Origin: Phlyctochytrium arcticum
Lineage: Eukaryota > Chytridiomycota > Chytridiomycetes > Chytridiales > Chytridiaceae
NCBI GenBank assembly: GCA_025602905.1
Contig: JAHLKI010000038.1
Location: forward strand, 155,887 to 219,886
Direction: 5' to 3'
Length of the DNA: 64,000 nt
The notes under the pieces were generated by a model. That model saw only the letters and a list, made by a program, of their open reading frames with translations, ran no database searches and had not been told where the DNA came from. Of this stretch, positions 1 through 64,000 are shown in pieces (positions within the stretch are counted from its first letter, which is position 1; each line of letters starts with the position of its first letter). Both the position numbers and the translations under genes were made by a program.

Positions 1-293
1 ATCATCTGTCTTTATAACTAACTCATTACCTCATTGGCCTGCCAGTATGCGATGAGACGGGATGCGCCGCTGCCACAAATATCCTGGTAAAAAGGGAGCT
101 AAACCCACAACGTGCAGGCAAAGGGCAGCACAAAAGGTTCTTCGATCGGCAAAGACGGTATTACCACACTACTGTAGCTCCTACAATTGGCCAAGATGGT
201 TCCATGATCTTCGCGGCTTTTGGCGATGTAACGGGATGCCACGATGCCAAAACTATCCCTGGTACAGCTAAACCCACCCCAACGTAAGGCAAA
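1..293 (+). pseudogene. Decayed C-terminal relic of a CxxxGC-module secreted protein
   Basis: This piece resembles the C-terminal third of the gene at 1887-2519. The relic reads KTIPGTAKPTPT then stop, where the intact gene reads KTIPPTAKPTPA then stop, and it keeps DGSMIFAAFGDVTGCHDA, a version of the FAAFCDDTGCH module. The first cysteine of that module is lost (FGDVTGC instead of FCDDTGC), and upstream coding matches lie in a different frame, so at least one frameshift is present. The 5' part lies outside the window or is deleted. The 3' flank (about 294-800) matches the 3' flank of the intact gene, which makes this a tandem neighbour that has died. No start codon or signal peptide is visible. 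Confidence 0.7.
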
Positions 294-1750
294 AAGCAAC
301 AGAATCCGTGCCCGCGGAGCTGGCGGATGGCACGTCATGCTCCGTTAATTAGATGGTAGACCTTGAGCGTAGTTTCTAGATCGTACTTTACCTCTTTCAT
401 CAGTTAGCAATATACAATGTCCTTTGAATAAATTTTTTCAAAAGAACCTTGACTTAAGCGTTGAAAATTTTGATTTGGCTCATGCGATCACGGATGTGTT
501 GGAAGAGGTTTTAGGGCCGAAATTTTAGTCGCACCTACTGAATCGTCCAGAGGTCATTCGGTAAACCAGTCCTGGACGGAGAACTTATTTTCAAGAACCA
601 TCTGCTATACGACAATCAAAGAATGGTTGCCGGTTTTTGATTTAATTGTAACGGTAGTTTAAATAATTTTGCGGCAGTAACCTGGACGAAAAGCCATTTA
701 ACGTCTCGCAACTCAGAACGCTTGGCAAAAAAATGGTTCGAGTATGATTAGTGATCAGATTCCGTTGAGTTGCTATCCTGAATATGAGTCTCCAAGTAGT
801 CTGATATTCTGAAATATAGTGTTACGGCTGCATTCCTACGGTATGGGTTTCATTGGCCGTTTGTTTCGATCGGAATTCATCGGAATAGAATACGTAGCGG
901 ACCCGGGCCCACCCGATGCTACGTACCGTATGTCCGAAATGTTCACCCTTTGACAATATATATAGTTTGTGTAGAGATGAATATCACGAAGATTTTCATG
1001 AATAGCAACAGCGGCCATGTCCATTCAGATTTTATTCACCAACATCTATCCAACCACATGATAACTTTTTTTCACTTGGGAGATAAATGCACCATCCAGT
1101 TTGTAGCGGATTTCCAGGCCTTCAAGCCATCGGAAGTTTTAGCAAGTAATGTGAGTTTGTTTGTTGTGTAGCTGAAAGGGTGCCAGATCTGGTGCCCAGC
1201 CATCAACAATCAACATGTTTCATAGGGGTGAAACCGCCATTGTGATTTTGAGCAGCCCGCACTCCACTGTTACTTGGATTATTCAAGAGCCACAAACTGA
1301 CTCGGTACTCGATATTACCATCGACTAGGACATTACAGGAGTTCCATGAAAGTGGACGACGGGGGAACCAATGTTATTTACATACATTCCGCTTTTATCA
1401 TTGTTTTCCTATTTCGTGAGGGGACGGGTGGCAACAGGGTTCTAGTATTACTGTTAAATTTAAGAATTCCCAATTTTGGGACATGCATGACTGTCTTTCA
1501 ATAGGGAACTCGCGCGTGCTCCAATACAGTACCCACATCTCCCCCTTGACCAGTGTACACAACCTTAAGGGGATCCATAATATTATTTTTGACTACGTTA
1601 GGCAGGTCCCTGTGGCAAAAGTCACAATTCAGTCCACCTCTTCATGGGCCCCTTGCACCTGCTGGGTTGGATGTATCCATTGGTAGGCCACGCAAGATCA
1701 TTCTTCTGATCATTCAGCACATACTGTAGGGCAACGAAGCAATGTAAAAG

Positions 1751-1758
1751 TATAAAAG
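1751..1758 (+). promoter_or_regulatory. TATA box of the CxxxGC secreted-protein gene
   Basis: TATAAAAG lies 136 bp before the ATG at 1887. The inverted paralogue has the same TATAAAAG 140 bp before its ATG, so spacing and motif are conserved between the copies. Confidence 0.7.
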
Positions 1759-1886
1759 CAGCACCCTTCTCCACTCTCATCATCTCACAACAAGTCATCG
1801 CCACCAACACTCCATCAAGCCTACCAAATTCTTTCTTTGTGCAATCCACTAAATCCTTTCGGCCATCCACCATCTACATTACAGCA

Positions 1887-2519
1887 ATGGTCTCCAAAAT
1901 CAGCCTCGCCTTGTGTCTTTCTCTCGCGGTCTGGGCCTCCGCTTACCCTCAAGGCCTCGACAGACGCGAAGCAGACAAAGGAGCCATGGCGGGCACCACT
2001 ATCCCGGGTGTTTGCAACGAAAACGGATGCACCGGTTCCGTATCTTCCACCGGTAACGCTAAAAAGGGAGCAAACGGCGAGTTAATCACCGAAGACGGTT
2101 CCATCATCACCCCGGGTGGACGCGGCAAAGCTGCGACAATTACCCCTGGTAAAAAGGGAGCTCAAGACGGCCCACCTGCCAAGGCCGCCAACAAGGCAAA
2201 GGGCACCGTAAAAGGTTCTACAATCAGCGACGGTAAAGTCACACCAGGCTCTACAACCAATCCAGACGGTTCCGTGACCTTCGCGGCTTTTTGCGATGAC
2301 ACTGGATGCCATGCTTCCAAAACCGTCCCAGCCTCCGAGGCCAAACAGGGCAACCAGGCAAGAGCCCTAAAGGGCTCTGTACTCCGCGCAGACGGTACAG
2401 TAGAGCTGGCTCCTAATGTCGGCCCAGACGGTACCACGCTCATCCCGGGGTTCTGCAATAAATCGGGATGCCAAGATGCCAAAACTATCCCTCCTACAGC
2501 TAAACCGACCCCAGCTTAA
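1887..2519 (+). CDS. Small secreted protein with three CxxxGC modules
   Basis: Single-exon gene of 210 residues. The start at 1887 is chosen because it opens a clear signal peptide (MVSKISLALCLSLAVWASA) and matches the start of the paralogue at 20345; an in-frame ATG 48 bp upstream only adds a polar leader. The mature part is rich in Gly, Thr, Lys and Pro and has three Cys pairs of the form CxxxGC (CNENGC, CDDTGC, CNKSGC), each preceded by a stretch like PDGTTxIPGF or NGELITEDGS. Compared with the paralogue it lacks about 28 residues after the signal peptide, including an extra cysteine, and stops about 20 residues early. I do not recognise the family. A wall-associated or secreted structural or effector-like protein is possible, but function is unknown. 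Confidence 0.8.
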   Translation: MVSKISLALCLSLAVWASAYPQGLDRREADKGAMAGTTIPGVCNENGCTGSVSSTGNAKKGANGELITEDGSIITPGGRGKAATITPGKKGAQDGPPAKAANKAKGTVKGSTISDGKVTPGSTTNPDGSVTFAAFCDDTGCHASKTVPASEAKQGNQARALKGSVLRADGTVELAPNVGPDGTTLIPGFCNKSGCQDAKTIPPTAKPTPA

Positions 2520-2740
2520 GGCAAAAGCAACACTACGAAACTCGGGTATTTCGACGGCAAGGGTGGAGTTCGTGCCCGCGGAGCTTGCATTCTTGCGGAT
2601 GGCACGCTATGCTCCTATGCTCCGTTGATTAGCTGGTAGACCTTGAGTGTAGTTTCTGATATATACTGTACCCCCACTAGTTAGAGTAATGAGATCGCAT
2701 AGCGCATTTGAGGTTGTTATAGCAAATCTGAAACAATTAA

Positions 2741-4402
2741 TTTGGACCTTTGAATAAAAAGATTAAACAGAACCTCGACTCCAGCCTCGCAAAGTATGAG
2801 TTGGATTTCAGTACTCGCCATTGACGCATGTTACTTATTGCTCTTCCGACCACTGATGTGTTAGAATCTTGTAGAGGTTGTTGTACTGTAGGCCCGGGGT
2901 TTTAATCGCAGATACTGGAGTAGTTCAGAGGTCATGAACAACTGCCGTGAATGTAAGGAAGACAAGGTCAAGGAACCTCGACATACGCATAACAAGTGTT
3001 TTAAAAGTCAACCCGAAATTTGCAAGAAAGGTTGCCCGTTCCCAAATTTGGTAAAATAGTGTCAGACTGCTGCTTTGTGATTTTATTTCCAAAGAACATC
3101 TGCTATATGTGTGAGAAGACGGTCGAAGAATGGTGGCGGATTTCTGATGTACTTGCATGGGTATCCTTGAATTTGGCGGCCGTAACTCCAAAGCCATTTC
3201 AATAACCGCAACTTAAATGACTTCGCAGGAGGTCCTGGTCTTGTCAGCGAGACAAGCATTCATTCTTTGCTTGGGTCGATAGATTCGTACAAGTTGCCTG
3301 GCTGGCGTGATTTCATAACTTTATTTTTGAACTGCACTGGCTTTGGCTCACACAATGTTGTTTCTCAGATGGCCCTGGCTGCGCACAATGATGCTGGGAC
3401 CCCGGATAATTCCCATGTTTTATCTTGTGCATATACGTGATGTGCCGAAAATGTGGGCGGATCAAGACTAAAGTCATTTTTCGGGTACGGTATGTTAGTT
3501 TGGCGCTGATGGGGAAGCGCGGCGTTCTTTCCTCACGCGACCCATTTCATTTCGGCCCGGGTTTTGGGAATTTTGCTATGAGATGGGGTCAGATGGTGGG
3601 AAATGCAGAAGTAAAGGGTGGTAGGAAAGTAGCTCCAGTGATGATAATTAGACCAACACTGGGAGGGAAAAGGCACAAGATTTTTTCCTGGCACCAAAGT
3701 TCAAATCATGTCGGAACCCAGGACGTAAATTAGCAGGGGACAAGAAGCAAGAACCAAATGGAAACTAACAAGTTCCAAAGCCAAAAAAAAAGATTTCAAC
3801 GGAAAGGCAAGAAGCTTGCGTCTCTTAATTCCCATTCAGGAGATGAGTGTAGAGTTATCGAAAAGCATTTGTTTCGAGAAAATCATACGTTCCGAAAGTA
3901 GCGCCGAAAATGATTGGTCTAAGCCCGAAACTACAGTACTCTTTGCCTAAACTTAAATTTATCATAGCTTGGGCCCCTGATGCAAATAGTTTCCCGGTAA
4001 TACTTTGATCTTACCAAATGCACCCACTACCACGGCAATAACCAGAGAAGGAAGCTCCAGAGGTCTCGACGCGTAGCGCGTTAAACTGAAACCGGACCCA
4101 GCACTCCCTCCGCAAATCACACATTGACCAAGTTCATTCCCAGTGGCTCCCTTTCAATTCAACTTCGCCAAAGAGCTCATAGATCTGTGCTGCTTTGCCG
4201 CGGCGCGGCTTTGACATGACCTTGATATTTAGCCCGGTAGAAACGTGACGGCGTACAAGGCGGCCATGCACCCGGGGGCCCGCCATGGACGGGCGTTCCG
4301 GCGATACATGCAAAGTCTTTGGATCGAATAATGGGAAAATTGGGTAATGAAGGACAGTCGGCGCCGGGCAAGGGAAAAAATGCCCAGTTGCCGGATTTGA
4401 TG
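2741..4402. other. Intergenic, 3' flank repeat then no recognisable gene
   Basis: The first part (to about 3210) repeats the 3' flank of the left-end relic (compare 530-800), including the similar runs around CATCTGCTATA and GAAGAATGGT. From 3210 to 4400 I see no supported gene. The 102-residue frame at 3425-3733 has no signal peptide, family resemblance or paralogue. Confidence 0.5.
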
Positions 4403-4412
4403 TATAAAAAGG
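4403..4412 (+). promoter_or_regulatory. TATA box of the trehalase gene
   Basis: TATAAAAAGG lies 140 bp before the ATG at 4543, the same spacing as in the CxxxGC genes of this window. Confidence 0.6.
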
Positions 4413-4542
4413 GTTGACCTCCGTATCCCCCCCTCCACCGTCACCTCGTCGCCCTCCCTCCCTGGGCTCCTCCACATCGGCTTTGGACAATTGGACCCAA
4501 ACCCATCAGGGCCGCCCTCATCAACCCCCACACACATCCAAG

Positions 4543-6535
4543 ATGTTGAATTCCAAATTGGCGTGGGCTGCTGCTGCCATCCTCGGATGCCATGCCAGTT
4601 TCGTCTCGGCACAGACCAACGGCACCGCCGTCGGCTGCAACTCGCCCATCTACTGTCCCGGTCCGCTTCTGGACACTGTCCAAAAAGCCAAATTGTTCAA
4701 TGACTCCAAGACGTAAGTCCTCTCAGATCTACCCCAAAGGAAAAGGCACATCACTGACGCGTTCATCATCATTATCCAGGTTTGTGGACATGCCCACCAC
4801 CAAACCTCTGGCCGATGTCCTGAGCGCCTTCCAAGCCCTCGGAGCCAACCCCACCAAAGCCGCCGTCCAAGCATTCGTCTCGGCCAACTTTGGCCCGGAA
4901 GGCAGCGAAATCGAACCCATCACCCCCAACGACTGGAAGGCCGTCGTGCCCTTTGAAAAGGACATTAAAGACTTGCAACTCCAAGAATGGGGCACCAAAG
5001 TTCACGGCTACTGGCGTAATCTCACCCGTCAATTCAAAACCAACACGACCAGTTGCGACGGATGTGTCTCGTCCCTCTTACCCTCGACCCATTCCTTTGT
5101 GGTCCCCGGCGGCCGATTCCGCGAATACTACTACTGGGATTCGTTTTTCGTTCTCGAAGGTCTTTTGCTCTCGGAAATGTTTCAAACCTCCCACGATATG
5201 ATTGACAACCTCATGGATGCCGTCGACCAGTACGGCTTTGTCCCCAATGGTGCCCGAATCTACTACCTCAACCGCTCCCAGCCCCCGTTCCTGACCCAAA
5301 TGGTTGACATCTACTACCAAGCAACCAAGAACGCGTCCGCTCTTACGCGCTGGTTACCCTTGCTGGACAAGGAATACCAGTTCTGGCAGACGCAACGTTC
5401 CATCAGTGTCGCGGGCCAAGACGGCAAAACTTATCAACTGAACCGTTTCGCAGTCACCAATGACCAACCCCGCCCTGAATCCTACATGGAGGACTTGGAG
5501 ACCGTCGAAGGTGCGAATCTGACCGGCACTGCAGCTGCCGATTTGTATGCGGATCTCGCCACGGCTGCTGAAACAGGCTGGGATTTCTCATCTCGGTGGG
5601 AGCGCGACCCGCTCTCCAACGGTGATGCAGCAGCCAATTTGCGTCGTCTGATTACTCGCCAAATCATCCCGGTTGATCTGAATGCTCTCCTCTACTCCAA
5701 CGAAGTTGCCCTCCAAAATTTGCACGCCGTAGGCGGCAACCGCGATAAATCAGACACGTACAAGAAATCAGCAACATCCCGCAAGCTCGCTCTCTGGGAA
5801 GTTTTCTGGGACGACAAGATCGGTACATGGGGCGACTTTAATTTGACCTCCAAAGCCCGCTCTGTCGTCGACTCGCCCGTTTCCTACTGGCCTCTCTGGT
5901 CCGGTGCCGCTCTCGACGACCCCCGCGGCAAAGCCGGCGCCCCCGACAAATGCAAGTACCTCACCAGCCCGTTTGCCAACCTCGACGAATTACTCTCAAA
6001 GTACCCTGGCGGACTCCCTACTACGCTCTACAAGACGGGTCTTCAGTGGGATTTGCCCAACTCGTGGCCCCCACTCGCCTACATTGCCATGCGCGCCCAA
6101 CAACAATCCCTCGTTGCGCAGAAAGCAGCCAACTGCCCAGCCGCCCAACAGACCAGTCTGACCACCTCCCTCAAAAACACGGCTCAACAGTACATCACCG
6201 CCGCCCTCTGTGCCTGGCGCTCCACCGGCGGAACCCTCGCCAACCTCCCCCCTCTCGCCAACCCCACCAACGACGACGGCAACATGTTTGAGAAGTTTAA
6301 TTCCCTCGGCTTTGGTACAGCCGGATCAGGTGGCGAATACGTCGTTCAGGACGGGTTTGGGTGGACGAATGGTGTCGCTCTTTGGACACTCAAACAGTTT
6401 GGCGCCGATTTGAAGGTTCAGAGCTGCAAGGCTGGCGAAACCACCACTCCCAACCCCGGTTCTATTCCCTCGTCGGCGTACTCTAGCCGTGCGGCTCTCC
6501 CACTCTGGATCAAGCTCATTCGGCTCGCTTTTTGA
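4543..6535 (+). CDS. Secreted trehalase, glycoside hydrolase family 37
   Basis: Hydrolyses trehalose to two glucoses; the signal peptide places it outside the cell or in the vacuole/wall. Two exons, 4543-4712 and 4780-6535, with a GTAAGT...CAG intron, give 641 residues. MLNSKLAWAAAAILGCHASF starts a signal peptide. Trehalase signature 1 is intact at residues about 166-177 (PGGRFREYYYWDSFF) and signature 2 at 479 onward (QWDLPNSWPP). The two catalytic acids of GH37 fit Asp325 in GWDFSSRW and Glu576 in GGEYVVQDGFGWTNG. The C-terminus ends in a Ser-rich stretch and a weakly hydrophobic tail (LPLWIKLIRLAF) that could be a GPI signal, though it is short. Several N-x-S/T sites are present. The gene stands alone with its own TATA box. 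Family and activity are near certain; location is inferred. Confidence 0.95.
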
Positions 6536-7107
6536 GTTCCTCCACCATACTGATTCTTACCTTTTTTCCTAATACTCTTTTCTGTAATTTTTTTCTGCTG
6601 CTTCTCTCGCACATCTCATAATCCCCCGTTCTCTTCCCATCACTGTTACGGACACTTTCTTTTGCCTTTCTGAACAAAATTGACCTTAAGAGTACTACAC
6701 ATAAATACCTGCAATTACCCTTCTTAAAAATAAAAGTACGCTATTCCCCCTCTAACAAATCCAATTGAAACACTTCAAGTCAAGCTTTTCAAGGCCAAAA
6801 TGCTGGCCAAAAATCAGGCCAAAAATGCGATGACATCGTGGCGCAGCATTTCATATCCCATCGGAACTTTCGAAGTTTGAAGTTTTGGCGAAACTTGCCA
6901 AACTCCTCCCAGCGCATCCCAACGAATTCACTCAAACAAATGACCAACAAAGTCCCCTTCCCCGTCCGCCCATCACCCCCTCCCCAAGGCGCCCCTCTCC
7001 CCCATCCAGGTGCATCCCACCCGTTCGACTTTTCCGGGGTAAAAAGAATCTCAATCCACATTCCCAAACTTTTCACAAAACCTGACCATATATATACATT
7101 TTTATAG
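6536..7107. other. Intergenic between trehalase and COA3
   Basis: Contains a T/C-rich 3' UTR-like stretch after trehalase, the 12-bp tandem repeat at 6793-6828, and an AT-rich TATATATA stretch just before COA3. No gene seen. Confidence 0.5.
6793..6828 (+). repeat. Three tandem copies of a 12-bp unit
   Basis: GGCCAAAATGCT, GGCCAAAAATCA and GGCCAAAAATGC follow one another directly. The unit is imperfect at its last bases. It lies about 280 bp upstream of COA3. Confidence 0.75.
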
Positions 7108-7400
7108 ATGCCAGTCGCCGAAGCCTACAAACACCTCAACGCCTACCAGCGGCATTTGACTCCGGACCAGTACATGCAAGCCAAATTGACGATTATGCGG
7201 CCGTACCGCGCACGGAATATGTTGGTGGGAGGGATTTTGTTGGGTGGGGTTGCAGGGATTTGTAAGTATGATTTGGTGTTGAATTGAGGGGTTGAAAAGA
7301 ACTGATGATTTTCTTTTGGGTAGTTGTTTACTCAATGTACAAGACAAAGCCGGATGACTTTATGACGGTACCGCCACCAGCACCCCCATCGGCAGCTTAA
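7108..7400 (+). CDS. COA3: Cytochrome c oxidase assembly factor 3 (Coa3/CCDC56-like)
   Basis: A very short gene with two exons, 7108-7261 and 7324-7400 (GTAAGT donor, TAG acceptor), giving 76 residues. It has a polar N-terminus with LTPDQYMQAK, a basic RPYRARN before a single membrane span (MLVGGILLGGVAGIFVYSMY), then KTKPDDFMTVPPP. This order, with the conserved 'Y-D-F' end after the span, is that of the Coa3 family of inner-membrane proteins that help early Cox1 biogenesis for complex IV. The start is the only ATG that gives the family N-terminus. The assignment rests on length, topology and motif; a search would settle it. Confidence 0.75.
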
Positions 7401-7572
7401 AATGTAGTCTCCCAAGTTCTCATCTCACAAACCACTGTTGCATATATGGGGATCTGCAGTACCGGCTGGTGTCGCCAGTAGCAAGGGAATGGGGAACGAT
7501 CTGTTTTTAAAAAGACAAATAGTATATTCATCATAAACAAACCATCAGAGAGAAGGAAACGGTTTTACGCAC

Positions 7573-7616
7573 AGGAGAGAGCGAGAGAGAGAGAGAGAGA
7601 GAGAGAGCGCGCGCGC
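7573..7616 (+). repeat. (GA)n followed by (GC)n microsatellite
   Basis: GA dinucleotides run directly into CGCGCGCGC in the stretch between the convergent COA3 and SEC23 3' ends. The surrounding 7401-7736 holds purine-rich sequence and no gene. Confidence 0.9.
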
Positions 7617-7736
7617 AAGCATACAACTAGGAAATAAAACAACTGATACGGACGCACGGAGGAGGAGGAAGGAAGATAAAAAAAAGAGGTTTGGGAGAAA
7701 AAAAGGGTGTGGGGGGATAATATCCTTCCTTTTTTT

Positions 7737-10864
<3,128 letters not shown>

Positions 10865-11595
10865 GGCAGGCCAAGATGAACCTTCACTGCTCTCCAAATC
10901 TCTCCTTCTCCCAGGGGATTCCTTCTTTCAGTTGACGGTGGACCACGGACGGGACGGATCTAGAAGGCGCCGAGCGTGTCTATGGGGTGATTGATGTTGC
11001 TCGGATTGGAGATTCCAAAGCTGGTTTCAGCAGCCGTCGTCGCGGATCGTTCGGCAACACTGGCGCTGGCGGTCGAGTCAGGCATAAAGTCACTGTGCCG
11101 CTGCGGGATCTTGCGTAGCGGAATTTGACCTGACACGTTGGAACCTCATTTTCCTCGACGATGATTGTTAAAACATTTTACTTATACTCTTTCCTCCGCC
11201 ATGTACAATAGATCGCAACGGATCCCAAGATGAATTGCTGACCCTTTCTTTACTCCCAGAGCTGCCACTCTGCCCACGGTTTACTTGGAACCAGACTAGC
11301 CCCGCGCCGCATTCGCCCCCGGGTGTCGCCAAAGGATATTCCATATAGTCGTGAGGTATATATTCCATCTCGACTTTCTACTGAGCAATTATTATCTAGG
11401 TGTCGGTCTCGACGTGGGTGTCTCTTGTTTGGTGTCTCGTGTTTGTGTTGCTTTCAGTGCAGCAGTCACCGACTTTTCTACTGGGGTAATGTTTACCGAA
11501 ATATCAACAAAATAACCCGAATATATAAAGAAAGACTCGTCTTCAACCAAAGTTCCATTTCTCATTTCCATCACCCACAAAAACGTTCATCAGTC
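10865..11595. other. Divergent promoter region between SEC23 and the CDC123-like gene
   Basis: 731 bp shared by two divergent genes. A TATATAAAG lies at 11522-11530, 66 bp before the rightward ATG. No RNA gene or further ORF is supported. Confidence 0.5.
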
Positions 11596-12498
11596 ATGTC
11601 CGAAACCCCTGCCCACCACATCACAATCGAATACGTCCCCCACCTCCCAGAAGACCAAATGACATCCCGGTACAATTCCAGCTACCACACCGACATGTCC
11701 CACCTCATCTCATCCACCTACGACGGTCTCGACTCTTGGGAACCCCACGTCGGCCCTCTCATGCGGCAACGTCCCTGGGCCAGTATCAACATCTCGCCTT
11801 CTGAACTCTCCCAAATCCTCGAATGGGGAAATTTAGCCCAGTTTCGGGATTTGAAGGAATCAGAGTGGTTGGAGGATGATAACCCTTGTCTCAGCAATCT
11901 CTGTGCCCGCCTCGACACCGCAATTGACGCTAACAACAAACGCTCCACTCCCATATTCGCCCGACTCCGTGAATGCAGCATGAAAAAAAATATGCGGGGA
12001 GCACCCGTCCCTTACTCCTCTGCCGCATCCATCATCACATCCATCATGGAAGATAACAGAGTGTACCTCTGGTTAACCAGTTGTAAAATCACTGAAACGG
12101 TACTTTTCTTGAGCGATTATGACACCACCATGGATGTCCGCAATGAATACCGGGTGTTTGTATGTCGGGGGATCGTGACGGGGATTTCTCCTTATAGATG
12201 GTATACACCCCACGTCGGTGCATCCACTCTTTCCCCTCTGGCCGCCTACTCACTCGCCACCCGAATCGTATCATTCGTCAAATTGGTCATTGACGCTTTA
12301 CCCTCTGCCCAGCCCTCCATTGTAGCCGATGTAGTTTGGAACGATGACCAGGAAGACACTATTTCTTTAGTCGAGATTAACAAGTTTGGCGGGCAGACGG
12401 GGTGTGGGGGTGCACTCTTTCATTGGAAACGGGATGAGTCTGTCCTTTATAATGACCAACCGGAAACGACGTTTCGGATCCTCCTTCCATCAGAATAG
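11596..12498 (+). CDS. CDC123-like ATP-grasp protein
   Basis: Single exon, 300 residues, no signal peptide or membrane span. The ATG at 11596 is the first after the TATA box, and the long upstream frame lacks plausible protein character. The order of motifs fits the CDC123/D123 fold: PIFARLRECSMK, then a strand-rich middle, NEYRVFVCRGIVTGISPYRW (compare the 'EFRCFV-G-AISQ' core of CDC123), and near the end ISLVEINKFGGQTGCGGALF, where the acidic residue and Asn of the metal/ATP site would lie (D-x-N in true CDC123, E-I-N here). Cdc123 itself assembles eIF2; this divergent protein lacks the usual N-terminal WY motifs that I would expect, so it is more likely an ATP-grasp relative of unknown substrate than Cdc123. 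Confidence 0.6.
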   Translation: MSETPAHHITIEYVPHLPEDQMTSRYNSSYHTDMSHLISSTYDGLDSWEPHVGPLMRQRPWASINISPSELSQILEWGNLAQFRDLKESEWLEDDNPCLSNLCARLDTAIDANNKRSTPIFARLRECSMKKNMRGAPVPYSSAASIITSIMEDNRVYLWLTSCKITETVLFLSDYDTTMDVRNEYRVFVCRGIVTGISPYRWYTPHVGASTLSPLAAYSLATRIVSFVKLVIDALPSAQPSIVADVVWNDDQEDTISLVEINKFGGQTGCGGALFHWKRDESVLYNDQPETTFRILLPSE

Positions 12499-13171
12499 AT
12501 GCCTTTGTATTGTAGATTATTCATTCCATTCTTTTTTTTTGTGATGGATCTACTTTACGGCTTTTGAAAAGAAGGACTGTTTACCCAGTAGCAGATCCTG
12601 TAAACTTTCTTTCTCAACGCACCATTCATGTCTGCCCTATAAACTCCTTTTAGGACATTACCTGGGACTTGGAAGTTACGGGTCGTGCATTTCTACATCT
12701 GAACCGCACCCCGGATCACCCCTTCATCTTCTAAAAACACCAGAAAGGAAAAAAGAAAAACAATTTAACGCCCAGGTTCCCCGCTGGGTTCTCGAGCCTG
12801 ACCACATTCGTGGTTGTCGCACTAAACCCAGATGTATATACTCGAGGATCCCAAAGGCTCAGAAAGGCTCATCCATCATCCAGCGGCTCATCACGCGACG
12901 CGAAAGGATGCATCTCCTCCAGAAATATCACATCCCACGAGAATCGTACTCCCCACAATGACCGCGATGTATATAACTGAAGTACCCTGTTGTTTCGGAG
13001 ACGATGGATGAAAATGTCTTCTCAGGGGGATCGCACGAGCCCCTCAGGTTCCCATCAGGCGAGGTGCACGTTTTGGGCCACAGATTTGATAAGAAAAGAA
13101 GTACATCAAAACCAGGCATCAGGGAAACCAAAAAATGTCAACGCCGGTTTCATGACAAAAACTTAGAGATC
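12499..13171. other. Intergenic between CDC123-like gene and AA13 gene
   Basis: No gene supported. TATATAAAA at 13172-13180, 83 bp before the AA13 ATG, is a likely TATA box. Confidence 0.5.
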
Positions 13172-13180
13172 TATATAAAA
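13172..13180 (+). promoter_or_regulatory. TATA box of the AA13 gene
   Basis: TATATAAAA is 83 bp upstream of the ATG at 13255 and matches the spacing style of other genes here. Confidence 0.6.
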
Positions 13181-13254
13181 AGCACATGTGGAAGAAGGGC
13201 CCCCCCGGCTTTCTAATACAATTTCGACGACACGGAAAAAACCTCATATTTGTA

Positions 13255-14472
13255 ATGAAGGTCTCATTCTGTCTCTCGGTGCTTTCGGCGGTGGTGGGTT
13301 CAGTTCATGCCCATGGGTATTTGACCATCCCGTCTAGTCGGACCCGTCTGGGTGCTGAGGTGAGTGAGTTATTACAAGTCTCATCACTCGATTACAATGC
13401 TAATATGCAAATATGCTTGACATAGTCCAAAATCGATACATGTCCTGAATGTTCCATTCTCGAGCCCGTGGCTGCCTGGCCGGATATCACGGCCGCCCCC
13501 GTTGGTCGAAGCGGTCCCTGCGGATACAATGCCCGGGTCGGGGTCGACTATAACCATCCCTCCGCCAACTGGGGAACCACGCCGGTCGTCACCTACTCTG
13601 CCGGATCGACCGTGGATGTCCAATGGTGTGTGGATCATAACGGGGACCATGGGGGCATGTTTAGCTACCGGATTTGTCAGGATCAAGCGCTGGTTGACTT
13701 GTTTTTGAGGCCCGGGTATGTGCCTACGGAAGCCGAAAAGCAGGCGGCCGAAGACTGTTTTCAGGCGGGTACGCTCCCGTGCACCGACGTCAATGGACAA
13801 TCGTGTGACTTTAGTCCTGATTGCAAGCCGGGGGAACCCTGCTGGCGCAACGACTGGTTTACCTGCAATGCCTTTCAAGGTAGTCAACGGCGGGGATGTC
13901 AGGGTGTTGATGGGAATTCCCAGGGTTCGTGCTTTACGACGATTGCGGGTGGATACACTGTCACCAAGAAAATCAAGATTCCGACGAATTATACGTCCAA
14001 GCATACTTTATTGTCCTGGAGATGGAACTCGTTTCAGACGGGTCAAGTCTACCTCTCGTGTGCCGACATTGCCATTACCGGTCCCGGTGGAGCTCCGTCC
14101 GTTACGACCAAGTTACCCACCAGCACCAAGACCCCAAGCGAAACATGCACCCCGGCCGCGACCGTCGCCGTCACTCTCAAGGAGCTCGCACCGACCAGTT
14201 ACGGTCAAACCGTCAAGATTGTCGGCTCCATTGCGCAGTTGGGCAACTGGAGTGCATCTGCTGCACCAGCGTTATCGGCCGATGGTTACTCTACATCCAA
14301 CCCTCTCTGGTCTCGAACCATCAACCTGCCGGCAGGAACCCAGTTTGAGTACAAGTACATCAAAGTTTCGGGTACGGATGCTGTCCAATGGGAGAAGGAC
14401 CCCAACCGGTCATTCACGGTTCCCAGAGGATGCGACACTGCGGTTACTGTTGATACCACGACATGGCAGTAG
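13255..14472 (+). CDS. Starch-active lytic polysaccharide monooxygenase, AA13 with CBM20
   Basis: Copper enzyme that oxidatively cleaves starch outside the cell. Exons 13255-13359 and 13426-14472 give 383 residues. The signal peptide ([19 protein letters not shown]) is cut before His20, which becomes the N-terminal copper ligand ([16 protein letters not shown]). The second brace histidine is His110 in [11 protein letters not shown] (91 in mature numbering, the same number as in Aspergillus oryzae AA13), and the axial Tyr is about Tyr244 in [10 protein letters not shown]. Further AA13 landmarks are [26 protein letters not shown] and [13 protein letters not shown] Thr/Ser-rich linker leads to a C-terminal CBM20 starch-binding domain (residues about 280-383; [26 protein letters not shown]). 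The catalytic domain is very close to that of ascomycete AA13 enzymes. Confidence 0.95.
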
Positions 14473-15249
14473 GCTATAGATTCATTTTTAGACTGGCAGT
14501 AGTAGCATGTAGTTTTGACTTGCCCGAGGTACATACTTTATATAGTCATAGACGTTCGTCAAGCTATATGAGTAACTTCAATTTCCTTCTCTCCAATCTT
14601 GGAAACACGCGAAGCAATCTTGACCCGACATCCGATTCCACTTTTTCCACCCCTAGGTATTCCGAACCTTTCGATATATTGTTGCAGTGAGCACTTGCTG
14701 TCCAGATATGAAGTGCTGCTATGTACTAATAAGTTACCCCCGGCCGTACATAAAAACATCCACAATCACGGCGAAATCGGAGCGGCGGTCGGTGACCAGA
14801 CGCTGTGACGGGATGGCGTATGATTGTATCGACGACTTTGACTTTCCTGCTTTTCAGATACTACTTTTCCTACTATCGGCCCGTTAGAACAAGAATTCTC
14901 GTTCAAGTAACGGATGGAAGACAGATGTAAAAGGGAGGCGGCCACTGGGGAAAAGAATAGATCCATATTTGATAGTATCGCCGTCCATCCGCAACGGGGA
15001 TATAGCACCAATAATGTAAAAACCTGGGGTTCAAAACCCACTGGGGAAAAGTAAATAATATCGATCAAAAAAAAAGTCAATGGGACAAAAGTGTAAATGG
15101 CGCGTAGCGTATAAAAAGGAGCCACTGTGACGTACTCTCCCTTCCGAGCCCAAAAACCTTCTCCCCAAAACCATCTTCTCGCCATCGTTCGCCCGAAACA
15201 ATCTACCCAGATCTACACACAGACACTTACTCCAAACTAACAGCAAAAC
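14473..15249. other. Intergenic before UGP1 with TATA box
   Basis: No gene seen. A TATAAAAAG at 15110-15118 lies 132 bp before the UGP1 ATG. A short GGTTCAAAACC at about 15029 resembles a tRNA T-arm but has no matching acceptor or anticodon arm. Confidence 0.5.
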
Positions 15250-16498
15250 ATGACATTCACTTCAGTCACCGCCAGCGCCCAAAACAACTTGGACCCATCC
15301 ACCCTCGACCACAACCGCGCCATCTCGGTCGCCGGCTTTCATGAACAGTCGCACTCGGTCGCGGCGTCCGCCATGCGCAATGAAATCAATAAACTCTGTG
15401 ATATGGTCCCCGACGGTCCTGCCCGTGGGGCTTTTACGCTGGAGATGGATAACTTTTACTCTCTCTTCACTCGTTACTTATCTGAGAAGGCCAAGGGCAC
15501 TAAATTGTTCGTTTTGCTATCTTTGACGATACGTTATGTGATTCTAATTACTCTAATGTAGGAACTGGGACGATGTCAAGTCTCCTGGACCAGAAAAGGT
15601 GGGTACGGAGCCCCGAGTGTAGCTCGCAAATTTCTCGAAGTGCGAGCGGAGCGAGGTTCCGACGAGCCCGTCGTCCGAGCGAAGCTCGGGCGAGGAGGGC
15701 GATGGCCCCGCGGATGATTTTGCGAAGCAAAATCAATACGGGTTTCAAACATGGTGTCAATAATACGACGACCCCGAGCATGCGTTTTAATACAAGACTC
15801 GAATGGTTTGATGGATGGATGAGAGGGGACGGAGTGGGGGACGGAGTTAAGAAAGGAATGGGGATGGGCGTGTGAATGAGCAAGGACTAAATATACACCG
15901 TACTCTAGATTGTCCCGTACAAAAACCTTCCTGCTGTAGAGAAGAGTGAGGTTGCTGGGTTCTTGAACAAGCTGGCTGTCCTCAAATTGAACGGTGGATT
16001 GGGAACCACCATGGGTTGCGTTGGCCCCAAGAGGTATGATGGTTGTGTTTTTGCTGTCTAAAATGACCACCACTCATGTTGTTATGTATAGTGCAATTGA
16101 AGTCCGTGAAGGAATGACCTTTTTGGACTTGACTGTTCGTCAAATCGAGGTAAGCTAGAAGAATTGGCATATGTCAGCAGAAGGAGTCCACTCAATGTCA
16201 TTGAACAGTTTCTGAACCGGGAAAACAATGTCAATGTACCCTTGGTCCTCATGAACTCGTTCAACACCGATGAAGAGACCAAACGCATCATCCAAAAATA
16301 CGCCGGCCACCAAATCCAATTGTTAACATTCAACCAATCCCGATTCCCCCGCGTGTCCAAAGACTCGCTGCTCCCCGTCCCCAAATCTCCCAACGACCCC
16401 GTCCAGAACTGGTACCCACCAGGCCACGGCGACTTGTTTGAGGCCCTCGAAAACAGCGGTACTCTAGAAGAACTCATCAAGCAGGGCAAAGAATACCT

Positions 16499-16529
<31 letters not shown>

Positions 16530-17273
16530 ACCGTCGACGTCAACATTCTTCGTCACATGGCTCATTCAGGCTCCGAGTTTTTGATGGAAGTCACCGACAA
16601 GACCAAGGCTGATATCAAGGGTGGAACCATTATTGACTACGACGGCGGTATCCGTCTTCTCGAAATCGCCCAAGTCCCCGCTGCCCACGTCGAAGATTTC
16701 AAATCCATCAAGAAATTCAAGATTTTCAATACCAACAATTTATGGATCTCACTCCACGCCATTAAACGCGTTGTCGACAACTCGGAACTCCAAATGGAAA
16801 TTATCGTCAACAACAAGACGGCCGAAAACGGTGAAAAAGTGATTCAACTCGAAACTGCTGTAGGAGCTGCCATCAAACATTTTAATGGGGCCCATGGGAT
16901 TAATGTCCCCCGAAGCCGTTTCTTACCCGTCAAGAGCAGCTCGGATCTTTTCTTGATTACATCCGATTTGTACCGTCTGGAACACGGCAACTTGACCATG
17001 AACCCCAAACGTCAATTCACCACAGTCCCTTTAATTAAATTAGGCGATCACTTCAAAAAGGTCTCGCATTTCCAATCCCGGTTCCAGGGCCCACCGCAAA
17101 TCCTCGATTTGGATCATTTGACTGTGACGGGTGATGTCACATTCGGACACTCTGTCGTTCTACAGGGCACAGTCATTATTGTGGCCAACCATGGTGAACG
17201 TATAGATATCCCTTCGGGTGCCATTCTGAACGATAAGGTTGTGTCGGGCAACCTTCGTATCTTGGACCATTAA
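15250..17273 (+). CDS. UGP1: UTP-glucose-1-phosphate uridylyltransferase
   Basis: Makes UDP-glucose from UTP and glucose-1-phosphate in the cytosol, feeding glycogen, wall glucan, trehalose and UDP-sugar synthesis. Five exons, 15250-15506, 15562-15598, 15909-16033, 16092-16149 and 16209-17273, give 513 residues in a continuous frame. The nucleotide-binding loop [16 protein letters not shown] is intact, followed by [25 protein letters not shown] and FNQSRFPR. The C-terminal left-handed beta-helix ends as expected ([20 protein letters not shown]). Intron 2 (15599-15908, 310 nt) is about five times longer than the others and holds a hairpin cluster. The gene converges with UDP-xylose synthase 278 bp away. 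Confidence 0.96.
15614..15734 (+). repeat. Cluster of short perfect hairpins in UGP1 intron 2
   Basis: Five inverted repeats in 121 bp: CGAG/CTCG at 15614-15626, CTCG/CGAG at 15634-15646, CGACG/CGTCG at 15660-15673, CCGAGC-GAA-GCTCGG at 15675-15689 and GATTTTGC-GAA-GCAAAATC at 15716-15734. The last two share the core GCGAAGC, known from DNA biophysics as an unusually stable mini-hairpin. The block is GC-rich compared with the rest of the intron and looks inserted. Confidence 0.8.
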
Positions 17274-17550
17274 GGGACTCTTCTTTTCACATTTTTATTT
17301 GGGTCTCTCTCTTTTCCCCCCCTCATTCGTGTCCATTTTTTTTTTCGTTTTTCTAAAACTGTAAAATTCATCCATTGTACACACACGTTTCATTTCCGAG
17401 TGCCTGTCGTCGCAAAACTTCCGTATGGTGCCATGACTCCTTTGCGGTCCCATTCTGAGGCCGAAATGCAACACTTTTTTTTAGCAAATGTATCAGACAA
17501 AACCAAATAAATATATGAACATGCTTCTCCTTCCTCCCTGACAAAACCAT

Positions 17551-19102
17551 TCACAGATCAGCCACCATGGTAGAGAAATACTCTACAGTCTCCTCCACCC
17601 CCTGCACAACCGAAAACCTCGGTTCCCAGCCCAGAGTTTCTCGTGCCCTCGTAATATCCGGCCGTCGGCGCTGCGGATCATCCATCGTACTCGGCAATTT
17701 AACCACCCGGACTTGCCGCTTCACCGCCCGTCCAATAATTTCCGCAAATTCCAGTATGGTACATTCCTCCGGGTTTCCCAAATTGACAGGCTCACGAACT
17801 TCCGATGCCATAAGTGCAATCAACCCATCCACCAGATCATGGACGTACATAAACGACCGGGTCTGCCCTCCCTCCCCGTAAACTGTCAAATCCTCGCCTT
17901 TGAGGGCCTGAATAATGAAATTGGAGACGACCCGGCCGTCGTTTTCGTTCATTCTTGGACCGAACGTGTTGAAGATTCTGGCTACCCGCGTGTCGAGACC
18001 TTCTTGGGCGGCGTAGCTGAATGTCAGAGTTTCGGCTACGCGCTTGCCTTCGTCGTAGCAGGCTCGGGGACCAATCTATGATTGACATCAGCTTTTTTTT
18101 GGAGTGGAAAAAGTGAGGGGGTGTATGTAGGAACTTACGGGATTGACATTCCCCCAATACGTTTCCTTCTGCGGATGTTCTTTCGGGTCACCATACACTT
18201 CTACTCAAAAAATGAATACCCTCCAAATCACCATTCCCTCCAAACAAATAACCAACCTGACGTGCTCGTCAACAAAAACCGGGCTTTCGTCCGTTTAGCC
18301 AGTCCGAGCATATTAATCGTTCCCATCACGCTTGTTTTGACGGTTTTGATGGGGTTGTATTGGTAGTGGGGGGGAGAGGCTGGGCAGGCTAGGTGGTAGA
18401 TTTCGTCTACTTCGATCATGAAGGGGTCTAGGTTGGGATGAAGGGGGGTTAGTGGGGGTGTTTTGAGGTGTGAAAGGGTGGAAATGGTTGTTTGCTTGGT
18501 CAAATCTCGATAATCCAAACAAAACCAAACCCCCAAGAAATACACACACCTACAACATCATGCCGCACGATTTCAAAATGGGGATGACCCACCCAATGCT
18601 CAATATTCCCTTTGCGGCCCGTAAAATAATTGTCCAGGACAATCACTTCATGGCCCATCATCATCAATCGATCCACCAAATGCGATCCGACAAAGCCCGC
18701 GCCGCCGGTTACTAATATGCGTTTGCGGGAGCGGGAGGGGAGGTGGGCGACTGAAGGGTAGGTTTTTAGGGAGGGCGTGTAGGTCATTGTTGGGGGATTT
18801 GATGATGAGATGAGGGTGGAGGGTATGGGCGAGAGGTAGAGGGCTCGGAGGGTGGAGAGGGGGGTGGAGGGGCTGACGGGGTAGAGTCCCACATGGGTAA
18901 TTTGTTGGGGTATTGAGGTGGTAGCTTCATTGTCCTCCTCCACTATGCTCGCGTCGTCGCCGTCGTCGTCGTCGTTGCTGTTGGAGGCGGCGTGATCACC
19001 ACCACCAGCATCATCTCTTGTGCTTCTTCTTATTCGTCGTCCAGCATCACCGCCAATCTGGAGTCGCTCAGTTCGAGCACTCAATACTTCCTCGTCCGTC
19101 AT
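17551..19102 (-). CDS. UXS1: UDP-glucuronate decarboxylase (UDP-xylose synthase)
   Basis: Converts UDP-glucuronate to UDP-xylose, the donor for xylosylated glycans. Exons in reverse order 19102-18550, 18427-18257, 18200-18139 and 18075-17551 keep frame and give 436 residues. The Rossmann glycine motif is [11 protein letters not shown], the catalytic Tyr and Lys lie in ACYDEGKR, and family motifs [39 protein letters not shown] and [13 protein letters not shown] are all present. The first about 130 residues are a Ser/Asp-rich tail (DDDDGDD from a GTC/GTCG repeat) without the N-terminal membrane anchor of animal UXS1, so the enzyme is probably cytosolic. It converges with UGP1; UDP-glucose dehydrogenase, the enzyme between them, is not in the window. 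Confidence 0.95.
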
Positions 19103-19571
19103 TTTCTTTGATCTTGGAAGAATCGAAAATGTTGAAATTCACAAAACGCGTGCTGGTGGTTTTTTTGGGTTGTCATCAGCAAGCGTCAGCACGATTGGAA
19201 CATTTGCACTTTTGTACCGTACACTGAATCAACTGGGCCCATCATCAACAGCGGCACTGATAGATATCGTACACATCGGTATACAACATGCAGTCAACCG
19301 ACTGCACGGACCAGTAGACCGAAATTTGTTCGAAGTGATGATGATCTCTACCGCCGTTACTGAGGTTGCTTATTGAGTGCTTGAACACACTTTGAAGTTG
19401 AAGTTTGCACAAGCTAAAAGGTGCGTCCATGGAACTGGATTCTCATATTTACATAAATATCATTTTTACAATAGGTCAAAAACAGCATAACTCCAACTGA
19501 TGATGATGATGAAGAAGAGAAGGGATCAGAGAAGGGATTACGATCTAGATACTAAAAGGTCTATATACCCA
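19103..19571. other. Intergenic between UXS1 5' end and right-arm CxxxGC gene
   Basis: Holds the UXS1 promoter and a short stretch after 19530 that matches the 3' flank of the left-arm gene. No further gene seen. Confidence 0.5.
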
Positions 19572-20345
19572 CTAAACCGATGCGTGGCCCGCTACAGCTC
19601 GAGCAAGGACATTGCCGGTGGTTTTGGATTTTTTGCCTTTTGCCTTGGGAGCACGGGTGGGTTGAGCTGTACCACGGATAGTTTTGGCATCTTGGCATCC
19701 CGATTGATTGCAGAAACCCGGGATGATCGTGGTACCGTCTGCGCCGGTATTAAAACCTAGTTCGACTGTACCGTCTGCGCGGAGTACAGAACCTTTTAGG
19801 GCTCTTGCCTGGTTGCCCTGGTTGACCTGGGAAGCTGGGACAGTTTTGGAAGCTTGGCATCCCGTATCATCGCAAAAAGCCCCGAAGGTCACGGAACCGT
19901 CCGGGTTGGTTGTAATGCTTTGTGTGACTTTACCGTCTGCGCTGATTGTAGAACCTTTTACGGTGCCCTTTGCCTTGTTGGCGGCCTTGGCAGGTGGGCC
20001 GTCTTGAGCTCCCTTTTTACCAGGGGTAATTGTCCCAGCTTTGCCGCGTCCACCCGGGGTGATGATGGAACCGTCTTCGGTGATTAACTCGCCGTTTGCT
20101 CCCTTTCTAGCGTTACCAACGGTAGATACGGAACCGGTGCATCCGTTTTCGTTGCAAACACCCGGGATAGTGGTGCTACCGTCGTTGCCGACGACGGGGT
20201 CGGGTGCGGCTCTCTTGCCCGCCACGGCTCCTTTGACAGCTGCTCTTTCGGGACAGCCAGCTTGGCGTCTGTCGAGGCCTTGAGGGTGAGCGGAGGCCCA
20301 GACCGCGAGAGAAAGGCACAAGGCAAGGGTGATTTTGGAGACCAT
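19572..20345 (-). CDS. Secreted protein with three CxxxGC modules, long form
   Basis: Single exon, 257 residues, about 80 percent identical to the protein at 1887-2519 over the shared part. The signal peptide (MVSKITLALCLSLAVWASA) is followed by HPQGLDRRQ, with a possible dibasic processing site. Modules: CNENGC, CDDTGC and CNQSGC, plus one extra cysteine in QAGCPERAA that is missing from the shorter paralogue. The C-terminal tail (APKAKGKKSKTTGNVLARAV) is basic and is lost from the shorter paralogue by a stop codon. The spacing repeats ADGTVELG, PDGSVTFG and DGSTTIPG suggest an ancestral repeat ending in a small disulfide loop. Function unknown; high expression is suggested by the strong TATA box but not shown. 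Confidence 0.85.
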   Translation of the reverse strand: MVSKITLALCLSLAVWASAHPQGLDRRQAGCPERAAVKGAVAGKRAAPDPVVGNDGSTTIPGVCNENGCTGSVSTVGNARKGANGELITEDGSIITPGGRGKAGTITPGKKGAQDGPPAKAANKAKGTVKGSTISADGKVTQSITTNPDGSVTFGAFCDDTGCQASKTVPASQVNQGNQARALKGSVLRADGTVELGFNTGADGTTIIPGFCNQSGCQDAKTIRGTAQPTRAPKAKGKKSKTTGNVLARAVAGHASV

Positions 20346-20484
20346 TGCTGTACTGTAGGTAGTGGATGACCGAAAGGATTTGGGTGGATTGCACAAAGAA
20401 AGAAGTTGGTGGGCTTATTGAATGTTGGTGGCAATGGCTTATCGGAAGATGATGAGAGTGGGGTTTGGCTCGAGGGTGGTGCTG

Positions 20485-20492
20485 CTTTTATA
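20485..20492 (-). promoter_or_regulatory. TATA box of the long-form CxxxGC gene
   Basis: TATAAAAG on the minus strand, 140 bp before the ATG at 20345, conserved with 1751-1758. Confidence 0.7.
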
Positions 20493-21849
20493 CTTTTGCA
20501 TCAGAAGAACGATTTTGTCCGGCCTGCCAATCAATGGATAAAACCAACCTAGCGAGGGCCAGGGACCTCACTTGAGACGGTGCAAGGGCATGATGATTGG
20601 ACCTGCCTAACGTAGCCCAAAAGAATGGTATGTATCCGCTGAAAGTTGTGTACACTGCGGCCATTGGAAAGGGTACGTTCGTCTCTACTATATTGTACTA
20701 GAGCACGCATAACGTTGATTCCCCCTTCGTCCACCCACATGGAACTCTTACAGTGTCGTAATCAATGGTAAACTCAAGTACCGAATCACTTTGTGGCTCT
20801 CGAAAAGCAAGCTACAGTGGAGTGCCTACGCAGAAAGATGTTTAGAACATCCATGTCGATTGCTCAGACCGCCGGAGTGATTTTGATGTAGCTGCTCAAA
20901 ATCCCAATGGTTGTTTCACCCTATTAAAACATATTGATTGTTGATGGTTGGACATCAGGGCTAGCACCTTTTCAGCTACAAAAAACAAATTAATGCTAAC
21001 TTGGTAAAACTTCCGATGGCATGAAGGCCCGGAAATCCGCCTTACAAGCTGGATGGTGCATTCATCTACCCAGGTCAAAAAGGCAGATGTGGTTGGATAG
21101 ATGTTTGCAAATAAAATCTGAATGGACAGGTCCGCTGTCACCCTTTGTGAGGATCATCGGTGCGATCAAATTCTGGCAAACTATATAAAGTTAACGGGTG
21201 AGCATTTCGGACGTATATGGAGGAGCAGATGTTATACTTGCTGTAGGATCGGGTGATCCCGGGTCCCCTACATATTCTATTCCGATGAATTCCGATCGAC
21301 ACAAACGGCCATCGAAACCATTACAACTTCCGGGAGCAATTTGTTTCAGAATGTTCAACTACTAGAAAATTCACATTCAGGAAAAGCAAGTCAAGGTACT
21401 CTGATCGTTAAGTAAGCCCGGAACAATTCTTCTATAAAAGTGTTTTGAGTTACGGGACTTCGAACGGCCTTTCGTCGGGGATACTGCCGCCGCAAATTAT
21501 CAAAACTACTGTACCTGAACAAGTAAATCAGAAACAGGTAACCGTTCTTTGATTGTGTTCCCCAACTAAATCACATAGGCCATGAAGCAAATCATCAGTC
21601 TGGGGCCGGGACGGTATTACAGAATGTCCTCTAGACAATTCAGTACGTACGATGAAAATTTCCGTACTACAACCTCTCCCACAACATTGGCGGTCGCAAG
21701 AATACTAAATGAGATTTGTTAACGGCCGGTAACCAACCTCCAACTCAAAATTTACAACGCTGAATTCAGGATTATGTTTAATTTATTTTTTATTCAAAAT
21801 TATTCAAAAGAAAATGTATACTTCTTAAATTTAGATCTACTGTAAGTAA

Positions 21850-21960
21850 AGTACAGTACAATCTAGAAACTCTCTAGGTCTACCAGCTTATCAATGGAGG
21901 ACCACGACCACGGGCATGGACTTCATCTTTGCCGTCAAATACCGGGGTTTTGGATGTGTT
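21850..21960 (-). pseudogene. Terminal relic of another CxxxGC gene copy
   Basis: On the minus strand GGTATTTGACGGCAAAGATG and the following CCCGTGG...TTGATAAGCTGGTAGACC match the end of the left-arm gene and its 3' flank (GGTATTTCGACGGCAAGGGT...TTGATTAGCTGGTAGACC at about 2545-2640). Nothing upstream of this is recognisable as coding. It mirrors the dead copy at 1-293 and shows that both arms once carried at least two tandem genes. Confidence 0.6.
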
Positions 21961-22329
21961 CTTTTTGAAATGCAAACTTGAGTTCCTGTGCAAAAAACAA
22001 TGTGCAGAATATCCATCTTAAAGTGAAAGTTTTCGCGCTATGTTGTTGAGGAAGCTCCCTCGAACTTCTTTGCCTAAGCAGGAACAAAGTTGCCAAACCC
22101 TCCCTACCGTAATAGCGAAAGGACCGGCTCCCTCATCCTTATGAAACAGCCACTATCGGTTAAAGAGTTGGGTACAAGACATTCAAGAGTGCTCAAATGC
22201 TCTGGGCAACACAGTCATGTAACTAACTTGATGCTTGGTCCAAATTTCGATTAAACCCCCCTGGGACCATGGGAGAACCAAGAAATGGCAAGCTCTTTGT
22301 GCCAGGATTGTTCCAAAAGTCCTTGTTTG

Positions 22330-22503
22330 TCACTTCGTTACAGACTTGTCCAGACTGTTCATCCAGCTCTGGATATACCCGGGAGCGGTGGTCAAATGGG
22401 TGAATTGAACACCAGGAGGGATGAGAACAGCCAACTCCGTTGTAGCCAAGGTAAGCCCTAAAACAAAAATAAAATGCAGACTGCGGAACACTGTTTTAAC
22501 CAT
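22330..22503 (-). CDS. Possible 57-residue secreted peptide
   Basis: From the ATG at 22503 the frame reads a basic start, a hydrophobic stretch (FIFVLGLTLATTELAVLI), then a short polar tail (APGYIQSWMNSLDKSVTK). This could be a secreted peptide or chance. There is no paralogue in the window, no clear TATA box and no family. The region 21961-22696 holds nothing else I can support. Confidence 0.25.
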   Translation of the reverse strand: MVKTVFRSLHFIFVLGLTLATTELAVLIPPGVQFTHLTTAPGYIQSWMNSLDKSVTK

Positions 22504-22696
22504 GGAGGCAGTTTCAGTAATGGCAATGGTATCTAAAATACATCTCTGATTACTATGTCTATAGGTATGGTATACGCGGTATATGGAATATCTCGATCTA
22601 ACGTACACCGTCCCTTACGCCAGATGTCCTACGCCGTGTGCAATATAAATATCTAGGGTATAACTCATTCTAAAAAGTCGGGAAAAGAATGAGGGT

Positions 22697-24217
22697 TTAT
22701 TGCGGGCTCCTGTCCACATTCATTTCTGTATGACTGCCAAACTGATGGTTAGCAAGTCCAGCAGAAGATACATTCCAAGATGTCGGTCGGAGACTGAACC
22801 GTTTATATTCCGGGAGTTGACTGGGTTCTGTCATGCTTGTCCTTTTTAAGGCCGACGGGGCATCGTAGCCTTCACCCGGTACCAATACGCCATTCAGAGC
22901 ACCCGGAGTGGTGTCCGATGCCAGTGGGGATGATGATGAAAAGGATGATGCTGACGGGAGGTCGTTTGTTGTTGCCAAGGGAATATGCAGGCTGTCGTGG
23001 TACCGGTGGGATTGGACCATGGGGTGTTGGTCTTCTTGGACAAATACAGGGCCGGATCGCGAGATGGGCCCGTTGGAAGGGGAATTTGAGTGTGATGACC
23101 GATGAAAGATTCGCTTCGCGAGAGCAAAGGGAAAAATTTCAGACATGGATGGAAGGTAAAATTTGCTGCGATGCGCAGGAGGGGCAGTGTTTCTGTCGTT
23201 TAAAAGGTTTTCATCAGTACATTGTCGACGCGTCACTAAAACTCTTAAGAGTACTTACGCTGGCGGCCCGAAATCAAAACGAAGAGCACTGTCAAGCGAT
23301 TCTCGCTTAGCTTGTCTTCGCCGTCTTTTTTCGCGTCTGAACGCAAATCCACCCATCAAAACGGAGACGAGCAGTACAATACCCGCCAATATTCCACCTA
23401 CAATAACGGCGGCCCGACTTCCACTGCTCGACACTCCGCCAGTTCCTACATCTGCCTGGGGATCCGTACTAGCAGTGGGCGAGAGCGTTTTCGTTACGTA
23501 TTCCGTTTTGTAGAATGTAGACACGCGGGCGGAAGCCGGGTTGATTCCATCGCTGACGGGAGGAAGCGTAACGACTGTTGGGGTGATGCGCATACTTGTT
23601 TCCACAACATTTTTCGGAGGAGGCAGAGGAGTGACTGTTCCTCCTCCTATCACCGGAGTGGGAGTAACTCCATTCCCTTGACTTGGAGTTTCCGCTCCAC
23701 CACCGCCCTGATTGGGGGGATTGTTGGGTACAGAAGGGGTATCATTAGTAGGACTAGGAATTGGAGGGGCAGTGGGTTTTGGAGGAGCGACAGTTGGTTC
23801 TGGTTCCGGCTTGGGTTCCTGTGACGGTTGTGGCTCTGGCTCTTTTGATGGTTGCGGTTCGGGTTCTTTCGATGGCTGCGGCTGGGGTTGTTCTGAGGGT
23901 CTCGGTGGCTGCGGGGACGGTGCGGGCGGCTCGGATGGTTGTTGAGATTGTGATGGCAATGGTGGGGGCGGTGAGGTCGGCTCCGATGTTGGTTTAACGG
24001 TCGGCAAATTGGAACTTGGTTGGGGAGTAGGATCAGTGGGCAAAGGTGAACTACTACTACGGGGTGGTGAGAGGTCCGTCTCGGGGTCTTGGCGAGTCGA
24101 TTTTGGGACGGCAAGAGTGGGATCAATGACTGGCGCAACTGGGGACGGTAGTGGAACACCCAATGAAGGAGCTTGACCCTTTGAAATGGGCACATCTGGA
24201 AGAGCGGACGACGCCAT
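22697..24217 (-). CDS. Proline-rich single-pass membrane protein
   Basis: Two exons, 24217-23259 and 23192-22697, give 484 residues if translation starts at MASSALPD. Residues about 1-210 are Pro/Ser/Glu-rich with an imperfect decamer repeat (KEPEPQPS, KEPEPQPS, QEPKPEPEP). One strong membrane span (AAVIVGGILAGIVLLVSVLM) is followed by a basic stop-transfer block (RREKRRRRQAKR) and a cytoplasmic Ser-rich tail. The topology is that of fungal wall-sensor or mucin-like proteins with an outer extended domain. No signal peptide is seen at this start, and a good acceptor (TTTGCAG at about 24222) lies just upstream, so an additional 5' exon carrying a signal peptide is likely but could not be fixed in frame. 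Function unknown. Confidence 0.65.
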
Positions 24218-24229
24218 GGTCCTGCAAAC

Positions 24230-26012
24230 GACAACGCCGTGAATAACCCCCCAAAAAAAACTTGTCGACCTGTCAACGGAAATCTCGCGCGAATACACGT
24301 AAGAAAAACCACAGTCAAAGAGGCGCGGATGCACAGTATTTCTGCTGATGACTTGCTCCCCAGACCCGTACTCGTTACCTCGTAGCGTAGGTGGAGAAGG
24401 AAGAAATGCCGGGGATCTGGAATCTGGAGATGGCCGTTGCGCGACAAAAAGCGCCCAGACCGTCGGGTCGGGTCATCATGATTACGTACCAAGATGCGCA
24501 ATGTACTGTGCCCCCGTCGTCACCAGCGCCACGCAAGCCATCTAAGCCACCAGCATATATGCTGGCAAGTTGAAGAACAACACGATGAAAACCCATATTG
24601 GAATAATCGTGTGCTTTCATTCTGTCCTCATGTTGAAATGGACAACCTTGAAATCTGCCTTGAAATACTTATAAGTTCATCCGTCAATCGGGCATAGCAT
24701 CAGAGTTCTTCCGCATCAGACATATGCCGTATAGTAAGAATTCTGACGACGCTTTTTTTTGTCGAGGAGCCTCTCACTCAGCCATTCCTGCTCGGTCGCC
24801 TCGGTTGCGGTTCACTAACAGAGACTTCGGTCTGACTCTGGTTTCTTTCCCGCACTCTGCCAGAGATTTGTAGTTGTTGGCGGAGTGGTGTACTGTATAT
24901 GCCGTTTGTCACCGTGCGATGTTCAAGAAGTCAGCTTCAGGATGGCAGACGCTTTCATATCCCAAAAAAGACTGCAGATCAATATCGACAAAAGGAACCC
25001 CAATGGTGATGAGACCACAAAGTTCTTACATTGTAATTGGCATCAAACATCATTTTTAGTTGGATTCACACAACGGCAAATCAATCATGAAAGAATTTGG
25101 TGGGAAGGCTCAACTTTATTTGGCTCGGGAAAATAAAACTCCACATCTCACTTTTGACAGATGTGGAGGTGTATGGGCTCAGGGCCTCAGGCAGTAGTAT
25201 AATTAGAGTAGTAGATGAAAGTAGGACATAAAAAAATTCGTTGGGTGAATCATGAAAACTTGTTGGGTTGCCGCATATAAACGTCCTCTGAATCAGCCTC
25301 TGAACCTCGAATGGATATCTTGATAATGCACGTGGTTCTACACTTTGGATAGTGCGTGAGATCTCGTTACTACGATTTATCGAAGTGCTCTATGGAGAAT
25401 GCATGTATATGACTATTCCATCCGGGACCATCTTGTCCTATAGATTGCGATACCGGCAAAGTTTTTTAAATGCATTCCGTTACAGATGTTTACTGGGTAG
25501 ATCTAGAGGGCTACTCCCATAACGCTACAGAACCTCGTCACAACCTCGTCTACAATTTTCAGGAAGAAAGCACAGCAACCTTGTCCCTTGCTAGCTATTA
25601 CCACCGGGAAATGCTCACAAAATAGGTGCTCGGTTTTACTCCTAGAATTTAATTTATCCCACTTGATTCCCACAGGATGACATCAATATTTTTTCTGTTG
25701 CTATCTCCAACTTACTCTTTTAGGGCCAATAAAAGTGAAGGTTTGGTGCTCAAGAAACTTTTCTCGCTTCCCATGGAGGATCTCAAAACATTTTATGGGT
25801 CCTCCGGTTCTGTTATTTTTCATCGCCGCCTACTCAATCTCATGAGCCACTCTTTGGTTTTTCCATCCGCCGCTGTTTTTTCGCAAACTTTCCAAAGATG
25901 CATGTTGATAGGTACAACATTTTCGCCGAGGAAGTCTTTGACGCAAATGTGTGGGGATGACCTACCGCATTGACAATATCTCATTGCAGGGCAGGGAGGG
26001 GAGGCCAAAAAC
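24230..26012. other. Intergenic, possible missing 5' exon, otherwise empty
   Basis: On the minus strand around 24545-24495 a hydrophobic start (MACVALVTTGAQYIAHL) ends in GTACGT, a possible signal-peptide exon of the proline-rich protein, but the phase does not join to the exon at 24217. The rest, to 26012, is AT-rich with only short frames lacking any resemblance. Confidence 0.4.
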
Positions 26013-26022
26013 TATATAAAAG
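26013..26022 (+). promoter_or_regulatory. TATA box of the cysteine-rich secreted gene
   Basis: TATATAAAAG, 100 bp before the ATG at 26122. Confidence 0.7.
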
Positions 26023-26121
26023 CAGCGCTCTTTCCATCTCCTCTCCTGGCATCAGCAACTCACTCATCCTTCTTCCTCCACCTGCTCTGATCTCATCCCT
26101 CACTCTGCAAACTACTCCACC

Positions 26122-26820
26122 ATGAAGACTACCGCAGCAATCTTTTTGGCCATCTTCGCCGTGTCAGCAACCACTGTCACCGCCAACCCCATCTCCGCCC
26201 GTGGGTCCGAGGACGAATTCCCTAGTGGTGACAAGGTCGACGGATGTCAGCTCTGGACCAACAAGTACAACAGCTACAAGAAGATGTGCTGCGACGACAA
26301 AGGCTGCAGCAATTGGCAAGACACCTATAACTTCGAGTGGGCCGAGTCCGCCAGAGAAGGACAGATCCACAAGTACGACAAGCCGGACGGAAACAACTGC
26401 CAACGGTACAGCAACGACCTTGACACCCGCAAAAAGTTGTGCTGCCCCGACCGCGGCTGCTCTGGATGGCAAAACACCAACGATCCCACCTTCCCCTTGA
26501 CCCGTCGTGGGTCCGAAGACGAGTTCCCCAGTGGCGACAAGGTCGACGGATGCCAGCTCTGGACCAACAAGTACAACAGCTACAAGAAGATGTGCTGCGA
26601 CGACAAAGGCTGCAGCAATTGGCAAGACACCTATAACTTCGAGTGGGCCGAGTCCGCCAGAGAAGGACAGATCCACAAGTACGACAAGCCGGACGGAAAC
26701 AACTGCCAACGGTACAGCAACGACCTTGACACCCGCAAAAAGTTGTGCTGCCCCGACCGCGGCTGCTCTGGATGGCAAAACACCAACGATCCCACCTTCC
26801 CCTTGACCAGTCGTGCTTAA
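26122..26820 (+). CDS. Cysteine-rich secreted protein with duplicated halves
   Basis: Single exon, 232 residues. Signal peptide MKTTAAIFLAIFAVSATTVTA, then NPISARG. The mature protein is two nearly identical 102-residue halves. Each half contains two related modules with the pattern Cys, about 12 residues, Cys-Cys, four residues, Cys, then a W-Q pair: GCQLWTNKYNSYKKMCC..GCSNWQDT and NCQRYSNDLDTRKKLCC..GCSGWQNT. The protein thus has four modules and 16 cysteines, all even in number per module, which suits disulfide-knotted extracellular domains. I do not recognise the family. The reverse strand shows long open frames here only because of base composition and the duplication. Confidence 0.85.
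   Translation: MKTTAAIFLAIFAVSATTVTANPISARGSEDEFPSGDKVDGCQLWTNKYNSYKKMCCDDKGCSNWQDTYNFEWAESAREGQIHKYDKPDGNNCQRYSNDLDTRKKLCCPDRGCSGWQNTNDPTFPLTRRGSEDEFPSGDKVDGCQLWTNKYNSYKKMCCDDKGCSNWQDTYNFEWAESAREGQIHKYDKPDGNNCQRYSNDLDTRKKLCCPDRGCSGWQNTNDPTFPLTSRA
26200..26505 (+). repeat. 306-bp tandem unit 1 within the cysteine-rich gene
   Basis: Begins at the CGT of RGSEDEF. Differs from unit 2 by only a few, mostly third-position, changes in the first about 55 bases and appears identical afterwards. Confidence 0.9.
26506..26811 (+). repeat. 306-bp tandem unit 2 within the cysteine-rich gene
   Basis: Exact in-frame continuation of unit 1, so the duplication keeps the reading frame and doubles the two-module block. 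Confidence 0.9.
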
Positions 26821-27723
26821 GAAGACAAGATGTCCGCTCGGTATAGCCCAAGTGGGAGACGATAGAGCATTATTTAGTTATTTAAGCGGTTGTGCAGTCC
26901 CTATTTTATTCATCTTTTGTTGTAGTATTCATATTGTTAGACTTTAAACTACACATTTTAGCCATTCATATTTTCTTACTGTCCACATTTCCGCCGCAAG
27001 TTATTGCTTCATGTCTTCGCGTACGGAAAGAATAGTCAAAATGCCAGGCTCAATTTCTGTGGGAAAAGGCCGCAATCATCTCAATTGGTCTGACCAGACC
27101 ACGTTGTCTTCACGATTTGCTAATGGTAACCCTCCATCGAACCAGGCGCTCCCTCTTTTTTCCCAGCGTTAGTACATCTGAAATCTTTCAATCTAAAAAA
27201 CAGCATGAAAGAACCCAATGACTGCGCAGCTGGCGCAGGTAGCTGACTGCCGACAAAATAAGCCTTACTACTATGCGCATGTGTATGAAGAGTCTTTTGG
27301 GGGAATCATCGAACCTGTGCACACCCAGATGCAAAAGGTTTATGAGCCTGAGGGGTCTCATGGAACCGCCGGCTGCGCACTCGCCCGTATCGGGGTTTTG
27401 TCCATGACATCTTGTCCAGATGCGCTCTTTCCGACCCTTCCCATCGGAGAAATCCTGATTTAGAAGAACACTGCACTCACGTTCTGGCGGGCGGGCGCTG
27501 TGCAAGATTGAAAAAAAATTGTCCGGGGAATAGTCATACATCGCAACCGAACCAAAAAATCGTAGACGATAGCACGTGTGTATTTAAAGCAAGAATAAAC
27601 TGAAGCGCATATCCAAAATGTAAAAAAGCATACAAGGAGCATAAGAAGGCAAGAGATAAACGTGGCACAAATCGGCCAGTATAAGGAAAGAAGGGTGTGC
27701 GGATTGAGGTTGAGAGGGAAAAT
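26821..27723. other. Intergenic, no gene seen
   Basis: 3' flanks of two convergent genes. Short frames in the region have no signal peptide, paralogue or family resemblance. Confidence 0.5.
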
Positions 27724-29987
27724 TTAGGAAATGTCTGTGCGCTCCTGGATCCGGTCCAGTCGCGCAATTTCTGAGACAACTGCATCATGAGCAGGGCCAT
27801 TGGACACGAGTGCTAGGATTCGCATCAGGCTCTCGCGGTATGTGTCAGCCTGTTGTGAAGTAGAAACCCCTCCTGAAGATGGGGCTTCCGGGATAGACAC
27901 GCGCTCAGCTTGGGGTGAATCTGTATTGGTGGGTCGTTGGTAGGCGTCGGCATCAATCTGATCGTGCGTCGGGTGGGGCATCGTGGCAGTTAGAGGTGTG
28001 TCCATGCCACCGGGCATGACAACCGCTGGGGGGCGCGTTCGGTGATTGACTTTGGTTTTGTGACGGTTGATGATGGAGCCATTGGCCGTGCTTTTTGCCG
28101 CGTTGGTTTTCGAAGGACGACCAAGGGTAATTCCGCCTGCATCCGGACTTCCAACTGTGAAAGCACGATCCAAAGAGCCAGTTGATTCAGTCAGATCCAG
28201 CGCACTGCCATGGTGGCTGAAAGGAGGGGAGGTAGCGAGGGCCGCCGAAGTCCCTAAATCCGGTCGGGCAAGATTTGATGTGGATGTGGAAGTGCCTTCT
28301 CCGTCAGAAAGCAGAGCATCAAGATCATTTGCCGTTACTCGCGGAACGGGTGCGTCCGCTTCGGACAAAAATTCTTGGAGGCGAGCTTCAACTTCGGCAG
28401 GTCGAGGCCGACCAGAGATTGAGCGCGGTTTCGAGGGTGAAAATCGGATGTCATTTGTCACATCCATGGCATCAACATGGGCAGATACTTCCGCAAAATC
28501 GGCATTTCTCGCTTCGGGCACGTTATCGCCGCTACCACCAGCGGCGGCGGCAGTTCCCGAGCTCTGTCCTCCATTAAGTAGGGTGGTGGCTACCACAGAT
28601 TCTTCTTCCACCTCATCTTCCTCATCCAATTCCGCAACATTTGCTTCCAAATTTGCCACTTGCCGGCACATAGGACACAAAAACATCACACCCGAGCCCA
28701 GCAAGGGAGTAACACATTTGTAATGGAAGCAATGTGAACACGGAGCAAGAAACAATGCCTGAAACGGTGAGATAGAGCATAGACAAATGCAGCAATCACT
28801 GGTGGCATCAGAGTGCGCAAGAGCGTCCGAGGCCGCTGTGGGTGAATCATCGCTAGTAGGGTTCATGGCAATAACCAGATTTTTGACTGCATTTCGGAGA
28901 CTATAGTCGAATACATGAATTAGAGACCATATCCCATTCGCTAAATGACCAAAAGCATACTTACCGGACGGGATTGTATTTTGGTTTGAAACCGACTTTG
29001 ACCGTCACGAAAACTTTGATCATAACGCACTTGTAAATCTCCTCTTGGCGCCCTTGGTAATCCACTCCCAGCTGGATAACATCGCCGTTTTTCAGCGGGT
29101 AAGGTATGCTTTCTTTGCCACTAGGCGAAAGGCGCAATCTGTTAAGAAAGGTGCCCGAAGATGATCCAACATCACGGAAAAAGACCTATTTTCATGTCTC
29201 AAAAAGACGCAATTTAGGGACTTTCAAAAAAAGGTCATACCTGGCCATCAACCCCAACCCAAATCTCGGCATGAGTTCGACTAACAACCTTGCTACGGAA
29301 TGCCACAAAGTCTGCCTTTCGTCGAACAATGGCAACATCCCGATCCAGCTCCATTGCATCCATTCCCAAGGCCTCTGCTGCCGCTTGCAGTGATGGCGTT
29401 GGTGCTGATCTTGACATTTGCGCTGTTCGGCCGGGGAGTACGGTAGAATCAACTTGAGCGGCCGCAGAATCTACCAGATCCATATCTGCAACTGGCGGTG
29501 ACCCCACTACAAACTCCATTTCCTCCACACCCTCTGCCACATTATTGGATTTATCGCCCCGGCTGCTTCGTGACTTTTCCTTTGCACCTTTGCTGCTGAT
29601 GTGACGATCAACTTTGCGTCCAATGCGGACAATCGATCCCGGACGCAGGTCTTTCTCGACTGGAGTAAAAGCAAAGGCGGTATAGCGATGTCTATCGGGA
29701 TGCGATGCCGAGGATGTTTGGGCAGGGCGATCCGAGTGGGGAAAGAGCTGGAGGCGCACGATTGTGGGTGGGTCGGTGCTAGCTGCCAGCGGGGTATTTG
29801 AACTTGCGGTTCCGGATTGAGCAGGCAGTTTGCCGGAGCGCGATGATGTATCGTTCAGCCTTAGGCGATGCGGTTCCCGGGTCCCATCATTGCCTTCTCC
29901 ATCTGCATTAAAGTGCTGGTGTTGCCCACCGTTTGACGCTCGCGGTGGGGTTGGAGGACGTGGCGACACTGGCATCCACTGATCCAT
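27724..29987 (-). CDS. DMA1: FHA-RING E3 ubiquitin ligase, Dma1/Dma2 type
   Basis: Phosphothreonine-binding ubiquitin ligase; in yeasts this family acts in septin and spindle-position control and mitotic exit. Exons in reverse order 29987-29241, 29185-28965 and 28900-27724 give 714 residues. The FHA domain spans residues about 110-310, with IVRIGRK, SRTHAEIW and DVGSSSGTFLNRLRL followed by the late strands KNGDVIQLGVDY and KCVMIKVFVTVKVG; the conserved Arg, Ser, His and Asn of FHA are all there. The C3H2C3 RING is near residue 355 (CCICLCSISPF, PCSHCFHYKCV, CPMC). The C-terminal 300 residues are low-complexity and longer than in yeast Dma1. A long Ser/Lys insert (SSKGAKEKSRSSRG) sits inside the FHA domain after its second strand. 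Confidence 0.9.
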
Positions 29988-32452
29988 GTCGCTTTGTTTG
30001 ACTGTCCGGTATCGGTTTGTTGGGGGTACAGTTGTGTCGTTGCCCGAGATAAACCGGGCCGTCCTTATTCGTTGTTGTTCCTTCGGAGCTGTCTTACTAG
30101 CGGATTGAGTGCGTTGCCTTGCAGGTCAAATGCCGTCAGCGGAAGTCGTTGCCCCCTTTGCCGGTAGTGGACCTGGGTGGCGGTATAAGCGGAGATTCAG
30201 CACTTTGCGAGCAACCTCCCAGCGTACAGTGTAAGACCGTTTCTCTCCTCTCGAAAATATACAATCTGTCTAGCTCCCTTTGGTCTCAAATCCCTCCACT
30301 AAAGCTCGATCTCGAATCCTGCATTTCTAGCGGCCGCAATGGTCGTGACCAATCAGAATAAACAAACCGTGGTGCGCAGCAGCGAAATCGAGGCCAAGTT
30401 TGGCGCGGAAGAGATCGATACGAATGCTCAACCTCAACTACTGTAAATCTTGAAGTCCTATCTTGGGGATCATGTCAGGAAGAGCTAGTGCATGAAGTTT
30501 TGTCTCCACGCGATGTGTTTCTCGCAAGATCGTGAAGGTATATTTTGAGTTCGATATGGTGTTTCCATTCATCAACTGATTTAGACTTGTAGATGGATAA
30601 AGCCTTCAAGTGAATTCAGGAATTCTGAATGCAATTGCATAAAAAAGTCAGCAGTGAGTGTTTGGGCAGATGCTAAGAGTACTAGCGGGAGCGCAGCTAT
30701 CTATTCGTACCCATTCACTTGCATGGCCCGCATCAAGAACCGGATTGTGGATCCCTCTGTAGCACCGCTTTTCGAATGTGCACGAGAATGAAGAAGCGTT
30801 GACCTGCGGACGTATTGCATTGAATTACACCACAAGCAATTGAAGGCAGTCGGTAAGCCAAAAAAACAATTCCACCACGGGTGCTGTGTCGGTATATACT
30901 TGCCTATGTCCATTTTTGTCCCAAAATATCTGCGCCAAAGAACCTATACTTACTGGTTCTGCCTGGGAGAGATTTGCTGAGGATTTCGAGCACACTTGAA
31001 CATGTCATTGAAGTCCAGCGCTAGACAAGGAAAGTATCAGGTTCATTCCAAACTTGAAGACCACGTAGAAGCAAACTCTGCACTGGACGATATGGTGAAA
31101 GATAGTATCGCTGGTTTGGAAGATTACACTGGGCCGAAAAGCAGAGATAGCAGAGTACGTGGAACATTTCCACTCTCCTTTCTAATGCGAGGTGGTCATT
31201 TTGCATCAAACCGATCGCTAGATCATTGTTGTTTTGCTTTACATCTTTACCGAAAGAATGTGCGCATCTATTCGTGACATATCGGATATTTTTGTCATCT
31301 AATGCCAGGAACGTAACCACATTGAGATGACGCCTCAACCTTCACTTCCCACCTCACAGTGGTGTCCTCCCGCACAAATTTCACACGTTGTATAACTGTT
31401 TCACTCAGTGTACCGCATAGACATCTTTCATGTGCTCGAAGATATATAGGGAGCCTTGAAGGACTTGGGGTAGAAAAAATGGAAATTCTCAATTATATGT
31501 GCCTTTTATCGACCTGAAAATCAAATCCAATCTTCTTAAGTATGTGACTTAGACAAATCCTGTGAATCTACTACCAGCACTCCCATCTCGTCATCGGTCC
31601 TCAACGCAACCCCCGACATGCCGCCCACATCCTCTTCGTCTTTCGGTCGCTCTTCCCAGGTATAGCAAAGCATGCCAGAAGCATGCGATGGTTTTCATAC
31701 CTCCTATCTAACACTGCATATCTGTCAAAGTAGAGAGCTTCCCAGTGCGACGTACAGATAATGATCAGACGTCATCAAAAAAGACCGAGGGTGATCATCA
31801 AGACCGCAACCTATCGATCGCGAAGTTGTCGGAGTAATTTTAGATGTTAGTGGCTAATGGCAGAACGAGAGACGAGCATGTTATCTAGCTGCCCAGTCCA
31901 CCAGACATTTGATAAAGTCTGCATTGCTGCACTTTTCTTCGGTCGTACATTATGATCGAAGTTTCCTTTCTCACGCTTGCTGTTTATTTACTGAGCCTGT
32001 GTGAAAACTGCAGAAATTTTTGTAATTCACCCAACATATCACTGTTGATTTTTTACTTTCAACTATTAATGCTAACGTGCTATCATTTTAGCCTAACGAT
32101 CTTGCGGTTTGACGCTGATCATTTGTTGGATACAAAGAGACAGCCCCCCACCGAAAGCAGAGGTAATCGGAATTTACCGGCGATGCATCAGTCGATTGAG
32201 TAACGTATCCCGGGAATACCCGTCGCAAATTTCTATATACGATCTTTTAACCCCAGTGAACCCACCTACCATCACCTTATATTTATGTATCATACAGGCG
32301 CTGGGGGCTATCCCGGTCGCCATTGCTCAAATATATCATCGGAAATTGAGCGAGCATCCAACGTTCTCACGCGCGAAACGACGCGTCAGGTCGGTCTACT
32401 CTTTAGAGCCAAAAACTCAAATTCTCGGAACACAGTTTCTTTGAGGGCAAAC
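29988..32452. other. Long intergenic stretch without a supported gene
   Basis: About 2.5 kb. I looked for continuations of the DMA1 gene, tRNA arms and relics of the S41 gene and saw none I could support. The stretch around 31920-32060 loosely resembles 35320-35480 (the CTTGCTGCACTTTTTT... sequence after the dead S41 copy), which may be a decayed 3' flank of an older S41 copy. Confidence 0.35.
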
Positions 32453-35181
32453 ATGGACCCGGTCCAAGTGGTGTGCTCATGAGTTACAGCCTGTGAATGA
32501 GCTTTATTACATATGTAGACCCGAGAAACATTGAAATACATGTTTGAAGGTTCCATCCGCCCAAAGATGATGTCCTCGTGAATTCTAGACCATCATCATG
32601 CTTCCTCAAGTACTTCTGGGTTTGTTGCTGGCAACAGCCTCTGTTTTTGCTCAAAAAAAACTCCCCGCAAGTTTACCGACGACAACGAGTTGGGCTTACT
32701 CAAAAACACCCGGAACAACTTTACGATGATTACCACAACCGCCCAAGATCGGGAAGACATCGCTGAACAGCGCTTGGAAATGATGAAGATCTATGTGAAT
32801 ACGGAGTTGAAATTAAAAAATTGTAAGCTAACATTCAGTCTATTTCTGCGGTCATGATGCGGTGCTCATTCTTTTCCGTGCTACTATCATATAGATGGGA
32901 TAGATGTCATGCAAGGCATTGAAAACATCGTGGCCAATGCTCGTTCGCTGTCAGACAAGGACTTCTTTTACGGTTTAGCCCTCCATGCCCTATCCCTTCG
33001 CGATCAACACAACAGTTTCGATATTCCCGGTGCTCATGGGTGCTACAACCTACAAATTCCCTACCAGCTGCAATTCATCGAAAGCCAAGATATTGAGAAT
33101 GACCCAAAACTGGCCGTTGCTTCTTTGCCACAAGATCCCGAACTTCGAGCAATCCTTCCACCCCAAATTTTCAACATAAACCCCGGTGACGAGCTATTGT
33201 CGATAGACGGGAAATCCTTCCGCAATTTTTACTTGTCGGTGCAGGATATGGCTAGTGGGTCGAATTTGTTTGGCGGATACCGCACCGCCAAAGACATGCT
33301 GGATAATCGCGCCTGCAACAAGTATCCCTTGCCGGAAAAGGACGAAGTCGAGTTAGTATTTCGGAGCAACCAGCAGAATGTCTCAGTAAAGGCGCCATAT
33401 ATATCAACGGCGACGTTAAATTGTCTTCGTAAAGCCCCTCGCCCTGCCAATGAATCCAGAACAGTTCAAGTTCCTCCACCCAATCCAGAAAATGCCAATG
33501 GTTTCAAGGCATTTCTGTTTCCACCCGAGAACAATTTCAATTTAACATTCCTCCCAGACGGCGATCTGTCCTTTATGACTTACGTTTCTAACGGATTCAA
33601 GTTGGGGTATATTCGTATGCCATCCTTCTCTGCCGCTGATGCTGACGTGCTGGTCGAGCAATTCAAGGCTATTTTGGTCAATGGGGTAGCCGATACGGAC
33701 GGTCTGGTGGTTGACACTCGGAACAACGGTGGGGGTAATGCGGGCGTGGCAGAAGCCATCCCCCAGTTTTTCACCTCAAACAAAATTGTGACAACCACTG
33801 TTCATATGGTGGTCAATCCGACCACTAAGCAGATGATTGTCGACCGCAACTTCTTGGGACCGGAGCAGCGTGCCGCGTTTCTCGAGACTCCCGCAAACGC
33901 GAACCTGACCAGTCCTATCCCTTTCTCACTGGGACTGCGGCCCAATATGGACGGACAAATGTACTTCAAGCCGGTCGCTATTCTCAATGATGCAGTGTGC
34001 TACTCAGCATGCGAGACGTTCTCGGCAGTTAACCAAGACAATGACGCGGCCATTATATTTGGAGAAGACGGTCAGACTGGAGGCGGCGGCGCAAATGTTT
34101 TTTTCCACAGTGGGATTGATCAGCAAGCCCCTGGTGTGCTCAAACGTCTTCCACTCGAGGCACCTACGGGAGGACGGCAGCGGGGTAACCTTTCCATGGC
34201 ACTTAGTTTCCGAGCTGTGATTCGGAGCGGAAAGAACAATGGAGTACCCATTGAGGATTTTGGAGTTTAATCAGATGTAATTGTTCGACCCGCTGCCCTT
34301 GAGATTACGGCGACGCTGAAGCAAAGTCCACAGCTGGATAAGATTGCCGAGCGATTGAAGGCAGAAAGCCAAGAGCGAGGACTGGGCAAAGTCAACTTTT
34401 CAAGTCCCACGGATCGTCGCCTAATTCCATCTTTGGTTATTCCGTTCATTTCTCCTGGATTTGACAGTTTCGAAGTCCTTGACGAAGAAGGCCAAATAGT
34501 CGCGCAAAAGAACATATCAGACCGCGATGCTCCCCAAACCCCTCAAAACATCAGTGCACCCTGTTCAGTTCCACGGGGTACAGCTCGGTATACTATTATC
34601 GGCTACCGGGGAGGAAGACCGGCCATGCAAACCAAGCGCGAGATTTCCATTATTCCTCCTGATGCGCAAATCCCTACTCTCACCAAAGGATCATCCGTCA
34701 AATGCGCAGCCGGGGCGCCCTTTGTCGGCATCTACAACAATCAAGCCAGAGGAAATGGCGGTCAGGTTCTCCCGAGGACCTCTGCCAACAAGGGCTTCCA
34801 AATAACCCCCGAGGCCATCACCCTGCGCACAGCTCCAGGTGACACGGTCGATACGAACTTTGCCTGCTTCGTACGGATCCCTGCAGACGCTCAAGCAAAA
34901 CTCTCCTTGGACACTAGCATTCAGACTAACGGTGGTTTCCCCGGCAGTTTCCGCATCCTTGCCCGTCCCCTGGTTAGCGATGGCCTTTTCAACTTGACCG
35001 CCGATTTGAACAGTCTCGTTTCAGCGCCAGAGGAAACGAAGGAACACAAAAGTTTTCTTTCGACCTGGCCAACAGTACCCGAGGATTCAGCAGCGTGTAC
35101 GAGATTAGTTTCGCGTATAGGAACTTGGGAGCACTGAATTACACGAGCATCGCCCTGAGCAACATTTTAGTCTCCGGATGA
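32453..35181 (+). repeat. Direct duplication, copy 1 (S41 peptidase region)
   Basis: Matches 37147-39863 at an offset of about 4.69 kb, starting at ATGGACCCGGTCCAAGT upstream of the gene. From about 32541 to 34200 the two copies look identical apart from one A; outside this tract there are frequent differences. Confidence 0.95.
32598..35181 (+). pseudogene. Dead copy of the secreted S41 peptidase gene
   Basis: Aligned with the intact gene at 37290-39863 it carries three lesions. First, the A-run in the signal-peptide exon has 8 A (32653-32660) instead of 9, which shifts frame after MLPQVLLGLLLATASVFAQ. Second, AAG-CCA of the intact copy is TAA-TCA at 34268-34273, a stop after IEDFGV. Third, one T is missing in the T-run at 35018-35021, shifting the last about 50 codons. 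A 12-bp in-frame insertion (GSFR region, about 34940) is also present. The exon-intron structure (GTAAGC donor, TAG acceptor) is preserved. The central 453-codon block is still open and identical to the intact copy, so a short product from an internal ATG (32909) cannot be excluded. Confidence 0.9.
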
Positions 35182-37146
35182 ATGAAAGTTATAAGTAGAG
35201 ATTCGTGCTTGGCGGAGTGGTGGGTCATCCCTGAAGCACTACATAAACCTATATGGGCGTAATTCTCTTTTGCCTTTGCTGTGTTTGCTGTCATCCTACT
35301 TTCTTTTCGCTGTCTTGCTGCACTTTTTTTTTGTCTTACATGTATGATCCAATTATCCTTTCTTGCTACACGTTTCTGTTTGCCTGACATCTGTTTCTTT
35401 ACCTACCCTGTAGGACTCAATACGTTTATTCTGTTCGCCTTTCTTTGGATTTTTTCATTTTCTCAAAGCGCAAATGCACAAGTACAGTACACTAATGTGA
35501 CTGATTATAGTATTGACTCCGTCTCATCTCCGTAGGCCTGTATCATCATCCATGGGCACGATGGAATAGTTATTTGCATGTATTTTTCGTAGGCAGTTGA
35601 GACCTGGCAGTTAAATTTCACATCTACTCGTCCATTTGTCAAGACATTATTGAAAAGGCTCTAATCGGAATTGCTTAAACATTGTGTCCCTGGCATCCCT
35701 CTTAGTCCCTCTCAGATGTACACCCGCTGAATATCTTCTTGGGCATTGAACAGATCGCAGGTCTTTCCACGCCCACCCTTTTACCTTTTATTACCATTTC
35801 CTTTTACAGGTGTCGATACATATCTCATAAAGGGGGAGCAGTAACCCGCAAATACACACAAGTTGCCATACGGACGGATGACGGAACAAGCTATAAAACA
35901 TTTCAGCAGAAGCAGAACCGACAGAGGCATAAATGCAAAACACGACTGGAACCTATAAGTCTCTAGTAGGAGGCAACGAAATTGGGTGTCACACTCCCCA
36001 ATCAAACGCGTGATTCATGGCAGGACCTCATCCTGAGGAAATCAATCATGCCAACGGACAGCTTGCAAGAGACACGGACAGAACTAAGTAAGAAATCTGC
36101 CGTCCGAACCAATAAAAAAAATTGGAACGCCACTTCAAAAATTATCTGCAACGAAATGTGAATGTGTGGGCGGCCAGAGGATATCTCAGGATTTCCCAGG
36201 CTAAATAGCAGCAGTCAAGGATTCTACAAAGCATCATATCTGGCTGGGCATCTGCAACTTTTTCACCTTTGAGTAGAGAGAAATATACAGGAGCTGTTGC
36301 GCGAACGCAACGCCTCCCACTACCAAAGATTATCCGATCACTCTGAGCCCGAAGACTCAGGTGAGCAAAGACCTCCGAACTGGTGTGCAATGTCGGGAAT
36401 CCTCACTAGCCGCCGCCTGCTTGAGGGCAGACAGCTTTCAGGGTAAGTATGGGAAATCCACCGACGGGGGCCGGGCCTGCGCTCTCTTTTATGCTGGACG
36501 GGCACATCTTGTGGGATTGTGAATAAGTCACACTCCTACTAGCTTGTGGACAAGTCACATTTCTACTGAAACATGGTTAAAATTCTACGTTTCTTCTCCC
36601 CTTATTGACAATTGGGAGAGAAATCTAGTTTCGGTCTGTTGCAAATCTCGATGTTACGACACCTTTGTGGTTGTTTGGTCGGTTGCCGTGGAGGTCCACA
36701 GTAAACCCAATTGGAATGCGTGGATTAATTTAATGAATAAAGACAAGACCAGGGAAACGCTGATGGGCAACAGATTCAAACACTTCCAGCATTTTATACA
36801 TGCATAATTTTGTCAAGGGTCCTATTCTTCGCAGTATTTTGGGCCGGCTAATATTCATTCTTGACAAATAAAACACCTTGCGGTCGGGTGAAGCAAATGG
36901 AGGGGTAAAAATAAGGTAGAGGAAACTGTGGATTTTACTAGTCTTGGTTTCCCCTATTGGTCCCCTTGCAGTTAGTGTGCCCTGGATCTACTTCAGTTAC
37001 TTGAAACGTTCTCACGCACGTTCGACGCGGACGCGTTGGGACGCGTTGGTCTACTCTTTGGACGATCTAAAGCAACTGTGCCGCACTTGAAATGAAGCTT
37101 CGCCGACATTGGCCCAACTATCCAAGCACTGTTTCACTCGAGGAAG
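35182..37146. other. Spacer between the S41 copies
   Basis: About 2 kb of AT-rich sequence with no supported gene. A small tandem GACGCGTTGG repeat lies at about 37029-37048 just before copy 2. Confidence 0.45.
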
Positions 37147-39863
37147 ATGGACCCGGTCCAAGTAATGCTCATGAGTTACAGCCTGTGAATGAGCTTTATT
37201 ACATATGTAGACCCGAAAAACATTTAAATACATGTTTGAAGGTTCCATCCGCCCAAAGATGATGTCCTCGTGAATTCTAGACCATCATCATGCTTCCTCA
37301 AGTACTTCTGGGTTTGTTGCTGGCAACAGCCTCTGTTTTTGCTCAAAAAAAAACTCCCCGCAAGTTTACCGACGACAACGAGTTGGGCTTACTCAAAAAC
37401 ACCCGGAACAACTTTACGATGATTACCACAACCGCCCAAGATCGGGAAGACATCGCTGAACAGCGCTTGGAAATGATGAAGATCTATGTGAATACGGAGT
37501 TGAAATTAAAAAATTGTAAGCTAACATTCAGTCTATTTCTGCGGTCATGATGCGGTGCTCATTCTTTTCCGTGCTACTATCATATAGATGGGATAGATGT
37601 CATGCAAGGCATTGAAAACATCGTGGCCAATGCTCGTTCGCTGTCAGACAAGGACTTCTTTTACGGTTTAGCCCTCCATGCCCTATCCCTTCGCGATCAA
37701 CACAACAGTTTCGATATTCCCGGTGCTCATGGGTGCTACAACCTACAAATTCCCTACCAGCTGCAATTCATCGAAAGCCAAGATATTGAGAATGACCCAA
37801 AACTGGCCGTTGCTTCTTTGCCACAAGATCCCGAACTTCGAGCAATCCTTCCACCCCAAATTTTCAACATAAACCCCGGTGACGAGCTATTGTCGATAGA
37901 CGGGAAATCCTTCCGCAATTTTTACTTGTCGGTGCAGGATATGGCTAGTGGGTCGAATTTGTTTGGCGGATACCGCACCGCCAAAGACATGCTGGATAAT
38001 CGCGCCTGCAACAAGTATCCCTTGCCGGAAAAGGACGAAGTCGAGTTAGTATTTCGGAGCAACCAGCAGAATGTCTCAGTAAAGGCGCCATATATATCAA
38101 CGGCGACGTTAAATTGTCTTCGTAAAGCCCCTCGCCCTGCCAATGAATCCAGAACAGTTCAAGTTCCTCCACCCAATCCAGAAAATGCCAATGGTTTCAA
38201 GGCATTTCTGTTTCCACCCGAGAACAATTTCAATTTAACATTCCTCCCAGACGGCGATCTGTCCTTTATGACTTACGTTTCTAACGGATTCAAGTTGGGG
38301 TATATTCGTATGCCATCCTTCTCTGCCGCTGATGCTGACGTGCTGGTCGAGCAATTCAAGGCTATTTTGGTCAATGGGGTAGCCGATACGGACGGTCTGG
38401 TGGTTGACACTCGGAACAACGGTGGGGGTAATGCGGGCGTGGCAGAAGCCATCCCCCAGTTTTTCACCTCAAACAAAATTGTGACAACCACTGTTCATAT
38501 GGTGGTCAATCCGACCACTAAGCAGATGATTGTCGACCGCAACTTCTTGGGACCGGAGCAGCGTGCCGCGTTTCTCGAGACTCCCGCAAACGCGAACCTG
38601 ACCAGTCCTATCCCTTTCTCACTGGGACTGCGGCCCAATATGGACGGACAAATGTACTTCAAGCCGGTCGCTATTCTCAATGATGCAGTGTGCTACTCAG
38701 CATGCGAGACGTTCTCGGCAGTTAACCAAGACAATGACGCGGCCATTATATTTGGAGAAGACGGTCAGACTGGAGGCGGCGGCGCAAATGTTTTTTTCCA
38801 CAGTGGGATTGATCAGCAAGCCCCTGGTGTGCTCAAACGTCTTCCACTCGAGGCACCTACGGGAGGACGGCAGCGGGGTAACCTTTCCATGGCACTCAGT
38901 TTCCGAGCTGTGATTCGGAGCGGAAAGAACAATGGAGTACCCATTGAGGATTTTGGAGTTAAGCCAGATGTGATTGTTCGACCCACTGCCCTTGAGATTA
39001 CGGCGACGCTGAAGCAAAGTCCACAGCTGGATAAGATCGCCGAGCGATTGAAGGCAGAAAGCCAAAAGCGAGGACTGGGCAAAGTCAACTTTTCAAGCCC
39101 AACTGATCGTCGCCTAATTCCATCTTTGGTTATTCCGTTCAAATCTTCTGGATTTGACAGTTTCGAAGTCCTTGACGAAGAAGGCCAAATAGTCGCGCAA
39201 AAGAACGTCACAGACTGCGATGCCCCCCAGACTATCCAAAGCATTAGTGCACCCTGTTCAGTTCCATTGGGTACAGCTCGGTATACTATTATCGGTTACC
39301 AGGGAGGAAGGCCCGCCATGCAAACCAAGCGCGAGATTTCCATTATTCCTCCTGACGCGCAAATCCCTACTCTCACCAAAGGATCATCCGTCAAATGCGC
39401 AGCCGGGGCGCCCTTTGTCGGCATCTACAACAATCAAGCCAGAGGAAATAGCGATCAAGTTCTCCCGAGGACCTCTGCCAACAAGGGCTTCCAAATAACC
39501 CCCGAAGCCATCACCCTGCGCACAGCTCCAGGTGACACGGTTGATACGAACTTTGCCTGCTTTGTCCGGATCCCTGCGGACGCTCAAGCAAGACTCTCCA
39601 TGGACGCCAGCATTCAGGCCGACGGAGGTTTCCGCATATTCGCCAACCCTCTGGGTAGCGATGGCTTTTTCAACTTCTCCGCCGACTTAAACAGTCTCGT
39701 TTTCAGCGCCAGAGGAAACGAAGGAACCCAAAAATTGACTTTCGACCTGACCAACAGTACACGAGGATTCAGCAGCGTATACGAGATTAATTTCGGGTTT
39801 GGAAACGGGGGAGCAACGAACGGCACGAGCATCGCCCTGAGCAACATTTTAGTCTCCAGTTGA
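37147..39863 (+). repeat. Direct duplication, copy 2 (S41 peptidase region)
   Basis: Partner of 32453-35181. The upstream 140 bp and the 3' 950 bp differ from copy 1 by roughly 5-10 percent, the middle not at all by eye. Confidence 0.95.
37290..39863 (+). CDS. Secreted S41-family (CPAF-like) serine peptidase
   Basis: Exons 37290-37515 and 37588-39863 give 833 residues. The signal peptide is MLPQVLLGLLLATASVFAQ. The N-terminal helical part (LRDQHNSFDIPGAHGCY) matches the 'D-H' region of fungal S41 proteins; a PDZ-like segment follows (INPGDELLSIDGKSF). The S41 core contains GLVVDTRNNGGGNAG, VAILNDAVCYSACETFS with the likely nucleophile Ser between Tyr and Ala, and the oxyanion glycine-rich stretch GEDGQTGGGGANVFF. 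After the peptidase core (to about residue 545) comes a C-terminal beta-rich region with several N-x-T/S sites, unusual in length for the family. Likely an extracellular protease of the fungal CPAF-like group. Substrate unknown. Confidence 0.85.
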
Positions 39864-40461
39864 ATGAAACTTGTAGATTGTAGATAGCTTATAGACTATG
39901 GTAGTTGGTCAAGGCGTTGTGTTAGTATAATGTTGATATCAAAGTGTAATAAATCAGCATGTCATCTTCTAATAAGAAACGAAACTTGTCAGAGGAACAG
40001 TTTGCCCATGGTACTAATTGGTGAGATGAGCTTTGTGGGCTTCCGCTTCGCTGCCACTTGCTTCGCCGAATGGCTTTCGGGGCTGTTACTTTCCCTCATC
40101 AATCGGAAGGCAGAAATTGTTGGCATTCTGTCTGATCCACTTGGCATGAAAGGTACGCAGCGATGAACTCAGCGACAAATCCTCAAGAATAACCGCGTAA
40201 GTCCAGGTAGTTCCCGGACTTGCCTGCGGACTTGTGGGCAACTACGCGATTTCCATGAATAACTCGGTCTTCAGCATCATCCAGGCAGGGATTTGCGAAA
40301 TATCCAAAGACACCTCTGCTGGTTCCACATCCATCAAGTTTGGCGATGTACTCGCCAGAATTAGGAACGCAAGACCTTGCATGCCCAGCAGGTTGAGAGG
40401 GAGACCGACTGAGCGACTGAGACGGACAAATTTACGTAAGCAGTACTCCGCGAACTGCGAA
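39864..40461. other. Intergenic between S41 gene and ferroportin
   Basis: 598 bp. A frame continuous with ferroportin exon 1 extends upstream to 40234 but has no family resemblance; I treat it as 5' UTR. Confidence 0.45.
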
Positions 40462-42427
40462 ATGGCTTCAGATCAACGCAACGCATCCCTCGAACAAGAA
40501 CCAGGAAACAAATTCGACCAAAGTACGGGGTGGACGCTTTGCGTGGTAGGCCTTCCTGTTTTGCTATTGTATGCAGCCTTCAATTAACTCATGGCCTACT
40601 ACAGAGTTACTTCTTCACCACCTGGAGCGTTCGTGCCGATGAGTGGACCACCGGTACGTTTTGTTCAGAGAAAGGAACTTCCCCCTTTAGGGCCTAGTTC
40701 ACGGCAGTTCCATGCGGTGTCCTATATATTCTGAAGCTGTGAACTTTTCCATAGCGGTTTTCCTGGCGTATATATTTCCGGATACATTGTTGCCGGTGTC
40801 TCTGTATGCGGGAGTCGTAACCCTTTCGGCTATAGTATTTGGATCGAGCGTAGGTAGACTGGTTGACCGGAGCGCAAGGCTAAAAGGTACAGAGTCCCGC
40901 ACATGCTATGATCACCATAAACTAATTTGCTACTCACTAGCGGTCCGGTCATTTTTGGTTGTTCAAAAGTTGACAATTGCGGTGTCGGCTTTCGCACTGT
41001 TTGTTACATCGCAATGGCTTCGGATCAGTCAAATTTCGACATATTTGGGATTCGTCGTGGTCTGTTTGTGTGGAGTGGTACAGCGGCTTGCCAATATGGG
41101 AATGATGATCGCTGTAGAAAAAGACTGGGTGGTTGTCCTTTCCCGCGGGAGACAACATTTCCTCACTCGTACGTGGCTTTTTGATTCTGTCGCACGGGAA
41201 TCAACATGCCCTTGAGTTTACAATTGCATTTCCAGGATTGAACACGCATCTGCGTCGAATTGACCTCACATGCAAAGTTGCCGCCCCTCTCCTCGTGTCT
41301 GCTTTCTCGATCAAACTTTCCACTCCGGTTGTCATGTTAATCGTCGCGGCCATGAGTATGTGCACCATCCCGATAGAATGGGCTATTTTCACAAGAGTTT
41401 ATCGACGCACGCCAGCACTCGCTATTGCGAAACAGCCTCATAATTCGCCCGAAACCGCTGCACCGAACGTCATGTCTATCCGCGAAGACTCTTCGTCGGA
41501 ACTCCCAATGAGGCAATCAGACCCACCTTCCACTGAATCCGGTCGTCCATGTAGAGTGGTGTCCATTTGGTTTAAACATTCCATCGAGTCGCCTGTCATT
41601 CAGCACATCCGTGATTGGCGACATTTTGTTCATCATGAAGTCTTTTTATCATCTCTGGCGATTGCCCAGATCTACTTTACCGTACTCTCATTTGGTCCGG
41701 TAATGATCACCTTTTTGTTACTGCAAGGATACTCTTCCACATTACTGGCTGTGATGCGGTTTGTTGCTGTCTTTGCTGGTTTGTCATCCACCTTTGCAAT
41801 GCCGAAGATGGTGGGCAAAATCGGGCTGATTCGCACGGGACTGTGGGCAATCTGGACCGAATTCATCTTCCTCATACCGGTTGCTGTATCATTTTGGATA
41901 ATGGATGACAAAAGTATTGCTGGAATTTTGCTATTTACTGGAGCCATCGCATCAAGATTGGGACTGTGGACATTTGATCTTGCACAGACCCAGATCATGC
42001 AAGAAAGGTATGGCATGCTTAACGTTCGTGGCAGTGATCATCCCTTGCATGTCCTCACGTGTTCCGACTGCAGGGTGGACATTACGGAGAGTGGTCTCAT
42101 AAATGGGATGCAGACGTCCTTGCAGAACGCGTTTGATTTCTGCGCTGCTCTTTCTACCATCGTAAGTGTGCATTTCCACTGTTGCGAATACAAATGAAAC
42201 ATCCCTTCTCATGCACTCCCACAAAGATATGGAGCGACCCATCAGATTTCTACATTCCTGCCTGCCTGTCCGTGGCAGCAGTGCTGTCTGCTGCAGTCAC
42301 ATTCTCAGTCTATGCCGCTCGAGATCGCGGACACCTGTTCCATTTCGAAAAATTGATTGCGTGGGGCCTACCCATTCAGGTATCGCGAAGCAGAAATCGA
42401 TCAGTTGGGAACGATACATCTGCCTAG
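40462..42427 (+). CDS. FPN1: Ferroportin-type iron exporter (SLC40 family)
   Basis: Multi-span carrier that exports ferrous iron (and related metals) across the plasma or vacuolar membrane. Seven exons, 40462-40545, 40605-40653, 40755-40886, 40941-41168, 41236-42007, 42074-42161 and 42227-42427, give 517 residues in frame. The first span region TLCVSYFFTTWSVRADEW corresponds to 'LYVSHFLSTWGDRMW' of known ferroportins and is rebuilt from two exons. Family motifs follow: LYAGVVTLSAIVFGSSVGRL, VDRSARLK, ANMGMMIAVEKDWVVVL, LNTHLRRIDLTCKVAAPLL, YRRTPAL, and late VTESGLINGMQTSLQNAFDF-like sequence (here starting RVDITESG). The cytoplasmic loop between the halves is Ser/Pro-rich. The start codon is uncertain; the first Met in the last upstream frame is used. 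Dikarya mostly lack this family. Confidence 0.88.
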
Positions 42428-42955
42428 AGATGAAATGGTGCGGAATCTGATGTGTCGACGTGAATAGGAGAACTGTATATATGAGATTCGAACGGACACT
42501 TGCCAATTTTTGGGTGCTCACAGCGGTGGGGAACGGCATGTCTTTTACTACATCTGTTGTCGTAGATTATGTAGATTTTCCGTGTTTGGGGTCGGAGGAC
42601 TGTATGGCGGTCCATATCCCCATCTGCCATGGTGTAAATATTGCCGGTGAATCGCCGGCTTGTTGCAAACCGTTTCTTATGACAATGTACATACATTTGT
42701 TCGAAATTGAGTACGAGCAATGCGTTTGAGAGTACACGCGAGTTGCCTTGCACGCACTCCCAAGTTTCCTACGCTGCTGAGAAGCCTGAGAAGCCTGAGA
42801 AGGATGGATTGACTGCAGAACACGAAAGGGGACTTGAAAATGCTCCATACGAGAGATGTATAAGTGGGCAGCCGATAGATTAAGTGATTTTAGATAAATA
42901 ATACATGCTTTTTATGCTACAGAGCGACCCCCCATGTTGTCCACCCCTCTTCAAT
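42428..42955. other. Intergenic between convergent ferroportin and UTP21
   Basis: No gene seen. A tandem CTGAGAAGC-type 9-bp unit occurs three times around 42777-42802. Confidence 0.5.
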
Positions 42956-45900
42956 CTAGATTTTGACAAAATCCAACATGCACAAACTGTACTGGAACAT
43001 TTCCTCCAAAGTACTCCAGGTTTGCTTGTGTCCTTGCCGCAAACTGTCCATGCGTAACCGAACTGCTTCACTTTTTTCTGATCCGAGTGCGCTGGCATGG
43101 ACCTGTAAAATAAGATGAAGAATAGCTTCGACAGCTTCAAAATCCCGTCGAGACGTAATGTGCCACTCGAGTGCGGCAAGCAGATGGGTCAGCTGGTCTC
43201 CGGATAATGGGTCAAATGAGTCTGTGGAGATGCTGCGTATTGTCACGTCGATGGCAGATGGGGATAGGGAAAGGATGTATTGCATTGCTGCCGAGTCTAG
43301 AAGGGGTGAAGAGTCAATCACTGAGCATGGAGTAACGAAAATGGAGGCCATCAGCTTACAATCTTGAATCAAACTGCCTTCGCGCAGAAGTCGGACAAAC
43401 TCGGGTTCCAGATCGGCGTCCATGCGATGTGACATGATTCGAGACTTCTCCGCATTCGCATCATCCGCAGGTCCAGAGGCAGATTTTTTCGTTGTTCCAA
43501 ATTTCTGCTCCATCTCCCTGATTGTGGGCAAAAAGAACGACGCTGCTTCAGCTTTTGGGGCTTCTGCTGGTTTGTTACGTTCCTTGAGTGCATCTAGTGA
43601 CAACAAATTCTGCCAGCGAAGTTTTGGCTGTCCCGAAAGGCTAATCAAGGAATCATCTTCGGAAAATGGCTGGAGAGTATCGCCGTTCTCGGTTGCAGAC
43701 TGTTGTTCGGACATGGACTCGGTCTCATCATCGTCAAGAGATTTTGCCGCAACTCGTGGAAGTTCAACATCAACGGCTTCTTCCTCAGACAAATTCCGGA
43801 AATCCACTTTGGAAAATTGCATCCGGTTGGCCCACAAGAAAATTCCAATTTGATCCGTGTGCGCTGTGGCCAGGAAATCGGCAGATGGGGAGAATGACAC
43901 TGATCGAGGGACGCTTGCACATCGCAGAATGTCGACCAAATAGCCTGTTGGCAAATCCCAGGTTCGTAGCGTGGAATCAACTGACGCACTAACGAGAAGA
44001 CGGCCATCGGGACTGAAGGTCTATTTGGGGCCAAAAATTTTAACGCTGCGTATGATTCAACTTGCACTACCGGGACTTACCATATCTGTAATGTGACTAC
44101 GATGACCGACGAATTCACGAACACACTTTTTCGTTGTGATATCGATGATACGGATGACAAAGTCGTCGCACGCGGCCGCCAGCAGATTGCTTTCTCGGTG
44201 CAGAAGAATAGAGTTGACCGCTGTTGAAACATCGATAGACTCTTGAAGAGCGCCAGAATGAAATCCCCAAAACTGATAAGGGGGACCGATAAGTATAAAA
44301 GCTTAGAAACCAATATTTACATCCACATACCTTGATTGTGCCGTCCAAAGAGCCAGTCACCACTGTGCGATTCACACGATCGGAAGCAATTCCGGTAACG
44401 GCTTTCTTATGGCCATCTTTATGCTCATAGGTCTTCCGAAAGAGACCAGATTGCAAATTGTAGCGGTCCACCTTTCCCAGCAGCGACCCAACAAATCCAA
44501 AGTTTCCGCAAGCACTGACCGCGACACTCTTGATCAGTGATTGATCGGTACAGGAATATGTGCGTCGGGTGATGGGTTTACCACCGTATGTGCTGGCGCG
44601 GGCAGTGAATTCTTTGACGTGTGCGGACACGATGTTGACCGATCTCGATTCCAGGCCTTCCGCTACGAAACAAAACAAGTCAGACAGGTATTATGGTGTC
44701 GCGCATGCGGTCTTTTCCAACGTACATGCTTCAAAACTTGCAATAGGTGGTATCCGTGCATCATCTGAATATCCAGACTTCAATTTCTTGTCCCGCAGCG
44801 AGATTTCAATGCTCGTTGCATCCCTTGTCGCAGAAAAAACTCGTAAACTCTGGTCAGAACCACCCGAAATGATGTGGGTTGCTTCAAATGGATGGTATCG
44901 AATTCGAGTTGGTGGATCATAGTGGCCTCCTCGCGATCGCAACAAACGGGGGGATCCTTCAGCGCCGTCAAAAATCCATTGTTTCAGAGAGTTGTCACCG
45001 CCAGCAGTCACCAAGATGGGTTGTCCCGCGAAAAAGTATGCGCTGTGGACCGCGCCCTCGTGTGCGCCTTTCTCAATATGAATGAGCTGCTGCTTTTCCA
45101 GATCCCAGATAGCAAGGTCTCCGGATAAACTAGCAGTGGCCATATGCGGACTGTTGTCTGGGGAATGGAAATATCAGATTTGACCTTGATCGAGCACGAT
45201 TTCAAGCTTACCAGTACGGAAGGATATGGCGGACACCTTTCCTTCCTGCTTCAATCGTAAAATCTCTACATTGACCCGGATGTTGTGCAATATTATTGTT
45301 CCATCCAGTAAACCCATGGCCACGACATCGACCGAAGGAGCCTGCGTCAGGAACGTGATCGGCGAGCCGACCGTAGGAAACTCGAAAATTTGGCGTCTGG
45401 AAAACAGAATGAGAAATCCAGACCCGCGATATTAGTAGGATTCAATCACTTACAGAGTGCGCAGGTTCCACAGCTGCATGGATCCTTGCTGACTGGAAAA
45501 CAGGATTTTGTTCAGGTAGGTGCTGGGATGTAGAGCCGATGTCACGCGAAATGAGTCTGGGAATTCGATACTGTGATAATGCTCTATGAACGAGATATGG
45601 TTAGTCATCGTGTAGCAAAGCATGGAATGACTGGAAGGCCCCAACCTTGCGTCGTATGATCCCACATAACAACTGCATTGTTTTCACAGAGTGCAAGAAG
45701 GAGATTGCCGAACACAACCAGCGAAAAGATGGTTCCGCAGTCTTCAGACTGTAATCTGCCAACCTGATTCCCCAAGTAATGTTAGAGCCCCGAGAAACCC
45801 GCTTGAGAGCATATCTATCTTACCTCTCGTCCACGCTCTGCGATAATAACCTCTGACCCACTTGCTGCAAAAACTCGATCTCGGGACACCGCAACTGCTA

Positions 45901-46307
45901 GAATTGGAGTATCGGATTGCGGGCCTACAATTCACTGATTAGGTTTGCGACGAGTGAGGCGTTTTTAAATGTTGAATTACCAGTAAACAGCAAGTTCAGC
46001 TTTTCTCCCTGCATGATTCGGTCAGGAATGTAAACAAATGAACGAATATAAACAACGTACATCGTAAATGTGAAAGGTGCTTCCGACGGATGTAGTAATG
46101 GCGTGGACGTTGCCTCTTGGCTGAACACATATTGGAACATCTGCTGTGACATACCCTATGGCCCGGAAAGGCTCGAATATCTTGGAACCTATAGCCAAGC
46201 GTGGTTTAAGAATGAGGGCAACGAGATCAGAATGCGATAGGGACTCCACACTTACGGGCCTTCCGGGAGTCCTGCGCTTGAGATGCATTTGTCGTAGCCA
46301 CGACCAT
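42956..46307 (-). CDS. UTP21: SSU processome WD40 protein Utp21 (WDR36)
   Basis: Component of the UTP-B complex of the small-subunit processome, needed for 18S rRNA processing in the nucleolus. Eleven exons in reverse order: 46307-46256, 46188-46061, 46008-45981, 45924-45824, 45763-45646, 45583-45454, 45396-45212, 45157-44726, 44662-44331, 44272-44081 and 44020-42956. They keep frame and give 920 residues, the usual size. The N-terminus has the family signature SKIFEPFRAIGYVTADVP. WD repeats run through two propellers (SGDLAIWDL, DNSLKQWIFDG, GSLDGTIKFWGF, ASVDSTLRTWDLPTG), and the C-terminal Utp21 domain (LSGQPKLRWQNLLSLDALKE onward to MLDFVKI) is present. The start is the first Met in frame upstream of SKIFEPF, in a 17-codon first exon. 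Confidence 0.95.
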
Positions 46308-47145
46308 AACGAGCTCTTCTATCTTACTTGGTGGGTATAGCAAATTTGGATTTACGGTCAATGCTTGTCGGGAACTTGGCTTACGCGATTCCAAAAAAAA
46401 ATACATTTTGACATTGCGCAGTACGCGCGCAGTGGTAGCTGCCAGATGTACCCGGAGATGTATATTATTTGAGAACCCTATGCCGTACATTGGCAGGAAT
46501 TTGCAGAAACGTAACAGCCAAAAGGCTGCCGATAACTTGTATTTTATTTCTACATGAGCGTTGCTCACATCATGTTGATATAAAGCTGGGCGGAGCCTTA
46601 CTTGAGGTTGCCCTGAAATACGACGGGTTGAGCATGCCACTTCTATGTGCGTGGTTTTTGAAACTGTCAGTTCCATGAGTCCTCAAGTATCCTTGTTCTT
46701 AATACATGATTGAAATGGCCCGAGGCAAGACAAATTCAGGCAGCATGGGTCATATACCACCCGCAAACACAGAGAGTGTGTAGTTCATCCTGGTCCACAT
46801 TCACTTACTCTCAGAAACTTGACAGAAAGTGGAGATTCTGATCGGAGTTTGTCCTTTGCAAAATGAGGCAAAACGGTTCTGGTTTTGAAATTCTGAAACG
46901 GCGTCGGAGAATCCGGAGCAACGGCTTGTGGCACATTTCGCTCGTTGCATGGCTGTGCCGCAGTGCGGCCGGTGCCGGCGGCCCTTTGGCTTTGGTGCTG
47001 ACGTTTCATTAATTTGACTTGCCGAAAAATGCGAGGAATATGGAGGCACCCGTCAACGTTTAAAAGAAGACCTTGCTGCAGCAAACTCCCGCCCCGGCCT
47101 TGGCTCTCTTCTTGATTTCATCCTTACTTCCGTTGCATCAACATC
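46308..47145. other. Divergent promoter region UTP21/SEC9
   Basis: 838 bp, no gene. Antisense frames here have no family resemblance. Confidence 0.5.
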
Positions 47146-48066
47146 ATGTCGTGGCAAGACTCTGGTCGTGGTGAAGTGCGCACGCAACGCCAACCATCTT
47201 TTAACCCGTCCCCCCGCCAATACGATGCTCGACCCATGTCATCATCAAGACAACCACAGGCCTCTGGCGGATACGGTGGAGGAAGCAATGCCGGGAATGG
47301 TGGCTCGCGCTGGGCGGCTGCAGCTCAGGCCGCGGAACAGCGTACCAGCAACTACGGAGGTGGAGGTGGGAATGGCTCATCTACTGGATTCCGCTCCTGG
47401 GAGAATGTAGATGAAGAGCCAGAGGACTACGACAGCAGCGGCTGGCTGGAGCGAAAGACGAAAAAGGTTCAGAACGACTCTCTGCACGGTACCCGCCGGG
47501 CCCTGGCCCGTCTGAATGAGGCCGATAACCTGGCCTCGTCCAATTTGACGCGACTTCACTCTCAATCTGAACAGCTATACAAGGTCGATTCACGCCTAGA
47601 GGCAGCCGAGGACAAGGCCCAGGTCGGCGATGCCAAGGCGGACCATCTCAAGTCACTCAACCGCTACTTTTTCTTGCCGTCATTCGGGGGCAAAAAGGCT
47701 GGGAAGAAGGAGGAAAAGGTCGTCAAGGGCGTAGAGACTCGGGCTGCGCGTGACGAATCACACTTGGACAATCACCGACGCGAGCGGGAGCAAAGATTCC
47801 AAGATATTCAGAACCGCGATTATTCCTCGTCTACGCGCGGCATGTATTCGACACCCGATGGCATCGAACGCGACAACACCGAAGAAGAGATTGATGGCAA
47901 CTTGGATCAGATTTCCTCTGGTCTTGCCCGACTGAAGATGATGAGCCAAGCAATGAACTCTGAACTTGGCACCCAGACGCAGATGATTGGACGCATTTCC
48001 GACCGCTCTGATCGCACTGGAGAACGGCTACGAAATACCTCCCGCAAAATCGACAACATCAAATAG
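47146..48066 (+). CDS. SEC9: SNAP-25-type t-SNARE (Sec9-like)
   Basis: Plasma-membrane target SNARE that supplies two helices to the exocytic four-helix bundle. Intronless, 306 residues. The N-terminal about 90 residues are Gly/Ser/Gln-rich. The Qb SNARE motif covers residues about 110-170 (GTRRALARLNEADNLASSNL, SEQLYKVDSRL) and the Qc motif the last about 55 residues (IDGNLDQISSGLARLKMMSQ, MIGRISDRSDRTGERL). The linker (NRYFFLPSFGGKKAGKKEEK) is basic and has no cysteine cluster, so membrane attachment is not by palmitoylation as in animal SNAP-25 but as in yeast Sec9. The end KIDNIK right after the helix is typical. Confidence 0.92.
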   Translation: MSWQDSGRGEVRTQRQPSFNPSPRQYDARPMSSSRQPQASGGYGGGSNAGNGGSRWAAAAQAAEQRTSNYGGGGGNGSSTGFRSWENVDEEPEDYDSSGWLERKTKKVQNDSLHGTRRALARLNEADNLASSNLTRLHSQSEQLYKVDSRLEAAEDKAQVGDAKADHLKSLNRYFFLPSFGGKKAGKKEEKVVKGVETRAARDESHLDNHRREREQRFQDIQNRDYSSSTRGMYSTPDGIERDNTEEEIDGNLDQISSGLARLKMMSQAMNSELGTQTQMIGRISDRSDRTGERLRNTSRKIDNIK

Positions 48067-48796
48067 ATGGACAGCGTTTTCTGTGACTTGAACTTCTTGT
48101 ATATATTTCTGTAGTTTTTGTGATGTACATACGTCTTTATTCTTATTTACCCCAACTCCCGGGCAGCAGCTGCGCAACGCGTGTTGCCTGCTGCCCCAAT
48201 GCCAGCCACCTTGCGCAGCAGTGGCGAAGCCACAAGCCACGGTCAAATGCGTCCTGAACAGCCGAAATAAACGGAATATCAACTTTTGCAACAAATTCGA
48301 AATTTTGGAATGAGCCGCCGCCTCGGTCCAAAAACCTGGTTGCTGGGTCCCTTTAGGTAATACTCAAAATTGAAATCCCGACGTTCTTCGACATGGTTTA
48401 CTGTGTCGCCGCCAGATGGAAAAAGTTACCTGCTATCCCAATTAATATACAGAAAAGCTTACCGAGGGATAGAAACAGTAGTGTCGTTGATTGCTACTGG
48501 TTTAAACTGGAAGCTTTTCCGTGCGATCCTTGAAGGAACACAACCCTCAGGAAACCCTCATCTGGCCACTGGGACCAAGCAAAGCTATATGACTATCGGT
48601 CACCTCACCAAACCAGCGGCTTCTCAGCACTACCCATAGCAAAAATATCGTTTCGTGACGAGGAAAAGATCATAAAAGCAGTTACAGCTCACCGCTCTCG
48701 TGAGCGGATATAGAGCTTGTTCCTCCCGGAGGTGTTATTCTGACCTTTGGTCAAGGGTGTCTATACGAAACGCCAAAACATACGATTCTGACACAC
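48067..48796. other. Intergenic between SEC9 and the adenylyl cyclase gene
   Basis: Contains the hairpin block at 48162-48233 in the likely SEC9 3' UTR; otherwise no gene supported. Confidence 0.5.
48162..48233 (+). repeat. Hairpin block after SEC9
   Basis: GGCAGCAG (48162-48169) pairs with CTGCTGCC (48188-48195), and the inner GCAAC/GTTGC closes on a GCGT loop. GTGGC-GAA-GCCAC at 48221-48233 again has the core GCGAAGC seen twice in UGP1 intron 2. TTGCGCAG between them is the reverse complement of CTGCGCAA in the first hairpin. Confidence 0.8.
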
Positions 48797-51700
48797 ATGC
48801 GACCCGATGAGCTTACTACGTTGCCTACGAGTCCCAAACCCGAGGCTGAATCTCCATCAGTACTCACTACACCGGTAGCCCGACGGTTAGTTCGGGCAGA
48901 AACAAGCGGCCCACGAGTGAGAATCAGTCTTTGTCATTGACGTTATTTGGTAATGGGATTCTTATTCTTTTCAATGTAGCCGAAAAGTGCCCACTCCGAC
49001 TTTAGTTTGAATCGGCCGTTGTCCATGGTGGTAAGCCCTCATTACCGGCATAGAAAATATTTTCCCAGACCTGAGGTTGATTTTCCATTCTAGGATTCCC
49101 TTCGCCATGAACACAATGCTCCTCCAACAGCAGGACGTTCAACAGCATCTTCTACCGGGACAGTTGATGGTATGTCGAATTCGGACCTCGATGACTGCTC
49201 GTCGCCAGGCGGATCAATTTGGACCAGACTCAAGCGCAATGCACCATGGGCGAGCGGTTCCAAAAAAGATTTGCAATACAGCGCCGAAGACTTTCAATTA
49301 CAAAATGTAGAAGAGGGAAAATCAGCCTCGAGACCTACGAGTGGGAAAAAGCGAGGTAAGCGCCCTCGCTCGGCAACGTTTGGACAGCAGAGTGAACGTG
49401 TCTTGGGTACGGGATCAATATCACGGCAGCAACTTCAAACGGGGTCGAGCATGGCGGCTGTCGGAAATATGAGCGGGTTTGACTTGAGTAATGGGGGTAA
49501 AACCAGGCGATGGGGTGGAAGCACCAACCATTTGGGTGCAACGAACGCCTCTTCCATCTCGGATAGTATACCAGTACAGTTTCCACATGATGGGATAGGT
49601 ATGGAGGAAGAGGAAGAGAAAGATGACATTCGTGAGGAATTTGACGAAATCCGCAACATGCGGTTGGCTATCGACCAAGATGACGATGCGCAGACCAGCA
49701 ATCCCCTAGGAGGACCTCAAGATTATCTCCAAACCACAATGCAAGATCTCTTTGCTCGCGCCAACTTTATCCCACGCACACCTCCGCATCATTCCAACGT
49801 TTCATCCAATGCTCCATACAACCCTCGCCGGATCATGATCCCATCCATCACCTCGCTCAGCACTACCCCCGCCCCGACATTTCCCACCGGTCGAAGGATG
49901 AGTGATCGTGGGCAGCCTATGCGACGTGCGGAAGGGGAACGATCCTCTATGGGATCCGTCTCATACCACACCACATCTCGTCGAGCGAGTGTCATATCGC
50001 TTATGTCGGTGCAGGCGGGCATGACCCATGTGGGAGATACAATACGCGAGCACACAGAAAATCAAACTTTACAAACTGCAGCAAGTGCTGTTTCAGAGCC
50101 CTTACCAGAAGGTCATGCGTCGGGAGGGCCGGCCTCTAGTCGAGGGTGCTCACGCGAAGCTAGCGGCAGCGTACTGATGCTCGCGCAGTCGTCTACGCAA
50201 CCAGCTTCATGGTCCCCCAGTATAAGTTTGGCACAATCTGCCCAGATTGGGCTAGGAATGACGGACAGTGCTGCTGGTTCAGCTTCGGTCCAGTCCAGTG
50301 CGACAGGGCCGCGCTTGGGCACTTTTGCCCGTCGGGCAGACGTTCCAGAAGTCCTACCGGAACTGACGCATTCCGCGCACGACGGTACTATGCCGCAAAC
50401 CTGTCATCCACCAGTCATAGCAGATACCTCTGATGAGTCAGATACGCAATTGAATTTGACATATCCCCGTCATTCAGAGGCCATTTCCCGTGAGGCTCCC
50501 GCCATCCTCCCGCAAAGTCATTTCGCAACTGGAGCCCACCGCGAACGATCCTCATCCATCAAATCCGGCTCCGTCCACCGTGGATTAACCAGCGTCTTTG
50601 GCTCTCGCCATACCCCCGTCGTCCCACCCAGTGGCTTTGAACCCCCAGATTTGAGCGCATCCTCCCTCAACTTTGAAGGTGGCGTCATGCCCGCAAAGTA
50701 TGTAGCGCGGACGTCCGTGTTTTCAGGGTTTGGGTCTTCACCCAAGACTACATCACGCAGTAAAAAGCGGTCGGAGCCGGGTTCGACTACCGAGACCGAT
50801 GCCTCCGACACAGTCATCAAGCGGTATACTAGCGTCTGGGAATCGTTAATGCATCCGTTGAGCGTAAGTAACAAATGAAACCCTAAGTTTCTTATTTTAA
50901 CATTTGTTTCTGCTGTCCAGGAGAGTCCTGCGACGGGTTGGAATCTACGGTTCAAGGCTCCAGTCGAGAAACTGTATCGCGTCTGGCTGTTCCATCTGTG
51001 GGTCAAACCATTCCAGATGACAGTCTTTGCGCTGCTCATCATGTTTTGGATCATCTGGATTCCGATCGAATACTATGTCCTGACTCAACAACGACCTTTG
51101 GTCCATGCCGCAACCGCATCTGTCATTGTCACGGGTTTATTAGGCATGTGCCTGAGTCAGAGACGCAGTTGGGAGACGAGGTGGCCTTGGTTCATGCAAT
51201 TCTTCTTTGTATTGATGGCTCTGGCTACGCTGGCATTTTCGGCTTACTCACTGATAGACGGGCTGGATAATACCCTTGGAGACTTGAGGTAACCCCGCTA
51301 CTATCTTGTACCGGGATTCAGCATGTTGTTCTAATTCTGCGTTATTTACATTAACAGTAGTAGCAACCGTTTCATGTTCATCCAACTTTGTATATCAGCA
51401 TTCGGGCAGCTTCCTAGCGGCAACTACGTCCTTCTGATGTGGCTCTTCTTCTTTGGTCAAGTCGCTATTGAGGCCGTCATCTTCGGAAAGAATGGCAACA
51501 TACGGGCCCGACAACTGGTGGGAAATTGGCTCCTCTATTTTGCCGTCACAACGGTCGGAACCCATTTTCGGTACCGGGGGGAAGTCCTGCTCCGCAAAGC
51601 CTTTATAAAGTTTGTTGCCGGTCACTCTGGTCTTTATTCCAAACGTGAGTACTAAAACTGCTGTTCAGATACCGGATAGCATACCGAAACCAGGCCCGTC

Positions 51701-54700
51701 TCTTTGCTGCGCGAGAGCAGTCTGAATACCTCTTATCCATGATTTTGCCGGTCAAAGTCATTGAAACTTTACATAGTTTGCAAGGAAAAGTATCTGATCG
51801 CTTAATTTTGTCGACCCACGAAACATTTCTGGAGCTTCGCGGCGTGACTGTTTTATTTGCCGATATTGTCGGGTAAGATTTTTTTCGTAATACCTCCAGT
51901 TTCAGTGTTATTTTTTTTTGGCTCACCTTATGTTCCCAGATTTACAGAGTTCTCATCCTCCATCACTGCGGAACAACTGGTAAATGCTCCGGGTCTTGCA
52001 CAAATTTTGAATTTACGGAAATCTAAAAACATATTTTGCAGGTCGAAATCCTTTCTGAATTGTTTTCAGAATTCGATGCTATGGTAGCGGAGCTCGGCCT
52101 CGAAACGGTACGAAGAAATCTCACTAACCGCTCAACAAGTGAACCATGGTTCTAATAACACGGGTCGCTCAAAACAGATTAAGACCATTGGGGACTGTTT
52201 TCAGGTGGCAGGCGGAGTGCCCGAGCAACTTGTCTCCGAAGAACAAGTCCAAGAGGCCGCTGAACGCATTTGTACCTTGGCCCTCATTATGTTGACCGCC
52301 ACTCGGCGCCTGGACGAACATGTCAATGTCAACAAGCCGCTCCGATTGAGGATTGGGATACATACTGGAACGGTGATTGGTGGAGTGATGGGGCTGTGGA
52401 AATTCAAATACGGTATGTTACCGGATTGCCACTTTTGGGACAGAAAGACTGAAAGGATTATTTGAAGATATATGGTCGCGGGATGTAGATATTGCGTCTT
52501 TGCTTGAACAGTCTGGTCGGCCCAGTGTTCCCCACGTATCGGAAACAACTTATGCACTGCTTCGTGACCGCACAAATCTGACGTTCATGCCCGCAGCCGA
52601 CCTAACCGTCTTTGGTCGTGTCATGCACACGTATGAAATACTGGCGCTGGCCGAAGACAGTGACTCGTTGGAACGGCTGGCCGCCAAGCTCCGGATATCG
52701 GGAGACTATCCTTTAGGCTCGCCACGGAGTGGGTCGGCTGGGGGTTCCGGCGAAGCCGTCACGGCTGCCGCTGTTCGCCAAGCGTTTGGCACATCAAATG
52801 GAATGGTCGTGCCCGATGGCACTGTGCCGGGTACAACGACGCACAACATGCTTCCGCTAAGCACACATATGAACAATGGAGGCACTGGGACCAAGAAATT
52901 GAGCGGGAAGAGCACGATTGGAACTACGGTCAAAAAATTTCAAAAGAGCATTTACCGACTCTCAGGTATGGCCACGCACTGATAGTGGCAAGTGTGCGAC
53001 TCTAGTGTACTTACCAAGATTACCGTTAGCGGAGTTCAGGGACCCAGATATTGAGAAAGCCTATAGAGAGGATTATATGCGAACGTGGCCTGGGGCACTT
53101 ATCGTGGCGTCCATGACTGTTTTGCTGGCCTACCTGTGCTTATTCGGTGCCCACGTTGCGATCTTTGAAGCAACATCCCCGGCAATTATCATAATCGAAG
53201 GGATTTGCGGGCTCCTTCTCTTTGGGTTGATCATCTTTACCCATCACCTCAACAAGCCCTACCGGCTCAAAGTGACTCGAATAGTGGATAAAGGCGATCG
53301 GCTTGCTTCGGCTCTGTGGATCAATTCTGTCGAAGAACTCAGCAACAGTCGAAAATTGGGAGCTTCTTTCCCATCCATAAAAAAGGACAAGTGGTCCTGG
53401 TTCCGTCCCAACCTGTTTGCGATCCTGACGTTATTCTCTCTCTTCCTGTCGTGTTGCCTGCACCTGGGAACCATCGATTTGAACAGTATCGGCTATCACT
53501 CTGGTGGTATTCTCATACTCGCAATCGCCTCGGTCCTGTACCCTGGCATCAAAACCTACTACATCAATTTTGCTACCGTCGTGTTTACCATTACGTTTTT
53601 TGTCGCCCAGGTCTGCGCCATTTCACTCAAATACGAAAGCCCGGTCGCCCGATCTGTGATTCAAAAGCTGCTGCCGGATATATTCCAGCACATGTTCTTG
53701 TCGCTCATTGCTGTTTTGCGGGCTAATCGGAGTTATGATTACATTAGCCGGCTGAATTATTTTATCAAACGGCAAACCGAGCAAGACTATGCCGAGACGA
53801 AACGGACACAGGCAGCTGCCGAGCGCATGCTATTGAATATTCTCCCGCTACGGGTCGTGCAGCGACTAAAGGATAACCCGGGCGTACATATCGCGGATGA
53901 AGCCAATGTGGCCATCTTGTTTTGCTTCATTTCAAACTGTAAGCGGGATTTCATTTGCGGCAAATTTCTTTACTTTTCACATATTAATCTACCCTCCCAT
54001 CACCCAGTCAATACCAGCGATGAAATCACCGACATTGAGAATATATGGACGCTGAATGACATTATATGCGACATGGACGCGTTGGCCCGTTCCCGAAACG
54101 TAGAAAAGATCAAAACAATAGGTGTGTTGCCAACGCCCTTGTATCTCTGAGTTCCATATTGAACATTTTGGGGTGTATTAGGAACAAAGTACATGGCCAT
54201 AGCCGAGCCACAGCCGGATTGTGATGAGCATCCTGCGCAACGATTGACGGATTTTGCCCTTGATTTGCTGGACGTTGTTCGGGCGTTCAATGCACGAGCT
54301 GGACAAAGTTTTTCGGTGCGCATGGGCATTCATAGTACGTTCTATTTGAATCATCTGCACGTCCCGGCTCTCCTAACACTATTTTGTTCGTTTGCAGTGG
54401 GCCCAGCGGTTTGCGGGTTGATTGGCACACGAACGGTAGGTTGCATGGACTAAAACTTCAAATACACTAGCGGTCTCACTATAAAGTTTCTACCAGTTTG
54501 CGTATGATGTTTGGGGCGACACGGCCAATGTTGCATCACGGATGGAAACGACTGGGATGGACGAGCACATCCAAGTCACCCAAGCCGTCTATGACTTATT
54601 AAATGACCGCTACCTTTTCCGATCCCGCGGGAAGGTTTACGTGAAAGGAAAAGGTGAGATGGAGGGATACTTCGTGCTGGGACAACTGGATAAAGCCATG

Positions 54701-54799
54701 CGACGACCTGCCCTACGCCGGGTGTCGATGGCTAGGGATGATGGAATAACTTCTACGGTAGACCGGCGGAGTATTGTTCGATCGGTCTTGGAGGAGTAA
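48797..54799 (+). CDS. Twelve-span membrane adenylyl cyclase, animal-type C1/C2 architecture
   Basis: Predicted to make cAMP from ATP at a membrane. Exons: 48797-48916, 48980-49030, 49094-50863, 50921-51288, 51358-51609, 51669-51872, 51940-51979, 52042-52107, 52178-52412, 52468-52965, 53006-53938, 54008-54121, 54182-54334, 54398-54435, 54497-54799; 1,714 residues. A Ser-rich cytosolic tail (1 to about 675) precedes six spans (about 680-840), then a C1-like class III domain with both metal aspartates (Asp919 in FADIVGFTEF, Asp963 in KTIGDCF) and the C1-type IWSRDVDIAS. A low-complexity linker leads to six more spans (about 1,228-1,470) and a C2-like domain that lacks both aspartates (LFCFISNF, KTIGTKYM) but has the purine-site Lys1548 and Asp1618 and the C2-type Asn1625 and Arg1629 in NVASR. 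The intron joining the halves (52966-53005) is only 40 nt; if retained, the first half ends at 52982. The exon 5 donor is GTTTGT. Confidence 0.85.
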
Positions 54800-55731
54800 G
54801 ATGACGCTGAACTTTTGGGGGCATGTCATTTTGTCCACACAAAAGTCTTCTTTTGGAGGAACTACCGCCATAGAAGTTCCACCGAAATGTACCTATTTGT
54901 ATATGCCTGATGCACGTACCATGACATTTAGAACAATCACATGTGATCTAACAAAGCCCATGCCAACTCTCGCAATGCGTCAGGCAATGAAGGCCATTGA
55001 ATGGCGAGAGTGTAAAATCTTGAAAATCTCTGAAGAGCTCCTAAAAAATGAACATCGTTAACTTGACCGCTCGGTACTCTTCTTTACTAAGATGCGCAAC
55101 GTGGATCAGACAAAACATTTTTAATTGAGCAATCTCCCCCTACATTTCCGGATGCTTGAGTTTCTCTGTTATCATACCTTGAGGAATTTAGCAAGCGTCT
55201 CTCAGAGAGTCTCCATCTCATCGATTCGCATGCATATTAATTTGCGGTAGGTGTAAACATTGATTTTCTCATTACGTTGTGCTACCGGGATGTATTTATA
55301 GATCAGTTTAATGATTTGGGGGTCGTCTCTATTTTGGTTTTTAGCAACTTTTGGTTTTTCAGGAGATTGGACGGCTGAAGTTTGTAGGTGAGGCTTTGCA
55401 TTCGAAGAACGATAATCATTAAATGGACGCTTTGGACCAATGGCCCACGAGATCCAGGCAGACCAAAAAAAATGCTGAACAAGACTTTGAACCGTTCAGA
55501 TTGTAACATGGTGTACAACGATCTCCCCACCTCCCCACGAGACACAAAGTTGGAATTTGGGAAAGGAATTCTTTTCAAAGTCCCGTTCCAAATTTAACCA
55601 TGATGATCTTATGGAACTTTTTGAAAGTATGAGTGCCTCCCCAAAACACACAAAAACACCCGTAAATGCCAAAGAATAGCTTATTGAGCAAAAAAATGAA
55701 TAAAATCCCCCCGCCCCTTTATTATTCTTTA
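54800..55731. other. Intergenic after the cyclase
   Basis: No gene supported. A 216-residue minus-strand frame (55496-56146) overlaps the duplicated 7TM promoter and is not conserved as coding in the second copy. Confidence 0.5.
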
Positions 55732-57771
55732 GAGAGTTATTCAATGGGATCATGTTCCGACGACCGGCTGCTTGGCCTCGCTCGACATTCCCATAGAAAA
55801 ATCGCTTGGCAGTTGCTGGCAGTTGAATGTCAATGGAATGTACTCGAGTAAAGGTGCCTGCTGGCCCTGCTACGAGTACTCGAGTAGTTTCAATTCGACC
55901 ATCAAAATAAATTGTGGTGTTCGTGCTAGGTTCGTGCGGGTATTTGTGAGCCATTTGTCCGCCGTACGGGATTATATACGCCGTAGTCCCGCAGTACCAC
56001 GGTTTATTCTGCAACACACACAAACCCGCGGAGAGGCTCGACCACAAGTGGTTATTTTTGCCATTTGCCCCCCCACCAACCAAACAGACCATAGATATAG
56101 ACAAAGATTTTGGAAGCGCCGCTTTCAAACCTCTTTTTTTATGCACTCCTCCACTGCCTTTTTGTCGACCAGAAGTTTTACCGACCGACTTGTTCCTAAT
56201 ATTTCATTCCAAACTAGCGGCGGGATTATAAGCAGTTCGTGCTTCCTGTAGACCGTTGGACGAGACGACAAACCTCATTGCGACTGCATGCTGTTAGACT
56301 ATTTATTTAGAGTATTACTTCCTTCGATACACCCACATTTTGCCACTTTTGTGAAGTGTAAACACATCTGAAGGGAGCCACCATGGCCGACGTCCCACAG
56401 CCTATCCAACGGGATTGGCTCCTGGCCACGACGGCAGATTATGTGGCAACCTACTTTGGGGCCGTCATATGGGGTTTTGATCTGCTCGTACTGGCATATG
56501 CCGTCTACCACCGGAATTGGTTGCCTCTGAAAGCCAAACAGGTTGATGTCTCGGCAGTGGGGCTATTCGCTGGGATATGTTTCTGGCTGGGCAATTTGGT
56601 AAGTCCTCCCGCAAATCTACTTTTTAAAGTCGGTGTATAGCAGAAAACTCAGACTTTGAACTATAGCATGCGACCGGCATCACTGGGTTTGGGTCCGAAG
56701 TCCTCCGCAAGTGTTCCTTCTGGGGTCTTTGGGTCCAGATCATACTGGGCGTGCATCTTCTGCTGGCAGTCATGAACTACCGTATCTACAAGCTCCACTA
56801 TATCATTATCCAAGGCAAGGTCGCCCGTGGCTGGCGGTTCTACTGGTTCATTATTGCCTTTTATCTGCCGATCGTTATTCTTGGGTTTGCCGCAGCTGGA
56901 CTGGGACCCCAACACTCTGTGTTTTACATGACATCGAATGATTGGTGTCAGTGGAATCAAACATTCAAAATGGCCATGATCCCCACACCTCTGCTTGGGT
57001 TTGCCGTTCTAGTGGTATGTAGCTTCTTTTTGGACGAAAAGGCATGTTTGGACTGACTTTATGATGTGACAGTGGTTGAATATTGCGTTGCGCAATATCC
57101 GGAGCTCGTTCAACGAGTATAGTGAGCAACGGTTGGGGTTCCTGCAGTCCATGATTACCTTTATCTGCTACTGTCTGAACAATGGAATCTTTAACACCTC
57201 CAATAAAGTCATCTGGGCGCGTGTCCTCCAAAACATTCTCATCCTCCTCGCTGGCCACGTCTACTTTATCCTCATCATCCTGCCTCCGGTCTGGGGCCAC
57301 CTGTTCCACCGCGAGAAGACCCTCGCAAACTTCCAGCGCGGCATGATGCCCGTTGCGACTGGGGTCCGCTCATCCCTCATCAATCTCGCCAATAACCAAA
57401 ACGGCGCGCTGACATTTCAAATTAACCAGATGGACGCGACAACACTGCAGGCCAAGGAGGAAGCTGAGAAGCCTGAAGGATCGGGCAAATTAAAAGGGCG
57501 GTCTGTGTCGGCGCCCACCACCAAGTGTGATACGATGTCAACAGTTCACCCAATACCTGCCGTTCGATCCAGTTCGCTCGTCCACGCCCTTGAAATGGCT
57601 ACCGTCAATGAAGCGAGCGCAGGATTCCTGATGACCGCCGGCGGAGATGGAACAATCAGCCGCCCGGTAACAACTCGTGGCGAATCCTCAGCACGTTTGA
57701 TTTCACCTCTCATTTCGCCCGTGGGCTCGCCGTCTCCTTACCCCCACGACACCCGACATTCCCCCGTCTGA
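55732..57771 (+). repeat. Direct duplication, copy 1 (7TM gene and promoter)
   Basis: Starts at GAGAGTTATTCAATGGGATC and runs through the gene; partner at 61001-62904. Shared promoter landmarks include CGCTCGACATTCCC, GGAGAGGCTCGACCACAAGT and AACACATCTGAAGGGAGCCA right before the ATG. Confidence 0.9.
56383..57771 (+). CDS. Seven-transmembrane receptor-like protein
   Basis: Exons 56383-56598, 56667-57014 and 57073-57771 give 420 residues. No signal peptide; a short polar N-terminus is followed by about seven hydrophobic segments: YFGAVIWGFDLLVLAYAVY, VGLFAGICFWLGNLHATG, WGLWVQIILGVHLLLAVM, FYWFIIAFYLPIVILGFAAA, MAMIPTPLLGFAVLVWLNIA, FLQSMITFICYCLNNGI and ILILLAGHVYFILIILPPVW. The basic loop YRIYKLHYI after span 3 and IRSSFNEYSEQR after span 5 resemble the loops of fungal and amoebal GPCR-like proteins, and the C-terminal about 120 residues are a Ser/Thr/Pro-rich cytoplasmic tail. 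I cannot assign a ligand or class. It follows the adenylyl cyclase by 1.6 kb in the same direction. Alternatives are a non-GPCR 7TM protein. Confidence 0.7.
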
Positions 57772-60124
57772 AGTTTATTGTTGCCCTCATAGCATCCCCT
57801 TATTCTGTACATTCTATTTCAACCTTTAGATCGATTCCAAGTATTGAATCAATTAGATACCCTGCATCCTCTCCCACCGCAATGCACCCAGCCTTTATAA
57901 TGCTAAAACTATGTTTCCCTCAGCAAATTAGCTATACTCATGCGTAAGCGGGCTGTAAACAGTGCTGAGAGTTCCAAGCACGGATGGCCCGGTCCACTCT
58001 TGCGCTTTGACAAGATGTGTTGGCGGAACACTCATGAGTCCAAAAGGCACACTCATCTGACTTGCTCGCGGGGTGAGAAAACGAGAACCTTGCCGATTGG
58101 ACAAGCTGATGATTCGATATCCGATACGCCCTAGAAAGGGTCCGTTCCAACTTCATTATCAAAAAGGAACGTGCCTGCTCAGGTCATTTAGGATCACGAT
58201 CAAAACAGTTAATTTCTTACTCTGCCGGGCTTACTGCAGCCGGAAGTCGCCATTAAAAGCCCAAGATAGCGTCTGTATGTCTGGATGTCCGCATCTTTCC
58301 CATCGCCAAAAACCCATTCTGCGCGGAGTCCTCATTGGTCGATGAAGCCATCCACTCGGGATACGAAAAAAATATACATATGCTCAACTAATCCTGTAAA
58401 TCAGACATACCACAACCCATACAAAGTCCAGAATGGTAACAGAAACTCACGTGAAAGTTGGCCTTGGTACGGTTCACGAGTCCCCGGGTATGTACCGCAT
58501 TCATCTCGGCGCCGACCAAGGTGAGTGCCCAATACAATCTCAACACCTATTCAGTTTATCAGGCGCTACCCATCCGTATCCTCGTCGACAATATGATACC
58601 CAGCGATAGCTAGAGGCAACAGAATCAAAAGAAGTTGCGAGGTGCATTCCGACATGTTGCCTTGAACTCTTGAGGTACATTGCAGCTTTCTGCGAGAGTA
58701 TTTTGCTTATCTTGTCTACAGTTGCAAGCATTCCGCAAGGGCCAGTAAAGCGGTCACCATGCTCATCAGGTGACTGCGGGCGGGCAGGTACCCCACACCC
58801 ATGAGGTCCTTGCCAAGAACAGAGTCCCTAGCAAACTGTCGATGCCCTCTCCCAGTACCACTTTGTAGTGGCGACTTTTACTGCACGACACTTATGGCAA
58901 GAGCGATAAGTACAGAACCGGAGGCAGAAAATATGAACTTTTACAGTGCAACGACGGCCCTAGCAATATTTCCCATCTGCTGATATCTGGGAGGAAAATC
59001 TTGGGAGCTACCACCGAGTTCTGAGAATCGGCTGTAACATCGCCCTCCCGACTGACAAGCTGCCAGGTGCACGCAACATGCATACAAACGATGGTACTTC
59101 AATGTCTGAAGGGGCCGGTGACCGTAGACCCGATAGACCGGGAACGAAGGCGGCGGGCAAGGAGAGAGCTCAATGGTCGACTCTTCAAACTAAGGTGGTG
59201 TGAGTTAGACAGCTCTTCTGCCGACTCAACTGGCAGAAACAAACAATGGACTCACGTAGCCTATCATGTCTTATTCTGCGTCAGAAGCGGTCTGGCTTCT
59301 GCACACCGCGGTCCAACTTCGAGAATCACGCGGAACCTGTAAAGCAGAAAAGATTGTTATATAAATTTTGGCTCTTTAGTTTAGATGAAAAGCAGGCGGT
59401 TGAAAACATATCCTTTCCTACGCGTGAACGTTGGCCCACCTAACTGCAGAGGCACTGTGAATCTCTTTGAATCTTGTCGTGAACGAGACCTCAAGGCCGG
59501 CAATCAGCGGTGATTCGGCGGCTTAATACGACGTTTGGGAGGCACAGTCATAAATTCCATGGGCACAGTCATCCGGCTTGCCAGCCTCACATGGGTGGGA
59601 AAAACAATTACGCGAACCGGAATATCCTCCATCATGGAGCTGGCTACCAATTTGACGTCGCTCATTCTGTGGTACAGTCCTGATACAGTATTCGAAATAC
59701 GGAGATGAGAGACATCATGAATGAGAAGCCATCGCAACTCACGATTACGGCCTATGACCGTGATGACATTTACGAGGAGGTGGACCAGCGGGCCAACGGA
59801 CTGTGACGCTGAATATCCAGATGAGGATGATAGCGACGAGGATTGGGATAATTCTGATGACTCGTCATAATTGTGGTCAATGTGTGGGTGCTCCGCGCAT
59901 TTGATTGAGATGTTTGATTTGTGAATAATGCAGATGGTCGGAAATGAAATAGTGAAAGTCTCGAGAAAGGTTGAAGCGTAGAAGAGTCACCTATGCGTAT
60001 ATGCCGAATAGAGATGAAAAGATAAGAAGCAAGCCAGCCAAGTAATAGGCCAAGTCCGAACAGATTTGCCTGCCAAACTTGAAGATTAGAAGAAAGTACG
60101 ACACAGGAAAAATGGGAACAAAAC
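57772..60124. other. Spacer between 7TM copies, mostly unrecognisable
   Basis: No gene I can support. A minus-strand frame at 59504-59734 (RWLLIHDVSHLRISNTV...) reads protein-like but has no ATG start, splice partner or family that I can name. Confidence 0.4.
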
Positions 60125-60409
60125 AATACGCGTTAGGCCGTAAAAGTGGCAGTCTGGCTATCTTGTCCAAGAGACAACTAGTGATCGCCCGGTAGCCAAA
60201 CTTCAACCTCTCTGGCTCGGACCATTCAAAATCACCGCCAAAGACGACAACGACAACTTCACCCTGGACCTCCCTAGTACCACACGCGCACACCCGACCT
60301 TTCATGTCAGTAAACTGAAACCGTACCTTGATCCCCAACACGACTTCCCCGACAGACGTGTTGAACCTCGCCCAGAACCTAAATATTCGATTGTGTCAGT
60401 CAGACGGAG
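60125..60409 (+). mobile_element. Ty3/gypsy integrase C-terminal relic
   Basis: One frame reads KVAVWLSCPRDN, then after a frameshift another reads RPVAKLQPLWLGPFKI, TLDLPSTTRAHPTFHVSKL and KPYLDPQHDFPDRRVEPRPE. This is the familiar order at the integrase end of Ty3/gypsy elements (G-D-x-VWLS, R-P-x-x-KL-x-x-x-W-x-GPF, HPTFHVS-x-LKPY). No upstream integrase core, reverse transcriptase or LTR is seen within the window, so this is an isolated, broken fragment. Confidence 0.8.
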
Positions 60410-61000
60410 CAGGTGTATAGAACGGTCAAAATTAGAAAGAAAGGATGGCTTCAGGTGTAGGTACAGTCCACGGACAGATCACGAAGAAAGACAGAAAAGC
60501 CCCGAAAAGGAAACGAAGCAATAAATAAGCCAATAGAGGACGTATTGATTTTGGCAGACTCTATAGACGAAGGAAACCTACTGTCATCGCGACTGCATTA
60601 AGAACGGAGCAGTCAACGGGAAAACTTGAGTGTGTGGCCGAAGCGAAGACAGGAAAGGCAAAGAAAGGGGGGATTGAAGTAATCGGCGAGCAGAAAATGG
60701 GTTATGGGTTCAAGTACTTTGATTTTATTGATAGTCATGAAGTCATTGCCCCCCCAAAGAGTGTGTGTAAAAAGTACAAAAAAACAGTTCTGTTGTCATA
60801 TCAGCAGTGGATATCGCTGCAAAATGGATAACATATGGGGTGGATATTCACTGGTCCTCAAAGCTGGTTGTGTATTCAATTATCGGGAACCTTAACGGAG
60901 TTACCAGTTCATTTTTTTACGTAATGCATTGAATGGTCATCTTATTGACTAAATTCATAACATTTGACAGGTATTCACTCGGATCCGACAAACCGCTATT
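60410..61000. other. Spacer after the retroelement relic
   Basis: The first about 120 bp may be further decayed retroelement (basic, Arg/Glu-rich in the same frame). The rest is AT-rich with no supported gene. Confidence 0.4.
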
Positions 61001-62904
61001 GAGAGTTATTCAATGGGATCGTGTTCCAACAAACGGCTGCTTGGCCTCGCTCGACATTCCCGTAGAAAACTCGCTTTGCGCAAGGTGCAATTGCTATTGC
61101 TGAAAGTAACAAAAGAAATACGTAGGATATGGAATGTAAAAGTGCCTGCATTTTCAATATCAGACATCAAGCATCTCATAAGTAGAAGGTGTTCGTACCA
61201 GGACCCGCGGAGAGGCTCGACCACAAGTGTTTATTTTTGCCATTTGCCCCCCAGAGCTAATCGATATAGGCATACATTGTGAAAGCGCCGCTTTCAAACC
61301 CTTTCTCTTTGTGAAGGCCTCCTCCAGCGCTCTTCTTTTTCCAAAAGTTGGACCGTCTACTGATTGCTGGGCTGCCCCGGCTATCATATGTAATCCCGCG
61401 GCGGGATACTTTCCGGGACTTTTAGTCGTTTGGGCGGTTGACTGCTGGACGAGACGACAAACCTCATTACGACCGACTGCCATTAGAGGCTGATTGATAT
61501 TATTCCTTCCTTCGATACACCAGCACTTTGCCACCTTTGTGAAGCATAAACACATCTGAAGGGAGCCACCATGGCCGAGAACTCACAACAACTGGATTGG
61601 CTCCGGGCCACGACGGCAGATTATGTGGCAATCTACTTTGGTGCCGTCATATGGGGTTTTGATCTGATCGTACTGGCTTATGCCGTCTACCACCGGAATT
61701 GGGTGCCTCTGAAAGCCAAACAGGTTGATGTCTCGGCATTGGGGCTGTTCCCTGGGATATGTTTCTGGCTGGGTAATTTGGTGAGTCCTCCCTCAACATC
61801 TGCTGTTGAAAAGTCGGTGTATAGCAGAAAACTCAGACTTTGAATTATAGCATGCGACCGGCGTCACTGGGTTTGCCTCCGACGTCCTTCGCATGTGTTC
61901 CTTCTGGGAGCTTTGGATCCAGCTTATACTGGGCGAGCATCTCCTGCTGGCCGTCATGAACTACCGCCTTTATAAGCTCCACTATATTATTATCCAAGGA
62001 AAAGTCGCCCGTGGCTGGCGGTTCTACTGGTTCATTATTGCCTTTTATGTGCCAATTCTGATTCCTGGGTTTGCCGCAGCTGCAATGGGACCCCAGCACT
62101 CGGTGTCTTATATGGTATCGAATGATTGGTGCATGTGGAATGAGATCTCAAATTGATCATCATCCCCACGCCAGTGCTTGGGTTTGTCGTTCTTGTGGTA
62201 TGTAGCTCCTTTTTTTTACCATAAGGCACGTTTGGACTTACTTTGCAATGTGACAGTGGTTGAATATAGCATTGCGCAATATCCGAAGCTCGTTCAACGA
62301 GTATAGCGAGCAACGGGTGGGGTTCCTGCAGGCCTTGCTTACCTTTATCTGGTACTTCGTCAACAATGCGATTTTCTACACGTCGAATAAAGTCATCTGG
62401 GTGCGTGTCATCCAAAACATTCTCATCCTCCTCGCTGGCCACGTCTACTTTACCGTCATCCTCCTGCCTCCAGTTTGGGGCCACCTGTTCCATCGCGAGA
62501 AGACACTTGCAAACTTCCAGCGTGACATGATGCCCGTTGCGATCGGGGTCCGCTCATCTCTCATCAAATTTGCCAATAACCAGACCGGCGCGTCGACCTT
62601 TCAAACTGGCCAGATGGACACGACAACACTGCAGGCCAAGGAGGATGCCGAGACGCTTGGCGGAGCGGCCAAGTTGAAGGGGCGGTCTGTGTCGGCACCC
62701 GCGACCAGGTGTGCCGACAAAGTTGACATCAAAACAACCCGTTCAATACCTGCCGTTGGGTCCAGTTCGCTTGTCTACGATCTTGAAATGGCCACCGTTA
62801 ATGAAGGAACCCCAGGAGTCCTCTCAGCACGTATGATTTCACCTCTAATGTCGCCTGTGGGCTCGCCATCTCCATATCACGACAGCACGCACTCTCCCGT
62901 CTAA
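61001..62904 (+). repeat. Direct duplication, copy 2 (7TM gene and promoter)
   Basis: Partner of 55732-57771; about 85-90 percent identical in exons, lower in the promoter. Confidence 0.9.
61571..62904 (+). pseudogene. Paralogue of the 7TM gene with a 1-bp deletion
   Basis: Exons 61571-61780, 61851-62197 and 62257-62904 follow the structure of the intact copy, with the same splice sites. Exon 2 is 347 bp here and 348 bp in the copy at 56667-57014; one base is missing between TGGAAT and ATCCCCAC (about 62140-62160), which brings in a TGA after NDWCMWNEISN. After that point the frame is open again to the end and well conserved (IRSSFNEYSEQRVGF, ILILLAGHVYF, SPVGSPSPY). So either a very young pseudogene, a sequencing or assembly error at one base, or a truncated receptor. 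Apart from this, no key segment is lost. Confidence 0.75.
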
Positions 62905-64000
62905 TCAAGTCTTTTGGCCCTCATAGCAACTGCTCCCTTATTAGATCATCAGAAAAGAGTAGTTCAGTTTTCGAGTGGTCTTTCAAACTCTGTCTGTCCT
63001 TTCCCTACATTTCAAATTTGATGCTAATTGTGCTGCCGGTACTCTTGCTTCCCGTCTTTTCAACGAGCCTCTTCCCAAAAAAATTCCTGTCTTTCCGTTA
63101 CCAAATTACAACGTCCTTTTCCTCCGGGTTTTCAGAGGTAGTCTAGGGTTGGATCTGTCCATCTTTCTGACCTCGCTTTACTCCCACGCTTCCTTTTTTT
63201 CCTCTTCTATGCTGATGTGTCCTGCCTTGCCATGTTCTTTCTGCTGACGTCCTCAGACAGTTAACCTGAATTGTATGAATGTTCCGTTCTTGCTGCATTT
63301 ATAATGACAATATTTCCGTTGTTGAATAGAGTCTGGATGTTGACGTTAACAGATAGCTTTATTTTGATCTAGTGGTTCCCGTTTCTGCGTGATCTCTCCT
63401 TAACTTCATTGGTTTACATTTTCCTCTAATATACGAGTCTATTAGCTCCCTTTTTCTTGCTGTGCCGTCCTTTGGGCTTTTCTGTCCATACTCTACAGCA
63501 CCTGATTACTTTATTCAGGATGAAAATGTCTGTTGGCTTGCTTCCTTATTATCGCTTCTTTCCGTTTCGGGAATTACTGTCATTCTAATTTCTAACTGAC
63601 CCACACACCAATTGGTCGGCCCGCCCGACCGTCACCGTCGGCTGCTGAATTGCACTATCTCGCAAATTATAGCAAGTTCTTTTGCCTGTGGGGTCTGGGA
63701 GTCCTATACAAAATTGATATATTTTCTTGGCCAACCTTGCCATTCCATTTGTTGTCTGGAAGACCTGTCATCAGCTTTTTTTCTAAAAAAGGCTTGTACT
63801 CCTGTTTGCTGTCGGCCACTCCATTCGACGTATGGAAGCGGTCTGGCAGATCAGTCATCAGCCTCTTCAGAAAGATTTTACCCACTTAGCTGTCTGCTGA
63901 TGGCTTCGTTCCCACCTTTGTCCAGACACTCGTCAGTCGTACAAACTACAAAGGGTTTGCCGGATCTGGCAATACTTCCTTTGTCGGCTTATGTATTGCT
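62905..64000. other. T-rich end of window, no gene seen
   Basis: 1.1 kb of pyrimidine-rich sequence. Around 63742-63790 and 63821-63878 two loosely similar segments occur (frame reading PFHLLSGRPVISFFSKK and PFDVWKRSGRSVISLFRK), perhaps an old tandem repeat. No start, splice or family support. Confidence 0.4.

What the first reader, a model, noticed from the sequence alone, without database searches (positions are those of the whole stretch)
48797..54799. Animal-type 12-span adenylyl cyclase in a fungal genome
Fungal adenylyl cyclases are usually Cyr1/Cac1-type, peripheral proteins with leucine-rich repeats and a single cyclase domain. Here two six-span blocks alternate with two class III domains in the order TM-C1-TM-C2, the layout of metazoan membrane cyclases. 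The long Ser-rich N-terminal tail (about 675 residues) is an added feature. I know of no well-described fungal example, though uncharacterised ones may be annotated in zoosporic genomes.
Basis: partly seen in the sequence, partly recalled or inferred. Interest (0 to 1): 0.85.

Follow-up and report, generated by a model that had tools for sequence, protein, structure and literature searches.

The report
Animal-type membrane adenylyl cyclase in chytrids
A chytrid fungus carries a predicted cAMP-making membrane enzyme of the same build and ancestry as the animal ones, next to the usual fungal type, which suggests that chytrids kept a signalling enzyme that other fungi lost.

Summary
Confirmed. 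The window holds a 15-exon gene (48797-54799, +) for a 1706-aa protein; the model equals the NCBI protein of Phlyctochytrium arcticum letter for letter. Order: Ser-rich tail, membrane block, C1, membrane block, C2. Both metal aspartates lie in C1; the adenine-selecting and catalytic residues lie in C2, as in animal transmembrane adenylyl cyclases (tmACs). In trees, chytrid C1 groups with animal C1 (99/93) and C2 with animal C2 (100/97); independent duplication is rejected (AU p 0.010), though one very divergent sequence set lowers the C2 support to 79/40. A model of the Polychytrium ortholog matches human AC9 over 803 residues. Thirteen further chytrid species have orthologs; no hit was named as another fungus. 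The genome also has a Cyr1-type LRR-PP2C-cyclase. The family is known, the gene auto-annotated, and a 2010 paper placed Batrachochytrium cyclase domains with metazoa and amoebozoa. New, as far as I could search: architecture, residue-level division of labour, co-occurrence with Cyr1. Activity and regulation are inferred.

The parts
48797..54799 (+). whole CDS span of the membrane adenylyl cyclase, 15 exons, 1706 aa
   Evidence: spliced translation equals NCBI protein P0001
48797..51010 (+). Ser-rich N-terminal tail, residues 1-677 (exons 1-3 and start of exon 4); disorder is inferred, not computed
   Evidence: varies strongly among the 10 aligned orthologs
48980..49030 (+). 51-nt exon (17 aa) that my first model missed
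   Evidence: present in the NCBI model P0001; flanked by AG and GT
51011..51568 (+). first membrane block (residues 678-840; one intron inside)
   Evidence: hydropathy gives 4 of 6 clear spans; six helices in ortholog model
51832..52637 (+). C1 cyclase domain (residues 909-1092) with both metal Asp (codons at 51862 and 52193)
   Evidence: PF00211; residue table; tree; coordinates
52638..53094 (+). linker after C1 (residues 1093-1223) with FRDPDIEKAY, like AC5 FREPDLEKKY
   Evidence: alignment (that stretch alone scores -0.4 bits, not significant)
53095..53730 (+). second membrane block (residues 1224-1435)
   Evidence: hydropathy gives 6 of 6 spans; six helices in ortholog model
53896..54682 (+). 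C2 cyclase domain (residues 1491-1668) with adenine-selecting K and D (codons at 54112, 54506) and catalytic N, R, K (codons at 54527, 54539, 54644)
   Evidence: PF00211; residue table; tree

Best explanation
The gene encodes a membrane adenylyl cyclase orthologous, over its two-domain core, to the animal tmACs. It was most likely inherited vertically from a common ancestor of animals and fungi, kept in Chytridiomycota and lost in other fungi. C1 and C2 form one pseudo-heterodimer with a single active site. C1 supplies two Asp for two metal ions; C2 supplies Lys and Asp that select adenine, and Asn, Arg and Lys that stabilise the transition state. The second, pseudo-symmetric site has lost its catalytic residues and is free for regulation. 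Shown here: gene structure, domain order, residues, tree, predicted fold of an ortholog. Inferred: cAMP synthesis; membrane location; control by G-alpha and/or directly through the spans; PKA as downstream effector; vertical descent and losses.
Against: Pfam AC_N, the animal N-terminal membrane model, reaches only 19.8 bits against a cut-off of 30.9, so the membrane part is far diverged. C2 is 8 residues shorter than AC5 C2 around helix 2 (gaps), a region that in animals contacts Gs (recalled), so Gs-type control may not be conserved. Some bacterial PAS-type cyclases (P0016-P0023, of which P0017, P0018 and P0022 are named cyanobacterial) score higher with chytrid C2 (127-139 bits) than Limulus AC9 C2 does (107), and nearly as high with chytrid C1 (98-120 against 131); only the tree separates them. 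In the 64-row tree a one-domain bacterial cyclase, P0111, is the sister of the joint C2 clade (96/92). In the 72-row tree, with the divergent L010 domains and six further rows added, the support is 99/79 for C1 and 79/40 for C2. No sequence named as amoebozoan, choanoflagellate or other unicellular holozoan was in the trees, so the age of the shared ancestor is not fixed. The fold model rests on 16 sequences, 4 of them animal or animal-like, and AlphaFold2 was trained on AC9-like entries (recalled).
Confidence: 0.87

Rival explanations
1. Independent tandem duplication: a one-domain bacterial-type membrane cyclase was acquired or inherited and doubled within chytrids, converging on the animal layout.
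For: One-domain bacterial cyclases with 4-6 hydropathy peaks before the domain exist among the hits (P0096, P0104, P0111, P0177), and P0111 sits next to the C2 clade. Some bacterial domains score as high as animal ones. One paper lists an adenylate cyclase family of Batrachochytrium as a bacterial transfer (PMC5005798, passages seen); I could not tell which gene it means.
Against: Chytrid C1 and C2 as one clade rejected in three row sets, p 0.0102, 0.0056, 0.0021. The shared C1/C2 division of residues would have to arise twice.
Confidence: 0.05
2. Horizontal transfer of a tmAC from an animal to an ancestral chytrid.
For: After the 14 chytrids, the next 26 of the 49 hits of the C1 search were tmACs (25 with animal names, 1 unnamed) and no hit was named as another fungus.
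Against: Chytrid and animal clades have supports of 100/97 or better each, neither nests in the other, and the stems are long (0.64 and 0.66 for C1, 0.33 and 0.43 for C2). The chytrid branching roughly follows the orders as I recall them.
Confidence: 0.06
3. A guanylyl cyclase or a catalytically dead receptor, not an adenylyl cyclase.
For: Fungal zoospores use rhodopsin guanylyl cyclases for light orientation (PMC12264004, start of abstract, passages).
Against: Adenine-type K and D in 10 of 10 C2 examined, against E and C in 7 of 7 receptor guanylyl cyclases; catalytic N, R, K in 10 of 10.
Confidence: 0.03
4. Two adjacent genes fused by annotation.
For: No transcript data were available to me. 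Some ortholog models are incomplete: P0007 lacks C2, P0010 lacks most of the second membrane block, P0009 part of C2.
Against: One open splice model; both domains in one chain in most ortholog models; C1 lacks catalytic N and R and C2 lacks the metal Asp, so each needs the other.
Confidence: 0.02

Closest known systems
Animal transmembrane adenylyl cyclases (AC1-AC9; AC5, AC8, AC9 structures)
   Same: TM-C1-TM-C2 order, C1 and C2 in the corresponding clades, metal Asp in C1, adenine and catalytic residues in C2, whole predicted fold (ortholog model)
   Different: Pfam AC_N below its cut-off and no C1b (PF06327) match; C2 shorter by 8 residues around helix 2; 677-residue Ser-rich tail; membrane sequence far diverged
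Fungal Cyr1/Cac1-type adenylyl cyclase (LRR-PP2C-cyclase)
   Same: Class III catalytic domain, cAMP pathway; one is present in the same genome at G000:C22 (L012)
   Different: Single cyclase domain with LRR and PP2C domains; neither of these in the window protein
Dictyostelium ACA (12-span adenylyl cyclase; recalled)
   Same: 12 spans and two cyclase domains, as recalled
   Different: Not compared; no sequence was fetched
One-domain bacterial membrane cyclases (Rv1625c/Cya type)
   Same: Membrane block followed by helical linker and class III domain
   Different: One domain that works as a homodimer (recalled); chytrid domains are specialised halves
Two-domain cyclases with reversed order: P0015 (with P-type ATPase domains, like alveolate guanylyl cyclases as I recall them) and P0024, both without organism name
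   Same: Two multi-span blocks and two cyclase domains
   Different: The C2-like domain comes first and the C1-like second by score; extra ATPase domains in P0015

Membership tests
Transmembrane adenylyl cyclase of the animal type (orthologous core, not a particular animal isoform) | Two class III cyclase domains in one chain | tested here: met
   PF00211, two stretches, 311.6 bits
Transmembrane adenylyl cyclase of the animal type (orthologous core, not a particular animal isoform) | Six spans before each domain | tested here: met
Transmembrane adenylyl cyclase of the animal type (orthologous core, not a particular animal isoform) | C1 and C2 orthologous to animal C1 and C2 | tested here: met
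   99/93 and 100/97; 99/79 and 79/40 in the 72-row tree with L010
Transmembrane adenylyl cyclase of the animal type (orthologous core, not a particular animal isoform) | Metal Asp pair in C1; adenine K/D and catalytic N/R/K in C2; degenerate second site | tested here: met
Transmembrane adenylyl cyclase of the animal type (orthologous core, not a particular animal isoform) | First membrane block recognisable by Pfam AC_N (an annotation mark rather than a strict criterion) | tested here: inconclusive
   E 4.9e-4 but 19.8 bits, under the curated cut-off of 30.9; covers residues 788-868 of the 14-exon model only
Transmembrane adenylyl cyclase of the animal type (orthologous core, not a particular animal isoform) | Activation by Gs and forskolin | not testable with these tools
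   Forskolin-site Ser is Thr in 9 of 10 chytrid C2, 1 gap; C2 helix-2 region shorter
Fungal Cyr1-type adenylyl cyclase | LRR and PP2C domains N-terminal to one cyclase domain | tested here: not met
   No LRR or PP2C match at E 0.001 in the window protein; they are in L012
Receptor guanylyl cyclase | Guanine-selecting E and C; clade with receptor GCs | tested here: not met
   K and D instead; clade rejected, p 3.0e-5 for C2 and 9.7e-4 for C1

The most novel reading that the evidence does not exclude
The last common ancestor of animals and fungi already had a specialised C1/C2 membrane adenylyl cyclase. Chytrids keep it beside a Cyr1-type enzyme, so the reliance of Dikarya on Cyr1 alone came by loss, not by replacement at the fungal root. 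In this genome a second membrane cyclase (L010) with the roles of the two domains swapped suggests that cyclases of either domain order were once present in fungi.
Probability: 0.4. Interest if true: 0.75.

Novelty: new member of a known kind. Interest (0 to 1): 0.6.

Why it matters
Textbook fungal cAMP signalling rests on the peripheral Cyr1 enzyme. A conserved animal-type tmAC in chytrids, in a genome that also has a Cyr1-type gene, G-alpha genes and a PKA regulatory subunit, makes the origin of animal-type membrane cAMP signalling and the timing of its loss in fungi directly testable, for instance in Spizellomyces punctatus, for which transformation is published (PMC7213984, title and start of abstract seen).

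Tried and rejected
Ten paper searches (open-licence PMC only) showed me no paper describing a 12-span chytrid adenylyl cyclase. I saw listings only, several of them capped (25 of 372 papers, 20 of 56, 20 of 330, 15 of 42, 12 of 24), and opened 7 papers. The nearest is PMC2939053 (passages, section 6 whole; supplements not seen). PMC10406608 and PMC3251606 hold no word 'cyclase' in the main text; PMC12716839 holds no 'adenylyl cyclase' or 'adenylate cyclase' in the main text. PMC2781859 (passages) was about phototaxis; PMC12264004 and PMC5005798 were seen by passages.

PF08509 (G-alpha-binding domain of Cyr1) gave no hit in the genome, but the control rang nowhere, so this says nothing. Rfam on the window: nothing at gathering scores. 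The second protein search listed the best 120 of 331 hits, mostly bacterial, and Limulus AC9, itself in the query alignment, was not among them; absence of other fungi there means little. The third search scored all of its 1462 candidates, which must share exact words with the query and be 0.55-1.75 times its length. The two neighbouring open frames tested gave no family over its cut-off, so the neighbourhood stays unidentified.

Rows of the tree: 41 of the 194 proteins then held were picked, plus 4 own-genome frames and 7 typed domains. Dropped before building: own L009 (truncated), own L013c (weak match), C2 of P0004 and P0006 (poor C2 stretches); P0007 has no C2, and the C2 of P0086 lies in two pieces under my length limit. 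Own L011, L012 and L014 were never placed; L010 only in the 72-row tree. L010, P0015 and P0024 were left out of the 66-row tree.

Full report
Host and gene. The window is part of contig C38 (219886 bases) of a 31.5 Mb genome. The best database match is a 1706-aa NCBI protein of Phlyctochytrium arcticum on a contig of the same length; the species is in Fungi, Chytridiomycota. Reading splice sites by eye I built 14 exons. Comparison with the NCBI model showed one further 51-nt exon. The corrected 15-exon model gives the NCBI protein letter for letter; all 14 introns begin with GT and end with AG and are 55-70 nt long. No transcript data were seen.

Division of labour. In C1, metal Asp1 is present in 13 of 14 chytrids (the exception, P0008, looks like a mis-spliced model) and Asp2 in 14 of 14. 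In the 10 C2 examined neither is present (1 gap), while the adenine-selecting Lys and Asp and the catalytic Asn, Arg and Lys are present in 10 of 10. C1 lacks the catalytic Asn and Arg in 14 of 14. The animal set (7 C1, 9 C2) shows the same asymmetry, except that one animal C1 has Asn; 7 of 7 receptor guanylyl cyclases carry Glu and Cys at the adenine positions. Residue names and roles are recalled. Thus the predicted enzyme has one active site at the C1/C2 interface and one degenerate site.

Ancestry. Reciprocal scores pair C1 with animal C1 and C2 with animal C2. Some bacterial domains score nearly as high (C1) or higher (C2) than animal ones, so a tree was needed. In a 64-row tree (186 columns, LG+C20) chytrid and animal C1 form one clade (99/93), chytrid and animal C2 another (100/97); each chytrid and animal group is itself a starred clade, and a bacterial one-domain cyclase, P0111, is next to the C2 clade (96/92). 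Holding chytrid C1 and C2 together costs 47 log units (AU p 0.0102). Adding AC6, insect AC2, one alga, one more guanylyl cyclase and the two L010 domains keeps both clades but lowers support to 99/79 and 79/40; leaving out L010 and the reversed-order rows gives 100/94 and 100/97. So the common ancestor of the animal and chytrid enzymes most likely already had specialised C1 and C2. Whether that ancestor is the opisthokont ancestor or older cannot be told without amoebozoan and unicellular holozoan sequences.

Distribution. Three protein searches found the gene in 14 chytrid species: P. arcticum, Spizellomyces, Thoreauomyces, two Geranomyces, Fimicolochytrium, Powellomyces, Borealophlyctis, two Batrachochytrium, Polyrhizophydium, Nowakowskiella, Polychytrium and Clydaea. 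Some models are incomplete (P0007, P0009, P0010, P0086). In one search, 49 of 1462 scored candidates passed: 14 chytrids (294-564 bits), 26 tmACs of which 25 have animal names and 1 none (135-163 bits), and 9 others (39-83 bits). No hit was named as another fungus, within the word- and length-based limits of that tool.

Context in the genome. Among 19 PF00211 pieces, L012 carries LRR and PP2C domains and, in an adjoining frame, a cyclase domain, that is the Cyr1 type. PMC2939053 stated in 2010 that LRR-type cyclases are in all fungi studied except the chytrid Batrachochytrium and a microsporidian, that every cyclase-domain protein of its ascomycota, basidiomycota and zygomycota has LRRs, and that the six Batrachochytrium cyclase proteins group with metazoa and amoebozoa (section 6). 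The genome also has G-alpha pieces at four or more loci; the one compared is nearest to Gi/o. It has a PKA-regulatory-subunit-like gene (236.7 bits to PKA RII). S. punctatus is reported to have 8 rhodopsin-family GPCR sequences (PMC3251606, passage). A receptor to G-alpha to tmAC to PKA chain is therefore possible but wholly inferred. Against simple Gs control, C2 is 8 residues shorter than AC5 C2 around helix 2.

Verdict. The finding is a new member of a known kind, already auto-annotated as a cyclase, with a partial precedent in print. What seems not to have been described, as far as ten searches of open-licence papers and seven opened papers show, is the 12-span chytrid family itself, its C1/C2 orthology with animal tmACs and its co-occurrence with a Cyr1-type gene.

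Noticed in passing
L010 (G000:C4:779500-788000), positions 302 to about 5120, + strand: A second, very divergent gene with membrane block, cyclase domain, membrane block, cyclase domain (15-exon model, at least 1331 aa). The first domain has the adenine-type K (E at the Asp place), the catalytic N, R and K and one of two metal Asp; the second has both metal Asp and lacks N and R, i.e. roles reversed against animal tmACs. Hydropathy: 3 clear spans in block 1, 6 in block 2. Its first domain falls beside the C2 clade at only 87/89; its second with the C1 clade is not rejected, p 0.29.
   Followed up: partly
[quoted passage not shown]
   Followed up: partly
L013 (G000:C20:332500-342400): Three cyclase frames within 10 kb, two on - and one on + strand, with long charged, coiled-coil-looking N-terminal parts; the two placed in the tree group with receptor guanylyl cyclases, 100/96.
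   Followed up: partly
L009 (G000:C16:36500-44500) and L011 (G000:C5:925000-932000): An FHA-GAF-cyclase gene, and a cyclase gene whose long first frame (1292 aa) has no Pfam match.
   Followed up: no
G000:C1:1518771-1519487 and G000:C13:347494-348210: Two cyclase loci with nearly the same match scores on two contigs, perhaps a recent duplication or an assembly duplicate; the one looked at has a PAS match just below its cut-off.
   Followed up: no
window 49721-49759 and 50639-50683: Short conserved stretches in the otherwise variable tail (DYLQTTMQDLFAR and EPPDLSASSLNFEGG), recognisable in 7 of 10 aligned orthologs (P0001-P0007); possible docking sites.
   Followed up: no
whole genome: NCBI places P. 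arcticum in Chytridiales, but this gene's domains group it with Spizellomyces; I recall that the species was moved to Triparticalcar in Spizellomycetales.
   Followed up: no
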